Assembly: GCF_019972315.1 (NCBI RefSeq)
Contig: NZ_BLIZ01000001.1
Coordinates: 3,347,922 to 3,411,921 of the forward strand
DNA length: 64,000 nt
DNA from: Geobacter sp. AOG1
Lineage (GTDB): Bacteria; Desulfobacterota; Desulfuromonadia; Geobacterales; Geobacteraceae
Reading direction: 5' to 3'
Below, in pieces: positions 1-64,000 of the stretch (the stretch's first letter is position 1; each line of letters begins with the position of its first letter). A program made the translations under genes and the position numbers. The notes under the pieces were generated by a model. That model searched no databases. It saw nothing but the letters and a program-made list of their open reading frames with translations, and was not told the DNA's origin.

Positions 1-857
1 CTGCCAACGTGCTTATTTATGGAGAAAGCGGCACCGGCAAGGAACTGGTGGCCAGGACCATCCATCTGCTCAGCCCACGAAACAGGGCCGGCTTTGTCCC
101 CCTCAACTGTGCCGCCATCCCGGAAAATCTCCTGGAAAGCGAACTCTTCGGCCATGAGAAAGGTGCGTTCACCGGGGCAAGCCAGGCGCGACAGGGGAAA
201 TTCGAGCTGGCCAAAGGGGGAACCATTTTTCTGGATGAGATTGGCGAGATGCCGCCGCCTCTCCAGGCCAAACTGCTACGCGTCCTTCAGGAGCGGGTTT
301 TCGAGCGAGTGGGAGGCAGTCGGGAGATCAGGGCGGAGGTACGGGTGATAGCCGCCACGAATCGTGATCTTCAGGAAGAGGTGGCACAGCGGCGGTTTCG
401 TGAGGATCTCTACTATCGGCTGAACGTCTTTCCTCTCCAACTCCCCCCTTTACGGGAGCGGATCGACGCGCTTCCGCTCCTGGTTGATTACTTCCTGCAT
501 CGCTTCAGCCGTCAGATCGGCAAAAAGCTCAAGGGGGTCGAACCCGAAGCACTGACCGCGATGAAAACCTATCCCTGGCCGGGAAATATCCGTGAGTTGC
601 AGAATGTCATGGAACGGGGGGTGATCCTGGCCAAGGATTTCATCAGGCGCAGCAATCTTCCTGACGAAGTGGTGCGCAGCAACGGGCAGGAACCCCGCGA
701 GGGCAAGGACCTGCTGAAATCGGTGGAGAAGGAGATGATCGCCAAGGCCCTGCGCAAGCACGGGGGGAATCGACGTCTGGCCGCAACGGAATTGGGGATT
801 TCCCGCCGCACGCTCCAGTACAAGCTTAAAGAATTCGACCTGCTCGACGACAAGTAA
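1..857 (+). CDS. NtrC-family sigma-54-dependent activator (C-terminal part, cut by window start)
   Basis: The reading frame is open from the first bases of the window to a TAA at 855-857, so the N-terminus, with any receiver or sensor domain, is missing. The visible 284 residues begin inside the AAA+ ATPase domain. Walker A is GESGTGKE, the sigma-54 contact loop is GAFTGA, Walker B is near FLDEIGEM, and the R-finger region follows. A Fis-type helix-turn-helix ends the protein ([22 protein letters not shown]). Such proteins bind upstream sites as oligomers and remodel RNA polymerase-sigma-54 at -24/-12 promoters. A perfect palindrome and a -24/-12-like element lie just downstream, so it probably controls the five-gene exported-protein operon that follows. 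The signal it senses cannot be read from this fragment. Confidence 0.95.
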
Positions 858-881
858 CGGAGTGCAAAACCGTTCACAACA

Positions 882-899
882 GGTGCAAGAGCTTGCACC
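882..899. promoter_or_regulatory. Perfect palindrome, likely upstream activator site
   Basis: GGTGCAAG-AG-CTTGCACC has two exact 8-bp arms around a 2-bp centre. It lies 25 bp after the activator stop codon and about 75 bp upstream of a -24/-12-like element. No T-tract follows, so it is not a normal terminator. A second, weaker match starting GTGCAAAAC lies at 863. Position and symmetry fit an enhancer site for the Fis-type HTH of the adjacent activator. That role is inferred. Confidence 0.6.
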
Positions 900-973
900 A
901 AATTATCTTCAATATTTCCGTACCACAAGCATAAACATCATTAATATCGGCAAGTTATAATGCCGCAAGATTT

Positions 974-989
974 TGGCATGGACCGTGTA
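974..989 (+). promoter_or_regulatory. Candidate sigma-54 (-24/-12) promoter
   Basis: TGGCATG (the -24 element, matching the consensus) is followed at GG-N10 spacing by GTGTA in place of TTGCA. The -24 half is strong and the -12 half is weak. Transcription would start near position 1000, giving a short leader before the start codon at 1035. The adjacent NtrC-type regulator and palindrome raise its likelihood. Confidence 0.45.
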
Positions 990-1034
990 ATACTTCCTCC
1001 CGCAGCACAAAAACTTTTGGGGAGGAACACACCA

Positions 1035-1367
1035 ATGAAAAGATCCACCGCACTTTATGCAGTAACGGCCATCGCAGCTCTTTCTTTTGCCGGTCAGGCT
1101 TTCGCCAGGGGAGGAAGCATGGGAGGCGGCCAGGGCCATGGCAGCACGGGTGGCACTCATCAGATGGACTCGTCCATGCCCGCTGCCGCCGACAATGGCA
1201 TGCAACAGCGCACCATGCAGGGTAGCGGACCGGCTGCCGGATCCGGCCAACAGACCATGAAACAAGGCGGTTCCGGAACCAGCGGCGGCCATCAGACGGG
1301 GCAGACGCATGCAAGCGGCACGGGCGCGACGACAAAACAACAGCATGTCGCCGCGTCAACCAAGTAA
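1035..1367 (+). CDS. Small secreted Gly/Gln/His/Met-rich protein
   Basis: This 110-residue protein has a clear signal peptide (MKRSTALYAVTAIAALSFAG, cleavage near AFA-RGG). The mature part is low in complexity and rich in Gly, Gln, Thr, Ser, His and Met, for example GSMGGGQGHG and further GGHQ/GQTH segments. The start at 1035 follows GGAGGAAC at a normal distance. An in-frame ATG at 960 would add a non-signal-like extension across the promoter region and is rejected. No domain is recognised. It is the first gene of a run of five exported proteins on the same strand. The composition suggests a flexible periplasmic protein that may bind metal; this is inference only. Confidence 0.75.
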   Translation: MKRSTALYAVTAIAALSFAGQAFARGGSMGGGQGHGSTGGTHQMDSSMPAAADNGMQQRTMQGSGPAAGSGQQTMKQGGSGTSGGHQTGQTHASGTGATTKQQHVAASTK

Positions 1368-1399
1368 CTTCCACGCAGATGAAAAAAGGATACTCAGGT

Positions 1400-1483
1400 A
1401 TGCAAAAGTTTATGATGTTGATGTTGTTGTTGTTTGTTTTTGCATCATTGACCGGCTGTATGGGGATGATGCACGGGATGTAA
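1400..1483 (+). CDS. 27-residue methionine-rich lipoprotein
   Basis: A very short frame runs ATG 1400 to TAA 1481-1483, with AAGGA about nine bases upstream. The product starts with a charged residue and a hydrophobic stretch rich in Met, Leu and Phe, then a lipobox LTGC. Cleavage at that Cys would leave a lipid-anchored peptide of only eight residues, Cys-Met-Gly-Met-Met-His-Gly-Met. The order signal, lipobox, tiny Met/His tail is unlikely by chance in such a short frame. It lies 32 bp after the previous gene and 39 bp before the next, inside the exported-protein operon. The Met-x-Met-Met-His pattern resembles soft-metal ligand sets, but no function is proven. Confidence 0.7.
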   Translation: MQKFMMLMLLLFVFASLTGCMGMMHGM

Positions 1484-1522
1484 TGGCCCATTCGTAGTTT
1501 ATCAACACATCTGGAGTGACAC

Positions 1523-2062
1523 GTGGTGACCACAGGCCGCTTTTTTTCAATCATCGTTTGGGCAACCATTCTCAACTGCCTGCTGATCGGTACCGTCTTC
1601 GCCGGGTTTTTCGGCAGCGATGACAAGGGAAAAAGCGGCCTGGACTTTAACCGTGGGTACGACGTCAACACCGTAAGTACCATGTCGGGACGGGCGATTT
1701 CACTTCCCTACCCTGGGGAGAAGGAAAACATCATCGTCGAAATCAAGAGTGGTAACGAAACGTTTCACATCTATGTGGGACCGCACGCGTACTGGGAGAA
1801 GAAAGGAATCGTCATCAACTTGAACGACGAGATTACGGTCAAGGGCTCCAAAGCCCTGGGGCTCGACGGTAAATCCTATGTTTTGGCACAGAAGCTGGTA
1901 AACCGGACCACCGGCGCCCAGATGGAACTGCGCAGCGACAAAGGGGAACCCGCCTGGTCCGGAAGGAACACGAGCGGCATGCGGTCGGAGAGCCCTGCCG
2001 GAGGCATGAGAAACCAGGGTGGGGGCATGATGCGAGGCGGTGGCGGGATGATGCGGCGCTGA
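1523..2062 (+). CDS. Exported OB-fold-like protein with Met/Gly/Arg tail
   Basis: The 179-residue protein starts at GTG 1523 (GTG 1526 is also possible) behind TGGAG. It has a signal peptide of about 27 residues ending near VFA-GFF. Residues about 50-145 look like a small beta-barrel of the OB-fold type found in periplasmic proteins of delta-proteobacteria, with segments such as GPHAYWEKKGI, DEITVKG and a final GEPAW. The last 35 residues are repetitive (GGMRNQGGGMMRGGGGMMRR) with paired methionines. Like its neighbours it is exported and Met-rich at one end. The exact family was not identified. Confidence 0.75.
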   Translation: MVTTGRFFSIIVWATILNCLLIGTVFAGFFGSDDKGKSGLDFNRGYDVNTVSTMSGRAISLPYPGEKENIIVEIKSGNETFHIYVGPHAYWEKKGIVINLNDEITVKGSKALGLDGKSYVLAQKLVNRTTGAQMELRSDKGEPAWSGRNTSGMRSESPAGGMRNQGGGMMRGGGGMMRR

Positions 2063-2107
2063 TGCAGTTGCTGCCCGTGAACAGATGGGGAAGATAAGGA
2101 GATGAAC

Positions 2108-2968
2108 ATGGGAATTTCAGGAAAAATCGCTGCGGTAACCACCCTGCTGCTACTCAGTATGCCGGTCGCCGGTCGCGCTGAAGACAAGACGGCCTCGGTG
2201 GGACTCGGCTTCGAGTTCACGTCCGGGGACTATGGCACCGGTACCACAACTAATTCGGTCTTCATTCCGCTGACGGTCGAGGTCACTCCAACGGAGCGCT
2301 GGGGAGTCTCCCTGGAGGTCCCCTATGTCTATCAGAGCAATACCAATGTGATAGCGGGACAGTTCAGGCAGATGCAGGGGGGGACGATGACGGCGCAGGC
2401 AGTTGCGGCTGCGATGACCGGTTCGGGTTCAGGAATGGGCAGCGGCACCATCCGTTCAAGCTCCAACAGCAATCCGTCACAGGCACAAAGCGGCATCGGC
2501 GACGTTACGTTCCGGACAGGCTACGTCATCCTCAAGGAGGGGAATGCCATTCCCCAGATTCGTCCCAATCTCTTTGTTAAATTCCCCACCGCCGACAAGA
2601 ACAAAGGGCTGGGAACCGGGGAGTTCGACGAAGGATTTGCCGTGGAAGTCTCCAAGTGGTTTGGGGACTGGTATACGTTCATTGAACCCGGCTATACCAT
2701 CCAGGGAAAATCTCCTGACCTTGCCCTGAAGAATTACATGAGCTACAGCGCCGGCGCGGGCTACCAGGTCACCAATAATTTCCGTCCCATGTTCATACTC
2801 AAGGGAGCCACTGCGCCGGCTGACGGCTCATCGTCTCTTCTGGAAGCACGATTGAAGCTGAAATACCAGGCCACAAACCACACCGGGATCGAGGGCTATT
2901 TCGCCAAGGGGATCACCACGTCAAGCCCCGACTACGGCACCGGCCTGGCCGTTTTCTACGATTTCTAA
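2108..2968 (+). CDS. Outer-membrane beta-barrel protein (transporter-like)
   Basis: About 286 residues with an N-terminal signal peptide ending near GRA-EDK. The rest alternates polar and hydrophobic residues in short strands and ends in an aromatic residue (AVFYDF), as outer-membrane barrels do. Segments such as GDVTFRTGYV, PNLFVKFPTADK and LGTGEFDEGFAVEVSKWF resemble the broad porin/phenol-degradation-type barrel family seen in many Geobacter operons. A Gly/Ser/Met-rich loop (about residues 80-115) sits between strands. AAGGAG at 2096-2101 gives a normal spacing to ATG 2108; the in-frame ATG at 2102 directly abuts it and is less likely. It may form the outer-membrane component used by the neighbouring lipoproteins. 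Confidence 0.8.
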   Translation: MGISGKIAAVTTLLLLSMPVAGRAEDKTASVGLGFEFTSGDYGTGTTTNSVFIPLTVEVTPTERWGVSLEVPYVYQSNTNVIAGQFRQMQGGTMTAQAVAAAMTGSGSGMGSGTIRSSSNSNPSQAQSGIGDVTFRTGYVILKEGNAIPQIRPNLFVKFPTADKNKGLGTGEFDEGFAVEVSKWFGDWYTFIEPGYTIQGKSPDLALKNYMSYSAGAGYQVTNNFRPMFILKGATAPADGSSSLLEARLKLKYQATNHTGIEGYFAKGITTSSPDYGTGLAVFYDF

Positions 2969-3003
2969 CTACGTTCATACCATAAAGGTAAAGGAGTTGT
3001 GAC

Positions 3004-3858
3004 ATGAAAAAACTGATTTCACTACTTGGCTTGGTGGCAATCGGCATCACCACCGGGTGCGGCGGCAGTGGCAGCACCACCCAAACGACAGCCGTCAGCG
3101 GCGTCGTTGCCGACGGCTATCTTAACGGAGCAGAAGTATTCCTCGACAAGAATGGCAACTACCAGTGGGATGCAGGGGAACCGAAAACCACGACCGGCCC
3201 CGGCGGCACATACACCCTGATGGTGCCTGCCGCAGATGCAGCCAAGTACCCGGTCGTGTGCAGGGCAATTGCGGGAACCACCATTGACGAGGATACCGGT
3301 ACGACCGTATCCGGCAGCTATGTCATGTCGGCGCCGGCAGGTGCTACAGACTTTGTCAGCCCGATGTCCACTCTCATCCGGGAAAAGATGGCGGCAAATT
3401 CCGGCATGACCATGACCGATGCCATGACCCAGCTTCGAAACCAGCTTAACATGCCGACCGGCGTCTCTATGCTCGGCAATTACGTGGCCGGCTCCCAGGG
3501 AGGAGCAAACGCTGCCCCGTACCAAGCCATGCGCACAACAGCCCGGCAGATGGCGGGGCTCATGGCCGGACAAGCGGCGCTCGTCATGAATGGCAGCAGC
3601 GTAAACGTCAACCGCTACCGGGGCATGATGGGGACGATCAATACAAACATGCCCGCCATCTATGCGAATGCAACGAGCGGTTCAGGCATGAACAGTCCCT
3701 TCATGACCAGCATGCAGAACCTGATGCAGACGCAGTTGGCGGCCATGCCCATGTCCGGCGGGTTCATGAACTTCTCGGGGATGTTTCGCAACATGACAAG
3801 CCATCAGTATTTCTGGAATTACTCCGGCGGACAGATGCTACCCGGCAAAATGATGTGA
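3004..3858 (+). CDS. Methionine-rich lipoprotein with an N-terminal Ig/carboxypeptidase-regulatory-like domain
   Basis: The 284-residue protein has a signal peptide and lipobox (ITTGC, Cys19). Residues about 30-100 look like the beta-sandwich found in lipoproteins: VSGVVADGYLNGAEVFLDKN, a DxNxxxDxGE calcium-like loop and GGTYTLMVP. From about residue 115 to the end the sequence changes to a Met-rich, probably helical region. I count 29 methionines in the whole protein, 26 of them after residue 115. It is the last gene of the exported operon; a long bidirectional hairpin follows. Lipid anchoring and export are well supported. The job of the Met-rich part is unknown. Confidence 0.8.
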   Translation: MKKLISLLGLVAIGITTGCGGSGSTTQTTAVSGVVADGYLNGAEVFLDKNGNYQWDAGEPKTTTGPGGTYTLMVPAADAAKYPVVCRAIAGTTIDEDTGTTVSGSYVMSAPAGATDFVSPMSTLIREKMAANSGMTMTDAMTQLRNQLNMPTGVSMLGNYVAGSQGGANAAPYQAMRTTARQMAGLMAGQAALVMNGSSVNVNRYRGMMGTINTNMPAIYANATSGSGMNSPFMTSMQNLMQTQLAAMPMSGGFMNFSGMFRNMTSHQYFWNYSGGQMLPGKMM

Positions 3859-3922
3859 TCTAACGATCGGGGTGTCTGCTCCGGAGGTCATTCCGGGAAC
3901 TGCCGCACAATTCATCAGTAGC

Positions 3923-3973
3923 CACGAAAACGCCGTGGAACCTCGACATAAAAGGTTTCACGGCGTTTTCGTG
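3923..3973. terminator. Bidirectional terminator
   Basis: CACGAAAACGCCGTG pairs with CACGGCGTTTTCGTG, extended inward by AACCT/AGGTT around a short loop. The A-rich and T-rich parts of the arms serve both strands. It lies between converging genes ending at 3858 and 4006. Confidence 0.75.
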
Positions 3974-4005
3974 AACAATGGTGGCTATATCGTGTTGAAC
4001 GAAGG

Positions 4006-4497
4006 TCAGCTGATGACGTAGGCAGCCGTACCGGTTGCAATCAACAGTCCGGCATCGTTTTTCAACTCCATCTGCACGGAGGCAATACGCCCGCCCAGGC
4101 GCACAATTTTCGCACTGGCGTGGAAGCTGCGGCCAATACCTTGGTGCAGGTAATCCACCCGCAAATCAATGGTACCGAAGCGACCAAAACGCGTGACAAT
4201 CTGCTCTGCCGTTTCATATGCATATTTTTCGGCAACTGCCACGGCAACGGCAAAGCCGCCAACCGTATCCAGTGCCGTCGCAATGACACCTCCATGGAGC
4301 CGGTTATGAAGATAGCTGCCGACCAGTTCCGGCCGCATGGCGAATGCAAGACGAGGCGATTCGGGGGCAAGGGACTCGACGTGAAGACCAATAAGCTCAT
4401 TGAAGCTGAAGCGATGTTCAAAGATATCCATGAACATCGCCTCAAGATGTGCCTGCTCCTCCGGAGAGCGGCGAACGGCTGTACTCGAAGAATCCAT
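4006..4497 (-). CDS. Hotdog-fold acyl-CoA thioesterase family protein
   Basis: About 163 residues, close to the usual size of PaaI/YigI-like single hotdog domains. The key helix motif NRLHGGVIATALDTVGG carries the HGG turn and acidic residue typical of the active site. The later segments TIDLRVDYLHQG and ASVQMELKNDAGLLIATGTAAYV match the central and last strands of the fold. AAGGGGA gives good spacing to the ATG at 4497; the in-frame ATG at 4503 lies too close. Such enzymes hydrolyse acyl-CoA thioesters in the cytoplasm. The substrate cannot be told from sequence. It stands alone and converges with the Met-rich operon. Confidence 0.85.
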   Translation of the reverse strand: MDSSSTAVRRSPEEQAHLEAMFMDIFEHRFSFNELIGLHVESLAPESPRLAFAMRPELVGSYLHNRLHGGVIATALDTVGGFAVAVAVAEKYAYETAEQIVTRFGRFGTIDLRVDYLHQGIGRSFHASAKIVRLGGRIASVQMELKNDAGLLIATGTAAYVIS

Positions 4498-4678
4498 AAT
4501 CATATTCCCCTTCGGTTGCAGTAGTTACTGGCAAATGCGACTATCATTTTTAAAGATGGATTACTTTTCTTTTCCCCATGATTACCCATTTGCGCACTAC
4601 GTGCAAACATATTTGTCATCATATCCAAGGTCGTGTACTCTAACAAACAGTTGCTGACATAAATGGTCAAAAATTAAA

Positions 4679-4707
4679 TTGACATTCACACGTACGTTTA
4701 GTAAAGT
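4679..4707 (+). promoter_or_regulatory. Sigma-70 promoter of the SAM-riboswitch operon
   Basis: TTGACA (4679-4684), 17-bp spacer, TAAAGT (4702-4707, four of six). The predicted start near 4714 lies about 20 bases before the riboswitch. Confidence 0.65.
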
Positions 4708-4734
4708 TCAGACAACAATTGAATAGCAGCATTT

Positions 4735-4835
4735 CTTATCTAGAGCGACCGAGGGACAGGCCCGGTGACGTCGCGGCAACCTCCCGTCAGGGAAGGTGCC
4801 AATTCCTGCGGAACCGAGAGGTTCCGGGAGATAAG
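4735..4835 (+). promoter_or_regulatory. SAM (S-box, SAM-I type) riboswitch aptamer
   Basis: CTTATCT (4735-4741) pairs with AGATAAG (4829-4835) to form P1. Between them are hallmark S-box segments: AGCGACCGAGGGACAGGCCC, then GTGACG...CGGCAACC, then AAGGTGCCAATTCC, then a hairpin GGAACC/GGTTCC. Together with the downstream attenuator and two sulfur amino acid genes this is a clear SAM-responsive leader, expected to switch transcription off when SAM is plentiful. Confidence 0.9.
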
Positions 4836-4863
4836 GGAGCGCGGATCACTTACGTAAGCTAAG

Positions 4864-4899
4864 AATCCCCTTCCGAACCCCGGAAGGGGATTTTCTTTT
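4864..4899 (+). terminator. Riboswitch-controlled attenuator
   Basis: AATCCCCTTCCG and CGGAAGGGGATT form a perfect 12-bp stem with a 5-base loop, followed by a T-rich run. It ends 13 bases before the first start codon at 4913 and is the expression platform of the SAM riboswitch. Confidence 0.9.
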
Positions 4900-4912
4900 G
4901 TGGAGGTAGTAC

Positions 4913-6055
4913 ATGAAGATCGCAACTGAGACAGCACACATCGGGCTGGAGTGGGATACGCGGACCGGAGCCGTCACCGTCCCCATCTACCAGACCGCCA
5001 CCTTCCGCCATCCGGGGCTGGGCCAGAGCACAGGCTACGACTACAGCCGTTCCGGCAATCCGACCCGTCAGGCGCTGGAGGAGGGGATCGCCCGCCTCGA
5101 CGGCGGTGCGCGCGGCTTCGCCTACGCCTCGGGCATGGCGGCCATCACGAACCTCCTCTTCCTCTTCCAGCGGGGCGACCACCTGGTGGTGACGGAAGAC
5201 CTGTACGGCGGCACCTACCGTCTCTTCGAGCAGATATTTCCCCAGTACGGCCTGGAGTTCAGCTATGTGGACACCACCGACCTGGAAGCGGTGAAAAACG
5301 CCATCCGGCCGACCACCCGCGCCCTCTTCGTGGAATCCCTCACCAACCCGCTCCTCAAGGTCGCCGACATCGGCGCGCTGGCCACGCTCTGCCGGGAACG
5401 GGGGTTGCTTTGCATCGTGGACAACACCTTCCTCACCCCCTACCTGCTGCGCCCCTTCGATCTCGGGGCGGACATCACGGTCTACAGCGGCAGCAAGTAC
5501 CTGGCGGGACACAACGATACGGTTTGCGGCCTGGTCGTCGTGAAGGACCCGGTGCTGGCCGAACGGGTCTACTTCCACCAGAACTCGGCGGGTGCCGTGC
5601 TCGGTCCCCAGGATTCCTGGCTCACCATCCGGGGGATGAAGACCCTGTCGGTGCGCCTCGACCGGCAGCAGGAGAATGCCGGGAAGATCGCCGCCTGGCT
5701 GCGCAACCATCCCCAGGTCCGGAAGGTCTACTACCCCGGCTTTGCCGACCACCCCGGCCATGACATACTGAAGCGTCAGGGGAAGGGATTCGGCGCCATG
5801 ATCGCCTTCGAGGTGAACGAACCGGCCCTGGTGGAGCGGTTGCTTCTCCGGACGAAACTGATATCCTTTGCCGAGAGCCTGGGGGGTGTCGAGACACTCA
5901 TCACCTTCCCCTCCGTCCAGACCCACGCCGACATCGAGCCGGAAAAGCGCCACAAACTAGGCATCAACGACCTCCTCCTCCGGCTATCGGTGGGTATCGA
6001 GGACGTGCAGGACCTGATCGACGACCTCGACCAGGCATTTTCAACGGAGGAATGA
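4913..6055 (+). CDS. Cys/Met metabolism PLP-dependent enzyme (cystathionine gamma-synthase / lyase type), copy 1
   Basis: The 380 residues cover the full length of the family. The PLP lysine is K195 in SGSKYLAGHND. The substrate and phosphate contacts YDYSRSGNPTR and ASGMAA, and the late SLGGVETL motif, are all present. It works in the cytoplasm in trans-sulfuration or direct sulfhydrylation, joining or splitting homoserine esters, cysteine and homocysteine. Which reaction it performs cannot be decided from sequence. It sits 13 bp behind a SAM-controlled attenuator and 1 bp before a close paralogue, so both are repressed together when SAM is high. The pair could be a gamma-synthase plus a beta- or gamma-lyase, giving two steps from cysteine to homocysteine. 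Confidence 0.9.
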   Translation: MKIATETAHIGLEWDTRTGAVTVPIYQTATFRHPGLGQSTGYDYSRSGNPTRQALEEGIARLDGGARGFAYASGMAAITNLLFLFQRGDHLVVTEDLYGGTYRLFEQIFPQYGLEFSYVDTTDLEAVKNAIRPTTRALFVESLTNPLLKVADIGALATLCRERGLLCIVDNTFLTPYLLRPFDLGADITVYSGSKYLAGHNDTVCGLVVVKDPVLAERVYFHQNSAGAVLGPQDSWLTIRGMKTLSVRLDRQQENAGKIAAWLRNHPQVRKVYYPGFADHPGHDILKRQGKGFGAMIAFEVNEPALVERLLLRTKLISFAESLGGVETLITFPSVQTHADIEPEKRHKLGINDLLLRLSVGIEDVQDLIDDLDQAFSTEE

Positions 6056-6056
6056 C

Positions 6057-7193
6057 ATGAAGTTCGCAACCCAACTGATCCATGGCGGCCAGACCATCGA
6101 CCCGGCGACGGGCTCGCTGAGCCTCCCCATCTACCAGACCTCCACCTTCGCCCAGCAATCGGTGGACCATTTCGGCAAATACGACTACGCCCGCTCCGGC
6201 AATCCGACCCGGGAGGCGCTGGAAGAAGCGGTTGCCCGACTGGAAGGAGGAACCCACGGATTCGCCTTCGCCTCGGGAATGGCGGCCATCTCCTCAACCT
6301 TTCTCCTGTTCGCCCCCGGCGATCACCTGGTGGTCTGCGAGGACGTCTATGGCGGCACCTTCCGGGTACTGACCAGGCTCTTCAGCCAGTGGGGACTGGA
6401 GGTCACCTTCGTCGATGCCACAAACACCAACGCAATTGCCACGGCCATCCGGCCGGAGACGAGGGCACTCTACCTGGAGAGCCCTTCCAATCCCCTCCTG
6501 AAGGTCACCGACCTGCGCGAGGCAGCCGCCTTGGCTAAAGAGCACGACATCCTCACCATCGTCGACAATACCTTCATGACTCCCTACCTGCAACGACCGC
6601 TGGAACTGGGGTGCGACATCGTTCTCCACAGCGGGACCAAGTTCCTCAACGGCCACAGCGACGTGATCTGCGGCTTTGCCGTCGTCGCCGACCCCGATCT
6701 GGCCAAGCGGCTCGGCTTCATCCAGAACGGCTTCGGCGCCATCCTCGGCCCCCAGGACTGCTGGCTCGTGCTGCGCGGGCTCAAGACCCTCAAGATCCGG
6801 ATGGAGGAGAGCCAGGCCACTGCCCGCCGGGTCGCCCAATGGCTCGCGGAACAGCCCCAGATCTCCCGGGTCCTCTACCCCGGCCTGCCGGACCACCCGG
6901 GCCACGCCATCCACAACCGTCAGGCGGACGGTCCCGGCGCAGTCCTTTCCTTCGAACTGGCGAGCTTCGAGTTGACGAAGAAGCTGCTGGAGCAGGTGGA
7001 GCTGGCGGCCTTCGCGGTGAGCCTCGGCGGGGTGGAGAGCATCCTCTCCTACCCGGCCAGGATGTCACATGCCGCCATGCCACCGGCGGAGCGGGCTGCA
7101 CGCGGCATCAGCGACACCTTGGTCCGCCTGTCGGTGGGACTGGAGGACGCAGACGACCTGATCGCCGACCTGGGGAGGGTGCTGGCGGGATAG
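6057..7193 (+). CDS. Cys/Met metabolism PLP-dependent enzyme (cystathionine lyase / gamma-synthase type), copy 2
   Basis: The 378-residue paralogue of the preceding gene has the catalytic lysine at the same position (K195 in SGTKFLNGHSD). YDYARSGNPTREALE, FASGMAA and SLGGVESILSYP match family motifs. The SxGTKxxxGHSD form and the later SYPARMSHAAMP segment are common in cystathionine beta/gamma-lyases, so I lean to a lyase role with copy 1 as synthase. This is a tentative split. Translation is probably coupled, because the start follows the upstream stop by one base. Confidence 0.9.
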   Translation: MKFATQLIHGGQTIDPATGSLSLPIYQTSTFAQQSVDHFGKYDYARSGNPTREALEEAVARLEGGTHGFAFASGMAAISSTFLLFAPGDHLVVCEDVYGGTFRVLTRLFSQWGLEVTFVDATNTNAIATAIRPETRALYLESPSNPLLKVTDLREAAALAKEHDILTIVDNTFMTPYLQRPLELGCDIVLHSGTKFLNGHSDVICGFAVVADPDLAKRLGFIQNGFGAILGPQDCWLVLRGLKTLKIRMEESQATARRVAQWLAEQPQISRVLYPGLPDHPGHAIHNRQADGPGAVLSFELASFELTKKLLEQVELAAFAVSLGGVESILSYPARMSHAAMPPAERAARGISDTLVRLSVGLEDADDLIADLGRVLAG

Positions 7194-7290
7194 GGGAAAA
7201 TTCGACATTGTCCCCCCGTCCCGCAGCTGTTACAATTCTACGGTGGAATCCCGCAAGGGGTGAATGAAATAGTGCGCACCAGGAGCGACC

Positions 7291-8565
7291 ATGCCTATCA
7301 CCGCATTCGATACCTTGAGGGGAAACATCCGCTCCTTTCTCGGCGGGGCCGAGGTTGACCTCATTGCCGGCACGGAAGAAGCCGTGGCGACGGAGCCCGC
7401 CATCCGTATCGGCATCTCCATCGAGGAACGCCCTTACACCTTCACCGCCAGGCGCGCCCCCCTCCCCTTCACCCGCACCGAAGAGGCCTTCTGCCGGGAG
7501 CTTCTCATCGCCTTCTCGGCACTCTACTCCGGATTCCGGCAGGAGGGTTACGCGGCACACTTTCGGACGGCACTCCTCGCCTCCATCATGGACATCACGG
7601 TGGCACGCTTCCTCCGGGGAGACCACCGAAAAGGGTTCTGGCCGATCCAGCAACTGATACAGCTGCTGAAAAACCTCTCCTATCAGCAGTACGAAGGGAC
7701 ACCGGCCACCACCGGCTTTCTCGTCCACCGTACCACCCTTCCCGAACTACGCCGGCTGATCAGGTACCGTAAGCATTCCCTCTTCCCCCTCCAGCCCTAC
7801 CAACCCATCACCCCCACCTTCTTCGACAACCCCCTCGCCTACCGCTTCATTGACGGCAACAACCTGTTTTTCGTCGCCAACATCCAGATGCAGGTGACCG
7901 GCATCATCAGGACCAGCAACGCCGAAACCCACAACGATGTCGAGCGCCTGACAAACCGGGAAATCTTCTCCCTCGTCAGGAACACCGGGACGGGGGCCTT
8001 TGCCGTGACCGTCAACGATGCCTCCGAAATCGAGGTAATGGCCAGCCCCGACAAGCTGCTCGTCCGGCGCAAGGGAAGCTGGGCCATCTTCGACCCGGAC
8101 ATCTTTCGCTCCTTCCTCGCCGGAAGCCTGGTTGGCGAGGCGACGGACGACCTGATCTGGACGGTCTACGCCCTCTCCAAGGTCCGGCACGGCACGGTTA
8201 TCCTCATCCATGACCGGGGCCCCCGGCAGCTGGCCTCCCTGAAGAAGGGGTCAGTCGGCGGAGACGACCCCATCGGCCGGCTCCTCACCCGCCGGGTAAA
8301 GGGAAAAACCATCGGCGACCTGAAGCATTCGGGGACCCTGCTCCGCCTTCTCTCCTCCGACGGGATGACGGTTTTCAGCCGGAGCGGCAGGCTCTTGGAA
8401 ACCGGCTTCATCATCGACACCTCCCATGCCCGGGAGGTAGTCACCGGAGGGGGACGGACCACGGCCGCCAGCGCGGCGTCCTTTTTCGGCAAGGTGATCA
8501 AGGTGTCGCAGGACGGTCCGGTCGAACTGTACCAGGAGGGGAGGCAGATCTACCGCTTCGGATGA
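7291..8565 (+). CDS. DAC-like (diadenylate cyclase-related) protein with altered catalytic motifs
   Basis: A 424-residue cytoplasmic protein without membrane segments. The C-terminal part (about residues 350-424) follows the order of a DisA/CdaA DAC domain: a DGA-like motif, a strand with GRLLETGFII, then a GTRHRAA-like motif and a closing strand pair KVIKVSQDGPVELY. In true diadenylate cyclases the motifs read DGA and RHR. Here they read DGM (Asp357) and RTT (Arg389), so both nucleotide-handling motifs are changed. The N-terminal 200 residues are not recognised. The protein may be a nucleotide sensor or a divergent enzyme rather than a c-di-AMP maker. It starts 97 bp after the SAM-controlled pair and is followed directly by a palindromic repeat. 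Confidence 0.6.
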   Translation: MPITAFDTLRGNIRSFLGGAEVDLIAGTEEAVATEPAIRIGISIEERPYTFTARRAPLPFTRTEEAFCRELLIAFSALYSGFRQEGYAAHFRTALLASIMDITVARFLRGDHRKGFWPIQQLIQLLKNLSYQQYEGTPATTGFLVHRTTLPELRRLIRYRKHSLFPLQPYQPITPTFFDNPLAYRFIDGNNLFFVANIQMQVTGIIRTSNAETHNDVERLTNREIFSLVRNTGTGAFAVTVNDASEIEVMASPDKLLVRRKGSWAIFDPDIFRSFLAGSLVGEATDDLIWTVYALSKVRHGTVILIHDRGPRQLASLKKGSVGGDDPIGRLLTRRVKGKTIGDLKHSGTLLRLLSSDGMTVFSRSGRLLETGFIIDTSHAREVVTGGGRTTAASAASFFGKVIKVSQDGPVELYQEGRQIYRFG

Positions 8566-8590
8566 TACTGAAATGCCCGCATCCGCGGGC

Positions 8591-8770
8591 GTGAGGGACG
8601 AGTGCCCCATTCCGCTCAGAGTCCCCTCGTGCCGCCGCTGTATGGCTCATTCCGCGCTGGTCGATCAACTCGCCCTGACGGACTCGAACACGATCGGCCG
8701 GCTCTGCTCCATTTCGCCTACACCGGCTGGCACTCGGGCACATTCGCTCTACGGGGCATTCGTCCCTCAC
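8591..8770. repeat. Palindromic MITE-like element, copy A (180 bp)
   Basis: The ends are near-perfect terminal inverted repeats: GTGAGGGACGAGTGCCCC at 8591-8608 and its complement, with one mismatch, at 8753-8770. Inner parts also pair imperfectly (CCCTCGTGCCGCCGCTGTA with TACACCGGCTGGCACTCGGG), so the whole element can fold into one long hairpin. Copy A carries about 30 extra bases in the centre compared with copy B at 11330-11481. It starts 25 bp after a stop codon. No transposase gene is inside. Confidence 0.75.
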
Positions 8771-8783
8771 AGATTCAGGCCTT

Positions 8784-10304
8784 TTACAGGGTGAAAAAGG
8801 GGGCATGATTGGAAGTAAAGAGGGGGGGATCGCGTCTCAGGATGGAAGCGACGGCGGGGTCGCGCCTGAATTCGCGGGACAGGAACCGTCGCACCTGCTG
8901 CCGGTCCCACCCCTGGGGATGGCGAAACCCGGTATAGAGGGAGAGGTCCGCCTCGTAGAACGGTTCGGTATCGTATGCGGCTGATTCATCCCCGCAGACC
9001 GGCATGTTGAAGATCGCCAGGTTGAGGAAACCGATGGAGTCCCGGTGCCGGACCACGAACTCTAGGGTCCGCCGCGCTGCCGGTTCCGTTTCCGCAGGGG
9101 TACCGAACAAGAGATAGAGATACACCGCGATCCCCGCCTCCCGCAGGTTCGCCAGCACCCGTGACGCCATCCCCACATCGATCCCTTTCCGCAGCCGATC
9201 CAGCACCCCCTGGTCACCCGATTCCAGCCCGAGCTTGAGCATGACGCACCCCGAGCGCTTCAGAGCCCGGCAGAAATCGGCATCCGCCAGTTCCTCCCCG
9301 AATCGGGCGAACCCGTACCAGGGGGCCGGCAAGGGGGAGTCGATCAACCTGCGCAACAGCGCCGGGCTGATGGCGTTGTCCAGGAGATGGATGAGGGCCG
9401 GCCTCGTTTCTGCGGACAGGGTCTGCAGGTCGTCCAGCACCTCTCCCACGGGGACGGGATGGTACCGGTTCCCCTCGGCCCGTTCGGGGCAGAAGGAACA
9501 GTCGTTCCAGTAGCAGCCGCTGGCGGCGCTGTAGGGGAGGATGAAGCCGGGGGAGAGGTAGGCGTCCAGCGGCAGGGGGATGTAATCGGGGGGAACATGC
9601 TGCCGCCCCGCCCCGTCGACGCCGAACAGTTTCAGCAGAGGAACTTCCCCCGCTCCCGCAACCAGGTGATCCACGAGACCGCCAAAGGGGTTGCGCCAAC
9701 CGGGGCGCTTCATCCACGATGTCACCAGCCCGCCGCCGATAACGATGATGAGTCCGGGGAACCGCTGCCGCAGGTACCCGATCATGGCGAAGGTGCACAA
9801 CGCCTGCCCCAGGTAGTTGAGGGAGAAGCCGACGACCCGGACCGCCCCACCGTGCAGGTTATCCAGCAGTTCCGGCAGGCGCGTGCTGAAATAGGGGTAG
9901 AAGGGATTCCGGTCGGGATGCTCCGCCGCCGCGAGCAGGTCGGCGCTCCGGAGGGGGGAGAGGCGGGGATGCTCATAGTCCGAAAGCCCCACGACGGCAC
10001 CGCTTTCCCGGGAGGAAACGGCGAGGACCCGGTTCACATCGCTCACCGCCCTGGCGTAACGGTCGGGGGAGCCGTAGGTCCGGGGGTCCCGCAGGGCGGC
10101 GATATTGTTCGAAACGTTTTTCAGCGCCCGGCGGCTCCAGGTGTCGTCCGCAACCTGTGGCCGCTCCAGCAGGTAAAGGAGCCCTTCCAGGTTGGCGTCC
10201 AGCATCCGGCAGGGGATGCCGTGGGCACGAAGCACTGCCGAAAGTTGTGCAATGCCGGCCGGCGGTTCGCACGGCTTGGCAACGGGTGGCGCGATAAGGA
10301 GCAT
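8784..10304 (-). CDS. Radical SAM protein with B12-binding-like N-terminus
   Basis: About 506 residues. The N-terminus MLLIAPPVAKPCEPPAGIAQLSAVLR is typical of B12-binding radical SAM proteins, followed by an Rossmann-like region (VVGFSLNYLGQ, IIVIGGG). The cluster motif is CYWNDCSFC (C-x4-C-x2-C), then helix and strand signals of the SAM barrel (LKLGLESGDQGVLDRLRKG, GIAVYLYLLFGTPAET). The frame is open upstream to GTG 10427; GTG 10355 has an AAAGGA behind it and is a possible start. I chose ATG 10304 because homologues normally begin there, although no clear ribosome site is visible. Substrate unknown. It is divergent from the hydrolase at 10442. Confidence 0.85.
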   Translation of the reverse strand: MLLIAPPVAKPCEPPAGIAQLSAVLRAHGIPCRMLDANLEGLLYLLERPQVADDTWSRRALKNVSNNIAALRDPRTYGSPDRYARAVSDVNRVLAVSSRESGAVVGLSDYEHPRLSPLRSADLLAAAEHPDRNPFYPYFSTRLPELLDNLHGGAVRVVGFSLNYLGQALCTFAMIGYLRQRFPGLIIVIGGGLVTSWMKRPGWRNPFGGLVDHLVAGAGEVPLLKLFGVDGAGRQHVPPDYIPLPLDAYLSPGFILPYSAASGCYWNDCSFCPERAEGNRYHPVPVGEVLDDLQTLSAETRPALIHLLDNAISPALLRRLIDSPLPAPWYGFARFGEELADADFCRALKRSGCVMLKLGLESGDQGVLDRLRKGIDVGMASRVLANLREAGIAVYLYLLFGTPAETEPAARRTLEFVVRHRDSIGFLNLAIFNMPVCGDESAAYDTEPFYEADLSLYTGFRHPQGWDRQQVRRFLSREFRRDPAVASILRRDPPLFTSNHAPFFTL

Positions 10305-10441
10305 GGCCCCATTATGCGTGATGCACAACGCCATGGCAAGGGGATTGGCCCGCACCGCATTTTCATCCTTTATTTCTCCAGCATAACCGGTATGATGGGA
10401 GAAAGCGCCGCCAGGAACATTCCCCACGAGGGCCCGCCCCC

Positions 10442-11311
10442 ATGAACCCGAGAAGAATCATGACCATCCTGCTGCTGACCGTCCTCCTCGTCCTCCTCGC
10501 CCGCTGGCGCGTCGGCCGGCTCTTCTATTACCCGGACCATGTCAGCTACGGCACGCCGGCCGATGTTGGTCTCAAATACGAAGAGGTCACCTTCCCGAGC
10601 AGGGACGGGACCAGGCTCACCGGCTGGTTCGTGCCGGCGGTCGGCCCGGCCCACGGCACGGTCATCCATTTTCATGGCAATGCCCAGAACATGTCCGCCC
10701 ACTTCGGCTTCGTAAACTGGCTCCCCGCGGCAGGCTTCAACCTGTTCGTCTTCGATTACCGCGGATACGGCAAATCGGCCGGCAGACCGGACCGGCGCGG
10801 CCTGTACGAAGACTCCCTGGCCGCCCTCGATTACATCCGGACGCGAAAGGACCTGGACCGGGACCGACTGGTGGTTCTCGGCCAGAGCCTTGGGGGTGCC
10901 CAGGCCATAGCCGCCGTCGGCGGCGGCAACCGGTCCGGCGTCAAGGGGGTGGCCATCGAATCCACCTTCTTCTCCTACCGGGAGATCGTCCGCGACAAGA
11001 TCGGCGACATCCCCCTCCTCTCTCTCCTCAAAACGCCCCTCGCCCGGCTTCTCATGGACGACGACCTGAGTCCCGCAAACGCCGTGGGAAAAATCGCCCC
11101 CATCCCGCTCCTCCTCGTCTACGGAACCTCTGATCCGATAATCCCCTATGACCACGGCACCCGGCTCTTTGCCCTGGCGCGGGAGCCGAAGCAGTTCTGG
11201 ACCATCGACGGCGGAGAGCATACGGAAGCCTTCATCGAAACAGGCTCCCCCCATCGCCTGCGGCTTGTCGCCTTCTTCCGGGAGACAGTGGGCACGCGTA
11301 AAGGCAATTGA
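10442..11311 (+). CDS. Alpha/beta hydrolase (BEM46/YfhR-like), membrane-anchored
   Basis: The 289-residue protein begins with one hydrophobic segment (residues about 7-20, LLLTVLLVLLA), likely a membrane anchor. The fold follows: HFHGNAQN oxyanion loop, FDYRGYGKS, nucleophile S149 in GQSLGG, acid near GTSDPIIP and His near GEHTEAF. This is a complete triad in a DUF/BEM46-type serine hydrolase. Substrate unknown; such proteins often act as esterases at the membrane. The gene is divergent from the radical SAM gene, and a palindromic repeat begins 19 bp after its stop. Confidence 0.9.
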   Translation: MNPRRIMTILLLTVLLVLLARWRVGRLFYYPDHVSYGTPADVGLKYEEVTFPSRDGTRLTGWFVPAVGPAHGTVIHFHGNAQNMSAHFGFVNWLPAAGFNLFVFDYRGYGKSAGRPDRRGLYEDSLAALDYIRTRKDLDRDRLVVLGQSLGGAQAIAAVGGGNRSGVKGVAIESTFFSYREIVRDKIGDIPLLSLLKTPLARLLMDDDLSPANAVGKIAPIPLLLVYGTSDPIIPYDHGTRLFALAREPKQFWTIDGGEHTEAFIETGSPHRLRLVAFFRETVGTRKGN

Positions 11312-11329
11312 CCGGTTATTGACCAATCC

Positions 11330-11481
11330 ATGAGAGCTGAGCGTTCCGTGGAGCGAATGTGCCCGAGTGCCAGCAGCTGTAGGCGAAATTTGAGCAAAGC
11401 CGGCCGATCGGCCGGCGCGAAATGAGCCGTACAGCAGCGGCACGAGGGGAAGCTGAGCAAAACGGAACTCACAACTCTCAA
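11330..11481. repeat. Palindromic MITE-like element, copy B (152 bp)
   Basis: The reverse complement of this segment aligns with copy A at 8591-8770 over nearly all its length, apart from about 30 bases missing in the centre. The shared blocks include CCCCTCGTGCCGC and GGCACTCGGGCACATTCGCT. Its centre is a perfect 18-bp palindrome, GCCGGCCGATCGGCCGGC (11399-11416). The ends (TGAGAGCTGAGCGTTCC and TTGAGAGTTGTGAGTTCC) are partly decayed inverted repeats. It starts 19 bp after a stop codon. Confidence 0.75.
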
Positions 11482-11595
11482 GCATTTCTCAGCGCAAGAC
11501 GGGTTGACGCGCTTTGCCACATGTGAGACAGTAAGGTTTCCGCGAACCGGGATTCTCCTCCCGGCCTCCCCTCACTCTTCTTCCCGGAGTCACCC

Positions 11596-12876
11596 GTGCT
11601 CATCCTTACCCTCAATTGCTGGAGCTATTCCATACGTTATCAACTGTTCGACTGGGACAACCACGCCGTCCTCGCCCACGGTGAAGTGGAGCGGATCACC
11701 GTCGGCGACACGACCATTACCCACACCGCGACAAACGGTACCGGTTACCGACGGGAGGTGGAATGTCCCGACCACCGGGCCGGCATCGCCGCCATTCTGG
11801 CAGCCCTCACCGATCCCGGCTCCCCGGCCATTTCCAGCCTGCAAGCCATAAGCGCCATCGGCCACCGGGTGGTACATGGAGGGGACACCTTCACCCATTC
11901 CACCCTCATCGACGACGAGGTCCTTAACGCCATCCGGGACGCTCAGCAGCTGGCGCCACTTCATAACGGGCCCAACATCGCCGGCATCGAAGCAGCGCGG
12001 GACCTCTTTCCCCACATCCCCCACGTTGCGATATTCGACACCGCCTTCCACCAGACCATGCCCGAGCACGCCTATCTCTACCCCCTGCCGCTTGAGTGGT
12101 ACACGTGGCACGGCATCCGGCGCTACGGGTTTCACGGTCCCTCCCACCTCTATCTCTCCCGGCGGGCCACCCTGCTTCTCCATAAACGGCCGGCCGATTG
12201 CAACCTGGTGACCATCCATCTTGGCAAGGGGGTTTCCCTCTGTGCCGTCAAAAACGGCCGCTCCATCGACACGAGCATGGGACTTACCCCCCTGGAAGGA
12301 GCGGTCATGGAAACCCGCTGCGGCGACATCGACCCGGGGATTCCCCCCTTCATGATGGAAGAAGGGAATCTCACCGCCCGGGCCATGGACAACATCCTCA
12401 ACCAGAAGAGCGGCATGGCCGGCATCACTGGCAGCGCCGCCGAGCGGAGCCAGCTGCGGGAAAAGGCCGCCGGTGGGGACGAACGCTGCCGGCTCGCCCT
12501 GGAAATGGAGAGCTACCGGCTGCGCAAGTACATCGGCGCCTACATCGCCGCCCTCGGCCGACCGGATGCGGTGGTCTTCAGCGCCGGAGGGGGTGAAACG
12601 GAGTGGCAGCTGCGGGAAAAGGTCCTGCAGGGGCTGGAATGCTTCGGCATCGCCCTGGACAACGACCGGAACCGCGCAGCCGTGGGTGACGAAGGGGAAT
12701 GGTGCATCTCCCGGGACGATTCGGCAGTTCGGCTGCTCGTCATCCCGACCAACGAGGAACTGGTCTTTACGGAGGACGTGGCCGCCATCATCGCAGGTCA
12801 CCATCCCGACCCCCTCTCCTACGATTACCGGTTTGCCCGGCCGGCGGCGGGTGGAGGGGATGGGGCAAAGGGTTGA
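11596..12876 (+). CDS. Acetate kinase homologue with an altered nucleotide loop
   Basis: The 426 residues cover the full acetate/propionate kinase fold. Catalytic residues of the family are in place: N7, Arg in IGHRVVHGG, His in APLHNGPN, Asp in IFDTAFHQTM, His in RRYGFHGPSH, Arg in METRCGDIDPG and Glu in PTNEE. The normally conserved first loop LNAGSSS reads LNCWSYS, and HLGNG reads HLGKG. It may be a functional kinase with a different acyl substrate, or a paralogue with weak activity. Start GTG 11596 follows GGAG by seven bases. No phosphotransacetylase gene is next to it, unlike the usual ackA-pta pair. Confidence 0.85.
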   Translation: MLILTLNCWSYSIRYQLFDWDNHAVLAHGEVERITVGDTTITHTATNGTGYRREVECPDHRAGIAAILAALTDPGSPAISSLQAISAIGHRVVHGGDTFTHSTLIDDEVLNAIRDAQQLAPLHNGPNIAGIEAARDLFPHIPHVAIFDTAFHQTMPEHAYLYPLPLEWYTWHGIRRYGFHGPSHLYLSRRATLLLHKRPADCNLVTIHLGKGVSLCAVKNGRSIDTSMGLTPLEGAVMETRCGDIDPGIPPFMMEEGNLTARAMDNILNQKSGMAGITGSAAERSQLREKAAGGDERCRLALEMESYRLRKYIGAYIAALGRPDAVVFSAGGGETEWQLREKVLQGLECFGIALDNDRNRAAVGDEGEWCISRDDSAVRLLVIPTNEELVFTEDVAAIIAGHHPDPLSYDYRFARPAAGGGDGAKG

Positions 12877-12920
12877 AAGGCAGGGAGTAAAGACAGGTAC
12901 GCTACAGAGGAGATTCTGCA

Positions 12921-14078
12921 ATGACACCTTCCGGCAGAAAACAGAAGATAGCCATCTTCAGCGTCTCCGCCGGCGCCGGCCATGTCCGGGCCGCCCAGGC
13001 GCTGGAAGCGGCGGCCATGAAATGGTACCCGGACGTGGAGACCGTCCACGTCGACCTGATGGAACTGGTCCCCAAGCTCTTCAAGACCGTCTACGCCGAT
13101 ACCTACATCAAGGTGGTGGAACGCCACCCCGCCTTCTGGGGCTACCTCTACGACAAGAGCGACCGTGAACGGGTGGATTCCGCCCTCTCGAAACTGAGGA
13201 TCGCCGTCGAACGGCTCAACACCCGGAAGTTGCGGCAGCTCCTCGTGGATATCGCCCCGGACCACGTCATCTGCACCCACTTCCTGCCGGCCCAGCTCCT
13301 GGCCCGGAAGCTTCGCACGGGGAGCTTCGGCAAGCCGGTCTGGGTCCAGGTCACCGACTTCGATATCCATGCCCTCTGGCTCCACGACCGGATGAGCGGC
13401 TACTTTGCCGCCCACGAGGAGGTAGCCTGGCGCATGGCCGAGCGGGGAATCCCCGCCGACACGATCCACGTCACCGGCATCCCGATCATGCCGGTTTTCG
13501 GTGAACCTCAGTCACGAAGCAAGTGTGCCACGGAATTCGGCCTCGATCCGAACAGGACGACAATCCTCATGATGTCGGGGGGAGCCGGCGTGGGGGGAAT
13601 CGAGGTGCTGGCAGACCGGCTGCTCCGGCTGGAAGGGGATTTTCAGATAGTGGCTCTTGCCGGCAGGAACGAGCAACTGCTGGTGGAACTGCGGAGGCTG
13701 GCGGAGCGGCGGCCGGGACGCCTTTTCCCCATGGGGTTCACCCGTGTCATCGAACGGCTCATGGCGGCAAGCGACCTGGCCATCACAAAGCCGGGGGGAC
13801 TCACCACCTCGGAGTGTCTGGCCGTCGGGCTCCCCCTGATCGTGGTCTCTCCCATCCCGGGACAGGAAGAGCGCAACGCCGACTTTCTCCTGGAAAACGG
13901 TGCCGCCATGAAGGCATGTGACGCGGGGGCACTGGCCTGGCGAGTTAACACGCTTCTCGACAACCGACAGCGGCTCACCCTTATGGGGGAGAATGCCCGG
14001 CGGGTCGGCCGGCCCGATGCGGCACGGCATGTGCTCGATATCGTGCTCGGTACGGCTATCGGGAAGCGTCCGTCATGA
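12921..14078 (+). CDS. GT28-type glycosyltransferase (MGDG synthase / MurG-like)
   Basis: The 385-residue protein has the N-terminal motif FSVSAGAGHVRAAQAL of monogalactosyldiacylglycerol synthase and processive diacylglycerol glycosyltransferases. The C-terminal sugar-nucleotide site has SGGAGVGG, MGFTRVIERLMAASDLAITKPGG and SPIPGQEERNADFLLENGAA, all typical of the family. It probably adds a sugar to diacylglycerol at the inner face of the membrane. The stop overlaps the start of the next membrane protein by four bases, so the two are co-translated. The sugar and the true lipid acceptor are not known. Confidence 0.85.
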   Translation: MTPSGRKQKIAIFSVSAGAGHVRAAQALEAAAMKWYPDVETVHVDLMELVPKLFKTVYADTYIKVVERHPAFWGYLYDKSDRERVDSALSKLRIAVERLNTRKLRQLLVDIAPDHVICTHFLPAQLLARKLRTGSFGKPVWVQVTDFDIHALWLHDRMSGYFAAHEEVAWRMAERGIPADTIHVTGIPIMPVFGEPQSRSKCATEFGLDPNRTTILMMSGGAGVGGIEVLADRLLRLEGDFQIVALAGRNEQLLVELRRLAERRPGRLFPMGFTRVIERLMAASDLAITKPGGLTTSECLAVGLPLIVVSPIPGQEERNADFLLENGAAMKACDAGALAWRVNTLLDNRQRLTLMGENARRVGRPDAARHVLDIVLGTAIGKRPS

Positions 14079-14575
14079 AATCCGGATCCCCGTCTCGTCA
14101 CCCCCTCTTCCTCGTCGCCTGGGTCGCTCTGCTCGCCCTTTTTTTCGCTATGACCGAAATCCAGATCGAGGGTGCCCATGGCTGGGCCGCCTCCCTCCCT
14201 ACCTGGCGTATCGAGAAGCACTGGCTCCTGGACATCTTCTGGGGGGGACGGCCTATGACCGGCTACCACGCCTGGGTCTTCCCCTTCATGCTCCTTGCCT
14301 TCCACCTTCCCCTCGCGCTCCATGGCACATTTTCCTGGCGGCTGGAGGCCCGGTGCCTCGGCGCCCTCATGCTCTTCTGGATCATGGAGGACCTCCTCTG
14401 GTTTCTTCTCAACCCGGCGTACGGCTGGGCGAAATTCACCCCGCTGCATATCCCCTGGCACAAGCACTGGCTGGCCGGCTTCCCCCTGGATTATCTCGTT
14501 TTCATCTTGGTCGGAGGGGCACTCCTGGCCTGGTCGTTTCGGCGGCCCATGGCCAACGCCGCAGATAACCGGTGA
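14075..14575 (+). CDS. Small integral membrane protein of unknown function
   Basis: The 166-residue protein has about four hydrophobic segments (near residues 9-26, 65-85, 98-118 and 140-157) and several Trp/His-rich loops (PLHIPWHKHW). It starts at ATG 14075 inside ATGA shared with the stop of the glycosyltransferase. No family is recognised. The coupling suggests a partner in lipid or envelope work with that enzyme. Confidence 0.8.
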   Translation: MKSGSPSRHPLFLVAWVALLALFFAMTEIQIEGAHGWAASLPTWRIEKHWLLDIFWGGRPMTGYHAWVFPFMLLAFHLPLALHGTFSWRLEARCLGALMLFWIMEDLLWFLLNPAYGWAKFTPLHIPWHKHWLAGFPLDYLVFILVGGALLAWSFRRPMANAADNR

Positions 14576-14690
14576 TATCACCATAATGATACGGCACTAC
14601 TGTCGAAATGGCGGGAGAGACGGCAAGCCGATTATTTAGAAACGCTTAAATAGAGCTATCAAATCATATATGGCGGCCGTCTTCGGCCAA

Positions 14691-14706
14691 TGGCAAAGTT
14701 CTTGCT
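14691..14706 (+). promoter_or_regulatory. Likely sigma-54 promoter of ptsP
   Basis: TGGCAAAGTTCTTGCT keeps GG-N10-GC spacing and matches TGGCA-N6-TTGCT closely. It lies about 100 bases upstream of the ptsP start, on the coding strand, in an AT-rich gap. A TATACT box at about 14771 without a good -35 is an alternative sigma-70 start. Confidence 0.6.
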
Positions 14707-14807
14707 GGGTCACGGTTACTTGTCGATAAAAATTTCCCACAGCCTTCCGTTTTGCCGATGGATGGACTATACTGAAAAGTGGTAAATTTGCAGGCAAAGG
14801 GGCCTGA

Positions 14808-17159
14808 ATGGTCGAAGCACGGCAGGAAACCCTGGGGTTACGCACGCTGGAGGACATCAGCGGACTGATCCTCCATTCCCACGATCTTCAGGAAACCCTC
14901 GACAACATCGTCACCCTCGTTGCCCGGCGGATGGGGTCGGACGTCTGCTCCATCTACCTCCTGGAAGACGACGGAGAAACCCTCCGCCTTGCTGCCACCA
15001 AGGGCCTCTCCCGAAGTTCGGTCGGCAAGATCACCATGAAGACCTCGGAGGGGCTCACCGGCCTCGTCATGGAGCAGAAAGGGATCGTGGCCATCGAGGA
15101 TGCCCCGGCCCACCCCCGCTATAAATACTTCCGGGAGACAAAGGAGGAGAAATTCCTTTCGTTCCTCGGCATTCCCCTCTTCGAACGGAAGACCCCGGTC
15201 GGGGTCATCGTCGTCCAGACCCGCGAGACACGGGTCTTCACTCCCGCTGAAATAAGCACCATCACCACCATCGCCTACCAGATAGCCAGCATCGTTATCA
15301 ACGCCAAGCTCCTCGACTCCATCCGCCGCAAGGAGGAGGAACGCGCCTTCTTCCAGCAGGAACTGGAGCGGATGAAGGCAGCCGGCCTGATCAAAGAAGA
15401 AAAAGGGGGCTCGACCCGCAAGAAAAAAGGCCGCCAGCCCCTCTCCCTGATCGGAATAGCCGCTTCGCCGGGATTCTGCTGGGGAAAGGTATATGTCCTC
15501 AGCCAGCGCAGCAATAACGCCGGGGTGGAGCTGGAATCCGTCCTCCCCCGGGAGGAAGAGCGCAAGCGTTTCCAGGTCGCCCTGGAAAAGACCAAGATCC
15601 AGACCCTCTACATGGAAAAGCGGGTTGGCGATATGCTGTCGAAGGAAGATGCCTCCATCTTCCACACCCACCTCATGATCATGGAGGACAGGGGCTTTCT
15701 CGCCAAGGTGACCGACCTCATCGAGGGGGGAGCCAGCGCCGGTCGCGCCGTCCGGGAGGCGGTGGAGAACTACGTGCAGGCCTTTGCCCGCATGGATGAT
15801 CCCTACTTGCGGGAGCGTTCGGCGGACATGGAAGACATCGGCCGGCGGATCATCAGCGCTCTCGACGGCTCCGATCGTCGCGACCGGTTGCGGGAGAAAC
15901 GGATTATCGTGGCCCGGGACATCTTCCCGTCGGACATGGCAACCCTCGACCACGAAAAGATTCTCGGCATCATCACCGAAAAGGGGGATGTCACCTCCCA
16001 CGCAGCCATCATGGCAAGGTCACTCGGCATTCCGGCCGTGCTCGGCCTCCCCGATCTGCTCAAACAGATCGGCCTGCGGGACGACGTAATCATCGACGGC
16101 AACTCCGGCCATATCTACCTCAACCCGGACGACAAGATCAGGGGAGAGTACGAGCGGCTGCAGCGCGACCATGGGGTGCGCCAGCGGGAACTGGAGGAAC
16201 TCCGCGACCTGCCGGCGGAAACCACCGACGGCGTGAGGGTAAGCCTGAAGGCCAACATCGGCCTCCTCTCCGACATCCGCGTCGCCCTCGCCAACGGCGC
16301 CGAGGGAGTGGGGCTCTACCGCACCGAATTCCCGTTCATGACACGCAAGGCCTTCCCCGGCAGGATCGAACAGCAGGCCCTCTATGTGAAGATACTGGAA
16401 GGGTTCGCCGACCTGCCGGTGAACATCCGGACCCTCGATATCGGCGGCGACAAGGGGCTCCCCTATTTCACCTATCCCAAGGAAGACAACCCCTTCATGG
16501 GATGGCGCTCCATCAGGGTCTCCCTCGACCAGCAGGAAATCTTTCGTGAGCAGTTGGCGGGCATTCTCCTCGCCTCCCCCCATGGCAAGGCCAGTCTCAT
16601 GTTCCCCATGGTATCGGGGGTGGACGAGATCCGGACCGTCAAAGGAATCCTGGCAGATGTCAAAGCCGAACTGGAGCGCGCGGGGAAGCCGTTCGACCAC
16701 TCCATCCGGACCGGCATCATGGTGGAACTGCCGGCGGCTGTGCAGATCGCCGATCTCCTCGTCCGGGAAGTGGACTATTTCAGCATCGGCACCAATGACC
16801 TGATCCAGTACACCCTGGCCGCGGACCGGAACAACCCCAAGGTGAAGCAGTACTATGACGCTTATCACCCAGCCATCCTTCACTCCATCAAGCGGGTGGC
16901 CGACGTGGGGCGGGCCGCCGGCAAGCCGGTCTCACTCTGTGGCGAGATGGCCGCGGAACCGATCAACGCCCTTCTCCTCCTCGGCCTCGGGATCACCGAT
17001 TTCAGCCTCTCTGCCCCCTACATCCCGCTCGTCAAGCAGGCCATCCGCAAGACAAGTCTGGCCTTCGCCCGGGAAATGGCCATGATAGTACTGACCATGG
17101 AAAGCAGTCGCGACATCAGGACATACCTGATGGAGCAGCAGGCTGCCCTGGGGATATGA
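14808..17159 (+). CDS. ptsP: PEP-protein phosphotransferase EI-Ntr with GAF domain
   Basis: The 783 residues match the length of PtsP. Residues about 10-170 are a GAF domain (LEDISGLILHSHDLQETLDNIV). A short linker follows, then the EI N-terminal HPr-binding part, the phosphohistidine H398 in GDVTSHAAIMARS, and the PEP-binding barrel with GLYRTEFPFM, NIRTLDIGGDK and GTNDLIQYTLAADRNN. The catalytic Cys is in SLCGEMA. It passes phosphate from PEP to NPr in the nitrogen PTS, which controls other proteins rather than sugar import. No sugar permease is nearby. A sigma-54-like promoter precedes it, of interest because ptsN and npr are often near rpoN in other species. Confidence 0.95.
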   Translation: MVEARQETLGLRTLEDISGLILHSHDLQETLDNIVTLVARRMGSDVCSIYLLEDDGETLRLAATKGLSRSSVGKITMKTSEGLTGLVMEQKGIVAIEDAPAHPRYKYFRETKEEKFLSFLGIPLFERKTPVGVIVVQTRETRVFTPAEISTITTIAYQIASIVINAKLLDSIRRKEEERAFFQQELERMKAAGLIKEEKGGSTRKKKGRQPLSLIGIAASPGFCWGKVYVLSQRSNNAGVELESVLPREEERKRFQVALEKTKIQTLYMEKRVGDMLSKEDASIFHTHLMIMEDRGFLAKVTDLIEGGASAGRAVREAVENYVQAFARMDDPYLRERSADMEDIGRRIISALDGSDRRDRLREKRIIVARDIFPSDMATLDHEKILGIITEKGDVTSHAAIMARSLGIPAVLGLPDLLKQIGLRDDVIIDGNSGHIYLNPDDKIRGEYERLQRDHGVRQRELEELRDLPAETTDGVRVSLKANIGLLSDIRVALANGAEGVGLYRTEFPFMTRKAFPGRIEQQALYVKILEGFADLPVNIRTLDIGGDKGLPYFTYPKEDNPFMGWRSIRVSLDQQEIFREQLAGILLASPHGKASLMFPMVSGVDEIRTVKGILADVKAELERAGKPFDHSIRTGIMVELPAAVQIADLLVREVDYFSIGTNDLIQYTLAADRNNPKVKQYYDAYHPAILHSIKRVADVGRAAGKPVSLCGEMAAEPINALLLLGLGITDFSLSAPYIPLVKQAIRKTSLAFAREMAMIVLTMESSRDIRTYLMEQQAALGI

Positions 17160-17350
17160 TTCTCCTGCCGTATCACCACATGCCGTCCGTAACCCTGCCA
17201 AATGACAGCAACTCTTTCGTTATTACCCGTTTGACTATCCCTCTATTCCCCGAATTAACCCTCACCACCACACTTCGTCACCGAATCCAAACAGCCAATC
17301 GGGGACTCCGCAGGCATTTACCATAGTCCAATTACCCATAAATAATTAAA

Positions 17351-17366
17351 CGGCAGTAATCTTGCA
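17351..17366 (+). promoter_or_regulatory. Likely sigma-54 promoter of the hydrogenase operon
   Basis: CGGCAGTAATCTTGCA has GG-N10-GC spacing with a full TTGCA -12 element and a GGCA core at -24. It lies about 80 bases before the first hydrogenase gene on the same strand. RpoN control of hydrogenases is common in this group. Confidence 0.65.
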
Positions 17367-17447
17367 TCCCTACCCCCAAGAACGGAGCCGCCGGGATAAT
17401 GGACCCTGGACAGGCTCCCCATTTCACCTGTCGGAGAAAGGTCGGTT

Positions 17448-18440
17448 ATGTCGGACAAACCAAAACTCGCCATGTTCTGGGGCGCATCGTGCGGCGGCTG
17501 TGAAATAGCCCTCGTTAACCTGCACGAACGGTTACTCGACATAGACGAGGCCTTCGATTTCATGTTCTGCCCCTGCCTCATGGACACCAAACGGCGCGAC
17601 ATCGATGCGCTGCCCGACCGGGGGATCGCCCTGACCCTCTTCAACGGCGCAATCCGGACCGCCGAAAACGAGGAGATGGCCCATCTCATGCGGCGCAAGT
17701 CCCAGTTCCTCATCGCCTTCGGCGCCTGCGCCAAGGGGGGTGCCATTCCGGCCCTCTCCAACCTCCATGCCCCCGTGGACCATTTTGCCAGCATCTATCT
17801 GGACAATCCCACCGTGGAGAATCACGGCCTCATCTTCCCCCAGACCGAAACCTCCGTGCCGGAGGGAGAACTGCATCTGCCGGCCTTTTACGGCACGGTG
17901 AAGAGCCTTTCACAGGTGGTCGATGTGGACTACGTCATCCCCGGCTGCCCTCCCGAACCCCACCAGATTTGGAACGTCATGGAACTGGTACTTCAGGGGG
18001 GCCCCCTCCCCCCCCGGGGGAGCGTGCTCGGCGCCGGACAGACAACGGTTTGCGAGGAATGCGGCCGCCGCAAGGAAGACAAGAAAATCACGCGCTTCTA
18101 CCGAACCTGGGAAATCATCCCCGACACCGAGCGATGTCTTCTGGAGCAGGGGCTTGTCTGCATGGGGATTGCCACACGGGACGGCTGCGGCGCTCCCTGC
18201 CCCCAAGCCAACATGCCCTGTTCCGGATGTTACGGCGCTCCGGAAGGGGTACTCGACCAGGGGGCGAAAATGGTGGCAGCCCTCGGCTCCATCATCGACA
18301 TCGACGCCCTGAAGGGGCTGCCGGAGAGTGAGATTACCGCGCACATCGACAAGGTGCTCGGCTCCATCCCCGATTACGCGGGGACTTTCTACAAGTTCAC
18401 GCTGGCGGAATCACTGCTGAAAGGTACGGTCAGGAGATAA
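17448..18440 (+). CDS. mvhG: NiFe hydrogenase small subunit, MvhG/group 3 type
   Basis: The 330-residue protein has no Tat signal, as expected for a cytoplasmic group 3 enzyme. GASCGGCE near residue 13 gives the first two ligands of the proximal Fe-S cluster, and the others sit in AFGACAKGG and PGCPPEP. The C-terminal half has further cysteine groups (CEECGRR, GCGAPCPQANMPCSGC) for extra clusters. It would pass electrons from the NiFe site of the large subunit to MvhD/HdrA. It is the first gene of a six-gene operon behind a sigma-54-like promoter; the next start follows its stop by one base. Confidence 0.92.
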   Translation: MSDKPKLAMFWGASCGGCEIALVNLHERLLDIDEAFDFMFCPCLMDTKRRDIDALPDRGIALTLFNGAIRTAENEEMAHLMRRKSQFLIAFGACAKGGAIPALSNLHAPVDHFASIYLDNPTVENHGLIFPQTETSVPEGELHLPAFYGTVKSLSQVVDVDYVIPGCPPEPHQIWNVMELVLQGGPLPPRGSVLGAGQTTVCEECGRRKEDKKITRFYRTWEIIPDTERCLLEQGLVCMGIATRDGCGAPCPQANMPCSGCYGAPEGVLDQGAKMVAALGSIIDIDALKGLPESEITAHIDKVLGSIPDYAGTFYKFTLAESLLKGTVRR

Positions 18441-18441
18441 C

Positions 18442-19938
18442 GTGGAGCGGATAAGCATCGACCCCATAACCCGCCTGGAAGGGCACGGCAGAATCGAAAT
18501 TTTCCTCGACGACGCGGGGAACGTGGCCAACGCCTATTTTCAAGTTCCCGAACTGCGGGGATTCGAACAGTTCTGCATCGGCCGGCTGGCCGAGGAGATG
18601 CCGATCATCACCAACCGGATCTGCGGAGTCTGCCCCGAAGCCCACCACATGGCATCGGTCAAGGCCCTCGACGACCTCTTCGCGGTAGAATCGCCGCCGG
18701 CCGCGCGTAAAATTCGCGAACTGCTCTACATGGCATTCTTCGTCACCGACCACACCACCCATTTTTACGCCCTCGGCGGCCCCGACTTCATCGTCGGTCC
18801 CGACGCTCCCCCGGGGGAGCGGAACATCCTCGGCGTGGCCCGCAAGGTGGGGCTCGACATCGCCCGACAGGTAATCGGCTGCCGGTCACGCAATCATCAC
18901 ATCATCCAACTCCTGAGTGGACGGGGAATCCACCCGGTGGCAGGAGTGCCGGGAGGGTGGAGCCGGCCCGTAACCTCGGCCGAGCAGACGGAAGTCGTCG
19001 AGGCAGCCCGGCAGAACGTGGAATTCGCCCTCTTCACCCTGCAATTGTTCGCCGACATCGTGCTCGCCAATCCGGTCTACCGGGAGCTCGTCACCTCGGA
19101 CCTCTATCTCCACCGCACCTACTCCATGGGAACGGTTGACGCGGACCGGCGGGTCAATTTCTACGACGGCCTCGTCCGGGTGGTGGATCCTGACGGGAAT
19201 GAACTGGTTACCTACCCGCCCTCCTCCTACATGGACCATATCGCCGAACGGGTCGAACCCTGGACCTATCTTAAGTTTCCCTTTCTTAAAAACGTTGGCT
19301 GGAAGGGATTCGTGGATGGCCCGGAGAGCGGTGTCTATACCACAACCCCCTTGAGCCGGCTGAACGTTGCGGACGGCATGGCGACCCCCCGGGCACAGGA
19401 GCACTTCGACCGGTTGTTTGCCACCTTCGGCAGCACGAAAAACGACAAAGGACGCTACCAGCCGGTGCACCATCGCCTCGCCACCCACTGGGCCCGGCTC
19501 GTGGAACTTCTCTACGCCGCCGAGCGGATGCTGGAACTTGCCGAAGACCCGGAAATCATCTCTCCACACATACGCACCATCCCCGACCCGCGCGGCATAA
19601 AAGGGTCCGGCATCGGCTCGGTGGAGGCGCCTCGCGGCACCCTCACCCACCATTACGTCACCGACAAACGCGGAGTACTCCAGCAGGTGAACCTCATCGT
19701 CGGCACCACCAACAACTACGCTCCCATGGCCATGTCGGTGAAGCGGGCGGCCGAGGGGCTCATCAAGGGAGGAGAGGTTATCGAAGAGGGGCTCCTCAAC
19801 CGGATCGAGATGGCCTTCCGCCTCTACGACCCCTGTCTTTCATGCGCCACCCATGCCCTTCCCGGCCAGATGCCGTTTCGGCTTCTTATCCGCGACCCAC
19901 AGGGTAATATCCTCCGGGAACTGGGGAGAAATCTATGA
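18442..19938 (+). CDS. mvhA: NiFe hydrogenase large subunit, MvhA type
   Basis: The 498 residues carry both NiFe ligand motifs: NRICGVCPEAHH (L1) and DPCLSCATH (L2). A tail of about 27 residues follows the final His and is expected to be removed by the maturation protease encoded next. The start is GTG 18442, one base after the small-subunit stop, with AGGAG upstream. It splits or makes H2 in the cytoplasm. The sequence around the start (ISIDPITRLEGHGRI) is typical of the family. Subunit and operon partners support group 3c. Confidence 0.95.
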   Translation: MERISIDPITRLEGHGRIEIFLDDAGNVANAYFQVPELRGFEQFCIGRLAEEMPIITNRICGVCPEAHHMASVKALDDLFAVESPPAARKIRELLYMAFFVTDHTTHFYALGGPDFIVGPDAPPGERNILGVARKVGLDIARQVIGCRSRNHHIIQLLSGRGIHPVAGVPGGWSRPVTSAEQTEVVEAARQNVEFALFTLQLFADIVLANPVYRELVTSDLYLHRTYSMGTVDADRRVNFYDGLVRVVDPDGNELVTYPPSSYMDHIAERVEPWTYLKFPFLKNVGWKGFVDGPESGVYTTTPLSRLNVADGMATPRAQEHFDRLFATFGSTKNDKGRYQPVHHRLATHWARLVELLYAAERMLELAEDPEIISPHIRTIPDPRGIKGSGIGSVEAPRGTLTHHYVTDKRGVLQQVNLIVGTTNNYAPMAMSVKRAAEGLIKGGEVIEEGLLNRIEMAFRLYDPCLSCATHALPGQMPFRLLIRDPQGNILRELGRNL

Positions 19939-20426
19939 TGACCACCGCGAAAGCGACCATTATCGGCATAGGCAACCCTCTGCTCACGGACGACGCCGTC
20001 GGAATCGTCACCGTACGTCGGTTGCAGGAAACTCTGGGCGGGCGAGACGATATCGTGCTCCAGGAACTCTATACCGGCGGAATCCGGCTCATGGAAGCAA
20101 TGGCGGGCTTCGACAGGGCGTGGGTGGTGGATGCCATGGTGACCGGCACCGTCCCCCCCGGCACGCTCCGCCGATTCTCGCCGGCCGACTTCGTCGCCAC
20201 CCGCCATACCGCATCGAGCCACGACACCGACTTGGCCACGGCGCTGGAAACGGCGCGCCTCCTCGGCATCCGGCTCCCCCGCGAGATCACGATCTGGGGG
20301 GTGGAAGCGGCGGAAGTGGGGCAGTTCGGCGAACTCCCCACCCCCGCCGTAGCCATGGCCGTACCACTGGTCATCGCCAGCATTCTCGGAGAGCTGTCGT
20401 CCGTCGGGAGGTCATCATGCGTGTAG
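19935..20426 (+). CDS. Hydrogenase maturation protease
   Basis: The 163-residue protein starts at ATG 19935, overlapping the large-subunit stop. The Ni-sensing acids and fold signals are visible in IGIGNPLLTDDAVGI, WVVDAM and the His region TASSHDTDLATAL. It is expected to cut the C-terminal tail from the large subunit after Ni insertion. Length and motifs match HycI/HoxW-type enzymes. It overlaps the following hdrA start by 10 bp, so translation is coupled. Confidence 0.92.
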   Translation: MMTTAKATIIGIGNPLLTDDAVGIVTVRRLQETLGGRDDIVLQELYTGGIRLMEAMAGFDRAWVVDAMVTGTVPPGTLRRFSPADFVATRHTASSHDTDLATALETARLLGIRLPREITIWGVEAAEVGQFGELPTPAVAMAVPLVIASILGELSSVGRSSCV

Positions 20427-22381
20427 GGGTCTACTTCTGCAATTGCGGCACCAATATCGCCGGCAAGATCAACCCGGAGCAGGTCAAGGCACAACTCCGG
20501 GACATGCCGGAAGTTGACTATTTCGAGACCTGCGGGTTTCTCTGTTCGGAAGACGGCAAACGCTTTCTGGCCGAAGATATTCGAAGCAAGGAGCCTGACC
20601 GGGTGGTCATCGCCGCCTGCTCGCCCCGGGACCACGAGGCGAACTTCATGCGGGTTCTGGAAAACGCCGGGCTTAACCCCTATCTTTTCCAGATGGCGAA
20701 CATCCGTGAGCAGGTGGCCTGGGTGACCACCGATCCCGAACGGGCTCTGAGCAAGGGAGTCAGCGCCATCCGGAGTGCAATAGCCCGGGTGCGTCTCCAC
20801 GAACCGCTGGAAAAACAGAAACTGGACATCGTCCCCGACGTACTCGTGATTGGTGCCGGGCCGGCCGGCCTCAAGGCCGCCCTCGCGCTGGCTGCCGCCG
20901 ACCGGCGCGTGGTGCTCGTGGAAAAGGACCCGGTCATCGGCGGCAAGCCGGTTCGCTACGAAGAGCTCTTTCCCGCCATGGAGTGCGCCCCCTGCATGCT
21001 GGAACCGCTCATGGGTGATGTCTTCCACGGGGAACACGCCGACCGCGTGGAACTCCTGACCCAGACCGAGGTGGTGGAGGTGACCGGCTACTACGGTAAT
21101 TTCATCGTCAAACTCCGTCAACAGTCGCGTCACGTCGATCCGGTCCAGTGCATCGGCTGTGGTGAATGCGTCGCCGCCTGCCCCGCAAGCGCGCCCAACG
21201 AATTCAACTGCGGCATGAGCGAACGAAAGGGCATCGACTTTCCCTTCGCCGGTGCCCTCCCCTATGCCCCCTACCTCGATCACCAGACCTGCACCAGAAA
21301 AAACAGGGGGGACGAATGCCGCCTCTGCAAGGACGCCTGCCCCCTCGGCCCTGACATCATCGACCTTGATGCGGGTGAACTGGTGAAGGAACGGAACGTC
21401 GGCGCCATCGTTGTCGCCACCGGTTCCGGTCTCTATGACTGCTCGGCCCTGCCAAACCTCGGCTACGGCAGACTGCCGGACGTCTATACCAGTTACGAAT
21501 TCGAGCGAATCCTCTCCTCCACCGGACCGACCGGCGGAGAACTGGTGACGAAAGAAGGAAAGCTGCCGGGAAGTGTCGCCATCATCCACTGCGTCGGCAG
21601 CCTCAACGAGACGCACCGGCCCTACTGCTCGGGCGTCTGCTGCCAGTATGCCTTCAAGTTCGACCACCTGCTGCGGTCAAGGTTCCCCGATATCCGGATT
21701 ACCCATCTCTACCGGCAACTGGTCCTTCCCGGCAAGGACGGCACCTCTCTCTACCGGGAGGCGGTAACAAGCCATGCCGTGGACCTGATTCGCTATGAAA
21801 ATATTAGCGATATCTCACTTTACTCTTGCAATTCAGGCAATGGCGGAACTATTATTAGCACAGGCCAACAAAATAAGCTTAATGCGGACCTTGTCATCCT
21901 CTGCACCGCCATGATCGCTGCTCCGGGAGCAGACACCCTGGCCGAGGTGCTCGACGTCAGCCGTGACCGCTGGGGGTTCTTCGAAGAACTGCATGGTCGG
22001 CTCGATGCGGCCCAGAGCAAGCTAAAGGGAGTGTATCTGGCGGGAACCTGCCAAGCCCCCATGGACATTCAGCAGGCCATGCAGCAGGGGATGGCGGCTG
22101 CGGGGTATGTACTTGCCGGACTGGTCCCCGGTCGCAAGCTGGAGATCGAGCCGATTACCGCCGCCGTGCAGACCGATCGGTGCGGTGGCTGCCGTGTCTG
22201 CGTAGCTGTCTGCCCCTACAAGGCAACTGGTTTTGACGAAGAGAGCCGCAAATCCGCCGTCAACCCGGTCCTCTGCCACGGCTGCGGCACCTGCGTGGCG
22301 GCCTGTCCGGCCGGCGCCATGGAAGGACACCATTTCACCTCCGCAGAGATCACGGCGGAACTGGAGGAGGCCCTCGGATGA
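20417..22381 (+). CDS. hdrA: HdrA-like FAD/iron-sulfur electron-bifurcation subunit
   Basis: The frame is open from 19853, but the real start is ATG 20417 behind GGGAGG. This gives 654 residues beginning MRVGVYFCNCGTNIAG. An N-terminal cysteine region comes first, then an FAD Rossmann site (VIGAGPAGLKAALALA, about residue 145), then ferredoxin-type motifs CIGCGECVAACP, CRLCKDACP, CGGCRVCVAVCP and CHGCGTCVAACP. HdrA proteins bifurcate electrons between ferredoxin and a second acceptor. No HdrB or HdrC gene is present in this operon. Bases about 21790-21890 are clearly richer in A+T than the surroundings. Confidence 0.92.
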   Translation: MRVGVYFCNCGTNIAGKINPEQVKAQLRDMPEVDYFETCGFLCSEDGKRFLAEDIRSKEPDRVVIAACSPRDHEANFMRVLENAGLNPYLFQMANIREQVAWVTTDPERALSKGVSAIRSAIARVRLHEPLEKQKLDIVPDVLVIGAGPAGLKAALALAAADRRVVLVEKDPVIGGKPVRYEELFPAMECAPCMLEPLMGDVFHGEHADRVELLTQTEVVEVTGYYGNFIVKLRQQSRHVDPVQCIGCGECVAACPASAPNEFNCGMSERKGIDFPFAGALPYAPYLDHQTCTRKNRGDECRLCKDACPLGPDIIDLDAGELVKERNVGAIVVATGSGLYDCSALPNLGYGRLPDVYTSYEFERILSSTGPTGGELVTKEGKLPGSVAIIHCVGSLNETHRPYCSGVCCQYAFKFDHLLRSRFPDIRITHLYRQLVLPGKDGTSLYREAVTSHAVDLIRYENISDISLYSCNSGNGGTIISTGQQNKLNADLVILCTAMIAAPGADTLAEVLDVSRDRWGFFEELHGRLDAAQSKLKGVYLAGTCQAPMDIQQAMQQGMAAAGYVLAGLVPGRKLEIEPITAAVQTDRCGGCRVCVAVCPYKATGFDEESRKSAVNPVLCHGCGTCVAACPAGAMEGHHFTSAEITAELEEALG

Positions 22382-22821
22382 TGCGCCATAACGTGCCGGC
22401 AGATTTCGAGCCGAAGATCATCGGTTTTCTCTGCAACTGGTGCTCCTACGCAGGAGCCGACAAGGCGGGAACTGCGCAACTCGCCTACCCTCCCAATATC
22501 CACGTGGTCCGGGTAATGTGCAGCGGACGTGTCGATCCCCAGTTTGTCCTGCAGGCATACCACAAAGGGGCGGATGGTGTGCTCATACTGGCCTGCCACC
22601 CGGGGGACTGCCACTACAAAGAGGGGAATTACCGCACTGCCCAGCGCAACAGGCTGTTGAAGCTGCTGCTCGGCCAGTTTGGCATTGAAGAGGAACGCTG
22701 CCGGTTTGACTACGTCTCCGCCGGTGAAGGGGATCGGTTTGCGAGAATTGTCACGGAGATGGTCGAGTCGCTCAGGCTGCTTGGTCCGTTCGCCACTAAC
22801 CACCATAGAAAGGAGGCATGA
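22378..22821 (+). CDS. mvhD: MvhD-type 2Fe-2S electron-transfer subunit
   Basis: The 147-residue protein overlaps the hdrA stop by four bases. The MvhD family segments are present: GFLCNWCSYAGADKAG, VRVMCSGRVDP, GADGVLILACHPGDCHYKEGN. It links hydrogenase to HdrA. The Cys set fits a 2Fe-2S cluster. Length and position are standard for this subunit, so the order small, large, protease, HdrA, MvhD forms a complete H2-to-HdrA path. Confidence 0.92.
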   Translation: MMRHNVPADFEPKIIGFLCNWCSYAGADKAGTAQLAYPPNIHVVRVMCSGRVDPQFVLQAYHKGADGVLILACHPGDCHYKEGNYRTAQRNRLLKLLLGQFGIEEERCRFDYVSAGEGDRFARIVTEMVESLRLLGPFATNHHRKEA

Positions 22822-22823
22822 AT

Positions 22824-23045
22824 ATGTCTGTCACCACGTTTGATGCCCGCGGGATGAAATGCCCGCAACCGACCCTCCGGCTTACCACAATGTCGCTCAA
22901 GATGCAGCCGGGAGAAGTGCTGGAAGTCGTAGCGGACTGCGCAACCTTCGAAAAGGACGTCCGCGAATGGTGCGACCGCTGCAAAAAGATTCTGCTCTGG
23001 GTGCGAAGCGAAGGTCCCGCCATGCGCTGCCAGATCCAGTTCTGA
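22824..23045 (+). CDS. TusA-family sulfurtransferase-like protein
   Basis: The 73-residue protein has the CPxP motif (MKCPQPTLRL) and a second-half pattern of the TusA/SirA fold (GEVLEVVADCATFEKDVREWC). The Cys in CPxP is the usual persulfide carrier. AGGAGG gives seven bases of spacing to ATG 22824; the in-frame ATG at 22818 is too close. It is the last gene of the hydrogenase/HdrA operon. TusA-like proteins also accompany sulfur-oxidising sHdr systems, but here the partner is a hydrogenase. Extra cysteines (CDRCKK) occur near residue 53. Confidence 0.88.
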   Translation: MSVTTFDARGMKCPQPTLRLTTMSLKMQPGEVLEVVADCATFEKDVREWCDRCKKILLWVRSEGPAMRCQIQF

Positions 23046-23218
23046 TGACACCGTGACAGGGGCGGCCAGCGAGTCGCCCCAATCATTCTCTCCCGTGCTG
23101 CAGCCAACATCTCTCTCCATTTGCCAAAATCTACCAAGCCAGAACGAAAGCACTTAGGCCCGGCCCTTTGTCCTGAGAACGTGGCAGTATTCTGCCCTGC
23201 TTTCGGGACGCTCAAACT

Positions 23219-23253
23219 GAAAGGGGGGCTGATCCTTCGATCGCCCCCCTTTC
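23219..23253. terminator. Hairpin between converging genes
   Basis: GAAAGGGGGGC pairs with GCCCCCCTTTC (11 bp), with an inner GATC/GATC pairing in the loop. No long T-run follows on either strand. It probably ends the hydrogenase operon and the opposing small gene. Confidence 0.5.
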
Positions 23254-23303
23254 ACCCCTGGTCCCCGATACTTATTCTATTGTGGTGTACCACCGCACCT
23301 CCT

Positions 23304-23534
23304 TCAGTGCGCTGTATGTTCATGGGCCACTTCCCGTTTGATCCCTTTCGCGAAACCGAGCATCATCATCACGGCCGGGAGCATCTGGGCTACCACGATC
23401 AGCGCGCAGAATGCGAGGAAGATCCCTGCGAAGATGCCGCTATTGTCTTCCCGGGCGCCGGAGGCCGCAAAGGCAGAAGAAACAGTCCCGATCATCATGG
23501 CCATCGCTGCGGTTACATTAGCTAGTGTTCTCAT
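23304..23534 (-). CDS. Small membrane protein, unknown
   Basis: The 76-residue protein has a signal-like N-terminus (to about AFA-ASG, residue 24) and one strong membrane segment (residues about 34-60). It ends with a charged, His-containing tail (KREVAHEHTAH). GAGGAGG gives good spacing to the ATG at 23534. No family is recognised. It converges with the hydrogenase operon. Confidence 0.7.
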   Translation of the reverse strand: MRTLANVTAAMAMMIGTVSSAFAASGAREDNSGIFAGIFLAFCALIVVAQMLPAVMMMLGFAKGIKREVAHEHTAH

Positions 23535-23867
23535 GACATCCTCCTCGAATCCTTTTTTTTGCTTCTCAGCTTTTGTCTTACCTATTGCAGCGACCGGGCC
23601 AAAATAAAAATAATTTCACAAATAAACCATAAACACCTTATATCAAACAGAATAAATTTTTTAAATATTCCTAACAATGTAGTTCGCACCTCAAATCGAG
23701 ATGCTAACTGTATATATATTTTGTACTTATTTCAAAGCACCGGGCACGTAAAGGTGATAAGCCCAAAGCATAACTAGCTGTATTTATTGAGTTGTATACG
23801 CAAAAGGCCTACGCTGTGGTATTTACATTCAGCAGATATTTCTTTTATACGTGGTCGAAATACGCTC
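23535..23867. other. AT-rich intergenic stretch
   Basis: About 330 bases, much richer in A+T than the rest of the window, with no coding frame that looks real. It must hold the promoter of the small membrane protein and the end of the rhomboid gene. I see no clear hairpin or RNA motif. Confidence 0.5.
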
Positions 23868-24830
23868 TCAACCCCACCCACACAGCAGCGCCCACCACCA
23901 TGCAGACACCACAACGACACCGGATACAAGAGCCAGCAAGGCATTCAGCCTCCTGCCGGGACGACCGTACCTCCCCTCCACCTTTTCCGCTATCGCTCCG
24001 AGCACCACGCCGAAAACGAAACCGAACAGGTGCGCACCCAGGTCGGTGTTCTTCCCTTCCGTACCCAGAATCGCCAGAAGAGCCAGGGCGGCAGCGATGG
24101 GGGGCAGCCAGCGACGATGCAGATGGGAAGGATAACGCACCATGCTGATGGCGGCAAATATACCGACTGCACCGAATACGGCGGTAGAGGCACCGACCGA
24201 CCGGTGGCTCGAAAGCTGAAGGATGGCATTGGCCAGGTTGCCGAGTACGCCGGCGCCGATGAGGAGGCTCCAGGCAAGACCCGAACCGAGTTCGCGGCAG
24301 AGGAGAAGGATAAAGATACCACCGATCGTCAGATTGCTGATGAGGTGCAGCCAGTCGGCATGGAGAGTGAGGGCGGTGACGAGCCGCCACCACTGGCCGT
24401 CCAGAATTCTGGCAGCATGGGCGTTGCCGAGGTCGATCCAGTCGATGGGGTCATGGCCGGACAGGGAGATGCCAAGCCGGGTGAGATTGTGGAAGGTGGC
24501 AAGGAGGATGAGCACCGAAAGGGTGGGGAGGGTATTTTCAACCAGGGGTCGGTGGGGAATCGCGGGAGGGGGCCAGTTGCGGTTTTCTTCCTCAAAGAGG
24601 CGCAGCTCGTTGCAGGCAACGGCAAAGTCAGCCGCCTTCACATGAAGTATCCACCCACCGTCGTCAGGTTCGATGCGCGAGGGGATATAACGCGCCTCAA
24701 GGACCAGTGACCAGAGGTGGGCACGCCGTTCGGAAAGGGGGCCGGCGGCTCCCCCCTTTCCCAGGTCGGGGGGGACGATTGCCAGCCATTCATCTCCAAG
24801 CTCCCCGTTATGCTCATACTCGCGCGCCAT
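23868..24830 (-). CDS. Rhomboid-family intramembrane serine protease
   Basis: About 320 residues. The first 100 or so are soluble (WLAIVPPDLGKGG, ARYIPSRI). They are followed by about seven membrane segments. The catalytic Ser lies in SVGASTAVFGAVG (the usual GxSG reads GAST), and the partner His in GAHLFGFVFG. An HADWLHLISN segment gives the family's N-terminal His/Asn region. It would cut membrane proteins within the bilayer. The start is uncertain: TTG 24851 and ATG 24848 are possible, and I chose ATG 24830 (MAREYEHNGE). No operon partner is evident. Confidence 0.85.
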   Translation of the reverse strand: MAREYEHNGELGDEWLAIVPPDLGKGGAAGPLSERRAHLWSLVLEARYIPSRIEPDDGGWILHVKAADFAVACNELRLFEEENRNWPPPAIPHRPLVENTLPTLSVLILLATFHNLTRLGISLSGHDPIDWIDLGNAHAARILDGQWWRLVTALTLHADWLHLISNLTIGGIFILLLCRELGSGLAWSLLIGAGVLGNLANAILQLSSHRSVGASTAVFGAVGIFAAISMVRYPSHLHRRWLPPIAAALALLAILGTEGKNTDLGAHLFGFVFGVVLGAIAEKVEGRYGRPGRRLNALLALVSGVVVVSAWWWALLCGWG

Positions 24831-25015
24831 ACTCACTACTATAAGCATCAACGATGGCCTTTACCACCCTAACCGACAAATTAAACCGCAAAAAAAGAGA
24901 GACGCGCTCCCTTCTCCGGGAGTGTCCCTTCAAAATGGCCTCGTACGTATCAAGCACCATCGGATAAAGAACACACTGGCAGTTTCTGGCCAGGGGGGGC
25001 AAGCTGGCATTCAAC

Positions 25016-26413
25016 TTACATCGTCACATCTTCGGCTACCCCCAGCTTGCTCCTGAGAACAAGATCGACCTTCTTCCAGTCCACCTTACCGGTTGCCCTG
25101 TTTTTTCGGAGGGCCTCTTTCACTTCCTTTTCGAAGTCTATCTTCTTATCGTACACATCGCGGTTAACCTCCAGAAACACCCGGCCGTCTTCGGTGACTG
25201 CCACCTTGATCGGGCTGTAGATGATTTCGCCCCTGGTATTGACCTCGATCTCGTTGAACAGGTCCTCCATCATACCGGGCGAAACCCTGATGCAGCCGTG
25301 GCTGCTGAACCCGTAAATGGAGGCGGGGCGAATAGTGCTGTGGATCATTATCCCCGGTATCGATGTCCGCAATGCATATTTACCCAGCGGGTTCTTGTCC
25401 CCCGGCAGGACCTTGCTGACGACCTCCTTCCCCTGCTCTTCCATCTCCTTCTGGATGGAGGGGGGAACGCGCCAGACGGGATCTTTTTCCTTGGCCAGTA
25501 TCCTGAAAACGCCGGTAGGGGTGTGCCAGACGACGTCATCTTCCTGGATATCCCGAGGGTTTGGTTTCCCCAGGGCAACGGGAATGGATTTCACAAGCCG
25601 ACCCTGCTTGAAATAGTACATCATGCGATCGGGGATATTGATAACCAGCCCGTTCCTGACCTTCTTGGGAACGATCCTCCGGTTCACCACCTTCAGTTCC
25701 TGCCCCTCGTAGAGATACTGCTTCGGGTCGAGATTATTGGTCTTTGCGAGATACCGCCAGCTGACTCCCAGCCTCGCGCCGATCAGCCCCAGTGTGTCTC
25801 CTTTTTTCACCACATACTGCTCTTCACCGCCGATTATTCGGTCAGATTTAATGACCGGAGGAGAAATAAGACGTTTGGCCTGTCCTGCTTTCCCATCTCC
25901 AACCTTCGGCGCACGCGAAGCATCTGCCTGACCTGTCTTTCCATCCCACTCAGAAAGTGGTTGATTTTCAATCGGCCGGCCAAGCTCGACAGGGACAGCT
26001 TCCTCTACAGGAGAGGGATATTCCGGCACCAGACTGTCCGGGTCGACAGGGGACTCCTTGAGCGGTACCTCAGACAAGACCCTGTCCTGACCGGCAACCG
26101 GGCGTTTCGCGGGGGATGCAACATGCTGCTCCCCCTTCCCTGCCATCTGTTCTTCCAGCAGTTTCCCCTTCACCAGGGCGAGCCGGTAATAATTTTCGGC
26201 CATCCGGTCATCGCTGTTTTTCAGAAATGCTTCCCCACGGGCGTAGGTCTCCTCGACGCTCAGGTACTCATCATAGGCCCGTGCAGGCGCATCCGCGTCA
26301 CACAGGCGGGCAAGGGTCGCCAACGCATCAGGCCTGCTCTTCGGCGTGCCTGAGCAGCCGCAAAGAATGGACATCGGCAGCATCATGGTAAGGACAAACA
26401 AGCGTGGCACCAT
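25016..26413 (-). CDS. L,D-transpeptidase (YkuD) lipoprotein with LysM domain
   Basis: The 465 residues begin with a signal and a lipobox-like LCGC (Cys20). A low-complexity Pro/Glu linker follows, then a LysM repeat (YVVKKGDTLGLIGARLGVSWRYLAKTNNL, about residues 205-250). The YkuD domain has the catalytic motif from HSTIRPASIYGFSSHGCIRV, with Ser-His-Gly-Cys. Such enzymes make 3-3 cross-links in peptidoglycan or attach lipoproteins to it. The start at ATG 26413 lacks a well-spaced ribosome site; an alternative ATG lies a few codons inside. It is a single gene transcribed away from the ANTAR regulator's 3' side. Confidence 0.9.
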   Translation of the reverse strand: MVPRLFVLTMMLPMSILCGCSGTPKSRPDALATLARLCDADAPARAYDEYLSVEETYARGEAFLKNSDDRMAENYYRLALVKGKLLEEQMAGKGEQHVASPAKRPVAGQDRVLSEVPLKESPVDPDSLVPEYPSPVEEAVPVELGRPIENQPLSEWDGKTGQADASRAPKVGDGKAGQAKRLISPPVIKSDRIIGGEEQYVVKKGDTLGLIGARLGVSWRYLAKTNNLDPKQYLYEGQELKVVNRRIVPKKVRNGLVINIPDRMMYYFKQGRLVKSIPVALGKPNPRDIQEDDVVWHTPTGVFRILAKEKDPVWRVPPSIQKEMEEQGKEVVSKVLPGDKNPLGKYALRTSIPGIMIHSTIRPASIYGFSSHGCIRVSPGMMEDLFNEIEVNTRGEIIYSPIKVAVTEDGRVFLEVNRDVYDKKIDFEKEVKEALRKNRATGKVDWKKVDLVLRSKLGVAEDVTM

Positions 26414-26609
26414 GGTTGTTGTGGTGATCTCCCGAAAAACGTTGCATTGATGGAAACTGAAGGGAGTACTCTTGGAATTTTACGGCAAGATATAAGAGAT
26501 ACGCAAGATTTTCAATCTCTAAATAGGAAGTCGTGGCGTTTTTACGCAGAGCTACAGAAGGGGAATACAGTACGCGGGAAAAAATGGGGAAAAAAGAAGC
26601 ACGTAAAGC

Positions 26610-26656
26610 CCGGATGCACGACGGAGACGGGAACTGGCCGCTCGTCGTACATCCGG
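26610..26656. terminator. Long hairpin after the ANTAR regulator
   Basis: CCGGATGCACGACG pairs with CGTCGTACATCCGG (14 bp, one mismatch), loop 19 bases. It starts just after the regulator's stop on the minus strand. A T-rich stretch lies about 15 bases further on, so it is a loose terminator rather than a canonical one. Confidence 0.45.
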
Positions 26657-26663
26657 TCGTCAA

Positions 26664-27236
26664 TTACTCGGTAAGAAGTATCGCTTCCGCGATCTGGCGC
26701 ATGCTTTTCCGCTTGTCCATGGCCAGCTTCTGCATCTTGCGAAACGCTTCGGGTTCGGTAAGCCCCTGTCGTTGCATGAGCACCCCCTTGGCTCTCTCGA
26801 TCACCTTCCGGCTCTCGATGGAGTCCTTCAGGTCCTCTACCTCCTCCTTGAGTTCCTCCACCTCCGAGGCATGGGCAAAGGCGAGCTCGATGGCAGGCCA
26901 GAGGTCCTGGTCGCGGAAGGGCTTGGTGAGGAGCGCGGCAACGCCCGCTTCCTTTGCCTTCTTCACTGTCTCCTGATCATAGCAGGCGGTGAGGAGGAGG
27001 ATAGGAATCTTCAGCTTTTTTCTGATCTCCCGGGCTGCGGAGATGCCGTCCAGCTTCGGCATTGCCACGTCCAGAATGACCATGTCGGGAATCCGGGCGA
27101 GGGCCGTTTTCACCGCCGCCTCACCGTCGCCACACTCCATAATTTCATCAAACCCCAGTTCCTTCAGCCTATTTTTTAGGCTCATTCTGATGATGGGTTC
27201 GTCATCGCAGATAAGTACTGTTTTCAATGAAATCAC
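26664..27236 (-). CDS. Response regulator with ANTAR RNA-binding output domain
   Basis: The 190-residue protein has an N-terminal receiver (CDDEP, phospho-Asp in MVILDVAMP, Thr in LLLTA, Lys in LLTKPF) and a C-terminal ANTAR domain (RKVIERAKGVLMQRQGLTEPEAFRKMQKLAM). A coiled linker joins them (VEELKEEVEDLKDS). ANTAR proteins bind paired RNA hairpins and prevent termination. The start is GTG 27236. No histidine kinase is adjacent, so its kinase is encoded elsewhere. No paired ANTAR-type leader was recognised nearby. It is divergent from the HlyD/ABC operon. Confidence 0.93.
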   Translation of the reverse strand: MISLKTVLICDDEPIIRMSLKNRLKELGFDEIMECGDGEAAVKTALARIPDMVILDVAMPKLDGISAAREIRKKLKIPILLLTACYDQETVKKAKEAGVAALLTKPFRDQDLWPAIELAFAHASEVEELKEEVEDLKDSIESRKVIERAKGVLMQRQGLTEPEAFRKMQKLAMDKRKSMRQIAEAILLTE

Positions 27237-27360
27237 CGCCTTATGATGGATTTGCCCCCGTTCGTCAACAACGTCTTAAAGGGTAAAGAGCACAAAGCAT
27301 TCCAATCGGCGTCATTAGGTGGTATAAATCACTATGGAATTTAGAACGGGAGGGGTTTAG

Positions 27361-28374
27361 GTGAGTAAAAAGCTCGTGGTGATCATTGTCCTGGCTCTGG
27401 TGGTAGCTGCTACCGCGTTTTTCATGCTCAGGAATTCCCGCACGGCAGACGGCTCTGTCCGGGTATCGGGAAATATCGAGATAACCACCGTCGAGGCGAG
27501 CTTCAAGATACCGGGACGGGTCATGGAACGGCTGGTGGATGAAGGAGTTCGGGTCAAGGCCGGTCAACTCGTCGCGCGTCTCGACAGTAGCGACCTCGCC
27601 AAGGAAGTGGCGCTCCGCCAAGCGGATGTACAGGCGGCCCGCGCGGCGCTGGCCGAACTGGAAGCAGGTTCCCGCAAGGAGGAGATCGGCCAGGCGGAGG
27701 CAACTCTGGCTCGGGCTGACGCCGAGGCGACCCGCGCCGAGGCTGACTTCAAACGGGTCAAAAGCCTCTTTGAGCGGGAAGTGGTCGCCAGGCGTGACCT
27801 GGACAACGCACGGGCAGCCGCCGATGCGGCAACCGCAAATGTGCGGCTGGCACGGGAAAGTCTCACCCTCTCCCGCAAGGGACCACGGCAGGAACGGATT
27901 GACCAGGGACGTGCAAAGGCAAAAGAAGCGGAGGCAGCCCTGGCCATCGCCCAGGAGCGGCTCTCCTATGCCACCCTTGTAGCACCGTCAGCCGGCATGG
28001 TGATGGCCAAGCATGTGGAGCCGGGAGAGCAGGTGGCCGCCGGCACCCCGGTGATAACCATCGGCGACCTGGAAAACACCTGGGTCCGGGCCTACATCAA
28101 CGAAACCGACCTGGGACAGGTAAAGCTCGGCCAGGAGGTCAAAGTCACCACCGACACCTACCCCGGCAAGTCCTACCAAGGGAAGATTTCCTTCATCGCC
28201 AGTGAAGCGGAATTCACCCCCAAGAACGTCCAGACCCAGAAGGAGCGAGTCAAGCTCGTCTACCGGATCAAGGTCACCATCCCCAACCCGAACATGGAAC
28301 TGAAGCCGGGAATGCCGGCGGACGGAGAAATCATCACAGGGGCCGGGGACCGGGGACCGGGAACCGGCAAATGA
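27361..28374 (+). CDS. HlyD-family periplasmic adaptor (YbhG/EmrA-like)
   Basis: The 337-residue protein has one N-terminal membrane anchor (VVIIVLALVVAATAFF), a biotinyl-lipoyl-like half near residue 45, and a long alpha-helical coiled hairpin (about residues 85-210, rich in Ala/Glu/Arg). The second lipoyl half (SAGMVMAKHVEPGEQVAAGTPVITIGD) and a beta domain follow. Start GTG 27361 follows GGGAGGGG. It would bridge the ABC exporter to an outer-membrane channel. The last 11 residues come from a run of CCGGGGA repeats and look like an added tail. It overlaps the first ATPase gene by four bases. Confidence 0.92.
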   Translation: MSKKLVVIIVLALVVAATAFFMLRNSRTADGSVRVSGNIEITTVEASFKIPGRVMERLVDEGVRVKAGQLVARLDSSDLAKEVALRQADVQAARAALAELEAGSRKEEIGQAEATLARADAEATRAEADFKRVKSLFEREVVARRDLDNARAAADAATANVRLARESLTLSRKGPRQERIDQGRAKAKEAEAALAIAQERLSYATLVAPSAGMVMAKHVEPGEQVAAGTPVITIGDLENTWVRAYINETDLGQVKLGQEVKVTTDTYPGKSYQGKISFIASEAEFTPKNVQTQKERVKLVYRIKVTIPNPNMELKPGMPADGEIITGAGDRGPGTGK

Positions 28375-29309
28375 TTTCCCCCCCTCCAGCTATCAAGACC
28401 GAAAACCTTACCAGGCGCTTCGACGGGCTCACCGCTGTGGACGGCCTTACCCTCTCCATCGCCACGGGTGAACTGTTCGGCCTGGTCGGCTCGGACGGAG
28501 CAGGGAAGACCACTACCATGCGGATGCTCGCCGGCATCATGGACCCGAGCGACGGCAATGCGTGGGTCCTGGGGCGGCACTCGGTGCGCGACAGCGAGGC
28601 AATCAAGGACGACATCGGCTACATGAGCCAGCGCTTCGGCCTCTACCCCGACCTGACGGTAATGGAGAACATCCTCTTCTACGCCGACATCTACGGACTC
28701 CCCCGGCGCGGGCGTGCCGAAAAAATCGACCGGCTCCTCGCCTTCAGCAACCTCACTCCCTTCAGAAAACGCCAGGCAGGAAACCTCTCCGGCGGGATGA
28801 AACAGAAGCTGGGACTCGCCTGTGCCCTCGTCCACACCCCCAAGGTCCTCTTCCTCGACGAACCTACCAATGGCGTCGATCCGGTGTCGCGCCGGGATTT
28901 CTGGCGCATCCTCTACCAGCTTCTGAAGGAGGGAGTCACCATCTTCGTCACCACTGCCTACCTGGACGAGGCAGACCGCTGCAATCGGGTGGGGCTCATC
29001 CACAAGGGAAAGCTCCTCGCCTGCGAGACCCCGGCCAACCTGAAACAGCTCATGCGCGGCGCAATCCTCGAAATACGCACCGCCGACCCCCGCCGCACCG
29101 CGCGCCTGTTGCGCAACCGGTTTCCTGATGCCTCGGTCGGGCTCTTTGGTGACCGGGTCCACCTGGTGACCGGTGATCCTGTCACGGGAGAAACCGCCGC
29201 CGTCTCTCTGCTGAGTGCGGAGGGGATCGAGCTCCGAGGCATCCGGCAGATCGAGCCGAGCCTGGAGGATGTGTTCGTGTCGGTACTCTCCCGCCAGGAT
29301 GGTGTGTGA
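28371..29309 (+). CDS. ABC exporter ATPase 1 (YbhF-like half)
   Basis: The 312-residue ATPase has Walker A GSDGAGKTTT, a Q-loop near YMSQRFGLYPDLT, signature LSGGMKQK and Walker B VLFLDEPTNGVD. Its H-loop position reads TTAYLDEA, where this family usually has TTHYMDEA, so the switch His is replaced by Ala. The C-terminal region ends SLEDVFVSVLS, typical of drug/Na-type ATPases. With ATPase 2 it corresponds to the two halves of YbhF. It overlaps both neighbours. The lost switch His suggests an asymmetric pair in which this half may be less active. Confidence 0.92.
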   Translation: MISPPPAIKTENLTRRFDGLTAVDGLTLSIATGELFGLVGSDGAGKTTTMRMLAGIMDPSDGNAWVLGRHSVRDSEAIKDDIGYMSQRFGLYPDLTVMENILFYADIYGLPRRGRAEKIDRLLAFSNLTPFRKRQAGNLSGGMKQKLGLACALVHTPKVLFLDEPTNGVDPVSRRDFWRILYQLLKEGVTIFVTTAYLDEADRCNRVGLIHKGKLLACETPANLKQLMRGAILEIRTADPRRTARLLRNRFPDASVGLFGDRVHLVTGDPVTGETAAVSLLSAEGIELRGIRQIEPSLEDVFVSVLSRQDGV

Positions 29310-30283
29310 TGAACGGCGCCGTCACCGATTACGCCGTCACCCTTACGGAACTCTCCAAGCAGTTCGGCGACTTCGTTGCCGTGGATCGTCTGAATCTCAA
29401 CGTAAAGCGGGGGGAGATTTTCGGCTTCCTCGGCCCCAACGGCGCCGGCAAGTCCACCACCATCCGGATGCTCTGCGGCATCCTCCCCCCCTCCGGCGGA
29501 AACGGGACCGTGGCAGGATTCGACATAAAGCGCGAGGCGGAGGAGATCAAGAAGAACATCGGCTACATGAGCCAGAAGTTCTCCCTCTACGACGACCTGA
29601 CGGTGGAGGAGAACATTGACTTCTACAGCGGCATCTACCGGATTCCCGCCACAAAGAAGCGGGAACGGAAGGAGTGGGTGATCGGGATGGCCGGGCTCAA
29701 GGAGCACCGCTCCTCCCGCACCGCCATCCTTTCCGGCGGCTGGAAACAGCGCCTTGCCCTGGGATGCGCCATCCTCCACGAGCCCCCCATCATCTTCCTG
29801 GATGAGCCGACCTCGGGAGTGGACCCCATAAGCCGGCGCAACTTCTGGGATCTGATTTACCATCTGGCGGGCCAGGGGGTGACGGTGTTCGTTACCACCC
29901 ACTACATGGATGAAGCAGAATACTGCGACCGGCTCGGCCTCATCTACCGAGGGGAACTGATCGCCCTCGGCACCCCGGAGGAACTGAAGAACCGGCAGAT
30001 GTCGGAAGAGATCGTGGAGGTATTCTGCGACCGTCCCCAGGATGCCATGGGACTCATCGAGGAGCTGCCAGGAGTTCGCCACGCAGCCCTTTTCGGACGG
30101 GGACTGCACGTGGTGGCGGACCGGGCGGAAGAGGCGATTCCGGCCATCGAAAAGAAACTGACCGATGCCGGCTATCCGGCAGTGGAGCTGGAGCGGATCG
30201 TCCCCTCCCTGGAAGATGTGTTCGTATCGCTCATCGAGGCCCGTGACCGGCAGGAAGCACCACAGCAGGAATTTAAACGATGA
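29309..30283 (+). CDS. ABC exporter ATPase 2 (YbhF-like half)
   Basis: About 324 residues with Walker A GPNGAGKSTT, Q-loop YMSQKFSLYDDLT, signature LSGGWKQR, Walker B IIFLDEPTSGVD and a normal switch region TTHYMDEAEYC. The start is ATG 29309, sharing TGATG with the stop of ATPase 1; a GTG at 29306 is also in frame. It is the canonical partner of ATPase 1. The protein ends with SLEDVFVSLIEA and overlaps the next permease gene by four bases. Confidence 0.92.
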   Translation: MNGAVTDYAVTLTELSKQFGDFVAVDRLNLNVKRGEIFGFLGPNGAGKSTTIRMLCGILPPSGGNGTVAGFDIKREAEEIKKNIGYMSQKFSLYDDLTVEENIDFYSGIYRIPATKKRERKEWVIGMAGLKEHRSSRTAILSGGWKQRLALGCAILHEPPIIFLDEPTSGVDPISRRNFWDLIYHLAGQGVTVFVTTHYMDEAEYCDRLGLIYRGELIALGTPEELKNRQMSEEIVEVFCDRPQDAMGLIEELPGVRHAALFGRGLHVVADRAEEAIPAIEKKLTDAGYPAVELERIVPSLEDVFVSLIEARDRQEAPQQEFKR

Positions 30284-31413
30284 AGCCCCGGCGGATAAAA
30301 GCAGTCGCCTGCAAGGAATTTCTCCACGTCATACGGGACCCGCGCAGCCTCATGATGGGACTCGCCATCCCCCTGCTCCTCCTCTTCCTGTTCGGCTATG
30401 CGCTGACTCTGGACGTGGACAGGGTGCCGCTCATGGTCTGGGATCAGAGCAACACCGCAGCGAGCCGGGACTTCGTCAGCCGCTTCGCCGGTTCCCGTTA
30501 CTTCTCCCTGCAGGGCACCACCGACACCTACCGTGAAATCGAACGGGCCATCGACCGGCGCGATGCGCTCATCGCCCTGGTCATCCCCGTGGACTTTGCT
30601 CGCCGACTCGAAGCGGGCCGCCAAGTAGAAGTCCAGGCGATCCTTGACGGCAGCGACTCCAACACCGCCACCATAGCCCTCGGCTACGCCAATGCGGTGA
30701 CCATGGGTTACTCCCGCGACATCGTCCTGGAGCAGGCCAGGCGCGCCGGCGGGGACATCGCCGTGGGACAGCTGGATGTGAGACCCCGCATCTGGTTCAA
30801 TTCCGACATGATATCCCGAAACTATATCTTCCCCGGCCTCATTGCCGTCATCATGATGGTCATCACCGCCCTCCTCACCTCGCTCACGGTGGCACGGGAA
30901 TGGGAAACCGGCACCATGGAGCAGTTGATATCCACCCCCCTCACCGGACCGGAACTTATTACAGGGAAGCTCATCCCCTATTTCACCGTCGGCATCATCG
31001 ACCTGCTTCTCTCGGTACTGGTTGGCGAGTTTTTTTTCCACATACCCCTGCGGGGAAGTCTCTGGCTGCTCTTCGGCATGTCGGTCGTTTTCCTGATCGG
31101 CGCGCTCTCCCTTGGAATGCTCATCAGCATCATCACGAAAAACCAGCGGATGGCCAGCCAGCTTGCCATCGTGTCGACCATGCTGCCGGCCTTCCTCCTC
31201 TCGGGGTTCATCTTTCCCATTGAAAACATGCCGCTGCCGATCCAGGGGATAACCCATATCATCACCGCTCGCTATTTCGTCACTATCCTGCGCGGCATCT
31301 ATCTCAAGGATGTGGGAATCGAGGTCCTGGCTACAGAGGCGGGATTCCTGGCGGTATTCGGTGGTGTGGTGATAACCCTGGCCATCAGGAAATTCAAGAA
31401 GAAGATCGTGTAA
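30280..31413 (+). CDS. ABC-2 type permease 1 (YbhS/YhhJ-like)
   Basis: The 377-residue protein has one N-terminal membrane segment (about residues 24-43), a periplasmic domain (about 45-170), then five C-terminal membrane segments. The segment EWETGTMEQLISTPLTGPELITGKLIPYF is the ABC-2 family hallmark. It forms the membrane path with the second permease gene. The substrate cannot be told; similar systems export drugs, ions or lipids. Confidence 0.92.
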   Translation: MKPRRIKAVACKEFLHVIRDPRSLMMGLAIPLLLLFLFGYALTLDVDRVPLMVWDQSNTAASRDFVSRFAGSRYFSLQGTTDTYREIERAIDRRDALIALVIPVDFARRLEAGRQVEVQAILDGSDSNTATIALGYANAVTMGYSRDIVLEQARRAGGDIAVGQLDVRPRIWFNSDMISRNYIFPGLIAVIMMVITALLTSLTVAREWETGTMEQLISTPLTGPELITGKLIPYFTVGIIDLLLSVLVGEFFFHIPLRGSLWLLFGMSVVFLIGALSLGMLISIITKNQRMASQLAIVSTMLPAFLLSGFIFPIENMPLPIQGITHIITARYFVTILRGIYLKDVGIEVLATEAGFLAVFGGVVITLAIRKFKKKIV

Positions 31414-31477
31414 CGCAAGAGACCTGCAGATCGGAAGGGGAAATTAGTGAATCCACCCCTTCCGCGCTTGGAGACAC

Positions 31478-32605
31478 ATGTTCGAACGCCTGCTCTGCAT
31501 GCTGAAGAAAGAGATCATCCAGACGCTGCGGGATCCGCGGATGCGCTTTATCCTGTTCATTATTCCGGCCTTCCAGACCGTTATCTTCGGGTATGCGGTC
31601 AACACTGACGTACGACAGGTACGGACCGCAATCTACGATCTGGATAACAGCGTCGAAAGCCGGGACATTGCCGCCCGGCTGGTCCGATCGGGCTATTTCG
31701 ATGTGACCGAACATATCCAGCGGGAAGAGCGTGTCAGGGATATTCTGGACCACGGCGAGGTAAAAGCGGTGTTCCGGATGAACCGGGGGATGGGAGAAGC
31801 CCTGCGGGGGGGGCGCGCCGCTCCCCTGCAGCTCATACTGGATGGAGCCGACTCCAACACCGCCGGCATCGTTCTCAATTACGCGATGAACATCGCCGCT
31901 CGCTACAACGAACAGCTCCGGGTAGAACAGATCGCCCGGCAGCGGGGAACCTCGGCAGCTTCGGGGGGTGTCGTGCTGCAGAGCCGCGCCTGGTACAACG
32001 ACAACCTGGAAAGCAGCAACTACTATGTTCCGGCAGTCATCGCCAATATCGTGCTGATAATCACCATGCTCCTCTCCAGCATGGCCGTGGTGCGGGAAAA
32101 GGAGATCGGCACCATGGAACAGATGATTGTCACCCCCATCAGCCGGGGGGAATTCATCCTCGGCAAAACCATCCCGTTCGTCCTGATCGGCTTTATCGAC
32201 GTGGCGCTCATCACCGTGGTGGCCTATTTCTGGTTCGGAGTGCCGATCCGTGGCAGTCTCACCCTCCTTTTTGCCGCTACCGGACTGTTCCTCATGAGCA
32301 GTCTCGGCTTCGGTCTCTTCCTCTCCACCATTAGCCGTACCCAGCAGCAGGCGATGATGAGCTCGTTCATGTTCATCTTCCCCGCCATGCTCCTTTCGGG
32401 GTTCGCCTTCCCCATCGAAAACATGCCGGAAGCGGTGCAGTGGCTGACCTTCCTCAACCCCCTCCGCTACTACCTCGTCATCATCCGGAGCATTTTCCTG
32501 AAAGGGGTTGGTCTGTCCATCCTCTGGCCCCAGTTGCTCGGACTCTTCGTCCTCGGCACCGTCATCCTTTCCTTTGCCGTCCAGCGCTTCCGGAAAACAG
32601 TTTGA
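31478..32605 (+). CDS. ABC-2 type permease 2 (YbhR-like)
   Basis: The 375-residue paralogue of the preceding permease has the same topology: one N-terminal segment, a periplasmic domain and five C-terminal segments. VREKEIGTMEQMIVTPISRGEFILGKTIPF is the shared hallmark. A gap of 64 bases separates it from permease 1, the largest in the operon. It ends the five-gene export operon; no outer-membrane factor gene is included. Confidence 0.92.
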   Translation: MFERLLCMLKKEIIQTLRDPRMRFILFIIPAFQTVIFGYAVNTDVRQVRTAIYDLDNSVESRDIAARLVRSGYFDVTEHIQREERVRDILDHGEVKAVFRMNRGMGEALRGGRAAPLQLILDGADSNTAGIVLNYAMNIAARYNEQLRVEQIARQRGTSAASGGVVLQSRAWYNDNLESSNYYVPAVIANIVLIITMLLSSMAVVREKEIGTMEQMIVTPISRGEFILGKTIPFVLIGFIDVALITVVAYFWFGVPIRGSLTLLFAATGLFLMSSLGFGLFLSTISRTQQQAMMSSFMFIFPAMLLSGFAFPIENMPEAVQWLTFLNPLRYYLVIIRSIFLKGVGLSILWPQLLGLFVLGTVILSFAVQRFRKTV

Positions 32606-32702
32606 TACCTGAATCGGTCGAAGCCGAGTGACCCTGGACCCGAGTGCTCGCCACCGCTCTGAGTCTAAAGGACACTCAGCCCTCGCGAGTTCACGCAAAA
32701 GA

Positions 32703-32728
32703 AAAGGCGCTGGTTACCCGGCGCCTTT
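32703..32728. terminator. Terminator between converging genes
   Basis: AAAGGCGC pairs with GCGCCTTT around a nearly paired GG/CC interior. On the minus strand a T-rich run (TTTTCTTTT) follows, so it serves the ferritin-like gene best. It also ends the ABC operon. Confidence 0.75.
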
Positions 32729-32752
32729 CGTAGTGTACAGGGAAGCGGCAAG

Positions 32753-33097
32753 TTACTTCATCTTGCAGTTATTCCCCTTCTTATCTTTGCACTTCTTCTG
32801 CAGCTCCTCCATCAACTCCCGCACTTCCTCCGCACCTTTGTCATAGAACGTCTCCTCGTCCGGGGCCAGGTGCCGCAGGAGTTGGAGGAATTCGCCGGCA
32901 TGGACCCGCTCTTCGTCGGCTATATCCTTCAGCACCTCGATCGCCAGCTTGTTATCAGTGGACTCGGCCAGCTGCATGTAAAGCTGGATCGCCTCGTACT
33001 CGGCCGCAACAAGAAACCTGATGGCGCGAACCAGTTCCTCGTGGGTCAGTTTACGGTCATGGGCCAACCCGGCGAAGGGTGTTCCAAAGTCAGGCAT
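32753..33097 (-). CDS. Encapsulin-type ferritin-like protein (half-ferritin)
   Basis: The 114-residue protein starts at ATG 33097 behind AGGAGG; the frame upstream is not coding. Two helices carry the iron ligands E33 and the E-x2-H pair E63/H66 (AAEYEAIQLY, ADEERVHAGEFL). This is half of a four-helix ferritin bundle, so it should dimerise. The pattern resembles ferritin-like domains packed in, or fused to, encapsulins. The tail is Lys/Cys-rich (KKCKDKKGNNCKMK). No encapsulin shell gene is nearby. It probably stores or oxidises iron or removes peroxide. Confidence 0.85.
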   Translation of the reverse strand: MPDFGTPFAGLAHDRKLTHEELVRAIRFLVAAEYEAIQLYMQLAESTDNKLAIEVLKDIADEERVHAGEFLQLLRHLAPDEETFYDKGAEEVRELMEELQKKCKDKKGNNCKMK

Positions 33098-33125
33098 TGC
33101 TCTTACCTCCTCTGTTGTGTGGTGA

Positions 33126-34001
33126 TCATGCGTACAGCGACGGGTTAGTGCATACCTCGTGAACAGTCCTGCCCATGCCGCCTTCGCGCACCCTTGTCGC
33201 CAGCCGTTCAGCCTTTTCCAGCAGTTCATCCACCGTTTCAGGGGGACGCAGAAAAGTCACCGCGCCGACCCCCATCAGGAGCCCCCATTCGTTTTTCCGG
33301 AGCAGTTCGGCAAGCCGGTCGTAGAGTTTCCTGAGCACGATATCGGCCGATTCGTTGTCCGTTTCCGGCAGCAGCAGGACGAATTCGTTGTCCCGCTGCA
33401 GACCGACCACGTCGGAACTGCGGGTGTTGACACGGATGGCACGGGCAATCTTCCGCAGGACGGCCCCTTCATTGCGACAGCCAAGGTTGGGTGGAGCACC
33501 CTCCCCATACCGGAAATTGACGCAGGCAAGGGTAAACGGCCGACCGTAGCGTTGCGCCCGACTGATCTCGGCGCCGGCCAGTTCGGTGAAGAAGTTGCGG
33601 GTACAGGCGCCGCTCCCCCTGTCGTAAAGGGCCAGATGCCGGTTGACCACCCGCTCCCGCCGCAGGGCGGATACAACCAGAGAGAAAGCAGCAAAGCTTC
33701 CCAGCAGCATGGCAAAATTCAGTCCGTTCACTGCGGACGTCGCCAGAGTGTCGAGCGGCTGCTTCCCCGTAACAAGCCACATGCAGGCACAGCCGCAGGC
33801 CATGGCCACTCCCCCCCAGCGCTGCCCGTACCAGCTGACTAACGCAATGGGGAGCATATAGGCAAAATCCAGATGGATGCCGGGATTCAGATAATCGACC
33901 AAGGCCAAAAGCACTGCAAGGACAAATCCCAGCATGGCAAGAAACAGCCGGGACTGCTTATGCAGGTACTCTTCCAGTTCATTCATCTTGCCAACCCGCA
34001 T
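33126..34001 (-). CDS. Membrane protein with degenerate GGDEF domain
   Basis: About 291 residues starting at ATG 34001 (GTG/ATG starts further up and ATG 33986 are possible). Three to four hydrophobic segments fill residues about 15-115. The rest is GGDEF-like (HLALYDRGSGACTRNFF, then VGLQRDNEFVLLLPET). The signature is RDNEF, not GGDEF, and the usual D-LT-N-R entry motif is altered, so it is unlikely to make c-di-GMP. It may act as a scaffold or sensor. It lies 28 bp upstream of the ferritin-like gene on the same strand. Confidence 0.8.
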   Translation of the reverse strand: MRVGKMNELEEYLHKQSRLFLAMLGFVLAVLLALVDYLNPGIHLDFAYMLPIALVSWYGQRWGGVAMACGCACMWLVTGKQPLDTLATSAVNGLNFAMLLGSFAAFSLVVSALRRERVVNRHLALYDRGSGACTRNFFTELAGAEISRAQRYGRPFTLACVNFRYGEGAPPNLGCRNEGAVLRKIARAIRVNTRSSDVVGLQRDNEFVLLLPETDNESADIVLRKLYDRLAELLRKNEWGLLMGVGAVTFLRPPETVDELLEKAERLATRVREGGMGRTVHEVCTNPSLYA

Positions 34002-34213
34002 TTTTCGCCCCCGCACCCCTTTAAAAGCCGCGAACATACCAGAAACAAGGCGTCGGTTCAATTAAAAACAATTAATGTAAATAATTTCAATAGGTTGTGG
34101 TGCTCGTTAGGTTGAAGTGTACCAGAAGCGTCGGGGAAATCCAGTCAGGCGGTCACGAGTGCTACCCGTTTCTTTCACCGCCCGGATCAACAAGCCGGCC
34201 GGGCGGAAAGAAA

Positions 34214-34247
34214 AAACCCTTCAGCCCCCGTGAGGGGTGAAGGGTTT
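34214..34247 (-). terminator. Rho-independent terminator of the nitroreductase gene
   Basis: AAACCCTTCA and TGAAGGGTTT form a 10-bp stem, extended by CCCC/GGGG with one bulged base. On the minus strand it is followed by TTTTTTCTTT. It starts about 30 bases after the stop at 34278. Confidence 0.9.
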
Positions 34248-34277
34248 CCCCTGTCGATGGGGTGGGATAGCTGCATA

Positions 34278-34778
34278 TCACCAGTGATTATAATGGACTC
34301 GACGGCCATCGAACCGCCCGGCCGGGTGTTCCTGTTCCCGCGGATAACCAAGGGGGACGAGTGAAACGGGAATGATGCTGTCGGGAAGTCCGAGGAGTCG
34401 CTGCATCCCGGCCACCCGCTCCAACAGAGGATGGATGCTCAGGCATATCCCCCCGAGGTTGCGCGCCCGGGCTACTACGAGGATTGTTTCCGCGGCAGTC
34501 GTGCAGTCGCGGAACCAGACTTCTTTGTCCTCTCCCAGCCGGGAGTCGTAACAGACAACCACTGCCAGCGGGGCTTCCCTGACCAAGTGGGCGGAAGAAA
34601 GAAAATCCGGAATCCGCGCTAGGAGGCTGCGGTCGTTGATGACCACGAATTGCCACGGTCGCTGCGGGCCCGTAACCGGCATGCGCATGACTTCCTTGAG
34701 GATGTCTCTGACAAGAGGCTCCGGCACCGCCTGCGGAGAAAACTCACGCACCGACTTGAGCGAAAATACTGCCTCCAT
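34278..34778 (-). CDS. Nitroreductase-family flavoprotein
   Basis: The 166-residue protein has the FMN-binding pattern of the family: SVREFSPQAVPEPLVRDIL at the N-terminus, PVTGPQRPWQFVVI, AETILVVARARNLGGICLSIHP and VSLVPLGYPREQ. The length is at the short end of the family. It uses FMN and NAD(P)H to reduce nitro compounds, quinones or other acceptors in the cytoplasm. It is a single gene with its own terminator. Confidence 0.9.
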   Translation of the reverse strand: MEAVFSLKSVREFSPQAVPEPLVRDILKEVMRMPVTGPQRPWQFVVINDRSLLARIPDFLSSAHLVREAPLAVVVCYDSRLGEDKEVWFRDCTTAAETILVVARARNLGGICLSIHPLLERVAGMQRLLGLPDSIIPVSLVPLGYPREQEHPAGRFDGRRVHYNHW

Positions 34779-34901
34779 GACGCTCTCCCGTACGTTCAGC
34801 GATCTTGAGTTTTGATTAGAGCAAACAAATTATAATCTTACTATACCACCGCCCCTTATGGCTGTAAAGTTGCGAAGGGGCACACTCCAGGGGTGTTGAG
34901 C

Positions 34902-34930
34902 TTGACATGCTATTGAATATTCTGTATAAA
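34902..34930 (+). promoter_or_regulatory. Strong sigma-70 promoter
   Basis: TTGACA (34902-34907), 17-bp spacer, TATAAA (34925-34930). The start near 34937 precedes the yggT start at 34967 and rules out the in-frame ATG at 34907. Confidence 0.85.
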
Positions 34931-34966
34931 TTTCAGGTTGTCCGAGCCATGCACAAAGGGGCGCCC

Positions 34967-35284
34967 ATGTTTGTAGTAGCCAATTTCCTCATCGCCGTCG
35001 CCAAGGTTGCCGACATCCTCCTCACCATCTATATGTATGTCATCATTGGCCGGGCGATCATCTCCTGGGTCAACCCCGATCCCTACAACCCGATCGTCAG
35101 ATTCCTCTACCGGGCAACCGAACCGCTTCTTTACCGGGTCCGCAGGGTCCTACCCGACATGGGTGGCCTCGATCTCTCGCCACTCGTCATTCTTCTGGGG
35201 ATCTACTTTCTCCAGAAATTTGCCATCAGCTCCATCTATGAATTTGGCTATCGACTGAAAATGAGCGGGGGAGGATTGCCGTGA
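34967..35284 (+). CDS. YggT-family membrane protein
   Basis: The 105-residue protein starts at ATG 34967 behind AAAGGGG; the longer frame to 34907 would overlap the promoter. Two or three membrane segments (FLIAVAKVADILLTIYMYVIIGRAI and LSPLVILLGIYFLQKFAI) flank the family motif SWVNPDPYNPIVRFLYRATEPLL. YggT proteins are linked to cell division or osmotic adaptation. It is the first gene of yggT-divIVA-yggU-CBS; the next start overlaps its stop by four bases. Confidence 0.9.
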   Translation: MFVVANFLIAVAKVADILLTIYMYVIIGRAIISWVNPDPYNPIVRFLYRATEPLLYRVRRVLPDMGGLDLSPLVILLGIYFLQKFAISSIYEFGYRLKMSGGGLP

Positions 35285-35730
35285 AAATAACACCACTGGA
35301 TATACAGCAACAGCAATTCAAGGGAAAGATGTTCGGCGGTCTTGACCCGGAGGAAGTGGACAGCTTCCTGCAGATGGTATCCCACGAGATGGAAGACCTG
35401 CTCCGGGAGAATAGCGACCTGAAGGAACAGGCGCACCGGATGGCAACAGAGCGGGAAGAGATGACGGAGCGGGAAGGAAAGCTGCGTGAGACCATGCTCG
35501 CTGCACAGCGGGTCACCGAAGAGATGAAGGCAAACTCCCAGAAGGAAGCGAGCCTCCTCGTCTCCGAGGCCGAACTGAAGGCGGAGCGCATCCTAATCGA
35601 TGCGGAAAAAAGGCTCGCCCAACTGACCAGTCAGATACAGGAGTTGCGCAGGGAAAAGCTGCAGTTCGAAACGTCGTTCAAGTCCCTCCTCGACTCGCAC
35701 TACAAAATGCTGAACATCGATGAATCGTGA
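35281..35730 (+). CDS. divIVA: DivIVA-domain coiled-coil protein
   Basis: The 149-residue protein starts at GTG 35281, overlapping yggT. The N-terminus MKITPLDIQQQQFKGKMFGGLDPEEVDSFLQMV is the DivIVA membrane-binding and lipid-binding region. The rest is a continuous coiled coil rich in Glu, Arg and Lys. DivIVA marks curved membranes at poles and septa. The yggT-divIVA order is common. It overlaps the next gene by 11 bp. Confidence 0.93.
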   Translation: MKITPLDIQQQQFKGKMFGGLDPEEVDSFLQMVSHEMEDLLRENSDLKEQAHRMATEREEMTEREGKLRETMLAAQRVTEEMKANSQKEASLLVSEAELKAERILIDAEKRLAQLTSQIQELRREKLQFETSFKSLLDSHYKMLNIDES

Positions 35731-36028
35731 TACCAACGACGCTCTTCTGAAAATCACCGAATCCGGCGCCGGCGTCATCTTTACCGTCCACGTCCAGCCC
35801 CGCGCATCCAGAACCGAACTGTGCGGCGTGCAGGGAGAAGAGCTCAAGTTGCGCCTGACTTCTCCGCCGGTGGACGACGCGGCCAACAAGCTCTGCCAGG
35901 AGTTTCTGGCCAAACTCCTCGGCGTGGCGAAATCCCGGGTAACCATCATTGCCGGCGCCAAGTCGCGCCACAAGACGATCGAGGTAACCGGCATCGAGCG
36001 GGACGCAGTTCTTGCCCTCCTCAATTAA
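35720..36028 (+). CDS. YggU/DUF167 family protein
   Basis: The 102-residue protein has the family pattern VHVQPRASRTELCGV, LKLRLTSPPVDDAANKLCQEFLAKLLGV and VTIIAGAKSRHKTIEV. The function of the family is unknown, but the gene often follows yggT. It starts inside the end of divIVA (11-bp overlap). Confidence 0.93.
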   Translation: MNRDTNDALLKITESGAGVIFTVHVQPRASRTELCGVQGEELKLRLTSPPVDDAANKLCQEFLAKLLGVAKSRVTIIAGAKSRHKTIEVTGIERDAVLALLN

Positions 36029-36043
36029 AGCATTGGAGTTATC

Positions 36044-36508
36044 ATGAAAGCCCGCGACATTATGATCACCGATTTCCCCATGATTTCGCTCCACGCCTCC
36101 GTCGGCGAGGCTGTCCGCATCCTGCGCAAGAACTTCGGCGACGAAAGCTACATGAACGCCGCCCCCGGCCTCGTGGTGGTGAATGACAACGGCGAACTTG
36201 CCGGGATACTCTCCCCGCTCTCCATTCTCAAGGCCCTTGGAACGGAGGCGAACGGAGCCGGCCGGCCCAGGGAAGAATCGCCGGAGTTTTACGCCACGCT
36301 TTCCACCACCATCAAGGCAAAAAAAGTCATCGATATCATGGACTGGCAAGCCATCTCGGTCACCGAGGACGCCCAGCTTCTCGAAGTGGCAGACCTGTTC
36401 GTTGCCAACCGCTTTCAGCGTATCCCGGTGGTTCGGAACGGCAAGGTAACGGGTGTCATCTACCGTTCCCGTCTCCTCTTCGCCCTGGTCGACTCCCTGC
36501 TCGCCTGA
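36044..36508 (+). CDS. Two-CBS-domain protein
   Basis: The 154-residue protein consists of two CBS repeats: ARDIMITDFPMISLHASVGEAVRIL and VIDIMDWQAISVTEDAQLLEVADLF, each ending with a vVvxxgxxxG segment. CBS pairs bind adenine nucleotides and act as energy sensors. No partner domain is fused. It is the last gene of the yggT operon. Confidence 0.92.
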   Translation: MKARDIMITDFPMISLHASVGEAVRILRKNFGDESYMNAAPGLVVVNDNGELAGILSPLSILKALGTEANGAGRPREESPEFYATLSTTIKAKKVIDIMDWQAISVTEDAQLLEVADLFVANRFQRIPVVRNGKVTGVIYRSRLLFALVDSLLA

Positions 36509-36529
36509 GGGGGAAGCACATCGGGCCCC

Positions 36530-36559
36530 TTGACAAACCGGGACCCGCTCCATTATATT
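36530..36559 (+). promoter_or_regulatory. Sigma-70 promoter of the zinc-ribbon gene
   Basis: TTGACA (36530-36535), 18-bp spacer, TATATT (36554-36559), about 55 bases before the start at 36614. Confidence 0.7.
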
Positions 36560-36613
36560 TAAATTTCGGAAATAATCCGATGAATCAATAGCTTTACAGG
36601 AGGAAGTCGATCC

Positions 36614-36862
36614 ATGCCCGTCTACGAGTACCAGTGCACCGCCTGCAACAACACCTTCGAACTGCGCCAGAAATTTTCGGACGAGCCTGCCACCGAGTGC
36701 CCCGCCTGCGGCGGTGCGGTGAAAAAGCTCATCTCCAACACCGCATTCAGCCTCAAAGGAGGCGGATGGTATACCGAAGGGTACGGCAGCAAAAAGAGTT
36801 CCGATGCCCCGACCTGTCCATCGGGTGGCAGCTGCGCCGGCTGTCCGTCGGCCGCCGCCTGA
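36614..36862 (+). CDS. FmdB-family zinc-ribbon protein
   Basis: The 82-residue protein starts [16 protein letters not shown] and has a CxxC...CxxC zinc ribbon (CTAC, CPAC). A Gly/Ser/Cys-rich tail follows ([12 protein letters not shown]). AGGAGGAAG precedes the start. Members are annotated as putative regulators after FmdB of methylotrophs, but their role is unproven. It has its own promoter and terminator. Confidence 0.9.
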
Positions 36863-36894
36863 CTCGACGCCGCTAAGCCTGCGGCACGAAAAAG

Positions 36895-36922
36895 AATCCT
36901 CCGCCTCCGGAGGATTTTTTTT
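36895..36922 (+). terminator. Rho-independent terminator
   Basis: AATCCTCCG and CGGAGGATT form a 9-bp stem with loop CCTC, followed by a run of T residues. It ends the zinc-ribbon gene. Confidence 0.93.
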
Positions 36923-36936
36923 GCCCGGGAAAAGGC

Positions 36937-36965
36937 TTTACAAATCCCCCCCCGTTTTCTATTAT
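36937..36965 (+). promoter_or_regulatory. Sigma-70 promoter of folD
   Basis: TTTACA, 17-bp spacer, TATTAT (36960-36965), about 35 bases before the GTG start at 37001. Confidence 0.7.
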
Positions 36966-37000
36966 TTCCGGACATTACAACGCATGGAGGGAGTACGACT

Positions 37001-37858
37001 GTGGCCCAGATCATAGACGGTAAAGCCATTGCGGCCAAGATCCGCGGCGAAATAGCCAACGACGTGAAAACCCTTGCCGGCCAAGGGGTTCAGCCAGGAC
37101 TGGCGGTGGTGCTGGTGGGTGAAGATCCGGCCAGCAAGGTATATGTCAGCATGAAGGAAAAGGCCTGCCAGGACGTGGGGATCTTTTCCGATGAGCACAA
37201 ACTGCCGGCAGAAACCAGCGAAACGGATCTGCTGGCCCTCATCGACAAGCTGAACCTGGATCCGCGCATCCATGGCATCCTGGTCCAGCTCCCCCTTCCA
37301 AAACAGATCGATACGGAAAAAGTGCTGGAGGCCATTTCACCCGCCAAGGATGCGGACGGTTTTCATCCCTACAACGTCGGCCGCCTGGTGGTCGGCAAAC
37401 CCCTCTTCCAGCCCTGCACCCCCTACGGTGTCATGGTCATGCTGAAGGAGACGGGGGTCGACCTGAAGGGGAAGGACGTGGTGGTGGTCGGCCGCTCCAA
37501 CATCGTCGGCAAGCCGGTCGCCCTCATGTGTCTGCAACAGCATGCGACCGTCACCATATGCCACTCCCGGACCCGGGACCTGGCCGCCAAAGTCGGGCAG
37601 GCCGACGTCGTCATCGCCGCCGTCGGGGTGCCGGAGATGATCAAGGGGGAGTGGATAAAGCCCGGGGCGGTCGTAATCGACGTAGGGGTAAACCGGGTCG
37701 GCGACCGGAAGCTCGTGGGGGACGTTGAGTACGCCGCCGCCAGCGAGCGTGCCGCCGCCATCACGCCGGTCCCGGGCGGGGTAGGCCCCATGACCATCAC
37801 CATGCTTCTCTACAACACCGTGGAGTCGGCTAAAAGAACAGTGAAAAGTGAACAGTGA
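37001..37858 (+). CDS. folD: Methylene-THF dehydrogenase / methenyl-THF cyclohydrolase
   Basis: The 285 residues match Fol[15 protein letters not shown] carries the catalytic Lys/Tyr region, [12 protein letters not shown] and [12 protein letters not shown] the folate site, and [14 protein letters not shown] the NADP site; [14 protein letters not shown] closes it. The start is GTG 37001. It interconverts methylene- and formyl-THF in the cytoplasm. The next genes, metV and metF, make a one-carbon block that would serve methyl supply. Its last codons lie inside a short-sequence repeat. Confidence 0.97.
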
Positions 37859-37919
37859 AAAGAAAAAGGCGTGGAAAGCGCTTTCCAGCGTTATCCACCA
37901 TTCACTATTCACCTTTCAC
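37841..37919. repeat. Inverted GTGAA-type repeat overlapping the folD end
   Basis: GTGAAAAGTGAACAGTGAA (37841-37859) pairs with TTCACTATTCACCTTTCAC (37901-37919), 17 of 19. Between them sits the 14-bp palindrome GGAAAGCGCTTTCC. The right arm recurs as direct copies at 47498-47523. The last six codons of folD lie in the left arm. Confidence 0.75.
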
Positions 37920-37937
37920 GGGGAGCGCTAGCGAACC

Positions 37938-38585
37938 ATGATTGTCAGCAAACAGAAACCGTTCGCAGATATCCTCGCCAGCCTTGACGGGCGTTCCCGT
38001 GTCTTCCTGGTCGGCTGCGCCAAGTGCGCGACGGTCTGCAAATCGGGGGGAGAGGAAGAAATCTGGCAGATGCAAGAATCCCTCACCTCTGCCGGCAAGG
38101 AGGTGACCGGTTCCGTCGTCATCGACGAGGCATGCCACATGCTGCGAGTCGGCCGCGACCTGCGGACCAGGAAGGAGATGGTGGAGGAAGCTCACGCCCT
38201 TCTCGTACTTGCCTGCGGTGCCGGCGTCCAATCCATCGCCGCCAGTTCTGGCAAGCCGACCATTGCCGGAGCAGACACCCTTTTCCTCGGCAATATCCGG
38301 CGCTTCGGCCAGTTCGAACAGCGCTGTTCCCTCTGCGGCGAATGTATCCTCACCGAAACCGCCGGCATCTGCCCGGTAACCGTCTGTCCCAAGGGGCTTT
38401 TGAACGGCCCCTGCGGCGGCATGGACGAAGGGCACTGCGAAACCGACCCGGAGGCGGAGTGCGTCTGGCACCAGATATACCAGCGCCTCAAGGAACAGCA
38501 GGCCACGGAGAATCTGAAAAAAATCGCCCCTGGCAAGGATTTCTCCCGAATGCTCAAACCGGGAAAGCTGAAACTCGACAAATAA
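37938..38585 (+). CDS. metV: MetV-like methylene-THF reductase partner (zinc / Fe-S protein)
   Basis: The 215-residue protein has the cysteine-rich pattern of methylene-THF reductase C-terminal domain proteins: GCAKCATVCKSGG, CSLCGECILTETAGICPVTVCPKGLLNGPCGG. These form zinc or Fe-S sites. In acetogens MetV works with MetF and passes electrons to methylene-THF reduction. It sits between folD and metF as expected. A palindromic repeat separates it from metF. Confidence 0.9.
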   Translation: MIVSKQKPFADILASLDGRSRVFLVGCAKCATVCKSGGEEEIWQMQESLTSAGKEVTGSVVIDEACHMLRVGRDLRTRKEMVEEAHALLVLACGAGVQSIAASSGKPTIAGADTLFLGNIRRFGQFEQRCSLCGECILTETAGICPVTVCPKGLLNGPCGGMDEGHCETDPEAECVWHQIYQRLKEQQATENLKKIAPGKDFSRMLKPGKLKLDK

Positions 38586-38596
38586 CCGTCAAATCC

Positions 38597-38731
38597 GCCA
38601 CAGAAGCGCGGAGAAACTAACAGGGATGTTCCAGATAGTCCGGATGGAAATCATTTTTTTTGTTCTTGTCCTGTAAATCCTGTCCATCCTTGCTACTATA
38701 ATGCAGTTGGTTCTCTCCGCGTCCCTGTGGC
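38597..38731. repeat. Palindromic interspersed repeat between metV and metF
   Basis: GCCACAGAAGCGCGGAGAAA (38597-38616) pairs, with mismatches, with TTCTCTCCGCG...CTGTGGC at 38711-38731. Inside is TCCTGTAAATCCTGTCCATC (38669-38688), a short sequence I recognise as common in intergenic repeats of this group. The element nearly fills the gap between the genes. Confidence 0.65.
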
Positions 38732-38747
38732 AGGTTTTGGTGACTAT

Positions 38748-39617
38748 ATGATCTCACGACTCCAGCAAAAACTCGCCTCCGGTCAGTTCGTCATCACCTC
38801 TGAGGTCTGCCCCCCCAAAGGGGCCGACTGCGGCGAATTCCTCGGCAAGGCGCGGGTCCTGAAGGGACAGGTTGACGCCATCAATGTCACCGACAACCAG
38901 GGGGCCAACATGCGCATCGCCCCCCTGGCGGTGGCGACGCTCCTGGTCCGGGAGGGGATCGAGCCGGTCTACCAGATCACCTGCCGCGACCGTAACCGGA
39001 TGGCACTGCAGAGCGACCTACTCGGTGCGGCAGCCCTCGGTATCGGCAACATCCTGGCACTCACCGGCGACCACATCTCCTTCGGCGACCACCGGCAAGG
39101 AAAGCCGGTCTTCGACCTGGATTCTGTCCAGCTTCTCCAGGCAATCTCCACCCTGGAAAGCGGTTTCGACCTGGCCGGCAACCGGCTCCAGGGTGCTCCA
39201 GCCTTCTTCGCCGGTGCCGCGGCGGCACCGGAGGCAGAACCGTTCGAACTGACCCTCTTCAAACTGCAGAAAAAAGCCACCGCCGGGGCCCGTTTCTTCC
39301 AGACCCAGGCCATCTTTGACCCGGACCGGCTGGCCGCATTCACCACGGCCGTCAGACCCCTCAGCGTCAAGGTCATCGCCGGCATCATCCTCCTCAAGTC
39401 CGCCGGTATGGCCCGCTACATGACACGGCACATCCCGGGGCTCAAGGTGCCCGACCATATAATTGCCGAACTGGAGGAGGCTTCCGACCCGGTCGCCAAG
39501 GGAGTGGAAATCGCCTCCCGCCTCGCGGCGGCCGCCCGCCACCACTGCGACGGTATCCATATCATGGCCATGGGGCGGGAAGAGCTGATTCCGGAGATCA
39601 TCAAGGAGATACGCTGA
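38748..39617 (+). CDS. metF: Methylene-tetrahydrofolate reductase
   Basis: About 289 residues with the MetF barrel signals FVITSEVCPPKGADC, VDAINVTDNQGANMRI, VYQITCRDRNRMALQSDLLG, NILALTGD and ARFFQTQAIFD. It reduces methylene-THF to methyl-THF, with metV as likely partner. ATG 38748 is chosen because homologues start MISRL-like; no clear ribosome site precedes it, and a GTG at 38727 lies inside the repeat. It shares TGATG with galU. Confidence 0.93.
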   Translation: MISRLQQKLASGQFVITSEVCPPKGADCGEFLGKARVLKGQVDAINVTDNQGANMRIAPLAVATLLVREGIEPVYQITCRDRNRMALQSDLLGAAALGIGNILALTGDHISFGDHRQGKPVFDLDSVQLLQAISTLESGFDLAGNRLQGAPAFFAGAAAAPEAEPFELTLFKLQKKATAGARFFQTQAIFDPDRLAAFTTAVRPLSVKVIAGIILLKSAGMARYMTRHIPGLKVPDHIIAELEEASDPVAKGVEIASRLAAAARHHCDGIHIMAMGREELIPEIIKEIR

Positions 39618-40483
39618 TGCAGATAAAGAAAGCGGTATTCCCCGTGGCAGGGCTCGGCACCCGGTTCCTCCCCGCCACCAAGTCTACCCCCAAGGAGATG
39701 CTTCCCCTCATCGACAAGCCGCTGGTGCAGTACGTGGTGGAAGAAGCGGTGGCGGCGGGAATCGAACAGATACTCTTCGTCACCGGCCGGAACAAGCGGG
39801 CCCTCGAAGACCACTTCGACATCTCCTTCGAACTGGAAGCGCTCCTCTACGAAAAGGGGAAGGACGTTGAACTCTCCCAGATGCGGCATATCGCCGAAAT
39901 GGTCAATATCTTCTATGTCCGCCAGAAACAGGCGCTCGGGCTTGGCCACGCCATCCTCTGCGCCCGGGACTTCGTGGGGGACGAGCCGTTCGCCGTCCTC
40001 CTGGGAGACGACATAATCGACAGTGAAAAGCCCTGCCTCGGCCAGCTTCTGGAGGTCTACCGGAAATACCGGGGAACAGTCCTCGCCCTGGAAAAAGTGC
40101 CGATTGCAAATATCTCATCCTACGGCTGCGTCAAGGCCAACCATATAACCGACCAGGTTTACGAGGTCACCGACCTGGTGGAGAAACCGAAACCGAAGGA
40201 CGCCCCGTCGGATATGGCCATCATAGGCCGCTACATCCTGACGCCGGACATCTTTCCGATCCTGGAAAAACAGGAGCCGGGCAAGGGGGGGGAAATTCAG
40301 CTGACCGACGCCCTCGTCAAACTCGCCGGGGAAGAGGCTATTTATGGCTGTCTGTTCGAGGGTGTACGCCACGACTGCGGCGACAAGCTGGGATTCCTGA
40401 AGGCCACGGTCGATCTGGCTTTGAAGCGGGAGGAGTTCAACGGCGAGTTCCGTAAGTTCCTTAAGGAAAAGCTGGCCAAATAA
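39617..40483 (+). CDS. galU: UTP-glucose-1-phosphate uridylyltransferase
   Basis: The 288-residue protein has the GalU signature KAVFPVAGLGTRFLPATKSTPKEMLPLIDKP, the QAL GLGHAI site (RQKQALGLGHAILCA), LLGDDII and VEKPKP. It makes UDP-glucose for cell-surface sugars and trehalose. The start overlaps the metF stop, although the two enzymes are in different pathways. Confidence 0.96.
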   Translation: MQIKKAVFPVAGLGTRFLPATKSTPKEMLPLIDKPLVQYVVEEAVAAGIEQILFVTGRNKRALEDHFDISFELEALLYEKGKDVELSQMRHIAEMVNIFYVRQKQALGLGHAILCARDFVGDEPFAVLLGDDIIDSEKPCLGQLLEVYRKYRGTVLALEKVPIANISSYGCVKANHITDQVYEVTDLVEKPKPKDAPSDMAIIGRYILTPDIFPILEKQEPGKGGEIQLTDALVKLAGEEAIYGCLFEGVRHDCGDKLGFLKATVDLALKREEFNGEFRKFLKEKLAK

Positions 40484-40486
40484 AAT

Positions 40487-40503
40487 GGGGGGGATCCCCC
40501 CCT
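40487..40503. terminator. G/C hairpin between converging genes
   Basis: Seven G, AT, then eight C form a perfect short palindrome just after galU (stop at 40481-40483). No T-run follows. A weak or factor-assisted terminator is possible. Confidence 0.35.
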
Positions 40504-40529
40504 TCAATGTATCTTTCAGTGTGTCCCCG

Positions 40530-41393
40530 TCAGTGCAGCATGCCGCGACTTCCCCCCCGGGTGATCCCGTACTGGAAAAAGGCGATCAGGTTGAACTGGT
40601 CCTTATCGTAACCACGGGGAAAGCCGCCAATCGGCCCGACCATCCGCAGGGTGCGCAGCACCTCGTTGTCCAGAATCCGACTTCCCGAACTTTCGAGTAT
40701 TTCCACCTTTTCGATCTCTCCACGCCGGTTGAAGGTTATCCTCACCGGCGTAACTCCTTCGATACCGAGCTGTGCAGCCTCCTGGGGATAGCGCCAGACG
40801 CCGTAGACCGAGGTCTCGAACCGGCGAAGAAACGACCCGAACATGATGTCGTCGGTGTTGAGGAACCTGGTTTCCCCCTCCGCAACCTCCGGTCCGTATT
40901 TCTTCCGGTAGCTCTCTTCCAGGTGCGCCATCCTGTCGGCGCTCGGCAAGAGCTTTGCGAGGTCGGGTCCCGGTTGCGCCTTCGGCTTGAAGACATCCAC
41001 CCCGCGGGGGGATTCTTTGAGGGGCACGTTCCCCCTTTCCGCCGGCCGACTCTCGCCCCGCTCCTTCCCTGGAGCCTGCCGTGGCATAGAGGGCTGGGCC
41101 GGTGCAGACCTGAGCGGCGGGGGGGCTAGCCGGTCCCGCTCCCTCTCTCCCTTGGGGGCAGTCTCCCGGGGAACGCGCCGAAACTGTTCAGCCTGGCGCT
41201 GAACTTCCTTCTCATTCCTGGCAGATGGCTGGCTGACGGGGGGGAGGTCCTGGAGATCGATCATTACCGGCTCCTGTTTTGCTACCGTTTTTTTCTCGGG
41301 AGCCATGAGGATGACGGCAAAGATCGCCACGTGGAGCAACACGGAGAGGGCAAGCAGGTAGAGGAAGACTTTTTCGATATGTCTGTCGGACAT
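40530..41393 (-). CDS. TonB-like energy transducer, C-terminal domain protein
   Basis: About 287 residues with one N-terminal membrane segment (YLLALSVLLHVAIFAVIL, residues about 12-29). A Pro/Arg/Glu-rich periplasmic linker follows (about 40-160), then a TonB/TolA C-terminal fold (VYGVWRYPQEAAQLGIEGVTPVRITFNRRGEIEKVEILESSGSRILDNEVLRTLRMV). ATG 41393 was chosen; TTG 41411 is also in frame. It would pass energy to outer-membrane transporters. No ExbB/ExbD genes are adjacent, so its motor partner is elsewhere. It converges with galU. Confidence 0.85.
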   Translation of the reverse strand: MSDRHIEKVFLYLLALSVLLHVAIFAVILMAPEKKTVAKQEPVMIDLQDLPPVSQPSARNEKEVQRQAEQFRRVPRETAPKGERERDRLAPPPLRSAPAQPSMPRQAPGKERGESRPAERGNVPLKESPRGVDVFKPKAQPGPDLAKLLPSADRMAHLEESYRKKYGPEVAEGETRFLNTDDIMFGSFLRRFETSVYGVWRYPQEAAQLGIEGVTPVRITFNRRGEIEKVEILESSGSRILDNEVLRTLRMVGPIGGFPRGYDKDQFNLIAFFQYGITRGGSRGMLH

Positions 41394-41463
41394 CTGACTC
41401 TGCCGGGTCAAGGTGCTATCCCTCCAATGAGGCTAGCGCCGTGATAGTGCACAGCGGATTCCC

Positions 41464-42048
41464 TCACCCGGCCAGGACCTGGTAGAGGATGACCGCACCG
41501 AAAATGAGGAAAAGGGTTCCCGCTCCCCGGTGGATGTGGGCCAGGGGAATGAAGCGGGTCAGCTGCTTGCCGACGAAGATGCCGATCAGGGAAACAGCCC
41601 AGAGGGCCAGGGTCGAGCCGGCATATACCGCCAGGAACGATTCGTGCTGGGCCGCCAGACTGGTGGTGACCAGCTGGGTCTTGTCCCCCAGCTCCGCCAG
41701 GAGGATCATGAAGAAGGAGATAACCACCGGCCCCCGCCCCGTGAGGCCCCGTTCTTCAGCCTCCTCCTCTTCTTCGTCGAACCCGACGGAGCGCAGCGTG
41801 CTTACACCGAAAAAGAGGAACAGGCCGCCGGACACGAGCTTGATCCAGAACAGGGGAAGGAACGCGAACAGCAGCTTGCCAACCAGTACCGCCCCCACAT
41901 TCAGAAGGGCAAAGGCGAGGGCGATACCGATAAATATCTTTTTCCACGGGTGCTTGGTGGCAAGGGCCATGGCGGTCAACTGGGTCTTGTCACCAAGTTC
42001 GGCCAGGAATATAATGCCGAAGGTGCTGAAAAACACGGCCATATCCAC
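41464..42048 (-). CDS. TMEM165/GDT1-family cation (Mn/Ca) transporter
   Basis: The 194-residue protein carries two copies of the family motif: AELGDKTQLTAMAL near residue 16 and AELGDKTQLVTTSL near residue 119. Six membrane segments fit the length, with an acidic loop (EEEEEAEE) between the halves. The bacterial homologue MneA exports manganese. It is divergent from a Mn-type riboswitch with two TerC genes, so the region looks like a manganese-export locus. The riboswitch itself faces away from this gene. Confidence 0.9.
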   Translation of the reverse strand: MDMAVFFSTFGIIFLAELGDKTQLTAMALATKHPWKKIFIGIALAFALLNVGAVLVGKLLFAFLPLFWIKLVSGGLFLFFGVSTLRSVGFDEEEEEAEERGLTGRGPVVISFFMILLAELGDKTQLVTTSLAAQHESFLAVYAGSTLALWAVSLIGIFVGKQLTRFIPLAHIHRGAGTLFLIFGAVILYQVLAG

Positions 42049-42143
42049 AAGTTTCCTCCTGAGTTACTCCCGGGATGGTAAAAGATTAAACCGCAAATTG
42101 CAAGGCCGGATTCCCCCCGAACTGACGAACCGGCAATTTCCTG

Positions 42144-42173
42144 TTGACAGGCTGGAGTTGTAGCGGGTATCAT
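42144..42173 (+). promoter_or_regulatory. Sigma-70 promoter of the Mn riboswitch operon
   Basis: TTGACA (42144-42149), 18-bp spacer, TATCAT (42168-42173). The start near 42180 lies at the 5' edge of the riboswitch. Confidence 0.75.
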
Positions 42174-42180
42174 CCCCGAA

Positions 42181-42282
42181 GCAATAAAGGGGAGTAGCAA
42201 TCGGCCGGAGAAATGGTCGACCCGACGCCCGTCAAGACGGTGGCAACACCCGGGCCCGGGGCACAGGACGTGATCCTTCGCA
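42181..42282 (+). promoter_or_regulatory. yybP-ykoY (manganese) riboswitch
   Basis: The invariant 5' segment AATAAAGGGGAGTAGC (42183-42198) is present. It is followed by paired segments (GCCCGTC/GACGG) and the CGGGCCCGGGGC region. A strong attenuator follows directly and two TerC genes lie downstream, a gene class known to be under this Mn-sensing RNA. High Mn should favour readthrough. Exact 3' edge approximate. Confidence 0.85.
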
Positions 42283-42285
42283 TGC

Positions 42286-42336
42286 AAGACCTTTATCCAG
42301 GGCGGATTCCGCGCCATGGGTAAAGGTCTTTTTTTT
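42286..42336 (+). terminator. Mn-riboswitch attenuator
   Basis: AAGACCTTTATCC pairs with GGGTAAAGGTCTT (13 bp, one G-T pair), with GGCG/CGCC in the loop, followed by eight T residues. It is the expression platform before terC. Confidence 0.92.
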
Positions 42337-42428
42337 GTTCGTAGGGGCTGAAACCCATCGTTACCGGGGATCCGGCCGAGCGATTCGGTGTATGTTCCTG
42401 AATAAATTCAGGTTATCGAGGTATCTAC

Positions 42429-43190
42429 ATGGAATGGTTGACGGATCCACAGGTCTGGCTGGCCCTTGCCACACTCACCGCACTGGAAATCGTCCTCGGC
42501 ATCGACAACATCATCTTCATCTCCATCCTGGCGGGAAAACTCCCTCACCATCAGCAGGAGAAGGCAAGGATCATCGGTCTTGGCCTGGCGCTCATCACTC
42601 GGGTGGCACTCCTCTTCTCCCTCACCTGGCTCATGGGACTGACCACACCCCTTTTTTCGCTCCGCAACTGGGAGATATCGGGGCGTGACCTCATCCTCAT
42701 CACAGGGGGGCTCTTCCTGCTGGGGAAAAGCACGCTGGAAATTCACGAGAAGCTGGAGGGCGAGGAAGGGCACTCGTCCGCCCGCGCGGCCGCATCGTTT
42801 GTCGGTGTCCTCGTCCAGATCATGCTGCTGGACATAGTCTTCTCCCTCGATTCCATCATAACCGCCCTGGGGATGGCCAACCGGCTGGCGGTCATGGTAG
42901 CGGCCGTCGTGCTGGCGGTGGGGTTCATGATGCTTTTTGCCGGCAAGATTAGTGCCTTCGTCGACCGGCACCCGACCATCAAGGTGCTCGCCCTCTCCTT
43001 CCTCATCCTCATCGGTGTTGCCCTAGTGGGAGACGGTCTTGACATGCACATACCGAAAGGGTACATCTACTTTGCCATGGCATTCTCCGTCATGGTGGAG
43101 ATGCTGAACCTGCGACTCCGTGGCAAAGGGACGCCGGTCAAGCTGCATCAGCCCTATGTGGTCGAACCCGGTCATGACGTCAAGGGATAA
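42429..43190 (+). CDS. TerC-family membrane protein 1 (YgaP/YkoY-like)
   Basis: The 253-residue protein has about seven membrane segments. The metal-binding acids are in LEIVLGIDNIIFISILAG and LLDIVFSLDSIITALGMAN, the two TerC motifs. TerC proteins such as YkoY and MeeF help load or export manganese. It lies 92 bp behind the Mn riboswitch attenuator, so Mn should induce it. A second TerC gene follows after 41 bp. Confidence 0.93.
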   Translation: MEWLTDPQVWLALATLTALEIVLGIDNIIFISILAGKLPHHQQEKARIIGLGLALITRVALLFSLTWLMGLTTPLFSLRNWEISGRDLILITGGLFLLGKSTLEIHEKLEGEEGHSSARAAASFVGVLVQIMLLDIVFSLDSIITALGMANRLAVMVAAVVLAVGFMMLFAGKISAFVDRHPTIKVLALSFLILIGVALVGDGLDMHIPKGYIYFAMAFSVMVEMLNLRLRGKGTPVKLHQPYVVEPGHDVKG

Positions 43191-43231
43191 GGGAAACCAC
43201 TCACTTTAACCAACCGCAGGGAGTAACCGTC

Positions 43232-44167
43232 ATGACTTCGCAAACCATGCTCTGGCTCGGCTTTGGCGCCATTATCACCGTGATGTTCGTCCTCGACCTG
43301 GGGATATTCAACCGCAAGAGCCACGCCATCAGTTTTCGCGAGGCCCTTGCCTGGACCCTCGTCTGGGTTTCCCTGGCGCTCGCCTTCAACGTCTGGATCT
43401 ATTTTTCCATGGGGCCGACCAAGGCGCTGGAGTTCTTCACCGGTTACCTCATCGAGGAGTCCCTGTCGGTTGACAACCTGTTCGTCTTCATCATGATCTT
43501 CGGCTATTTCCACATTACCAAAGCACACCAGCCCAAGATCCTCAAATGGGGAATCATCGGCGCGCTCCTGATGCGGGCGGTCTTCATTCTCGTCGGGATC
43601 GAACTGATCGAGCGGTTCCACTGGATGATCTACGTGTTCGGCGGAATTCTGATTTTCACAGGGATAAAGATGGCGTTCGGCGGGGAAGAGAAGATCGAAC
43701 CGGAAAAGAACCTGCTGGTGCGTCTGGTGCGAAAATTCGTCCCGATCACTAAAAGGATCAGGGGCGACCGGTTTTTCATCAATAAGGGGGGGATTCTGGC
43801 CGCCACCCCCCTTTTCCTGACACTGCTGGTAGTCGAATCGAGCGATGTCATCTTCGCCGTAGATTCAATCCCGGCGGTACTGGCGGTAACCCGCGACCCG
43901 TTCATCGTCTACACCTCCAACGTTTTCGCCATCATGGGGCTCAGGTCCCTCTACTACCTGCTGGCTAACGTCATGGAGATGTTCGCCTACCTGAAACTGG
44001 GGGTCTCCTTCATCCTTGCCTATGTGGGGGGGAAAATGCTTCTGACGGACATCATCCACGTGCCCGTCTATTTCTCCCTCGGTGTCATCATCGGTACCCT
44101 CACCCTGGCCATCCTTACCTCCATCACCCTCGCTCCGCAAAAAGGGCACAAGTCGCACACCCCCTAA
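43232..44167 (+). CDS. TerC-family membrane protein 2 (Alx-like)
   Basis: The 311-residue protein is longer than the first TerC and has about nine membrane segments. The acids lie in SLSVDNLFVFIMIFGYF and VVESSDVIFAVDSIPAVLAV. It resembles E. coli Alx, a Mn exporter also under a yybP-ykoY riboswitch. A plausible ribosome site (GCAGGGAG) precedes ATG 43232. It is the second gene of the riboswitch operon and converges with the AI-2E gene, overlapping by four bases. Confidence 0.93.
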   Translation: MTSQTMLWLGFGAIITVMFVLDLGIFNRKSHAISFREALAWTLVWVSLALAFNVWIYFSMGPTKALEFFTGYLIEESLSVDNLFVFIMIFGYFHITKAHQPKILKWGIIGALLMRAVFILVGIELIERFHWMIYVFGGILIFTGIKMAFGGEEKIEPEKNLLVRLVRKFVPITKRIRGDRFFINKGGILAATPLFLTLLVVESSDVIFAVDSIPAVLAVTRDPFIVYTSNVFAIMGLRSLYYLLANVMEMFAYLKLGVSFILAYVGGKMLLTDIIHVPVYFSLGVIIGTLTLAILTSITLAPQKGHKSHTP

Positions 44168-45267
44168 TTCCCGTCATTCGTCCCCGGGGTTTCCGGCTCC
44201 GCCGGCGACCCCGGGAAGAGTTCCTCCCGGCAGATATCGAACAGAGCCATGAACAGCGCCAGGATGACCGGTCCGGTGACGATGCCGATGAAGCCGAAGG
44301 TGATCACCCCTCCGAGCGCCCCGATGATAGTCATCAGGAACGAGAGATTTGCCTTTCCAGCGGTAAGGATGGGGCGGATAAAGTTGTCAATGGAGCCGAC
44401 CACAATCACCCCCCAGAGTACGAGTACAACCGCCATGGTCGTCTCCCCCTGCACGAAGAGGTAGAGGGCGCCCGGCCCCCAGATCAGGGCGGTTCCCACC
44501 GCGGGAATCAGGGCACAAAAGGCCATCAGGGCACCGAACAGGGCCGGCGACGGGAGTCCGGTAAACCAGAAACCGACACCGCCAAGCGCCCCCTGGATGA
44601 GGCAGGTCACGAGCAACCCGAAGACCACCGCCGAAACCACCTTCCCCAGGGTATCTTCAAGCTTTTTCCGGTGTGCCTCGCTCAAGGGGATCACGGACCA
44701 GAACCGCTCCTGGAAGCGCCGCCCGTCACGGTAGATGAAGAAAAGAACTACCAGCATGATGATAAGCATGAAGACGAAAACGAACAGGTTGGCAATCATC
44801 CCCGTTGCATAGTCGAGAAAGGACGCCGCGAGCTTCTTGGCAGCCGGAATGATGGTCCCCTCCATGTCGATTCCCAGGGGTTTCAGGTACGGCCAGATGC
44901 GATCAATTAACGGCGCAATGGCAGGATGATGGGCGACCCTCTCCAGCATGGCCCCACTCCCCCCTTGGGATGTGGCCGTCTCCAGGTACTGGTAGGCAAC
45001 CACCCCCTGCTGGACAAGGAAGAACGCGAGCCCGACAAAGGGAATGACCAGTGTCAGCACTATGCCCACCGTCATGACGGCTGCCGCCACCGTCTCCCGG
45101 CCCCGAAGGCGCCGATGCAACTTTTCGTAGAGCGGAAAGGTGACAATCCCGAGAATCATCGCCCACCCGAGGGGGACGAACATGGGTGAAAGAAGCTTGA
45201 ACACCAGCGTGGACGCCAGGGCAAGCAGAAAAAACGTCACCAATGCAAAAAAAATCTTGCGGTCCAT
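44164..45267 (-). CDS. AI-2E family permease (PerM/YdiK-like)
   Basis: About 367 residues with eight membrane segments. The family region FRPILTAGKANLSFLMTIIGALGGVITFGFIGIVTGPVILAL is clear. ATG 45267 follows GGAGGG; an in-frame start seven codons earlier is less likely. The family includes Na+/H+ antiporters and an autoinducer-2 exporter, so substrate is open. Just upstream is the CorC-type gene, but 27 bases separate them. Confidence 0.9.
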   Translation of the reverse strand: MDRKIFFALVTFFLLALASTLVFKLLSPMFVPLGWAMILGIVTFPLYEKLHRRLRGRETVAAAVMTVGIVLTLVIPFVGLAFFLVQQGVVAYQYLETATSQGGSGAMLERVAHHPAIAPLIDRIWPYLKPLGIDMEGTIIPAAKKLAASFLDYATGMIANLFVFVFMLIIMLVVLFFIYRDGRRFQERFWSVIPLSEAHRKKLEDTLGKVVSAVVFGLLVTCLIQGALGGVGFWFTGLPSPALFGALMAFCALIPAVGTALIWGPGALYLFVQGETTMAVVLVLWGVIVVGSIDNFIRPILTAGKANLSFLMTIIGALGGVITFGFIGIVTGPVILALFMALFDICREELFPGSPAEPETPGTNDGN

Positions 45268-45294
45268 CGAGCCCTCCAGCCCAATCACTTCGGA

Positions 45295-46602
45295 TTACTG
45301 ATCATTACGTACTTCACTGATCCGCACCTTGACGATGGCCGTTTTCTTCACCTCTTCACAGGTAAGGAGATACTGCTGCCAGACCAGCACTTCCCCTTTT
45401 TCGGGGAACCGGCCGAGTTCCGCCAGGATGAGCCCGGCCAGGGTATCGTAGGGGAGGTCATCCTCCATCTTTATGGAGAGCAGGTCTTTCAGGTCGCTTA
45501 TGGATATCAGGGCGTCCACCACCAGGCTGCCATCGGGAAGCTTCTGCACCCGCCGCGGTTCGCCAATGTCGTGTTCGTCCTCGATTTCCCCCACCAGTTC
45601 TTCCAGCAGGTCCTCGGTAGTGACCAGGCCGCTGATCCCCCCGTATTCGTCCACCACAAGCGCCATGTGCACCCGGTTGCGTTGCATCTCTTTCAAGAGC
45701 TCGTTGACCTTTTTCCCCTCCGGAACATAGAACGGCGGACGGGTTATGGTGGTAATGTCAAAGTGGGGATCACTCACCATCCGCCCGAGGAAGTCCTTGC
45801 CGTGGATGAACCCAACGATGTTCTCGATGCTGTCGCGAAACACGGGATAGCGGGAATACTGGTTATCGAGAATGAAGCGGAGCATCTCCTCTCGGGAAAG
45901 CTCAAGGTCGAGGGCTGCCATCCGGGTGCGGGGGACCATCACCTCCCGCACCGCGGTATGGGTAAAGTCGAAGATGTTCTTGATGTACTCATGCTCCGTG
46001 GCACTGAACACCCCGGTTTCATGCCCTTCGGCCACAATATGCTGCACCTCTTCCCGCGTGATGAACGCCCGCTTTTCCCCCTTGATCCGCATAATCCGGA
46101 AGACCGCCCTGCTGGAGAGCGTCAGGAATGAGACGGCAATGCCACCGACCCGCTCCAGCAGGTTGATAGAGCCTGCAACCCGGAGAGCCACGGTGTCGGC
46201 ATACTGCAGACCGATGGTTTTGGGGACCAGTTCACCGAGAACCAGAGAGAAATACGATACAATGACAACCACGACGGTGACCGAGATGGGCTCGGCGGCA
46301 TTCCGCACCATGGTGGAAGATGCCGTTAGCAGGAACGGTTTCAGGTGTTCAACGGCAATGATTCCGCCAACCGCCGAAGCCGTTGAACCGACGACCGTCA
46401 CCCCGATCTGCACGATGGCGAGCAAACGATGAGGGTCTTTCTGAAGCCCTTGCACCACCTCCGCCCGCTTGTCTCCACTCTCCACCAGCTGGGCGACCTT
46501 GCTCTTCCGGATGGAAATGATGGCAAATTCCGAACAGGCGAAATAGCCGTTGATAACGATAAGAACCGCAATGATGATGCATTCCAGCAGGACGGTATCC
46601 AA
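45295..46602 (-). CDS. CorC/HlyC-type transporter-associated protein (CNNM-like)
   Basis: About 435 residues: a CNNM/DUF21 membrane domain (residues about 5-190, with ECIIIAVLIVINGYFACSEFA and LGELVPKTIGL), two CBS domains (VMVPRTRMAALDLE and ITRPPFYVPEGKKVNELLKEM) and a CorC_HlyC domain. The start is taken as TTG 46602 behind GGAGGAG, since the longer frame upstream would run into the lexA promoter region. Family members export magnesium or regulate its transport. It is divergent from lexA. Confidence 0.88.
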   Translation of the reverse strand: MDTVLLECIIIAVLIVINGYFACSEFAIISIRKSKVAQLVESGDKRAEVVQGLQKDPHRLLAIVQIGVTVVGSTASAVGGIIAVEHLKPFLLTASSTMVRNAAEPISVTVVVVIVSYFSLVLGELVPKTIGLQYADTVALRVAGSINLLERVGGIAVSFLTLSSRAVFRIMRIKGEKRAFITREEVQHIVAEGHETGVFSATEHEYIKNIFDFTHTAVREVMVPRTRMAALDLELSREEMLRFILDNQYSRYPVFRDSIENIVGFIHGKDFLGRMVSDPHFDITTITRPPFYVPEGKKVNELLKEMQRNRVHMALVVDEYGGISGLVTTEDLLEELVGEIEDEHDIGEPRRVQKLPDGSLVVDALISISDLKDLLSIKMEDDLPYDTLAGLILAELGRFPEKGEVLVWQQYLLTCEEVKKTAIVKVRISEVRNDQ

Positions 46603-46754
46603 ATCTCCTCCACAGGCAGTAAAAAACAACCGGGGACATGGTGCGCCACACCACCACAGTTGACTTGATGCATGCCAGTCCATTCTCGCCGCAGAAACCG
46701 CGATTGTCAACTGTTTGTAGCGGTGTTCCATGCCGCTCTCGGCAAAACTCCCCC

Positions 46755-46783
46755 TTGACAGGTTGAACTTCTGTCGCTACAAT
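46755..46783 (+). promoter_or_regulatory. Sigma-70 promoter of lexA
   Basis: TTGACA (46755-46760), 17-bp spacer, TACAAT (46778-46783). The start near 46790 lies inside the LexA box. Confidence 0.85.
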
Positions 46784-46785
46784 TT

Positions 46786-46803
46786 GGTTGTCATTTGACA
46801 ACC
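46786..46803. promoter_or_regulatory. LexA box (SOS operator)
   Basis: GGTTGTCATTTGACAACC fits GGTT-N2-C-N4-G-N3-ACC, the motif reported for Geobacter LexA, exactly. It covers the predicted start point of lexA, so LexA would repress its own operon by blocking polymerase. Confidence 0.85.
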
Positions 46804-46850
46804 ACTGCTCCACACAAGCCAGATGTAAACCGTGCTCAAAGGAGTACCGG

Positions 46851-47462
46851 ATGGGACCACTTACCCCCCGCCAACAGAAGGTTCTCAATCACATCACCGC
46901 CAGCCTGGAAAGGCGCGGCTACCCACCCACCCTGCGGGAGATCGCCGCCCACCTCGGAATAAACGGCACCCTCGGCGTGATGAAGCACCTGGAAGCCCTG
47001 GCCCGGAAGGGATTCATTCGGCGGGAGCCGGGAGATTCCCGGGGCATCGCCCTGGCCCGACCGGCGATGGCCGCCGCCGTCTCCCTCCCCATCGTGGGAG
47101 TGGTGAGGGCCGGCCTCCCCCAGCCTGCCATGGAGGAGATCGAGGGGTATTTCGCCATCGATCGCGAACATACCCGGTCGGGAGGAGCTTTTTTTCTGCG
47201 GGTCAGGGGGGACTCCATGATCAACGCCGCCATCCTGGAGGGGGACCTGGCCCTGATCCGTCCCCAGGCGACGGCGGAAAACCGGGACATCGTCGTTGCC
47301 ATGGTCGACGGCGAGGCCACCCTGAAAAGGTTTTACCGGGAAAAGGGGCACATCCGCCTGCAACCCGAGAACCCCAACCTGTCGGCGATCATCGTTCGGG
47401 ATGGAGAGGGAGAGGTGAATATTATCGGCAAGGTGGTGGGAATCTACCGGCCGTTGGAATGA
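46851..47462 (+). CDS. lexA: LexA repressor
   Basis: The 203-residue protein starts at ATG 46851 behind AAAGGAG; the longer frame to 46788 covers the operator and is rejected. The N-terminal winged HTH is PTLREIAAHLGINGTLGVMKHLEAL. The cleavage bond is A87-G88 (VVRAG). The latch dyad is S122 (GDSM) and K159 (EATLKRF). It represses SOS genes and cuts itself with activated RecA. The HTH segment GTLGVMKHLEAL differs from the E. coli type, consistent with the different operator. Confidence 0.96.
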   Translation: MGPLTPRQQKVLNHITASLERRGYPPTLREIAAHLGINGTLGVMKHLEALARKGFIRREPGDSRGIALARPAMAAAVSLPIVGVVRAGLPQPAMEEIEGYFAIDREHTRSGGAFFLRVRGDSMINAAILEGDLALIRPQATAENRDIVVAMVDGEATLKRFYREKGHIRLQPENPNLSAIIVRDGEGEVNIIGKVVGIYRPLE

Positions 47463-47497
47463 GGAGCGCAAAGGACAAATGGTAACGGGTGCTGTTG

Positions 47498-47523
47498 TTC
47501 ACCTTTCACTATTCACCTTTCAC
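47498..47523. repeat. TTCACCTTTCAC-type short repeat
   Basis: TTCACCTTTCAC occurs twice with CTATTCAC between; the same words form the right arm of the repeat at 37841-37919. It lies in the gap between lexA and the next small gene. Confidence 0.6.
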
Positions 47524-47531
47524 CGTTGACC

Positions 47532-47780
47532 ATGATGCAAAAAATTGGGGAACATATTCGGGTGGCCGTCATCTTCGGGCCGGGGGACTGCATCAGACCG
47601 GTCTGGTTCGACTGGCGCCGGCACAAATACGAAATCCTGCAGGTCACCTCCAGCTGGGAGGAACGACAGGGAGCTGCCACCGTTTTCCACTTCGCTGTCA
47701 GCGATGGGGCAACCCTCTTCGAGCTGACCTACAACGCCATGGCCCATGCCTGGAGGCTGGCTACGGTAGACGTGCAATGA
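47532..47780 (+). CDS. Small protein of unknown function between lexA and dinB
   Basis: About 82 residues, rich in aromatic and beta-type residues (RVAVIFGPGDCIRPVWFDWRRHKYEI, then WEERQGAATVFHFAVSDGATLFELTYN). No signal peptide or membrane part. ATG 47532 or 47535 is in frame; TTG 47526 is less likely. Its stop overlaps the ATGA before dinB, so the two are coupled. The pattern resembles small proteins near translesion polymerase genes in other groups, but I do not recognise the family. It is placed to be SOS-induced. Confidence 0.7.
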   Translation: MMQKIGEHIRVAVIFGPGDCIRPVWFDWRRHKYEILQVTSSWEERQGAATVFHFAVSDGATLFELTYNAMAHAWRLATVDVQ

Positions 47781-47791
47781 CAGGGGAGTCA

Positions 47792-49060
47792 ATGGCAGAA
47801 AACAACCCGTTCACACACCCACATGCGCGGATCCACGATCGCACCATCCTTCACCTGGACATGAACGCCTTCTTCGCCTCGGTGGAGCAACAGACAAACC
47901 CACACCTCCGGGGCAAACCGATCGCCGTCATCGGCGCGGCGGGGCGGACCGTCATCCTGACCGCCTCCTATGAGGCGCGCGCCTTTGGGGTCAAGACCGG
48001 CATGCGGGTCCATGAGGCGAAGGAGGCCTGCCCCGGCCTCATCCTGGTTACTACCAACAACCGGATCTACACCCATATCTCCCGCAGCATCATGGCCATG
48101 CTCCACGATTTCACCCCGCTGGTGGAGGTGTTTTCCATCGACGAGGCATTCCTCGACCTTACCGGCTCACTTCGGCTGTTCGGCTCGGGGGAGCAGGTCG
48201 CCCACCTCATGAAAGCCCGTATCCGGCACCACTTCGGCCTCACCTGCTCCGTCGGCATCGCCCCCAACAAGCTCCTCGCCAAACTCGCCTCGGAGATGAA
48301 AAAACCGGACGGGCTTACCATCATCCGCCCGGAAGAGATACCGCATCTCCTGGAACGGCTCCCCGTCAGGGAGTTGTGCGGCATTGGCGCCACCACCCAG
48401 CGCGCCCTGGCCCGTTACGGCATCGCGACCTGCGGTGAGCTGGGGCGATTTCCGGTTGATATCCTCACCCGGCACTTCGGCGTCATCGGTGAACGTCTCC
48501 ACCGGATGGGGCTCGGGGAGGACGACTCCCCGGTGGTACCGGCGGCGGAGGCGGAAGAGGTCAAGTCAGTCGGCCACAGCACCACATTCGACCGGGACAT
48601 CGAGCGGCGGAACGATATTCTCCGCTGGCTCCTGCAGCTGGCCGAGATGGTCGGCCGGCGGGCCAGGCGACATGGAGTCCTGGGAAAAACCGTCACCCTC
48701 ACGGTCCGCTACGCCGATTTCACAACCTTCAGTCGTCAGACCACCCGCCGTGCTTACACAAACCGGAGCGACGAGCTCTACCGGACGGCAGTGGAACTCC
48801 TGGACAGTATCAGCCTCGCCCAGCCGGTCCGGCTCCTGGGGGTGCGCATCACCAACCTCTGTTACCAGGGTGAACAGCTCCCCCTGTTCGGGCCGGAGCG
48901 AAAAAAAGCCCTGGCCACCTGTGCCATGGACAGTGTCAACAACCGTTACGGGGAGTTTGCCGTCACCTTCGGGAGCCTCGTTGACGGCGAGGAAAAGGGT
49001 TCGAGGGTCATTTCCCCGGCCTGGCGGCCGGAGGGGATACAACGGGTCGAGGTGGAATAG
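47792..49060 (+). CDS. dinB: DNA polymerase IV (Y-family)
   Basis: About 422 residues. Catalytic acids are in LHLDMNAFFASVEQQ and FSIDEAFLDLTG; the steric/fingers region is VILTASYEARAFGVKTGM, and GLTCSVGIAPNKLLAKLASEMKKP is a family hallmark. A helix-hairpin-helix (LCGIGATTQRALARYGI) and the little-finger domain follow. ATG 47792 follows AGGGGAG; ATG 47777, which overlaps the previous stop, is possible. It copies damaged DNA with low fidelity and is in the lexA operon. Confidence 0.95.
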   Translation: MAENNPFTHPHARIHDRTILHLDMNAFFASVEQQTNPHLRGKPIAVIGAAGRTVILTASYEARAFGVKTGMRVHEAKEACPGLILVTTNNRIYTHISRSIMAMLHDFTPLVEVFSIDEAFLDLTGSLRLFGSGEQVAHLMKARIRHHFGLTCSVGIAPNKLLAKLASEMKKPDGLTIIRPEEIPHLLERLPVRELCGIGATTQRALARYGIATCGELGRFPVDILTRHFGVIGERLHRMGLGEDDSPVVPAAEAEEVKSVGHSTTFDRDIERRNDILRWLLQLAEMVGRRARRHGVLGKTVTLTVRYADFTTFSRQTTRRAYTNRSDELYRTAVELLDSISLAQPVRLLGVRITNLCYQGEQLPLFGPERKKALATCAMDSVNNRYGEFAVTFGSLVDGEEKGSRVISPAWRPEGIQRVEVE

Positions 49061-49081
49061 TCTGGTAGAGTCAGGGGAGGG

Positions 49082-50932
49082 TCACGACGTAGAGAGTATC
49101 TCGTCCACCCGTTTCCCGTCAAGGGTCTCTTCCTCAAGAAGCGCCTTGGCCAGGGCATCGAGTTTGGGACGACTGGCAACCACCAGCCCTTCCGCCTTTA
49201 CTTCCGCTTCCTTGATGATGGCAGCTATCTCCTGATCGATCACCCAGGCCATCTGCTCGGAGAAACTCTTTTCCTCCGCCAGCTTCCGGCCGAGAAAAGG
49301 ATGCTCCTCGCCGCGGGAAAAGGTCATGGCGCCGATCTTGTCGCTCATCCCCCACTGGCAGACCATCTTCTCCGCCAGATCCGTCACCATCTTCAGATCG
49401 CTCTGGGCACCGGAAGAAAGATCGTTGAATACCAGCCGTTCGGCAACCCTCCCCCCCAGCGCCACGCAGATGCGATTCACCAAATATGCCTTGGGGTAGT
49501 GGTAACGGTCGTCCTCGGGGAGCTGCTGGGTCACACCCAAGGCCATGCCGCGCGGTATGATGGTAACCTTGTGGATCGGATCGGTGCCAGGAAGGAGTTT
49601 CGCCACCAGGACATGACCCGCCTCGTGATAGGCGGTGATGCTTTTTTCCTGGTCGGAGATGAACATCTTCCGTTCACCACCCATCAGGATCTTGTCCTTC
49701 GCCTTCTCCAGGTGGGACATGGTGACGACCGGCGCATTTTCGCGGGCCGCCTGGATGGCCGCCTCGTTCACCAGGCTTTCCAGGTCGGCGCCGGTCATTC
49801 CCGGTGTCCCCCGGGCGATGACGGCCAGGTCCACGTCCCGGTCCATGGCAATCTTGCGGACGTGAACCTTGAGGATCTGTTCCCGGTCACGCCAGTCGGG
49901 GCGATCGATCACTACGTGCCGGTCGAACCGGCCCGGCCGGAGAAGGGCCGGATCGAGCACATCCGGACGGTTGGTGGCGGCAAGCACGATCACCTCGTCA
50001 TGGGAGTCGAAGCCATCCATTTCCGAGAGGAGCTGGTTAAGAGTCTGCTCCCGTTCGTCATGGCCGCCCCCAAAACCGGCCCCCCGGCTCCGCCCCACCG
50101 CATCGAGTTCGTCGATAAAAACGATGCTCGGTGCCGACTTCTTGGCATTGGTAAAGAGATCCCGGACCCGGCTCGCGCCGACACCGACAAACATCTCGAT
50201 GAACTGGGACGCGGAGATGGAGAAGAACGCCACCTCCGCCTCACCAGCAACCGCCCGGGCCAGGAGGGTCTTTCCCGTACCCGGCGGTCCCACCAGCAGC
50301 ACCCCTTTGGGGACCTTGCCGCCGATCCGTTGGAATTTCTTCGGGTCCCGGAGGAACTCGACGACCTCTCGCAATTCCTGCTTCGCATTCTCCATGCCGG
50401 CAACATCGTCAAAGGTGACCTTGACCTTATCCCCCGCGTCGTACATCCGTGCGCCGGACTTGGCAAAACCTCCCAGCATGGCTCCCGGCCCCTGCCCTTT
50501 CATCCCCCGCATCGCAAACCACCATATCCCAAGGATGAGGAGCCACGGGAGGAAACTGAACAGAACGGCGACATAGGGGGAACTTTCGGTAGACAGCGCG
50601 ACAATTTCAACCTTTTTCGTCGTCAAATCGTCCATCAGGTGCGGATCGGCAATGGCCGGCATGGTGGTGGAGAAGGCCGTCACCTCGCGCGTCGTCTGCT
50701 TCCCCTGCACCACAACAGGAACGGCGACCTTGGTGCGGAACTCACCCTTGATGGACGCGCCTTTGAGCGTGACCTTCCCAATATTGTCGGCGGTCAACTC
50801 TTGGCGAAAGCGGCTGTAGCTGATTTCGGCGCCACGTTCCGCAGACTGCTGCAGGATCATGCCGTAGAACAGGTTGAAAAAAACCGCCAGCACCAGCATG
50901 ATCAGCAACGGTTTCCAGAAAGTCGGACCCAT
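49082..50932 (-). CDS. ftsH: ATP-dependent zinc metalloprotease FtsH
   Basis: The 616 residues have two membrane segments (about residues 6-24 and 120-140), Walker A GPPGTGKT (about 205), SRH motif region ([22 protein letters not shown]) and the zinc site HEAGH (about 420). It degrades membrane and regulatory proteins at the inner face of the membrane. The start overlaps the stop of a small upstream gene by one base. The stop lies about 20 bp from dinB, converging. Confidence 0.96.
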
Positions 50933-51129
50933 CAGTGCGACCCTTTCTCCTCAGCCTCCGGCAGGTTGTCAAGCTTTGCCAATTGTCGACTGTCGTCACT
51001 CAACAGGCTGTTCAGCTCCTGCATCTCCTTGATGCGGCGGCTCGCCTTCCTGGTGTCGCTCTTTACACTGTCGAGCTTTTTCCTGACCGCTATAACACAT
51101 TCAGTAATCGTTTCAGACCGCTTTTTCAC
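50932..51129 (-). CDS. Small charged coiled-coil protein upstream of ftsH
   Basis: The 65-residue protein starts at GTG 51129 behind GGGAG; the longer frame has no ribosome site. It is highly charged and helical (VRKKLDSVKSDTRKASRRIKEMQELN). No family is recognised. Its stop overlaps the ftsH start, so translation is coupled. It could act as a small adaptor of FtsH; this is inference. Confidence 0.6.
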   Translation of the reverse strand: MKKRSETITECVIAVRKKLDSVKSDTRKASRRIKEMQELNSLLSDDSRQLAKLDNLPEAEEKGSH

Positions 51130-51202
51130 GCATCTCCCGCCTTCCTGGTACGCGCCCGTCCATGCAACGAGGTTTCTCACGTAAGTTTAACCGCAGATAG
51201 GG

Positions 51203-52108
51203 CTAAGACAAGTCTCCGGACGACTTTTCCAGCCGGAAGGCCCCATAACCGTATGCTGCCCCCTTTCCGCACTGCAGGTACTCACCGAGGAGAAGAAACG
51301 GATGAAATTCGCTCAGGTCACCACGGAAGGTGCCGCTCCCCACGATGCCGCCATGCTTACCGGCATCTCCCTGCCAATAAAAATCTCCGTCCGTGCAGCT
51401 GACGTGCAGGCTGCGCTCCGCAAGCCATCTGAAATCAAGACCGGTTTCATGGCCGCCATAATAATAGGCGAGAGACGTAATGCGCCTGAACAGACAGCGA
51501 ACCAGGGAAGAAAACGTCAGCTCGCGAACCGGTTTCCCGCCGCTCAAAAGCCGCAAGGGGGTAACGATGCGCAGCTTTACTTCGTCCGCGGCAAGGGTGC
51601 CTATCTGTTGAATACCTTCTGCGGAAAGGAGGATCAGGTTCTCGTCACACACCCTTTTCCCCAGTTCCCAGAAAAGGGTACGCGCCCCATAGTAATCAAC
51701 GGTGTCAGCCCTGAGGGGCACGGCGGTGTACCTGCCCGCCGGTCCGAAACGGCTGAATGCGCAAGCAAGAGCGTCCAGGTAGAAGGACACATCCTGGATG
51801 GCAGCCCCGACCAGGGTCAGGGAAATCTCCACCTGCCCCCCCCGATTCGGGGGTGACGGCAATAACGGTAGAGAAAAGGCAAACGGCAGGGGTGGCTTCT
51901 GGTGGCGCCTGACAGCAGCAGGGTCGGTACTGAGTGACTGGGAAAAGCTGCGAGAGTAAGGACATTCTGTATCGTGCGTCCCCTCGCACTTGCTGGTGCG
52001 GCGAAAAGCCTCCGCAAAACAGGAATTGAGTCCGAACAGGGCCAGAGGGTCGGCAATGTCCGAATCCAGGCGCAGGGTTATGACCAGCCTGACAAGATTG
52101 AACTCCAC
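51203..52108 (-). CDS. Stand-alone Cas6-like RAMP protein
   Basis: The 301-residue protein starts at GTG 52108 behind GGGAGG. The C-terminal third follows the Cas6/RAMP pattern (VTPLRLLSGGKPVRELTFSSLVRCLFRRI, then GTFRGDLSEFHPFLLLGEYLQCGKGAAYGYGAFRL), including the Gly-rich loop near the end. A Cys/Pro motif (TECPYSRSF) lies in the N-terminal half as in the CRISPR_Cas6 family. Such proteins bind or cut crRNA precursors. No CRISPR repeat array and no other cas gene is in this window. It sits right after the frd terminator, on the same strand. It may process other RNAs, or serve an array elsewhere. Confidence 0.7.
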   Translation of the reverse strand: MEFNLVRLVITLRLDSDIADPLALFGLNSCFAEAFRRTSKCEGTHDTECPYSRSFSQSLSTDPAAVRRHQKPPLPFAFSLPLLPSPPNRGGQVEISLTLVGAAIQDVSFYLDALACAFSRFGPAGRYTAVPLRADTVDYYGARTLFWELGKRVCDENLILLSAEGIQQIGTLAADEVKLRIVTPLRLLSGGKPVRELTFSSLVRCLFRRITSLAYYYGGHETGLDFRWLAERSLHVSCTDGDFYWQGDAGKHGGIVGSGTFRGDLSEFHPFLLLGEYLQCGKGAAYGYGAFRLEKSSGDLS

Positions 52109-52120
52109 GACACCTCCCAC

Positions 52121-52154
52121 AAAAAAAGGGCAGAGATTCGCATCCCTGCCCTTT
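52121..52154 (-). terminator. Rho-independent terminator of the frd operon
   Basis: On the minus strand AAAGGGCAG and CTGCCCTTT form a 9-bp stem followed by a T run. It starts about 20 bases after the frdB stop and just before the ribosome site of the Cas6-like gene. Confidence 0.92.
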
Positions 52155-52175
52155 CCATTCATACCATTTTCATGC

Positions 52176-52934
52176 CTATGATGCCAGGGACTTCAGATAC
52201 TCCCTGTTCAGTTTGGCAATGAACTTCACGTTGACCCCCTTGGGACAGGCGGCCTGACATTCGTAGTGGTTGGAGCAGTTGCCGAAACCGCACTCCTGCA
52301 TGGTTTCCAGCATGTTCTTGACACGCTCGGCAGCCTCCGCCTTTCCTTGCGGCAGGGCGGCCAGTTGGGCCACCTTGGCACTGGTGAAGAGCATGGCCGA
52401 GCTATTGGGGCATGCTGCAGCGCAGGCCCCGCAGCCGATGCACTCGGCTGCATCCATGGCGTAGTCGGCATCCGGCTTGGGAATCAGCACGGCGTTGCCG
52501 TCGGGCACTCCACCGGTATGGCAGGAAGTGTATCCACCCGCCTGGATGATGGTGTCGTATGCACTGCGGTCGACCACCAGATCCTTGTGGATCGGGAAGG
52601 CCTTGGCGCGCCACGGCTCGATATAAATCGTGTCACCGTCCTTGAACTTGCGCATGTGCAGCTGGCAGACAGTGGTCCGCTCCTGGCCGCCGTGGGGAAC
52701 ACCATTGATCACCTGGGAGCACATGCCGCAGATCCCCTCGCGACAGTCGTGATCGAAGACGATCGGCTCTTTCCCGGACTTGATGAGGTCTTCGTTGACC
52801 ACGTCGAGCATTTCGAGGAAGGAGTGGTGTTCGGTGATTCCCTTGGCGGTGTAGGTTTCGAACTTCCCAGGGGCATTCGGCCCCTTCTGCCGCCAGACAA
52901 TAAGAGTCAATGTCATGGTCTTGTGATCGCTCAT
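52176..52934 (-). CDS. frdB: Fumarate reductase / succinate dehydrogenase iron-sulfur subunit
   Basis: The 252-residue protein has a 2Fe-2S motif (CREGICGMC), a 4Fe-4S motif ([12 protein letters not shown]) and a third cluster region ([19 protein letters not shown]). It passes electrons between FrdA and the heme subunit FrdC. The start overlaps the frdA stop by one base. The order FrdC, FrdA, FrdB is that of Bacillus and Geobacter. Confidence 0.95.
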
Positions 52935-54850
52935 TATTTATAACTCCTTACCGCAAGATGTACGTTCTCGAACTTGAGCGGCTCTTTGTGCAGCTCGGGC
53001 TCCTTGCCGTCCCCTTTGTACTCCCAGGCGCCGACGTAGCAGAAGTTGGCATCGTCACGCATGGCCTCGCCGTCCTCGTACTGGTGTTCCACGCGGAAAT
53101 GGCCGCCGCAGGACTCTTCGCGATGATGGGCATCACGGCAGAGGAGTTCGCCGAACTCGAGGAAGTCGGCGGTACGACCGGCGTTCTCCAGGTCCTGATT
53201 GAGCTCGGCACCGGTACCGGTAACCTTGACGTTCTTCCAGAACTCCTCGCGCAATGCAGGGATCTTTTTCAGGTTGGTTTCCAGGCTCTCTTTGCTGCGG
53301 GCCATGCCGCAGTTTTCCCACATGAGCCCGCCCAGTTCGCGCATGAACTCGGCAACCGTCTTCTTGCCGTTGATGGAGAGTAGCTTGTTCGCGTAGCCGT
53401 TGACATCTTCCACCGACTTCTTGAACTCGGGATTTGCCGTCGTGACCGTTCCCGGCTTAACCGTGGCGAGGTAGCCGCCGATGGTGTAAGGGATGACGAA
53501 GTAGCCGTCGGCCAGACCCTGCATGAGGGCGGAAGCGCCGAGACGGTTGGCCCCGTGGACCGAGAAGTTCGCTTCACCGAGCACGAAGAGCCCCGGGATA
53601 TTGCTCTGGAGGTTGTAGTCAACCCAGAGACCACCCATGGAGTAGTGGGGAGCCGGGTACATGCGCATCGGCCGTTTGTAGCCGTTCTCGTCGGTGATCT
53701 TCTCGTACATCTCGAAGAGGTTGCCGTAGCGCTCGCGGATGGTGCTCTCGCCGAGGCGTTTTATGGAATCGGAGAAGTCGAGATAGACGCCACGGCCACC
53801 CGGTCCGACGCCACGGCCGTCGTCACACTGCTCCTTGGCAGCGCGGGAGGCGATGTCGCGGGGTGCCAAGTTGCCGAAGGAGGGGTACTTCCGCTCCAGA
53901 TAGTAATCCCGGTCTTCATCGGGTATCTCGCTGGGATGCTTGCCCAGGTCTTCCTTCTTCTTCGGCACCCAGCAGCGGCCGTCGTTACGGAGCGACTCGG
54001 ACATGAGGGTCAATTTGGACTGGTAATCGCCGGCCTGGGGAATACAGGTCGGATGGATCTGTGTGTAGCAGGGGTTGGCGAAGAATGCCCCTTTCTTGTA
54101 CGCCTTCCAGTTTGCGGTGACCGAGCACCCCATGGCGTTGGTGGAAAGGTAGAAGACGTTCACGTAACCGCCGGTGGCGAGGCAGACGGCGTCGGCCGCA
54201 TAGGACTCGATCTCGCCGGTGATCAGGTTACGGCAGGTAATCCCCTTGGCAACACCGTCCACCACGACGAGGTCGAGCATCTCGCGGCGGTTGTACATCT
54301 TCACCGTGCCGGCTTTGATCTGGCGGGAAAGGGCGGAATAGGCGCCGAGGAGCAGCTGCTGACCCGTCTGGCCCCTAGCATAGAATGTACGGGAAACCTG
54401 AGCACCACCGAAGGAGCGGTTATCAAGGTAGCCGGAATAGTCACGGGCAAAGGGAACGCCCTGGGCAACGCACTGGTCGATGATGTTGTTGGACACCTGG
54501 GCAAGGCGCCAGACGTCGGCCTCACGGGCGCGGAAGTCGCCACCCTTGATGGTGTCGTAGAAGAGGCGATAGATGGAGTCGCCATCGTTAGGATAGTTCT
54601 TGGCGGCGTTGATCCCCCCCTGGGCGGCGATGGAGTGGGCGCGGCGGGGCGAATCCTGGTAGCAGAAAGCCATGACGTTGTAGCCGAGTTCACCGAGTGA
54701 AGCAGCAGCGGCGCCACCGGCAAGGCCGGTACCCACCATGATAACGGTGTACTTTCTCTTGTTGGCGGGATTCACCAGCTTCAGATCGAAGCGATGCTTG
54801 TCCCACGTTTTTTCAATGGGTCCGGTTGGACATTTTCCGTCGAGTATCAC
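52934..54850 (-). CDS. frdA: Fumarate reductase / succinate dehydrogenase flavoprotein
   Basis: The 638-residue protein binds FAD covalently; the His lies in [18 protein letters not shown]. The dinucleotide fold ([20 protein letters not shown]) and the active-site [15 protein letters not shown] region are complete. In Geobacter the same complex works as both fumarate reductase and succinate dehydrogenase. It lies ten bases after frdC. The C-terminal region contains [20 protein letters not shown], a usual capping-domain segment. Confidence 0.96.
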
Positions 54851-54860
54851 TATATACCCC

Positions 54861-55529
54861 CTAACCTTTCAGAATGCCGGTAAAGATGAACAGCGGAATG
54901 GATGCATAGCCGACCAACAGGACAACGGCGACAACCTTGCCTATCGTGCTGATCACCGGCCGGGTGCATGCGTTGTTCCACCCCATGGTCTGGAAGAAGC
55001 TCTGGACACCATGGGACAGATGGAGGAAGAGAGCGATCATGGCGCCTATGTAGATAAAGGCGATGATCCCCTGCTGGAAGCTGCCGGTCACCATGGCATA
55101 GACGTTAAAGCGTCCGACTGCGTCGATCCCCTGGGATATCTCCGGGTTGGTGACGCGAACCGTGAAGTGGAGCAGATGATACACGACAAATGCCGCCATG
55201 AGGAGGCCGGTCCAGATCATGTTCTCGCTCGAGAAGGTAGCCTCAAGCTTGTTGTTGACCGCGTACTTCTGGGGGTTGGCCGTGTTGTTCTCCAGCGTGA
55301 GCAGGGTACCAAAGATGACATGGACGCCGAAGAACGTCAGCATGGCAAGGCGGAAAACCCAGACAAACGGCCCAAGATCGTGGAGATGCTTGGCATAGGC
55401 GTTGAGCCAGTCAGCCCCGACGAATATCGTCGAGTTCCCCAACAGATGGACGATGACGAAAAGGACCATGAGCTGGCCGGTGATCGCCATCAGGATCTTT
55501 CTACCTACAGTGCTTTTGAGTAGTTGCAT
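54861..55529 (-). CDS. frdC: Fumarate reductase / succinate dehydrogenase cytochrome b subunit
   Basis: The 222-residue protein has five membrane segments and several His in or near them ([30 protein letters not shown]), enough for two b hemes as in Bacillus SdhC. It anchors the complex and handles menaquinone. It is the first gene of the operon; 395 bases of non-coding sequence precede it. Confidence 0.95.
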
Positions 55530-57181
<1,652 letters not shown>

Positions 57182-57213
57182 TGGGGCGGACGTTCCCCTT
57201 GAGGAGATACCAC

Positions 57214-58011
57214 ATGCAGAATGAAACGGCCGGCTTCGACCGCCTTCTGGAAATCATGCGCCGCTTGCGCGCCCCCGGAGGGTGCCCCTGGGACGCGGAG
57301 CAGACCCACGACAGCCTCAAACGCTACCTGCTGGAGGAGTGCTACGAGGTGATCGAGGCCATCGACGCCGGTTCACCGGAGATGCTCAAGGAAGAGCTGG
57401 GGGATCTGCTCCTCCAGCCGATCTTCCACGCCGCCATCGCCGAGGAGCGGGGCGAGTTCACCATGGACGATGTCATCGCCGCCATCTGCGACAAGCTGGT
57501 CCGCCGCCACCCCCACGTTTTCGGCGACCTGGAGATCAGGGACAGTGCGGCCCAGGTGGAAAACTGGGAGAAGATCAAGAAGGCGGAGAAGGGGGAAGAG
57601 CGCCGCTCCGCGCTGTCTGGTGTCCCCCCCCATCTCCCTGCCCTCATGAAGGCCCACAAAATTACGGAGAAGGCCGCCCGGGTCGGTTTCGACTGGAGCC
57701 GCACCGACGAGGTATTCGCCAAGGTACTGGAAGAGTTGCACGAATTCGAGGAGACCATGCTGGAGGGCGACCAGGAACGGATGGAGGCGGAACTGGGAGA
57801 TCTCCTGTTCTCCATCGTCAATCTCGGCCGGTTTCTCGCACTCAACCCGGAGGAAGCACTGCGCAAAACCATTGCCCGCTTCGCCCGGCGGTTCGAACAT
57901 ATCGAGACGACACTCCACGCCAGGGGGATACAGCTGACGGAAGCAACCCTGGAGCAGATGGAACAACTCTGGCAGGAGGCCAAGAGGCGGGAGCGGGCGT
58001 CAGAGGAATGA
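57214..58011 (+). CDS. mazG: MazG nucleotide pyrophosphohydrolase
   Basis: The 265-residue protein starts at ATG 57214 behind GAGGAG. Both MazG halves are present. The first has GGCPWDAEQTHDSLKRYLLEECYEVIEAID and EELGDLLLQPIFHA; the second has EFEETMLEGDQERMEAELGDLLFSIVNLGRFL. The E-x2-E-x12-E-x2-D metal sites can be seen in both. It hydrolyses NTPs, lowering mutagenic or (p)ppGpp-linked pools. It follows tgt. Confidence 0.95.
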   Translation: MQNETAGFDRLLEIMRRLRAPGGCPWDAEQTHDSLKRYLLEECYEVIEAIDAGSPEMLKEELGDLLLQPIFHAAIAEERGEFTMDDVIAAICDKLVRRHPHVFGDLEIRDSAAQVENWEKIKKAEKGEERRSALSGVPPHLPALMKAHKITEKAARVGFDWSRTDEVFAKVLEELHEFEETMLEGDQERMEAELGDLLFSIVNLGRFLALNPEEALRKTIARFARRFEHIETTLHARGIQLTEATLEQMEQLWQEAKRRERASEE

Positions 58012-58047
58012 CGCTCAGCGGGGAAAAGCCCTTTACTAAACGGAAAT

Positions 58048-58071
58048 GTTACAGGTTTTCACACCTGTAAC
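58048..58071. terminator. Hairpin after mazG
   Basis: GTTACAGGT pairs exactly with ACCTGTAAC (9 bp) around TTTCAC. No T-run follows at once. It may end mazG transcription or belong to the DnaA-box region that follows. Confidence 0.45.
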
Positions 58072-58074
58072 CGA

Positions 58075-58120
58075 TTCTCCACAATAGCTGTGGATAAACT
58101 GTGAACAACGGTGTGGAAAA
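58075..58120. promoter_or_regulatory. Cluster of DnaA-box-like 9-mers
   Basis: TTCTCCACA (58075-58083), TGTGGATAA (58089-58097, a perfect DnaA box on the minus strand), TGTGAACAA (58100-58108) and TGTGGAAAA (58112-58120) lie within 46 bases. About 200 AT-rich bases follow before the ogt stop. The 315-base gap has no gene. The arrangement resembles a DnaA-binding region. Confidence 0.45.
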
Positions 58121-58326
58121 TGAGATAAAGAAATAAAGGTATAAACGGTTTTTGCGTTCTGCCTATTTTGTGTGCAGCTTTTTTAACCCTGTAATATCAA
58201 TAATATACAACATATTGCCAGTTACTCGCACAGTATGTCACCGAACCAATCTGTTATGGATTAATATATTAACATGAGATACGGACCCGGTGTGTAGTAA
58301 GCACCGAAATCTTTCCACCTGCCTCT

Positions 58327-58872
58327 TCAAAATTCACCAGTTTTCCCCTGTTCCATCTCCAGTAGCCATTTTTTTGACGCCACCCCTCCCGGTGCCGAAT
58401 AGCCGGTGAGCGCGCCTGCAGCCCCGACCACCCGGTGACACGGGATCACGATGGGGAGCCGGTTGGCTGCCATGGCCGAACCGACCCCGCGCGCAGCCTG
58501 GGGACGCCCCAGGCGGGCAGCCACCTCACCGTAGGTTCTTGCCGCACCGTAAGGGATGGCCGCCACCACCTCATAGACAGCGGTCTGGAATTCGGTACAC
58601 CCCCCCAGGTCGAGGGGGATGGCAAACAGGACCCGTTCTCCGGCGAAATACCGCCGCAGGAGCTCGGCAGCCTCCCGCGTAACCCGGTTCTCCGCAAGAG
58701 CCAAGGGGTAAAGGTCGGACATTTCGGCCAGCAGTTCCCCTTTCCCTTTTCCATCAAAGGGGAGAAACACCTCCAGGACTCCCGCCTCGCTTGCCACCAC
58801 CGCACCTGTTCCAAGGGACGTTTCATACAGTGAACGGTATTTCCCTGCTGCGGGATTTCTCCTCCTGTTCAT
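58327..58872 (-). CDS. ogt: Methylated-DNA-protein cysteine methyltransferase
   Basis: The 181-residue protein has the methyl-acceptor Cys in LPIVIPCHRVVG, the helix-turn-helix and Arg finger region YGAARTYGEVAARLGRPQAARGVGSAMAANRLP, and the Y flip residue. It repairs O6-alkylguanine once per molecule. The start overlaps the murJ stop by four bases. Confidence 0.94.
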   Translation of the reverse strand: MNRRRNPAAGKYRSLYETSLGTGAVVASEAGVLEVFLPFDGKGKGELLAEMSDLYPLALAENRVTREAAELLRRYFAGERVLFAIPLDLGGCTEFQTAVYEVVAAIPYGAARTYGEVAARLGRPQAARGVGSAMAANRLPIVIPCHRVVGAAGALTGYSAPGGVASKKWLLEMEQGKTGEF

Positions 58873-60434
58873 CGCTTCAACCTCCTTCGAACAAGATTGA
58901 CTGCATCCTGCGCTTCATCTATGCGCAGAAGATGCGCCGTTACCATGAAAATACCCATCCCTGCCAGTATTGTCCCCCCGAGTACCCACCCCTTCATGAG
59001 TTTGTGGCCGGCCAGAGACCAGTCGATCAGCCCCATACCCCAGCCTACAGTCAATGCCATGGGAACCGATGCCAGAAGGGTCTTGCCTCCGGTCAAAAAA
59101 ACCCGCCGGCCGCCGAAGGGACCGATCTTGCGGCGCAGATAATAGAGGAGCATGGCCATGTTGCAAAAGGCGGAGAGAGATGAAGCCAGCGCCAGCCCCC
59201 CATGCAGAAGAGGTCCCATGAGGAGGAGACTGAAGAGGAAGTTGAGGAGAAAGGCAACGAACGCCGTCACTACGGGGGTGCGGGTATCCTGTTGGGCGTA
59301 GAATGCGGGGACAAGAACGCGCACCATCGCCACAAAGGAGAGCCCCATGGAGTAATAGACGAGCGCCACGGCGCAGTTGACCGCCTTCGCGTAGTCGAAT
59401 TCCCCCCCCATGAAGAGGAGGCTGAAGATAGGGGTGGCGCAGACCGCCAGTCCCGCCATGGCGGGGATGGTAACGAACAGGGTCAGGCGCAGACCGAAAC
59501 CGAGTGACTCCTTCAGTTCCCCCATCTCCCCGGCGGCAGCCTGCCTGCTCATGGAGGGAAGGACCGCCTGGGCCACGGAGACGGTGAATATACCCTGGGG
59601 AAACTCGAAGAGGCGCTGGGCATAGTAGAGATAGGAAACGCTCCCCTGGGGGAGGAGGGAGGCGAGGATGTTGCCGACCGTCAGGTTCAGGTAGTAGACC
59701 CCCACCCCGAATACCGATGGTCCCATGAGAAGTGCGATCTTGCGCATTCCGGGGTGGTGCAGGTCGAAACGAGGGCGGAGGATAAATCCCTTGCGGTAGA
59801 GGGTAGGAAGCTGAAGGAGGAGTTGGAGTACCCCCCCCACGAGAACGCCCACCGCCAGGGCAACGATCGGCACCTGGAAGCTCTGGTGGAGAAATACGGC
59901 GCAGACGATCATGGCAAGGTTCAGGAACACGGTGGAGATGGCAGGGGTGAAGAAGTGTCGTACCGTGTTCAGTATTCCCATGCAAAGGGCAACCAGGCTG
60001 ACGAAGAAGATGTAGGGGAACATGAGCCGGTTGAGAAACACTGTCAATTCCATTTTGTTCGGGAAGGCCTTGAAACCGGGAAACATGAAGGCAACGATCT
60101 GGGGTGAGAAGATGATCCCCAGAAGGGTAATGAACGCCATCACGATGGTCAGGAGAGTGAAGCAGATGTTGGCCAGTTCCCGCGCCTCCTCCTCCCCTTT
60201 CCGCGTGTACCATTCGGAGAAAGTGGGGACGAAGGCGGAGGTGAGGGCACCCTCGGCGAAGAAGCGGCGGAGCATGTTGGGTATCTGGAAAGCGGCGAAA
60301 AAGGCGTCGGTGGCAAGTCCGGCGCCGAACAGGCGCGATACCACCATGTCCCGCACCATTCCCATGATGCGCGACAGCACCGTGGCAAAACCCAGCACCC
60401 CGGCGGCCCGGGCTATGTTCTTCTTTTCCGACAT
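58869..60434 (-). CDS. murJ: Lipid II flippase MurJ
   Basis: About 521 residues with 14 membrane segments. The N-terminus MSEKKNIARAAGVLGFATVLSRIMGMVRDMVVSRLFGAG and the Arg-rich groove positions match MurJ/MviN. ATG 60434 follows AGGGGA; the earlier in-frame start eight codons up has no site. It flips peptidoglycan precursor across the membrane. ogt is coupled to its 3' end, though unrelated in role. Confidence 0.95.
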   Translation of the reverse strand: MSEKKNIARAAGVLGFATVLSRIMGMVRDMVVSRLFGAGLATDAFFAAFQIPNMLRRFFAEGALTSAFVPTFSEWYTRKGEEEARELANICFTLLTIVMAFITLLGIIFSPQIVAFMFPGFKAFPNKMELTVFLNRLMFPYIFFVSLVALCMGILNTVRHFFTPAISTVFLNLAMIVCAVFLHQSFQVPIVALAVGVLVGGVLQLLLQLPTLYRKGFILRPRFDLHHPGMRKIALLMGPSVFGVGVYYLNLTVGNILASLLPQGSVSYLYYAQRLFEFPQGIFTVSVAQAVLPSMSRQAAAGEMGELKESLGFGLRLTLFVTIPAMAGLAVCATPIFSLLFMGGEFDYAKAVNCAVALVYYSMGLSFVAMVRVLVPAFYAQQDTRTPVVTAFVAFLLNFLFSLLLMGPLLHGGLALASSLSAFCNMAMLLYYLRRKIGPFGGRRVFLTGGKTLLASVPMALTVGWGMGLIDWSLAGHKLMKGWVLGGTILAGMGIFMVTAHLLRIDEAQDAVNLVRRRLKR

Positions 60435-60561
60435 GGTATCCCCTGAAACGAAGTGCAACCAAGGGAGGTTATTACCATAATCCTCGGTTCAAGTGGTATT
60501 TTTTTCACAGTTTCACCTGGGAGAACGATACCTCTAACATTAGACGAAATAAATATTTTAC

Positions 60562-60590
60562 TTGAATTAATGATTTCAGCAGGTTATATT
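60562..60590 (+). promoter_or_regulatory. Sigma-70 promoter of the LuxR-type gene
   Basis: TTGAAT, 17-bp spacer, TATATT (60585-60590). The gap between here and the start at 60676 has a GC-rich hairpin-like stretch. Confidence 0.6.
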
Positions 60591-60675
60591 CACCAGCACC
60601 TTCTGACCCCCTTTTCCGGCGAGCCCGCCGCACCGTCAGGCTCCGCCGTGCAGATATATAGTGAGAAAGGCAGCT

Positions 60676-61296
60676 ATGGACAGACAGCCGACCCTACCCC
60701 GGATGAACATCGTGGTAAACCTCAGCAGCAAACTCCTCAACGAGGCGCTGAAAGGGCTCCTGGCCCAGGACAAGGATGTCTGCCAGACGATTACGGTATA
60801 CACTTCCGATTCCGCCGTTGGCTTTGTTCCCGACAAAGTTCTCGTCGATGCCACCACCCTCGACCATCTCTTTCCGCCGGAGTGGGACGGTGCAAACATC
60901 ATCCTCATCGACACCGGGCTGGCCGAGGAAGAAGTGATCCGGCTCCTCTTGTCCCATAAACTTGACGGCGTCATCTCCACGTGGGCCGGTATCGACCTCT
61001 TCAGAAAGGCACTGCAGGCAATTCATGGCGGGCAGGTCTGGGTCGACAACAGGAAGCTCAAGGCCATGCTCCATCACCGCCCTGCATCGCTTCCCCCCCA
61101 TCCTTCCCAAAGCCTGAGCAGAAAAGAGCGGGAAATCGTGCTCCTCGTAGCCGAAGGGCAGAGAAACCGGGAAATCGCAGACCAGCTCTGCATCAGCGAG
61201 CAGACGGTAAAGACCCATCTCAGTCGCATTTTCAAGAAAGCCCATGTCACCAGCCGCTCCCAACTGGTTCCCCTCGCCCTGAAATACAAGCTGTAA
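60676..61296 (+). CDS. LuxR-family regulator with atypical receiver-like N-terminus
   Basis: About 206 residues. The C-terminal HTH is a full LuxR type (LSRKEREIVLLVAEGQRNREIADQLCISEQTVKTHLSRIFKKAHVTSRSQL). The first 130 residues look receiver-like in strand order (VLVDATTLDHLF, IILIDTGLAEEEVIRLLL, HKLDGVISTWAGIDLFRKAL), but the usual acidic trio, phospho-Asp and Lys are not clear. ATG 60676 follows AAAGG; GTG 60661 is the alternative. It is not next to a kinase. Confidence 0.85.
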   Translation: MDRQPTLPRMNIVVNLSSKLLNEALKGLLAQDKDVCQTITVYTSDSAVGFVPDKVLVDATTLDHLFPPEWDGANIILIDTGLAEEEVIRLLLSHKLDGVISTWAGIDLFRKALQAIHGGQVWVDNRKLKAMLHHRPASLPPHPSQSLSRKEREIVLLVAEGQRNREIADQLCISEQTVKTHLSRIFKKAHVTSRSQLVPLALKYKL

Positions 61297-61683
61297 CCCC
61301 TTCACCCATTCTCGTTATTCCTTCCCTACCGAGACAAAAGCTCCACGTTCGTATTAACCCGGCAGGTTAATCATTCCGACCGTGAAATAAATGGCCGTTC
61401 GGCGGATTGTCCCCACACCATCACCACACTACAATGTTGACGCCTTTAACGAGTCGTCAAGACTCAATGCTACGCGGCGCACCGTCATGTTAAACAACAA
61501 AAGAGCCGACAGTAGGGTCTCTGTCGGTAGTTTGGTTCGTATGCCCACATGGTACATCGAGATGAAAATCTTCGTATCTGACAGTTATGAATTCTGCGTT
61601 CTCTGCATGCACAACGCAAATAGCGGCAAGAGAACCTGCAATCCGGCACATTGCCGAGAAACCCACAGGAAGGAGAATTGACA
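61297..61683. other. Intergenic region before the papain-like gene
   Basis: 387 bases without a convincing gene. It contains a 7-bp hairpin CCGACAG/CTGTCGG at 61505-61526 and AAGGAG just before 61684. No promoter of good quality was found. It could be an untranslated leader. Confidence 0.4.
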
Positions 61684-62556
61684 ATGGATGACATTTTGGG
61701 AATGGGATGGGTCCGAGACTATCCGGACCTGCGGGACTTCACTCCGGAACACGAAAGTATCAAAGCACTGCAAAGCAGGGTCAAGGCCGCGGGGGGGAAA
61801 ACGGTAAAGCTGGCAGCTTCTGTCGATCTGCGACCCTGGTGCCCTCCGATCGAGAACCAGCTCAATCTCGGCTCCTGCACCGCCAATGCCGGCGTAGGGA
61901 TGTACGAATATTTCGAGCGGCGTTCCTTCGGCAAACATCTGGACGCGTCGCGACTTTTCCTCTACAAGGTGACCAGGAACCTGCTCGGCTGGACAGGCGA
62001 CACCGGTGCCTACCTGAGAACGACCATGGGAGCGCTCGCGCTCTTCGGCACACCGCCGGAAAAATTCTGGCCGTACAACGTCCCCGACTTCGATAAGGAA
62101 CCGAGCGCCTTCTGCTACGCCTATGCCCAGAATTACCAGGCGCTCCAGTACTACCGCCTTGACCCTCCCGGCACTACCCCTGTAGCATTTCTCAACACCA
62201 TAAAGAACTACCTCGCGGCCGGCTATGTTTCCATCATCGGCTTTACCGTCTACAACTCCTATAACCAGGCAGCAACAACAGGCAAGATACCTTTCCCCGT
62301 CCGGACCGACAAGGTGGTCGGCGGACATGCCATCGTCATCGTTGGCTATGACGACACCATGAAGATCAAGAACACCAATCCGGGCGGCGTTGAAACCACC
62401 GGAGCCCTGTTGATCCGCAACTCGTGGGGAACAGGATGGGGTGCCGGGGGATACGGTTGGCTCCCCTACGACTACATCCTCAAAGGGCTTGCGGTGGACT
62501 GCTGGTCCATGCTCAAGGGAGAATGGGCGGACAGCGGACAGTTCGGATTGCCTTGA
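61684..62556 (+). CDS. Papain-family (C1A) cysteine protease, no signal peptide
   Basis: The 290-residue protein starts at ATG 61684 behind AAGGAG. The C1A set is complete: oxyanion Gln and nucleophile C65 (ENQLNLGSCTANAG), H215 (GGHAIVIVGYDD) and N246 (IRNSWGTGWG). The first 50 residues (WVRDYPDLRDFTPEHESI) resemble the short pro-region of bacterial C1A proteins. No signal peptide or anchor is seen, so it is probably cytosolic or exported by another route. A long inverted repeat follows and then a hydrolase gene. Confidence 0.9.
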   Translation: MDDILGMGWVRDYPDLRDFTPEHESIKALQSRVKAAGGKTVKLAASVDLRPWCPPIENQLNLGSCTANAGVGMYEYFERRSFGKHLDASRLFLYKVTRNLLGWTGDTGAYLRTTMGALALFGTPPEKFWPYNVPDFDKEPSAFCYAYAQNYQALQYYRLDPPGTTPVAFLNTIKNYLAAGYVSIIGFTVYNSYNQAATTGKIPFPVRTDKVVGGHAIVIVGYDDTMKIKNTNPGGVETTGALLIRNSWGTGWGAGGYGWLPYDYILKGLAVDCWSMLKGEWADSGQFGLP

Positions 62557-62588
62557 CCATTGCGGTCAAGCGATATCGTGGCACGAGC

Positions 62589-62635
62589 ATAACTAAAAAC
62601 GGGTTAACTCAACGGGTTAACCCGTTTTTAGTTAT
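62589..62635. terminator. Long inverted repeat after the protease gene
   Basis: ATAACTAAAAACGGGTTAA pairs perfectly with TTAACCCGTTTTTAGTTAT (19 bp), loop 9. An alternative perfect palindrome AACGGGTTAACCCGTT lies in its right half. It likely terminates transcription, though no long T-run follows. Confidence 0.65.
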
Positions 62636-62925
62636 AAAAAATACCCTTTCGTCCTCTTGTCTGCACACCATATGTTTGTTTTGCTAAATGCCTGGCACAC
62701 AAGAGTTGGGAGACGGCCGGAACTGCTTTCACTTCCTGTAAGGGCGAATCCATCGGCCTGGTCATACAGAGGGTCTCTCAACAGCGCGAAACCCGTGCCT
62801 TGAACAACAAAAAGCGCATGAGAAAAGCTCGTGAGGGATACACGGCGATGCCGGCTGACCGACCTCCAAGGCCGGAGCCACGGAGTGGGATACCCACCGA
62901 CAACGGGAGATGACAGGGAGAAGAG

Positions 62926-64000
62926 ATGGAACGACGTACGATTATCGTCGGAGTGCACGGCATCGGGGACCAGAGTTCCTTCGAGACGATTCAGGCCATC
63001 GCCCGCCAGGTCTGCAAGTTTTATCAGGCGCCGGGGGCTATCCCCCTGGGGCGGTTCCAACCGTCAAGAAACACTCCTGCACCACCCCCTTTCTTCCCCC
63101 AAAACCCGCCAGACCCACTGCTCCCCCACCCCATCGGCTTCGCCGAAGTTTACTGGGCCGATATCCCGCGCTGCGTGGCGAAAAGGGGATACACCCTGGA
63201 GGAGGCAAAACGGTGGGCAAAGACCATCGTTGACCGCCTCCGTTTGAACTACCCCGGCAGCTTCACTCCCCGGGATTACCGGACCATCAAGCGGGTCCTG
63301 GAGGAGATGATCGACACCATCGCCGTGCTGGAGCGGCTCCTCTTCCTGGCGGACAAGGCGGGGCTCTTCCGCTTCGACTTGAAAAAATTGCTCGACGATT
63401 ACCTCGGGGACGTGCAACTCGTGACCGAATTCACGCTTCACCGGCAGAAAATCCTCGACCGCTTTTTCGTCACCATGGAGGGGATTCACACCGCCGACCC
63501 CGACGCGGAGATCCAGATCGTCTCACACAGCGAGGGGACGGTGGTCACCTTCCTCGCCCTCCTGGAAGCCATGTGCGCAGATCCGGCGAGCCGCCCCGCC
63601 TGGCTTTCCCAAGTACGGGGGCTCATGACCATCGGCTCCCCCATCGATAAACACCTCCTCCTCTGGCCCGAGCTCTGGCGCCCCCTCGAAGGGATACAGT
63701 GGAACCCGCGACCGGAAGAGCGGATCAGGTGGCTCAACTATTACGACTACGGCGATCCCGTAGGATTCATGCTCGACACCGCCCGTCTCTGGTTGGAACT
63801 CCACGGCGGCACCGGCTTCGCCTTTGGCGAGGGGGACGATTTCGGCTACAGCAGGTACTATCTCCCCGGCAAGGCCCATATGGACTACTGGGACGATGAT
63901 TACCTCTTTGGTCATTTCCTGAGCAGAATCGTCGCTCCGGTGCCGTCGGAAAAGCGCTACGAAGCGCGCCCGAAAAACGCCCCCGGCGCCAGACTGGCAA
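62926..64000 (+). CDS. Alpha/beta hydrolase-like protein (cut by window end)
   Basis: ATG 62926 follows GGGAG. The frame stays open to the window end (358 residues visible), so the C-terminus is missing. The N-terminus RRTIIVGVHGIGDQSSFETIQ and the nucleophile elbow SHSEGT (S202 in IVSHSEGTVVTFLALLEAM) match a serine hydrolase with a lipase-like nucleophile. The segment VRGLMTIGSPIDKHLLLWPELW is also lipase-like. A Pro-rich stretch lies near residues 50-70. It is on the same strand as the papain-like gene, 370 bases downstream. Substrate unknown. Confidence 0.8.
   Translation, partial: MERRTIIVGVHGIGDQSSFETIQAIARQVCKFYQAPGAIPLGRFQPSRNTPAPPPFFPQNPPDPLLPHPIGFAEVYWADIPRCVAKRGYTLEEAKRWAKTIVDRLRLNYPGSFTPRDYRTIKRVLEEMIDTIAVLERLLFLADKAGLFRFDLKKLLDDYLGDVQLVTEFTLHRQKILDRFFVTMEGIHTADPDAEIQIVSHSEGTVVTFLALLEAMCADPASRPAWLSQVRGLMTIGSPIDKHLLLWPELWRPLEGIQWNPRPEERIRWLNYYDYGDPVGFMLDTARLWLELHGGTGFAFGEGDDFGYSRYYLPGKAHMDYWDDDYLFGHFLSRIVAPVPSEKRYEARPKNAPGARLA

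Follow-up and report, generated by a model that had tools for sequence, protein, structure and literature searches.

A recurrent methionine-rich exported-protein operon of the Geobacterales with a predicted sigma-54 switch and links to Cus efflux genes

The window, a 64,000-nucleotide stretch of the genome of Geobacter sp. AOG1, carries five genes for exported proteins in a row (positions 1035-3858, + strand). From sequence comparison we consider it quite probable that this unit is an operon devoted to protecting the envelope against Cu(I)/Ag(I), accessory to a CusCBA pump and controlled by a ZraSR-like sigma-54 switch. Its exported products would probably be induced together and trap toxic copper or silver within the envelope. 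The evidence consists of gene content and synteny across related loci, conserved regulatory sites, linkage to CusA orthologues and conserved methionine positions. No description of the operon was found in the literature searched, which included parts of PMC7726332, PMC3495685, PMC12316311, PMC3333781, PMC10100754 and PMC5008109.

An exported-protein operon recurrent in the Geobacterales

A sequence-only reading had described a set of five genes whose products carry signal peptides or lipoboxes, behind a palindrome and a -24 element; all of these features lie at the positions it gave. The set, whose gene order it suggested looking for in other genomes, is found across the order Geobacterales. 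The regulator is present beside 53 of 55 gene-3 orthologues, and among 54 loci having regulator and gene 3, 45 also possess the kinase, gene 4 and gene 5. A 21-bp hairpin after gene 5 (3923-3973, +; -36.6 kcal/mol, z -7.9, none of 200 shuffles as stable) likely marks the end of the transcription unit, and no T-run follows it. Genes for a NirA-like reductase and for ThiS/ThiF that lie farther upstream showed no match in the 39 stretches searched with them and are not counted as parts of the system.

Gene 1 (1035-1367, +) encodes a low-complexity, Met/His-rich exported protein of 110 residues with a signal peptide. Simple rules recognised a positional equivalent in 32 of the 54 loci. In relatives, where a Cus-type system lies nearby, this low-complexity product recalls SilE and PcoE; the parts of PMC5008109 consulted place SilE beside SilCFBA and give its metal motifs as repeated MxxH/HxxM. 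Unlike these proteins, gene 1 is highly variable in sequence among loci, with versions that are Met-poor and carry one to three Cys instead (5 of 32 loci), and it matched no SilE or PcoE model in Pfam and NCBIfam searches. At curated cut-offs, genes 1, 2, 3 and 5 had no Pfam or NCBIfam match at all, and genes 3-5 had none in PHROGs.

Gene 3 (1523-2062, +, GTG start) encodes an exported protein of 179 residues with an OB-fold core and the tail GGMMRGGGGMMRR, in which M176 and M177 are conserved at 94-97% (n=34). The best fold match was PriB (Z 9.0); the fold searches pointed to the general OB fold only, and CusF was absent among the matches listed, both there and when the gene 3 profile was compared with PDB sequences. 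One of the 34 orthologues weakly matched Peptidase_M23. Within the phylum, profile matches at an E value of 1e-10 or better occur in 73 of 395 genomes, a count that includes the window's order. Outside the order the matches are weaker: the best reaches 4.7e-41, most fall far short of it and many contain in-frame stops, so we assign them to an OB-fold family of broader scope.

Gene 4 (2102-2968, +; 288 residues) encodes a predicted outer-membrane beta-barrel with a Met-containing insert, and exceeds the gathering score of Phenol_MetA_deg (PF13557). Gene 5 (3004-3858, +) encodes a 284-residue lipoprotein with a beta N-terminal domain and a Met-rich helical C-terminal domain, 26 of its 29 Met lying within the last 170 residues. 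Its predicted lipidation site, C19 of the lipobox, is present in 32 of 32 aligned rows, as are M183, M208 and M209; M176 and M187 are kept at 94-97%. Measured against other ORFs of this genome, the Met content of gene 5 is above chance. At 10.2% Met it ranks first among 92 ORFs of 120 residues or more (mean 2.8, s.d. 1.55; for the 27 exported-like ORFs, mean 3.4, s.d. 2.1), called mechanically from five stretches of this genome, two of them picked for holding heavy-metal pumps. The four highest 170-residue Met windows in this sample belong to gene 5 and to three proteins of the Cus block, itself sampled by choice. Copies of gene 5 with neither the regulator nor gene 3 nearby are mostly Met-rich as well (2.1-10.2%, n=7). 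The orthologues gave only weak family matches, mainly to CarboxypepD_reg (18 of 32), and the fold had no match in the PDB (best E 0.09).

Gene 2 (1400-1483, +) encodes a lipoprotein precursor of 27 residues, or 34 if translation starts at 1379, whose predicted mature part is CMGMMHGM, with four Met and one His. Searching other genomes for this peptide, as the sequence-only reading had advised, recovered similar genes in 20 of the 54 loci by a search that demanded a lipobox (that of the window copy was recognised by eye), plus one locus in trans; gene 2 was not found in the other 34. Each predicted mature part has 7-8 residues, and nearly all contain Met and His. We tentatively suggest that gene 2 represents a peptide family, with members such as CMGMMHGM, CMGMWHPM, CCMLHPMW and CCGLHHIW, whose products of 7-8 residues are made on the ribosome, lipidated and used as soft-metal ligands anchored in a membrane. 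With the products of genes 1, 3, 4 and 5 they might make up a relay for metal in the outer envelope, beyond the Cus pump.

Gene 2 could instead be a translated leader whose synthesis regulates the downstream genes, its product having no role as a lipoprotein in the envelope. This would be compatible with a metal-protection role for the operon, and the shortness of the ORF and its position 24-122 bases upstream of gene 3 are in its favour. We regard it as fairly unlikely: a Met/His mature end 7-8 residues long is shared by different genera, with silent changes in the codons for Cys, Gly and the lipobox, and in genome G071 gene 2 lies in trans with a gene-1-like protein and a regulator site of its own, apart from genes 3-5.

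The two-component system and its predicted target site

The window opens with the C-terminal 284 residues of an NtrC-family response regulator (3-857, +). Its full gene encodes 449 residues (L002 9430-10779) and starts upstream of the window, and a sensor kinase gene lies just upstream of it (L002 8192-9427). The sensor part that had appeared to be missing is this kinase; the activator itself is a complete response regulator. The regulator combines a sigma-54 activator domain with a Fis-type helix-turn-helix, a make-up that does not fit the OmpR-type class of CusR. In the periplasmic part of the kinase, H82 is present in 98% and H140 in 100% of sequences (n=51).

Between the regulator gene and gene 1 lies a perfect palindrome, GGTGCAAGAGCTTGCACC (882-899), whose core GTGCAA-N4-TTGCAC (883-898) is the predicted response-regulator site. 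Eleven or all 12 of its 12 bases are kept in 50 of 55 loci. It is followed by a sigma-54-type -24/-12 element, TTGGCATGGACCGTGTAAT (973-991, +), with the GG placed 76 bases after the palindrome core. Of the 55 loci, 98% have the GG; in the -12 part the TG is kept in 96-98%, and 95% lack the usual C. Core-to-GG spacing is 74-77 bases in 47 loci and 65-67 in five. A degenerate copy of the site, GTGCAAAACCGTTCAC, occurs upstream at 862-877, and in many loci a first half-site resembling it was seen by eye, uncounted, ahead of the palindrome.

The exact core occurs once in this genome. Allowing one mismatch gave four places in the genome against five in a backward control; only the exact site is therefore informative for the regulon. 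Conserved synteny, the single genomic site and the conserved site-promoter module together favour the earlier proposal of a dedicated sigma-54 activator, and the arrangement predicted from sequence is that of a sigma-54 regulator with upstream sites at an adjacent exported-protein operon. Elsewhere, a site lies directly 3' of CusCBA and a YtkA-like gene in G043 (no NCBIfam model matched this YtkA-like neighbour). Further matches were noted in G064 (C4, near 195,000) and G005 (C92). We take a match in G111, where the fetched stretch matched none of the query proteins, and one in G118 as chance.

Linkage to Cus efflux genes and the nature of the signal

A CusA orthologue lies within 16 kb of 23 of the 55 gene-3 orthologue places, in seven genera, where about 0.4 (0.44) would be expected for genomes of 4.2 Mb with relatedness left uncorrected; 13 of the 23 come from one genus. 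In 20 of the 54 core loci a same-strand CusA is at least 80% identical to that of locus L056, and 33 contain either a subunit of Cus or any of four companion genes. The fetched stretches of the remaining 21, some on short contigs, have no Cus link. In this genome CusA (91% identical to L056 CusA) sits outside the operon, in a separate Cus block about 230 kb away. CusA orthologues also occur in many genomes where no gene-3 orthologue was found, which indicates that the module is optional. The linkage in relatives provides independent support for the metal, and with it the soft-metal envelope system put forward by the sequence-only reading gains weight, with copper and silver as the presumed metals. 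Counting against this reading are the 230-kb distance to the Cus block in this genome, the 21 core loci with no Cus link, the weight of a single genus among the linked places, the Met-poor versions of gene 1, the loci in which gene 2 was not found, the Met-rich gene 5 copies outside such loci and the atypical -12 part.

The resemblance to CusCFBA-CusRS of Escherichia coli extends to linked homologues of CusA, CusB and CusC in relatives and to a sensor kinase with a periplasmic domain. CusF has an OB fold with a Met/His/Trp metal site, and the exported OB-fold product of gene 3 may parallel it; in contrast to CusF, the conserved Met of gene 3 lie in the tail. CusR is an OmpR-type regulator, whereas the present system has an NtrC-type sigma-54 regulator, and the additional Met-rich exported proteins and the octapeptide also set it apart.

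ZraSR (HydHG) adjoins ZraP, an exported-protein arrangement. The membrane kinase and sigma-54 regulator beside an exported-protein operon are similar, and a general envelope-stress or divalent-metal response of this type, with zinc or protein misfolding as the signal, has to be weighed. In NCBIfam the kinase scores highest with ZraS, at 237 bits, and the regulator reaches 374 bits with ZraR, one of its best models after AtoC (458), but the ZraS and ZraR scores are far below the curated cut-offs of 479 and 760. The targets also differ, and none of the operon genes matched ZraP in Pfam and NCBIfam searches. The linked pump argues in the same direction: L056 CusA scores 1,050 bits against E. coli CusA and 629 against ZneA, placing it with CusA-type rather than zinc/cobalt pumps, and three of its Met align with Met of the E. 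coli protein that we take to be its metal site. A zinc or misfolding response is accordingly unlikely.

Met is a major target of oxidation, and Met-rich disordered exported segments would in general suit an oxidant sink, in which surface Met are sacrificed to hypohalous acid or other oxidants and repaired by methionine sulfoxide reductase while the kinase senses oxidative damage. Indirect sequence evidence gave it no support, and we judge it quite unlikely, as many of the Met are held at fixed positions and not merely in bulk, and efflux genes for Cu(I)/Ag(I) are the recurrent neighbours that could be identified. Another reading, in which the barrel would secrete fibrils or matrix in the manner of FapF and the products of genes 1 and 5 would be surface fibre or matrix proteins, perhaps metal-binding, is very improbable. 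Four PDB sequences match the gene 4 profile (best E 2.8e-4, 56 positions), with FapF, weakly matched, as the only family named, but the NCBIfam FapF model gave 18.2 bits against a cut-off of 700 and no other fap model matched genes 1-5 at E values up to 1.

A possible route from metal to envelope ligands

For the favoured copper/silver protection operon we envisage the following sequence of events, in which the metal, its binding chemistry and hand-over, the phosphorylation step and the place of action are inferred. The membrane kinase would detect excess soft metal in the periplasm through its small sensor domain and phosphorylate the adjacent NtrC-type regulator. The regulator would then occupy GTGCAA-N4-TTGCAC, some 76 bp ahead of the -24/-12 promoter, and activate sigma-54 RNA polymerase, releasing a flood of Met-rich exported ligands from genes 1-5. 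In this scheme gene 1 would serve as a SilE-like sponge, gene 2 as a lipid-anchored Met/His octapeptide, gene 3 as an OB-fold protein whose tail carries a Met pair, gene 4 as the outer-membrane barrel and gene 5 as a Met-rich helical lipoprotein. At the outer membrane or close to it, these ligands would bind Cu(I)/Ag(I) and either retain the metal or pass it on for export.

If this is correct, metal-reducing bacteria possess a sigma-54-controlled, Met-rich layer of soft-metal defence in the envelope. Gene 2 might coat an envelope membrane with a dense Cu(I)/Ag(I)-binding Met/His layer at minimal cost, and would represent lipoprotein genes so short, at about 25-27 codons, that annotation easily overlooks them. 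The operon raises testable questions about what anaerobic metal reducers do with Cu(I)/Ag(I) outside the inner membrane, and about how short a functional bacterial lipoprotein may be.

Architecture and predicted control of the operon

The host genome is a single contig of 3,677,207 bp and completes the NtrC-family regulator gene truncated at the window start. The gene begins outside the window, stops at 857 and encodes a full 449-aa response regulator. Directly upstream of it lies a gene for a 411-aa sensor kinase, which answers the question of the activator's missing sensor part raised by the sequence-only reading. The palindrome, the −24/−12-like element and the five exported-protein genes of that reading were all verified at the locus: the regulator stop is followed by a degenerate regulator site (862–877), a perfect palindrome (882–899), a −24/−12-type element (973–991) and the five genes (1035–1367, 1400–1483, 1523–2062, 2102–2968 and 3004–3858, all on the forward strand), downstream of which lies a 21-bp hairpin (3923–3973; z −7.9).

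The periplasmic part of the kinase gave a sub-threshold sCache match and carries two near-invariant histidines, H82 (98%) and H140 (100%; n=51). In CusS, copper in the periplasm is detected by a domain whose ligands are His and Met (PMC10100754). This comparison makes H82 and H140 of interest but is no proof that they bind copper.

Among the best matches to GTGCAA-N4-TTGCAC, one from each of 55 loci with the regulator, 30 were perfect and 50 kept 11 or 12 of the 12 bases. The GG of the best −24 match lay 74–77 bases past the site in 47 loci and 65–67 bases past it, about one helical turn shorter, in five; the remaining three (L044, L049 and L119) gave poor promoter matches. Where TTGC is usual, the −12 part mostly read GTG(G/A/T), and 95% of the 55 loci had no C at the final position. 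Judged against the sigma-54 consensus printed in an extract of PMC12316311 (TGGCAC-N5-7-TTGCT), the −12 part of this predicted promoter is a conserved departure.

The exact palindrome core occurs once in the host genome. The combined site-plus-promoter pattern was found in 49 of 141 genomes and 0 times in a backward control, and its matches mostly precede this operon. In genome G021 it stands just before the kinase gene; in G001 (L187, 7089 onward) site and promoter precede a glycine-rich lipoprotein (glycine-zipper-like, by eye) and then the kinase, and in G025 (L185) they precede a protein similar to that lipoprotein. Further matches came from G064, G005, G111 and G118. In G043 (L181, contig C23) the site lies just after CusCBA and a YtkA-like gene. 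On the same stretch a related regulator (45% identical), with a kinase end before it, directly precedes CusCBA.

A SAM riboswitch (RF00162, 4733–4837, forward strand, 93.9 bits) precedes two tandem paralogous genes (4913–6055 and 6057–7193) that by eye look like PLP-dependent methionine-pathway genes; they adjoin the Met-rich operon with no sign of a common role. About 7–20 kb upstream of the window (L003 and L002 1–3000) is a block whose genes were named by eye: multi-CXXCH proteins (likely multihaem cytochromes) together with a peptidyl-prolyl isomerase-like and a barrel-like protein.

Distribution and the exported proteins

Within the order, 99 of 141 genomes have a gene 3 homologue, and 34 of the 58 searched for gene 5 have a homologue of it; both counts include the host. 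A strong gene 3 orthologue tier (E 1e-43 or better) comprised 55 places in 51 genomes, 53 of them with the regulator; one exception lies near a contig end. The mapping covered 63 stretches: 34 around gene 5 matches, 28 around gene 3 matches and the window locus. Since these were chosen for gene 5 or gene 3, the synteny figures are co-occurrences and not natural frequencies. The 53 regulator-bearing places and one weaker gene 3 locus (L070) form 54 core loci, and at 45 of these the kinase, the regulator and genes 3, 4 and 5 occur together, so that the gene set recurs elsewhere. Gene 5 was absent from the stretch at eight core loci, three of which (L107, L117 and L119) end near gene 4. In genome G011 (L039/L004) a gene 4 fragment match and gene 5 occur twice in tandem near CusA with no gene 3 match, perhaps through a partial duplication, and at L058 (7915–8804) the gene 5 matches are split over two successive short reading frames.

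Gene 5 contains 29 Met, 26 of them within its last 170 residues, as originally counted. Its Met content was ranked within a set of 92 mechanically called ORFs (≥120 aa) taken from five stretches of the host genome. At 10.2% gene 5 ranked first (mean 2.8%, s.d. 1.55; 3.4%, s.d. 2.1, for the 27 exported-like ORFs), so that an ordinary Met content, a refuting case in the sequence-only reading, does not apply here. Within this sample, to which the Cus block was added by choice, its nearest peers are metal-efflux proteins: the YtkA-like protein of that block came second, and ranking by 170-residue Met window placed the YtkA-like protein, CusA and CusB after gene 5. The median was 9.6% in 49 gene 5 copies with the regulator or gene 3 nearby and the range 2.1–10.2% in seven copies with neither, so high Met is typical of the operon but not exclusive to it. 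M183, M208 and M209 are invariant (n=32), and M176, M187, M234 and M241 are kept in >90%. The gene 5 model has a beta N-domain and a helical C-domain (mean pLDDT 82.9), and by their spacing several conserved Met would share one helix face.

The gene 3 model is an OB fold (best Z 9.0, to PriB). Its pLDDT averages 75.7, exceeds 90 over most of the core and is low in the tail, where the final Met pair is conserved in 94–97% (n=34). Gene 4 is a PF13557 barrel weakly related to FapF. Gene 1, of low complexity, has a positional equivalent at 32 of 54 core loci by simple rules; Met reaches 18.6% of the mature part, and the five Met-poor versions (1.1–2.9%) each have 1–3 Cys.

To a specialist, the predicted octapeptide lipoprotein of gene 2 is probably the most surprising component. 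Genes similar to this 27-residue peptide were found at 20 of 54 core loci, with a predicted mature part of 7–8 residues in all 20. The search demanded a lipobox but permitted as many as 40 residues beyond it, so the lipobox is built into the outcome, whereas the uniform length is a finding. The mature forms are CMGMMHGM, CMGMMHGI, CMGMMHWI, CMGMWHPM, CMGMWRPM, CMGMMHMW, CCMLHPMW, CCMLHPM, CCMMHPMW and CCGLHHIW, one of them without His and the CCGLHHIW type without Met. Across eight CMGM-type sequences the Cys, Gly and lipobox Gly codons vary silently while C-M-G-M is fixed, although one of the eight, from G071, came out of a pattern search that required those letters; fixed Met are weak proof alone, because Met has a single codon. 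Of 141 genomes, two gene 2 DNA patterns matched 10 and 8, against 0 in a backward control, and 17 of the 18 matches lie directly before gene 3. In the exception, G071 (L145, contig C20, 912–1530), a gene 1-like protein and a CMGMMHPM peptide stand apart behind their own regulator site and −24/−12 element. A CusA orthologue lies ∼13 kb from this pair on the same contig.

Linkage to a CusA-type pump

In many relatives a same-strand block of varying completeness lies upstream of the unit (CusC, CusB, CusA, YtkA-like, GerMN, cytochrome c′-like and DUF302). A same-strand CusA at least 80% identical to that of L056, a relative's locus supplying the query, was present at 20 of 54 core loci, any Cus subunit at ≥40% at 25, and such a subunit or one of four companion genes at 33. 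At the other 21, the window locus included, the fetched stretch held no Cus subunit or companion gene. In an independent measurement on whole-genome coordinates, 23 of 55 gene 3 orthologues, from seven genera, have a CusA orthologue within 16 kb; with 1.04 CusA per genome, and genomes taken to be 4.2 Mb long, 0.44 would be expected. The binomial tail is ∼7e-34 with relatedness ignored, and a single genus (g13) accounts for 13 of the 23 linked places. The linked CusA scored 1,050 bits with E. coli CusA versus 629 with the zinc pump ZneA, and three of its Met align with Met of E. coli CusA that we take to form the metal site. By sequence, the pump linked to the operon in relatives is of the CusA type.

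In the host, the orthologous Cus block, with a CusA 91% and a CusB 86% identical to the queries, lies ∼230 kb from the operon. The cytochrome c′-like gene is the last of the matched genes in this block, and in several relatives it stands shortly before the kinase. For Geobacter sulfurreducens, an extract of PMC7726332 gives four RND systems and no CusF.

A proposed soft-metal buffer

Searches of open-licence PMC papers turned up no account of the operon. Among known systems, the kinase and regulator fall below the curated ZraS and ZraR cut-offs, the gene 4 barrel is under that for FapF, and the regulator, in contrast to that of Cus, is not of the OmpR type. Metal sponges of the kind proposed here occur beside Sil pumps, as shown by SilE, a His/Met protein that is disordered until Ag makes it fold (extract of PMC5008109). 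In our reading the unit probably functions much as a Cus/Sil accessory would, with a ZraSR-like switch in control.

In E. coli the residue after the Cys determines outer-membrane sorting of lipoproteins; if this rule holds in these bacteria, the products of genes 2 and 5 would be sorted to the outer membrane. The kinase and sigma-54 regulator would switch the unit, with sensing followed by phosphorylation, metal binding and hand-over, each step being inferred. CusA orthologues have a wider distribution than the operon, which makes the operon an optional module; it would act as a soft-metal buffer of the outer envelope, working alongside CusCBA.
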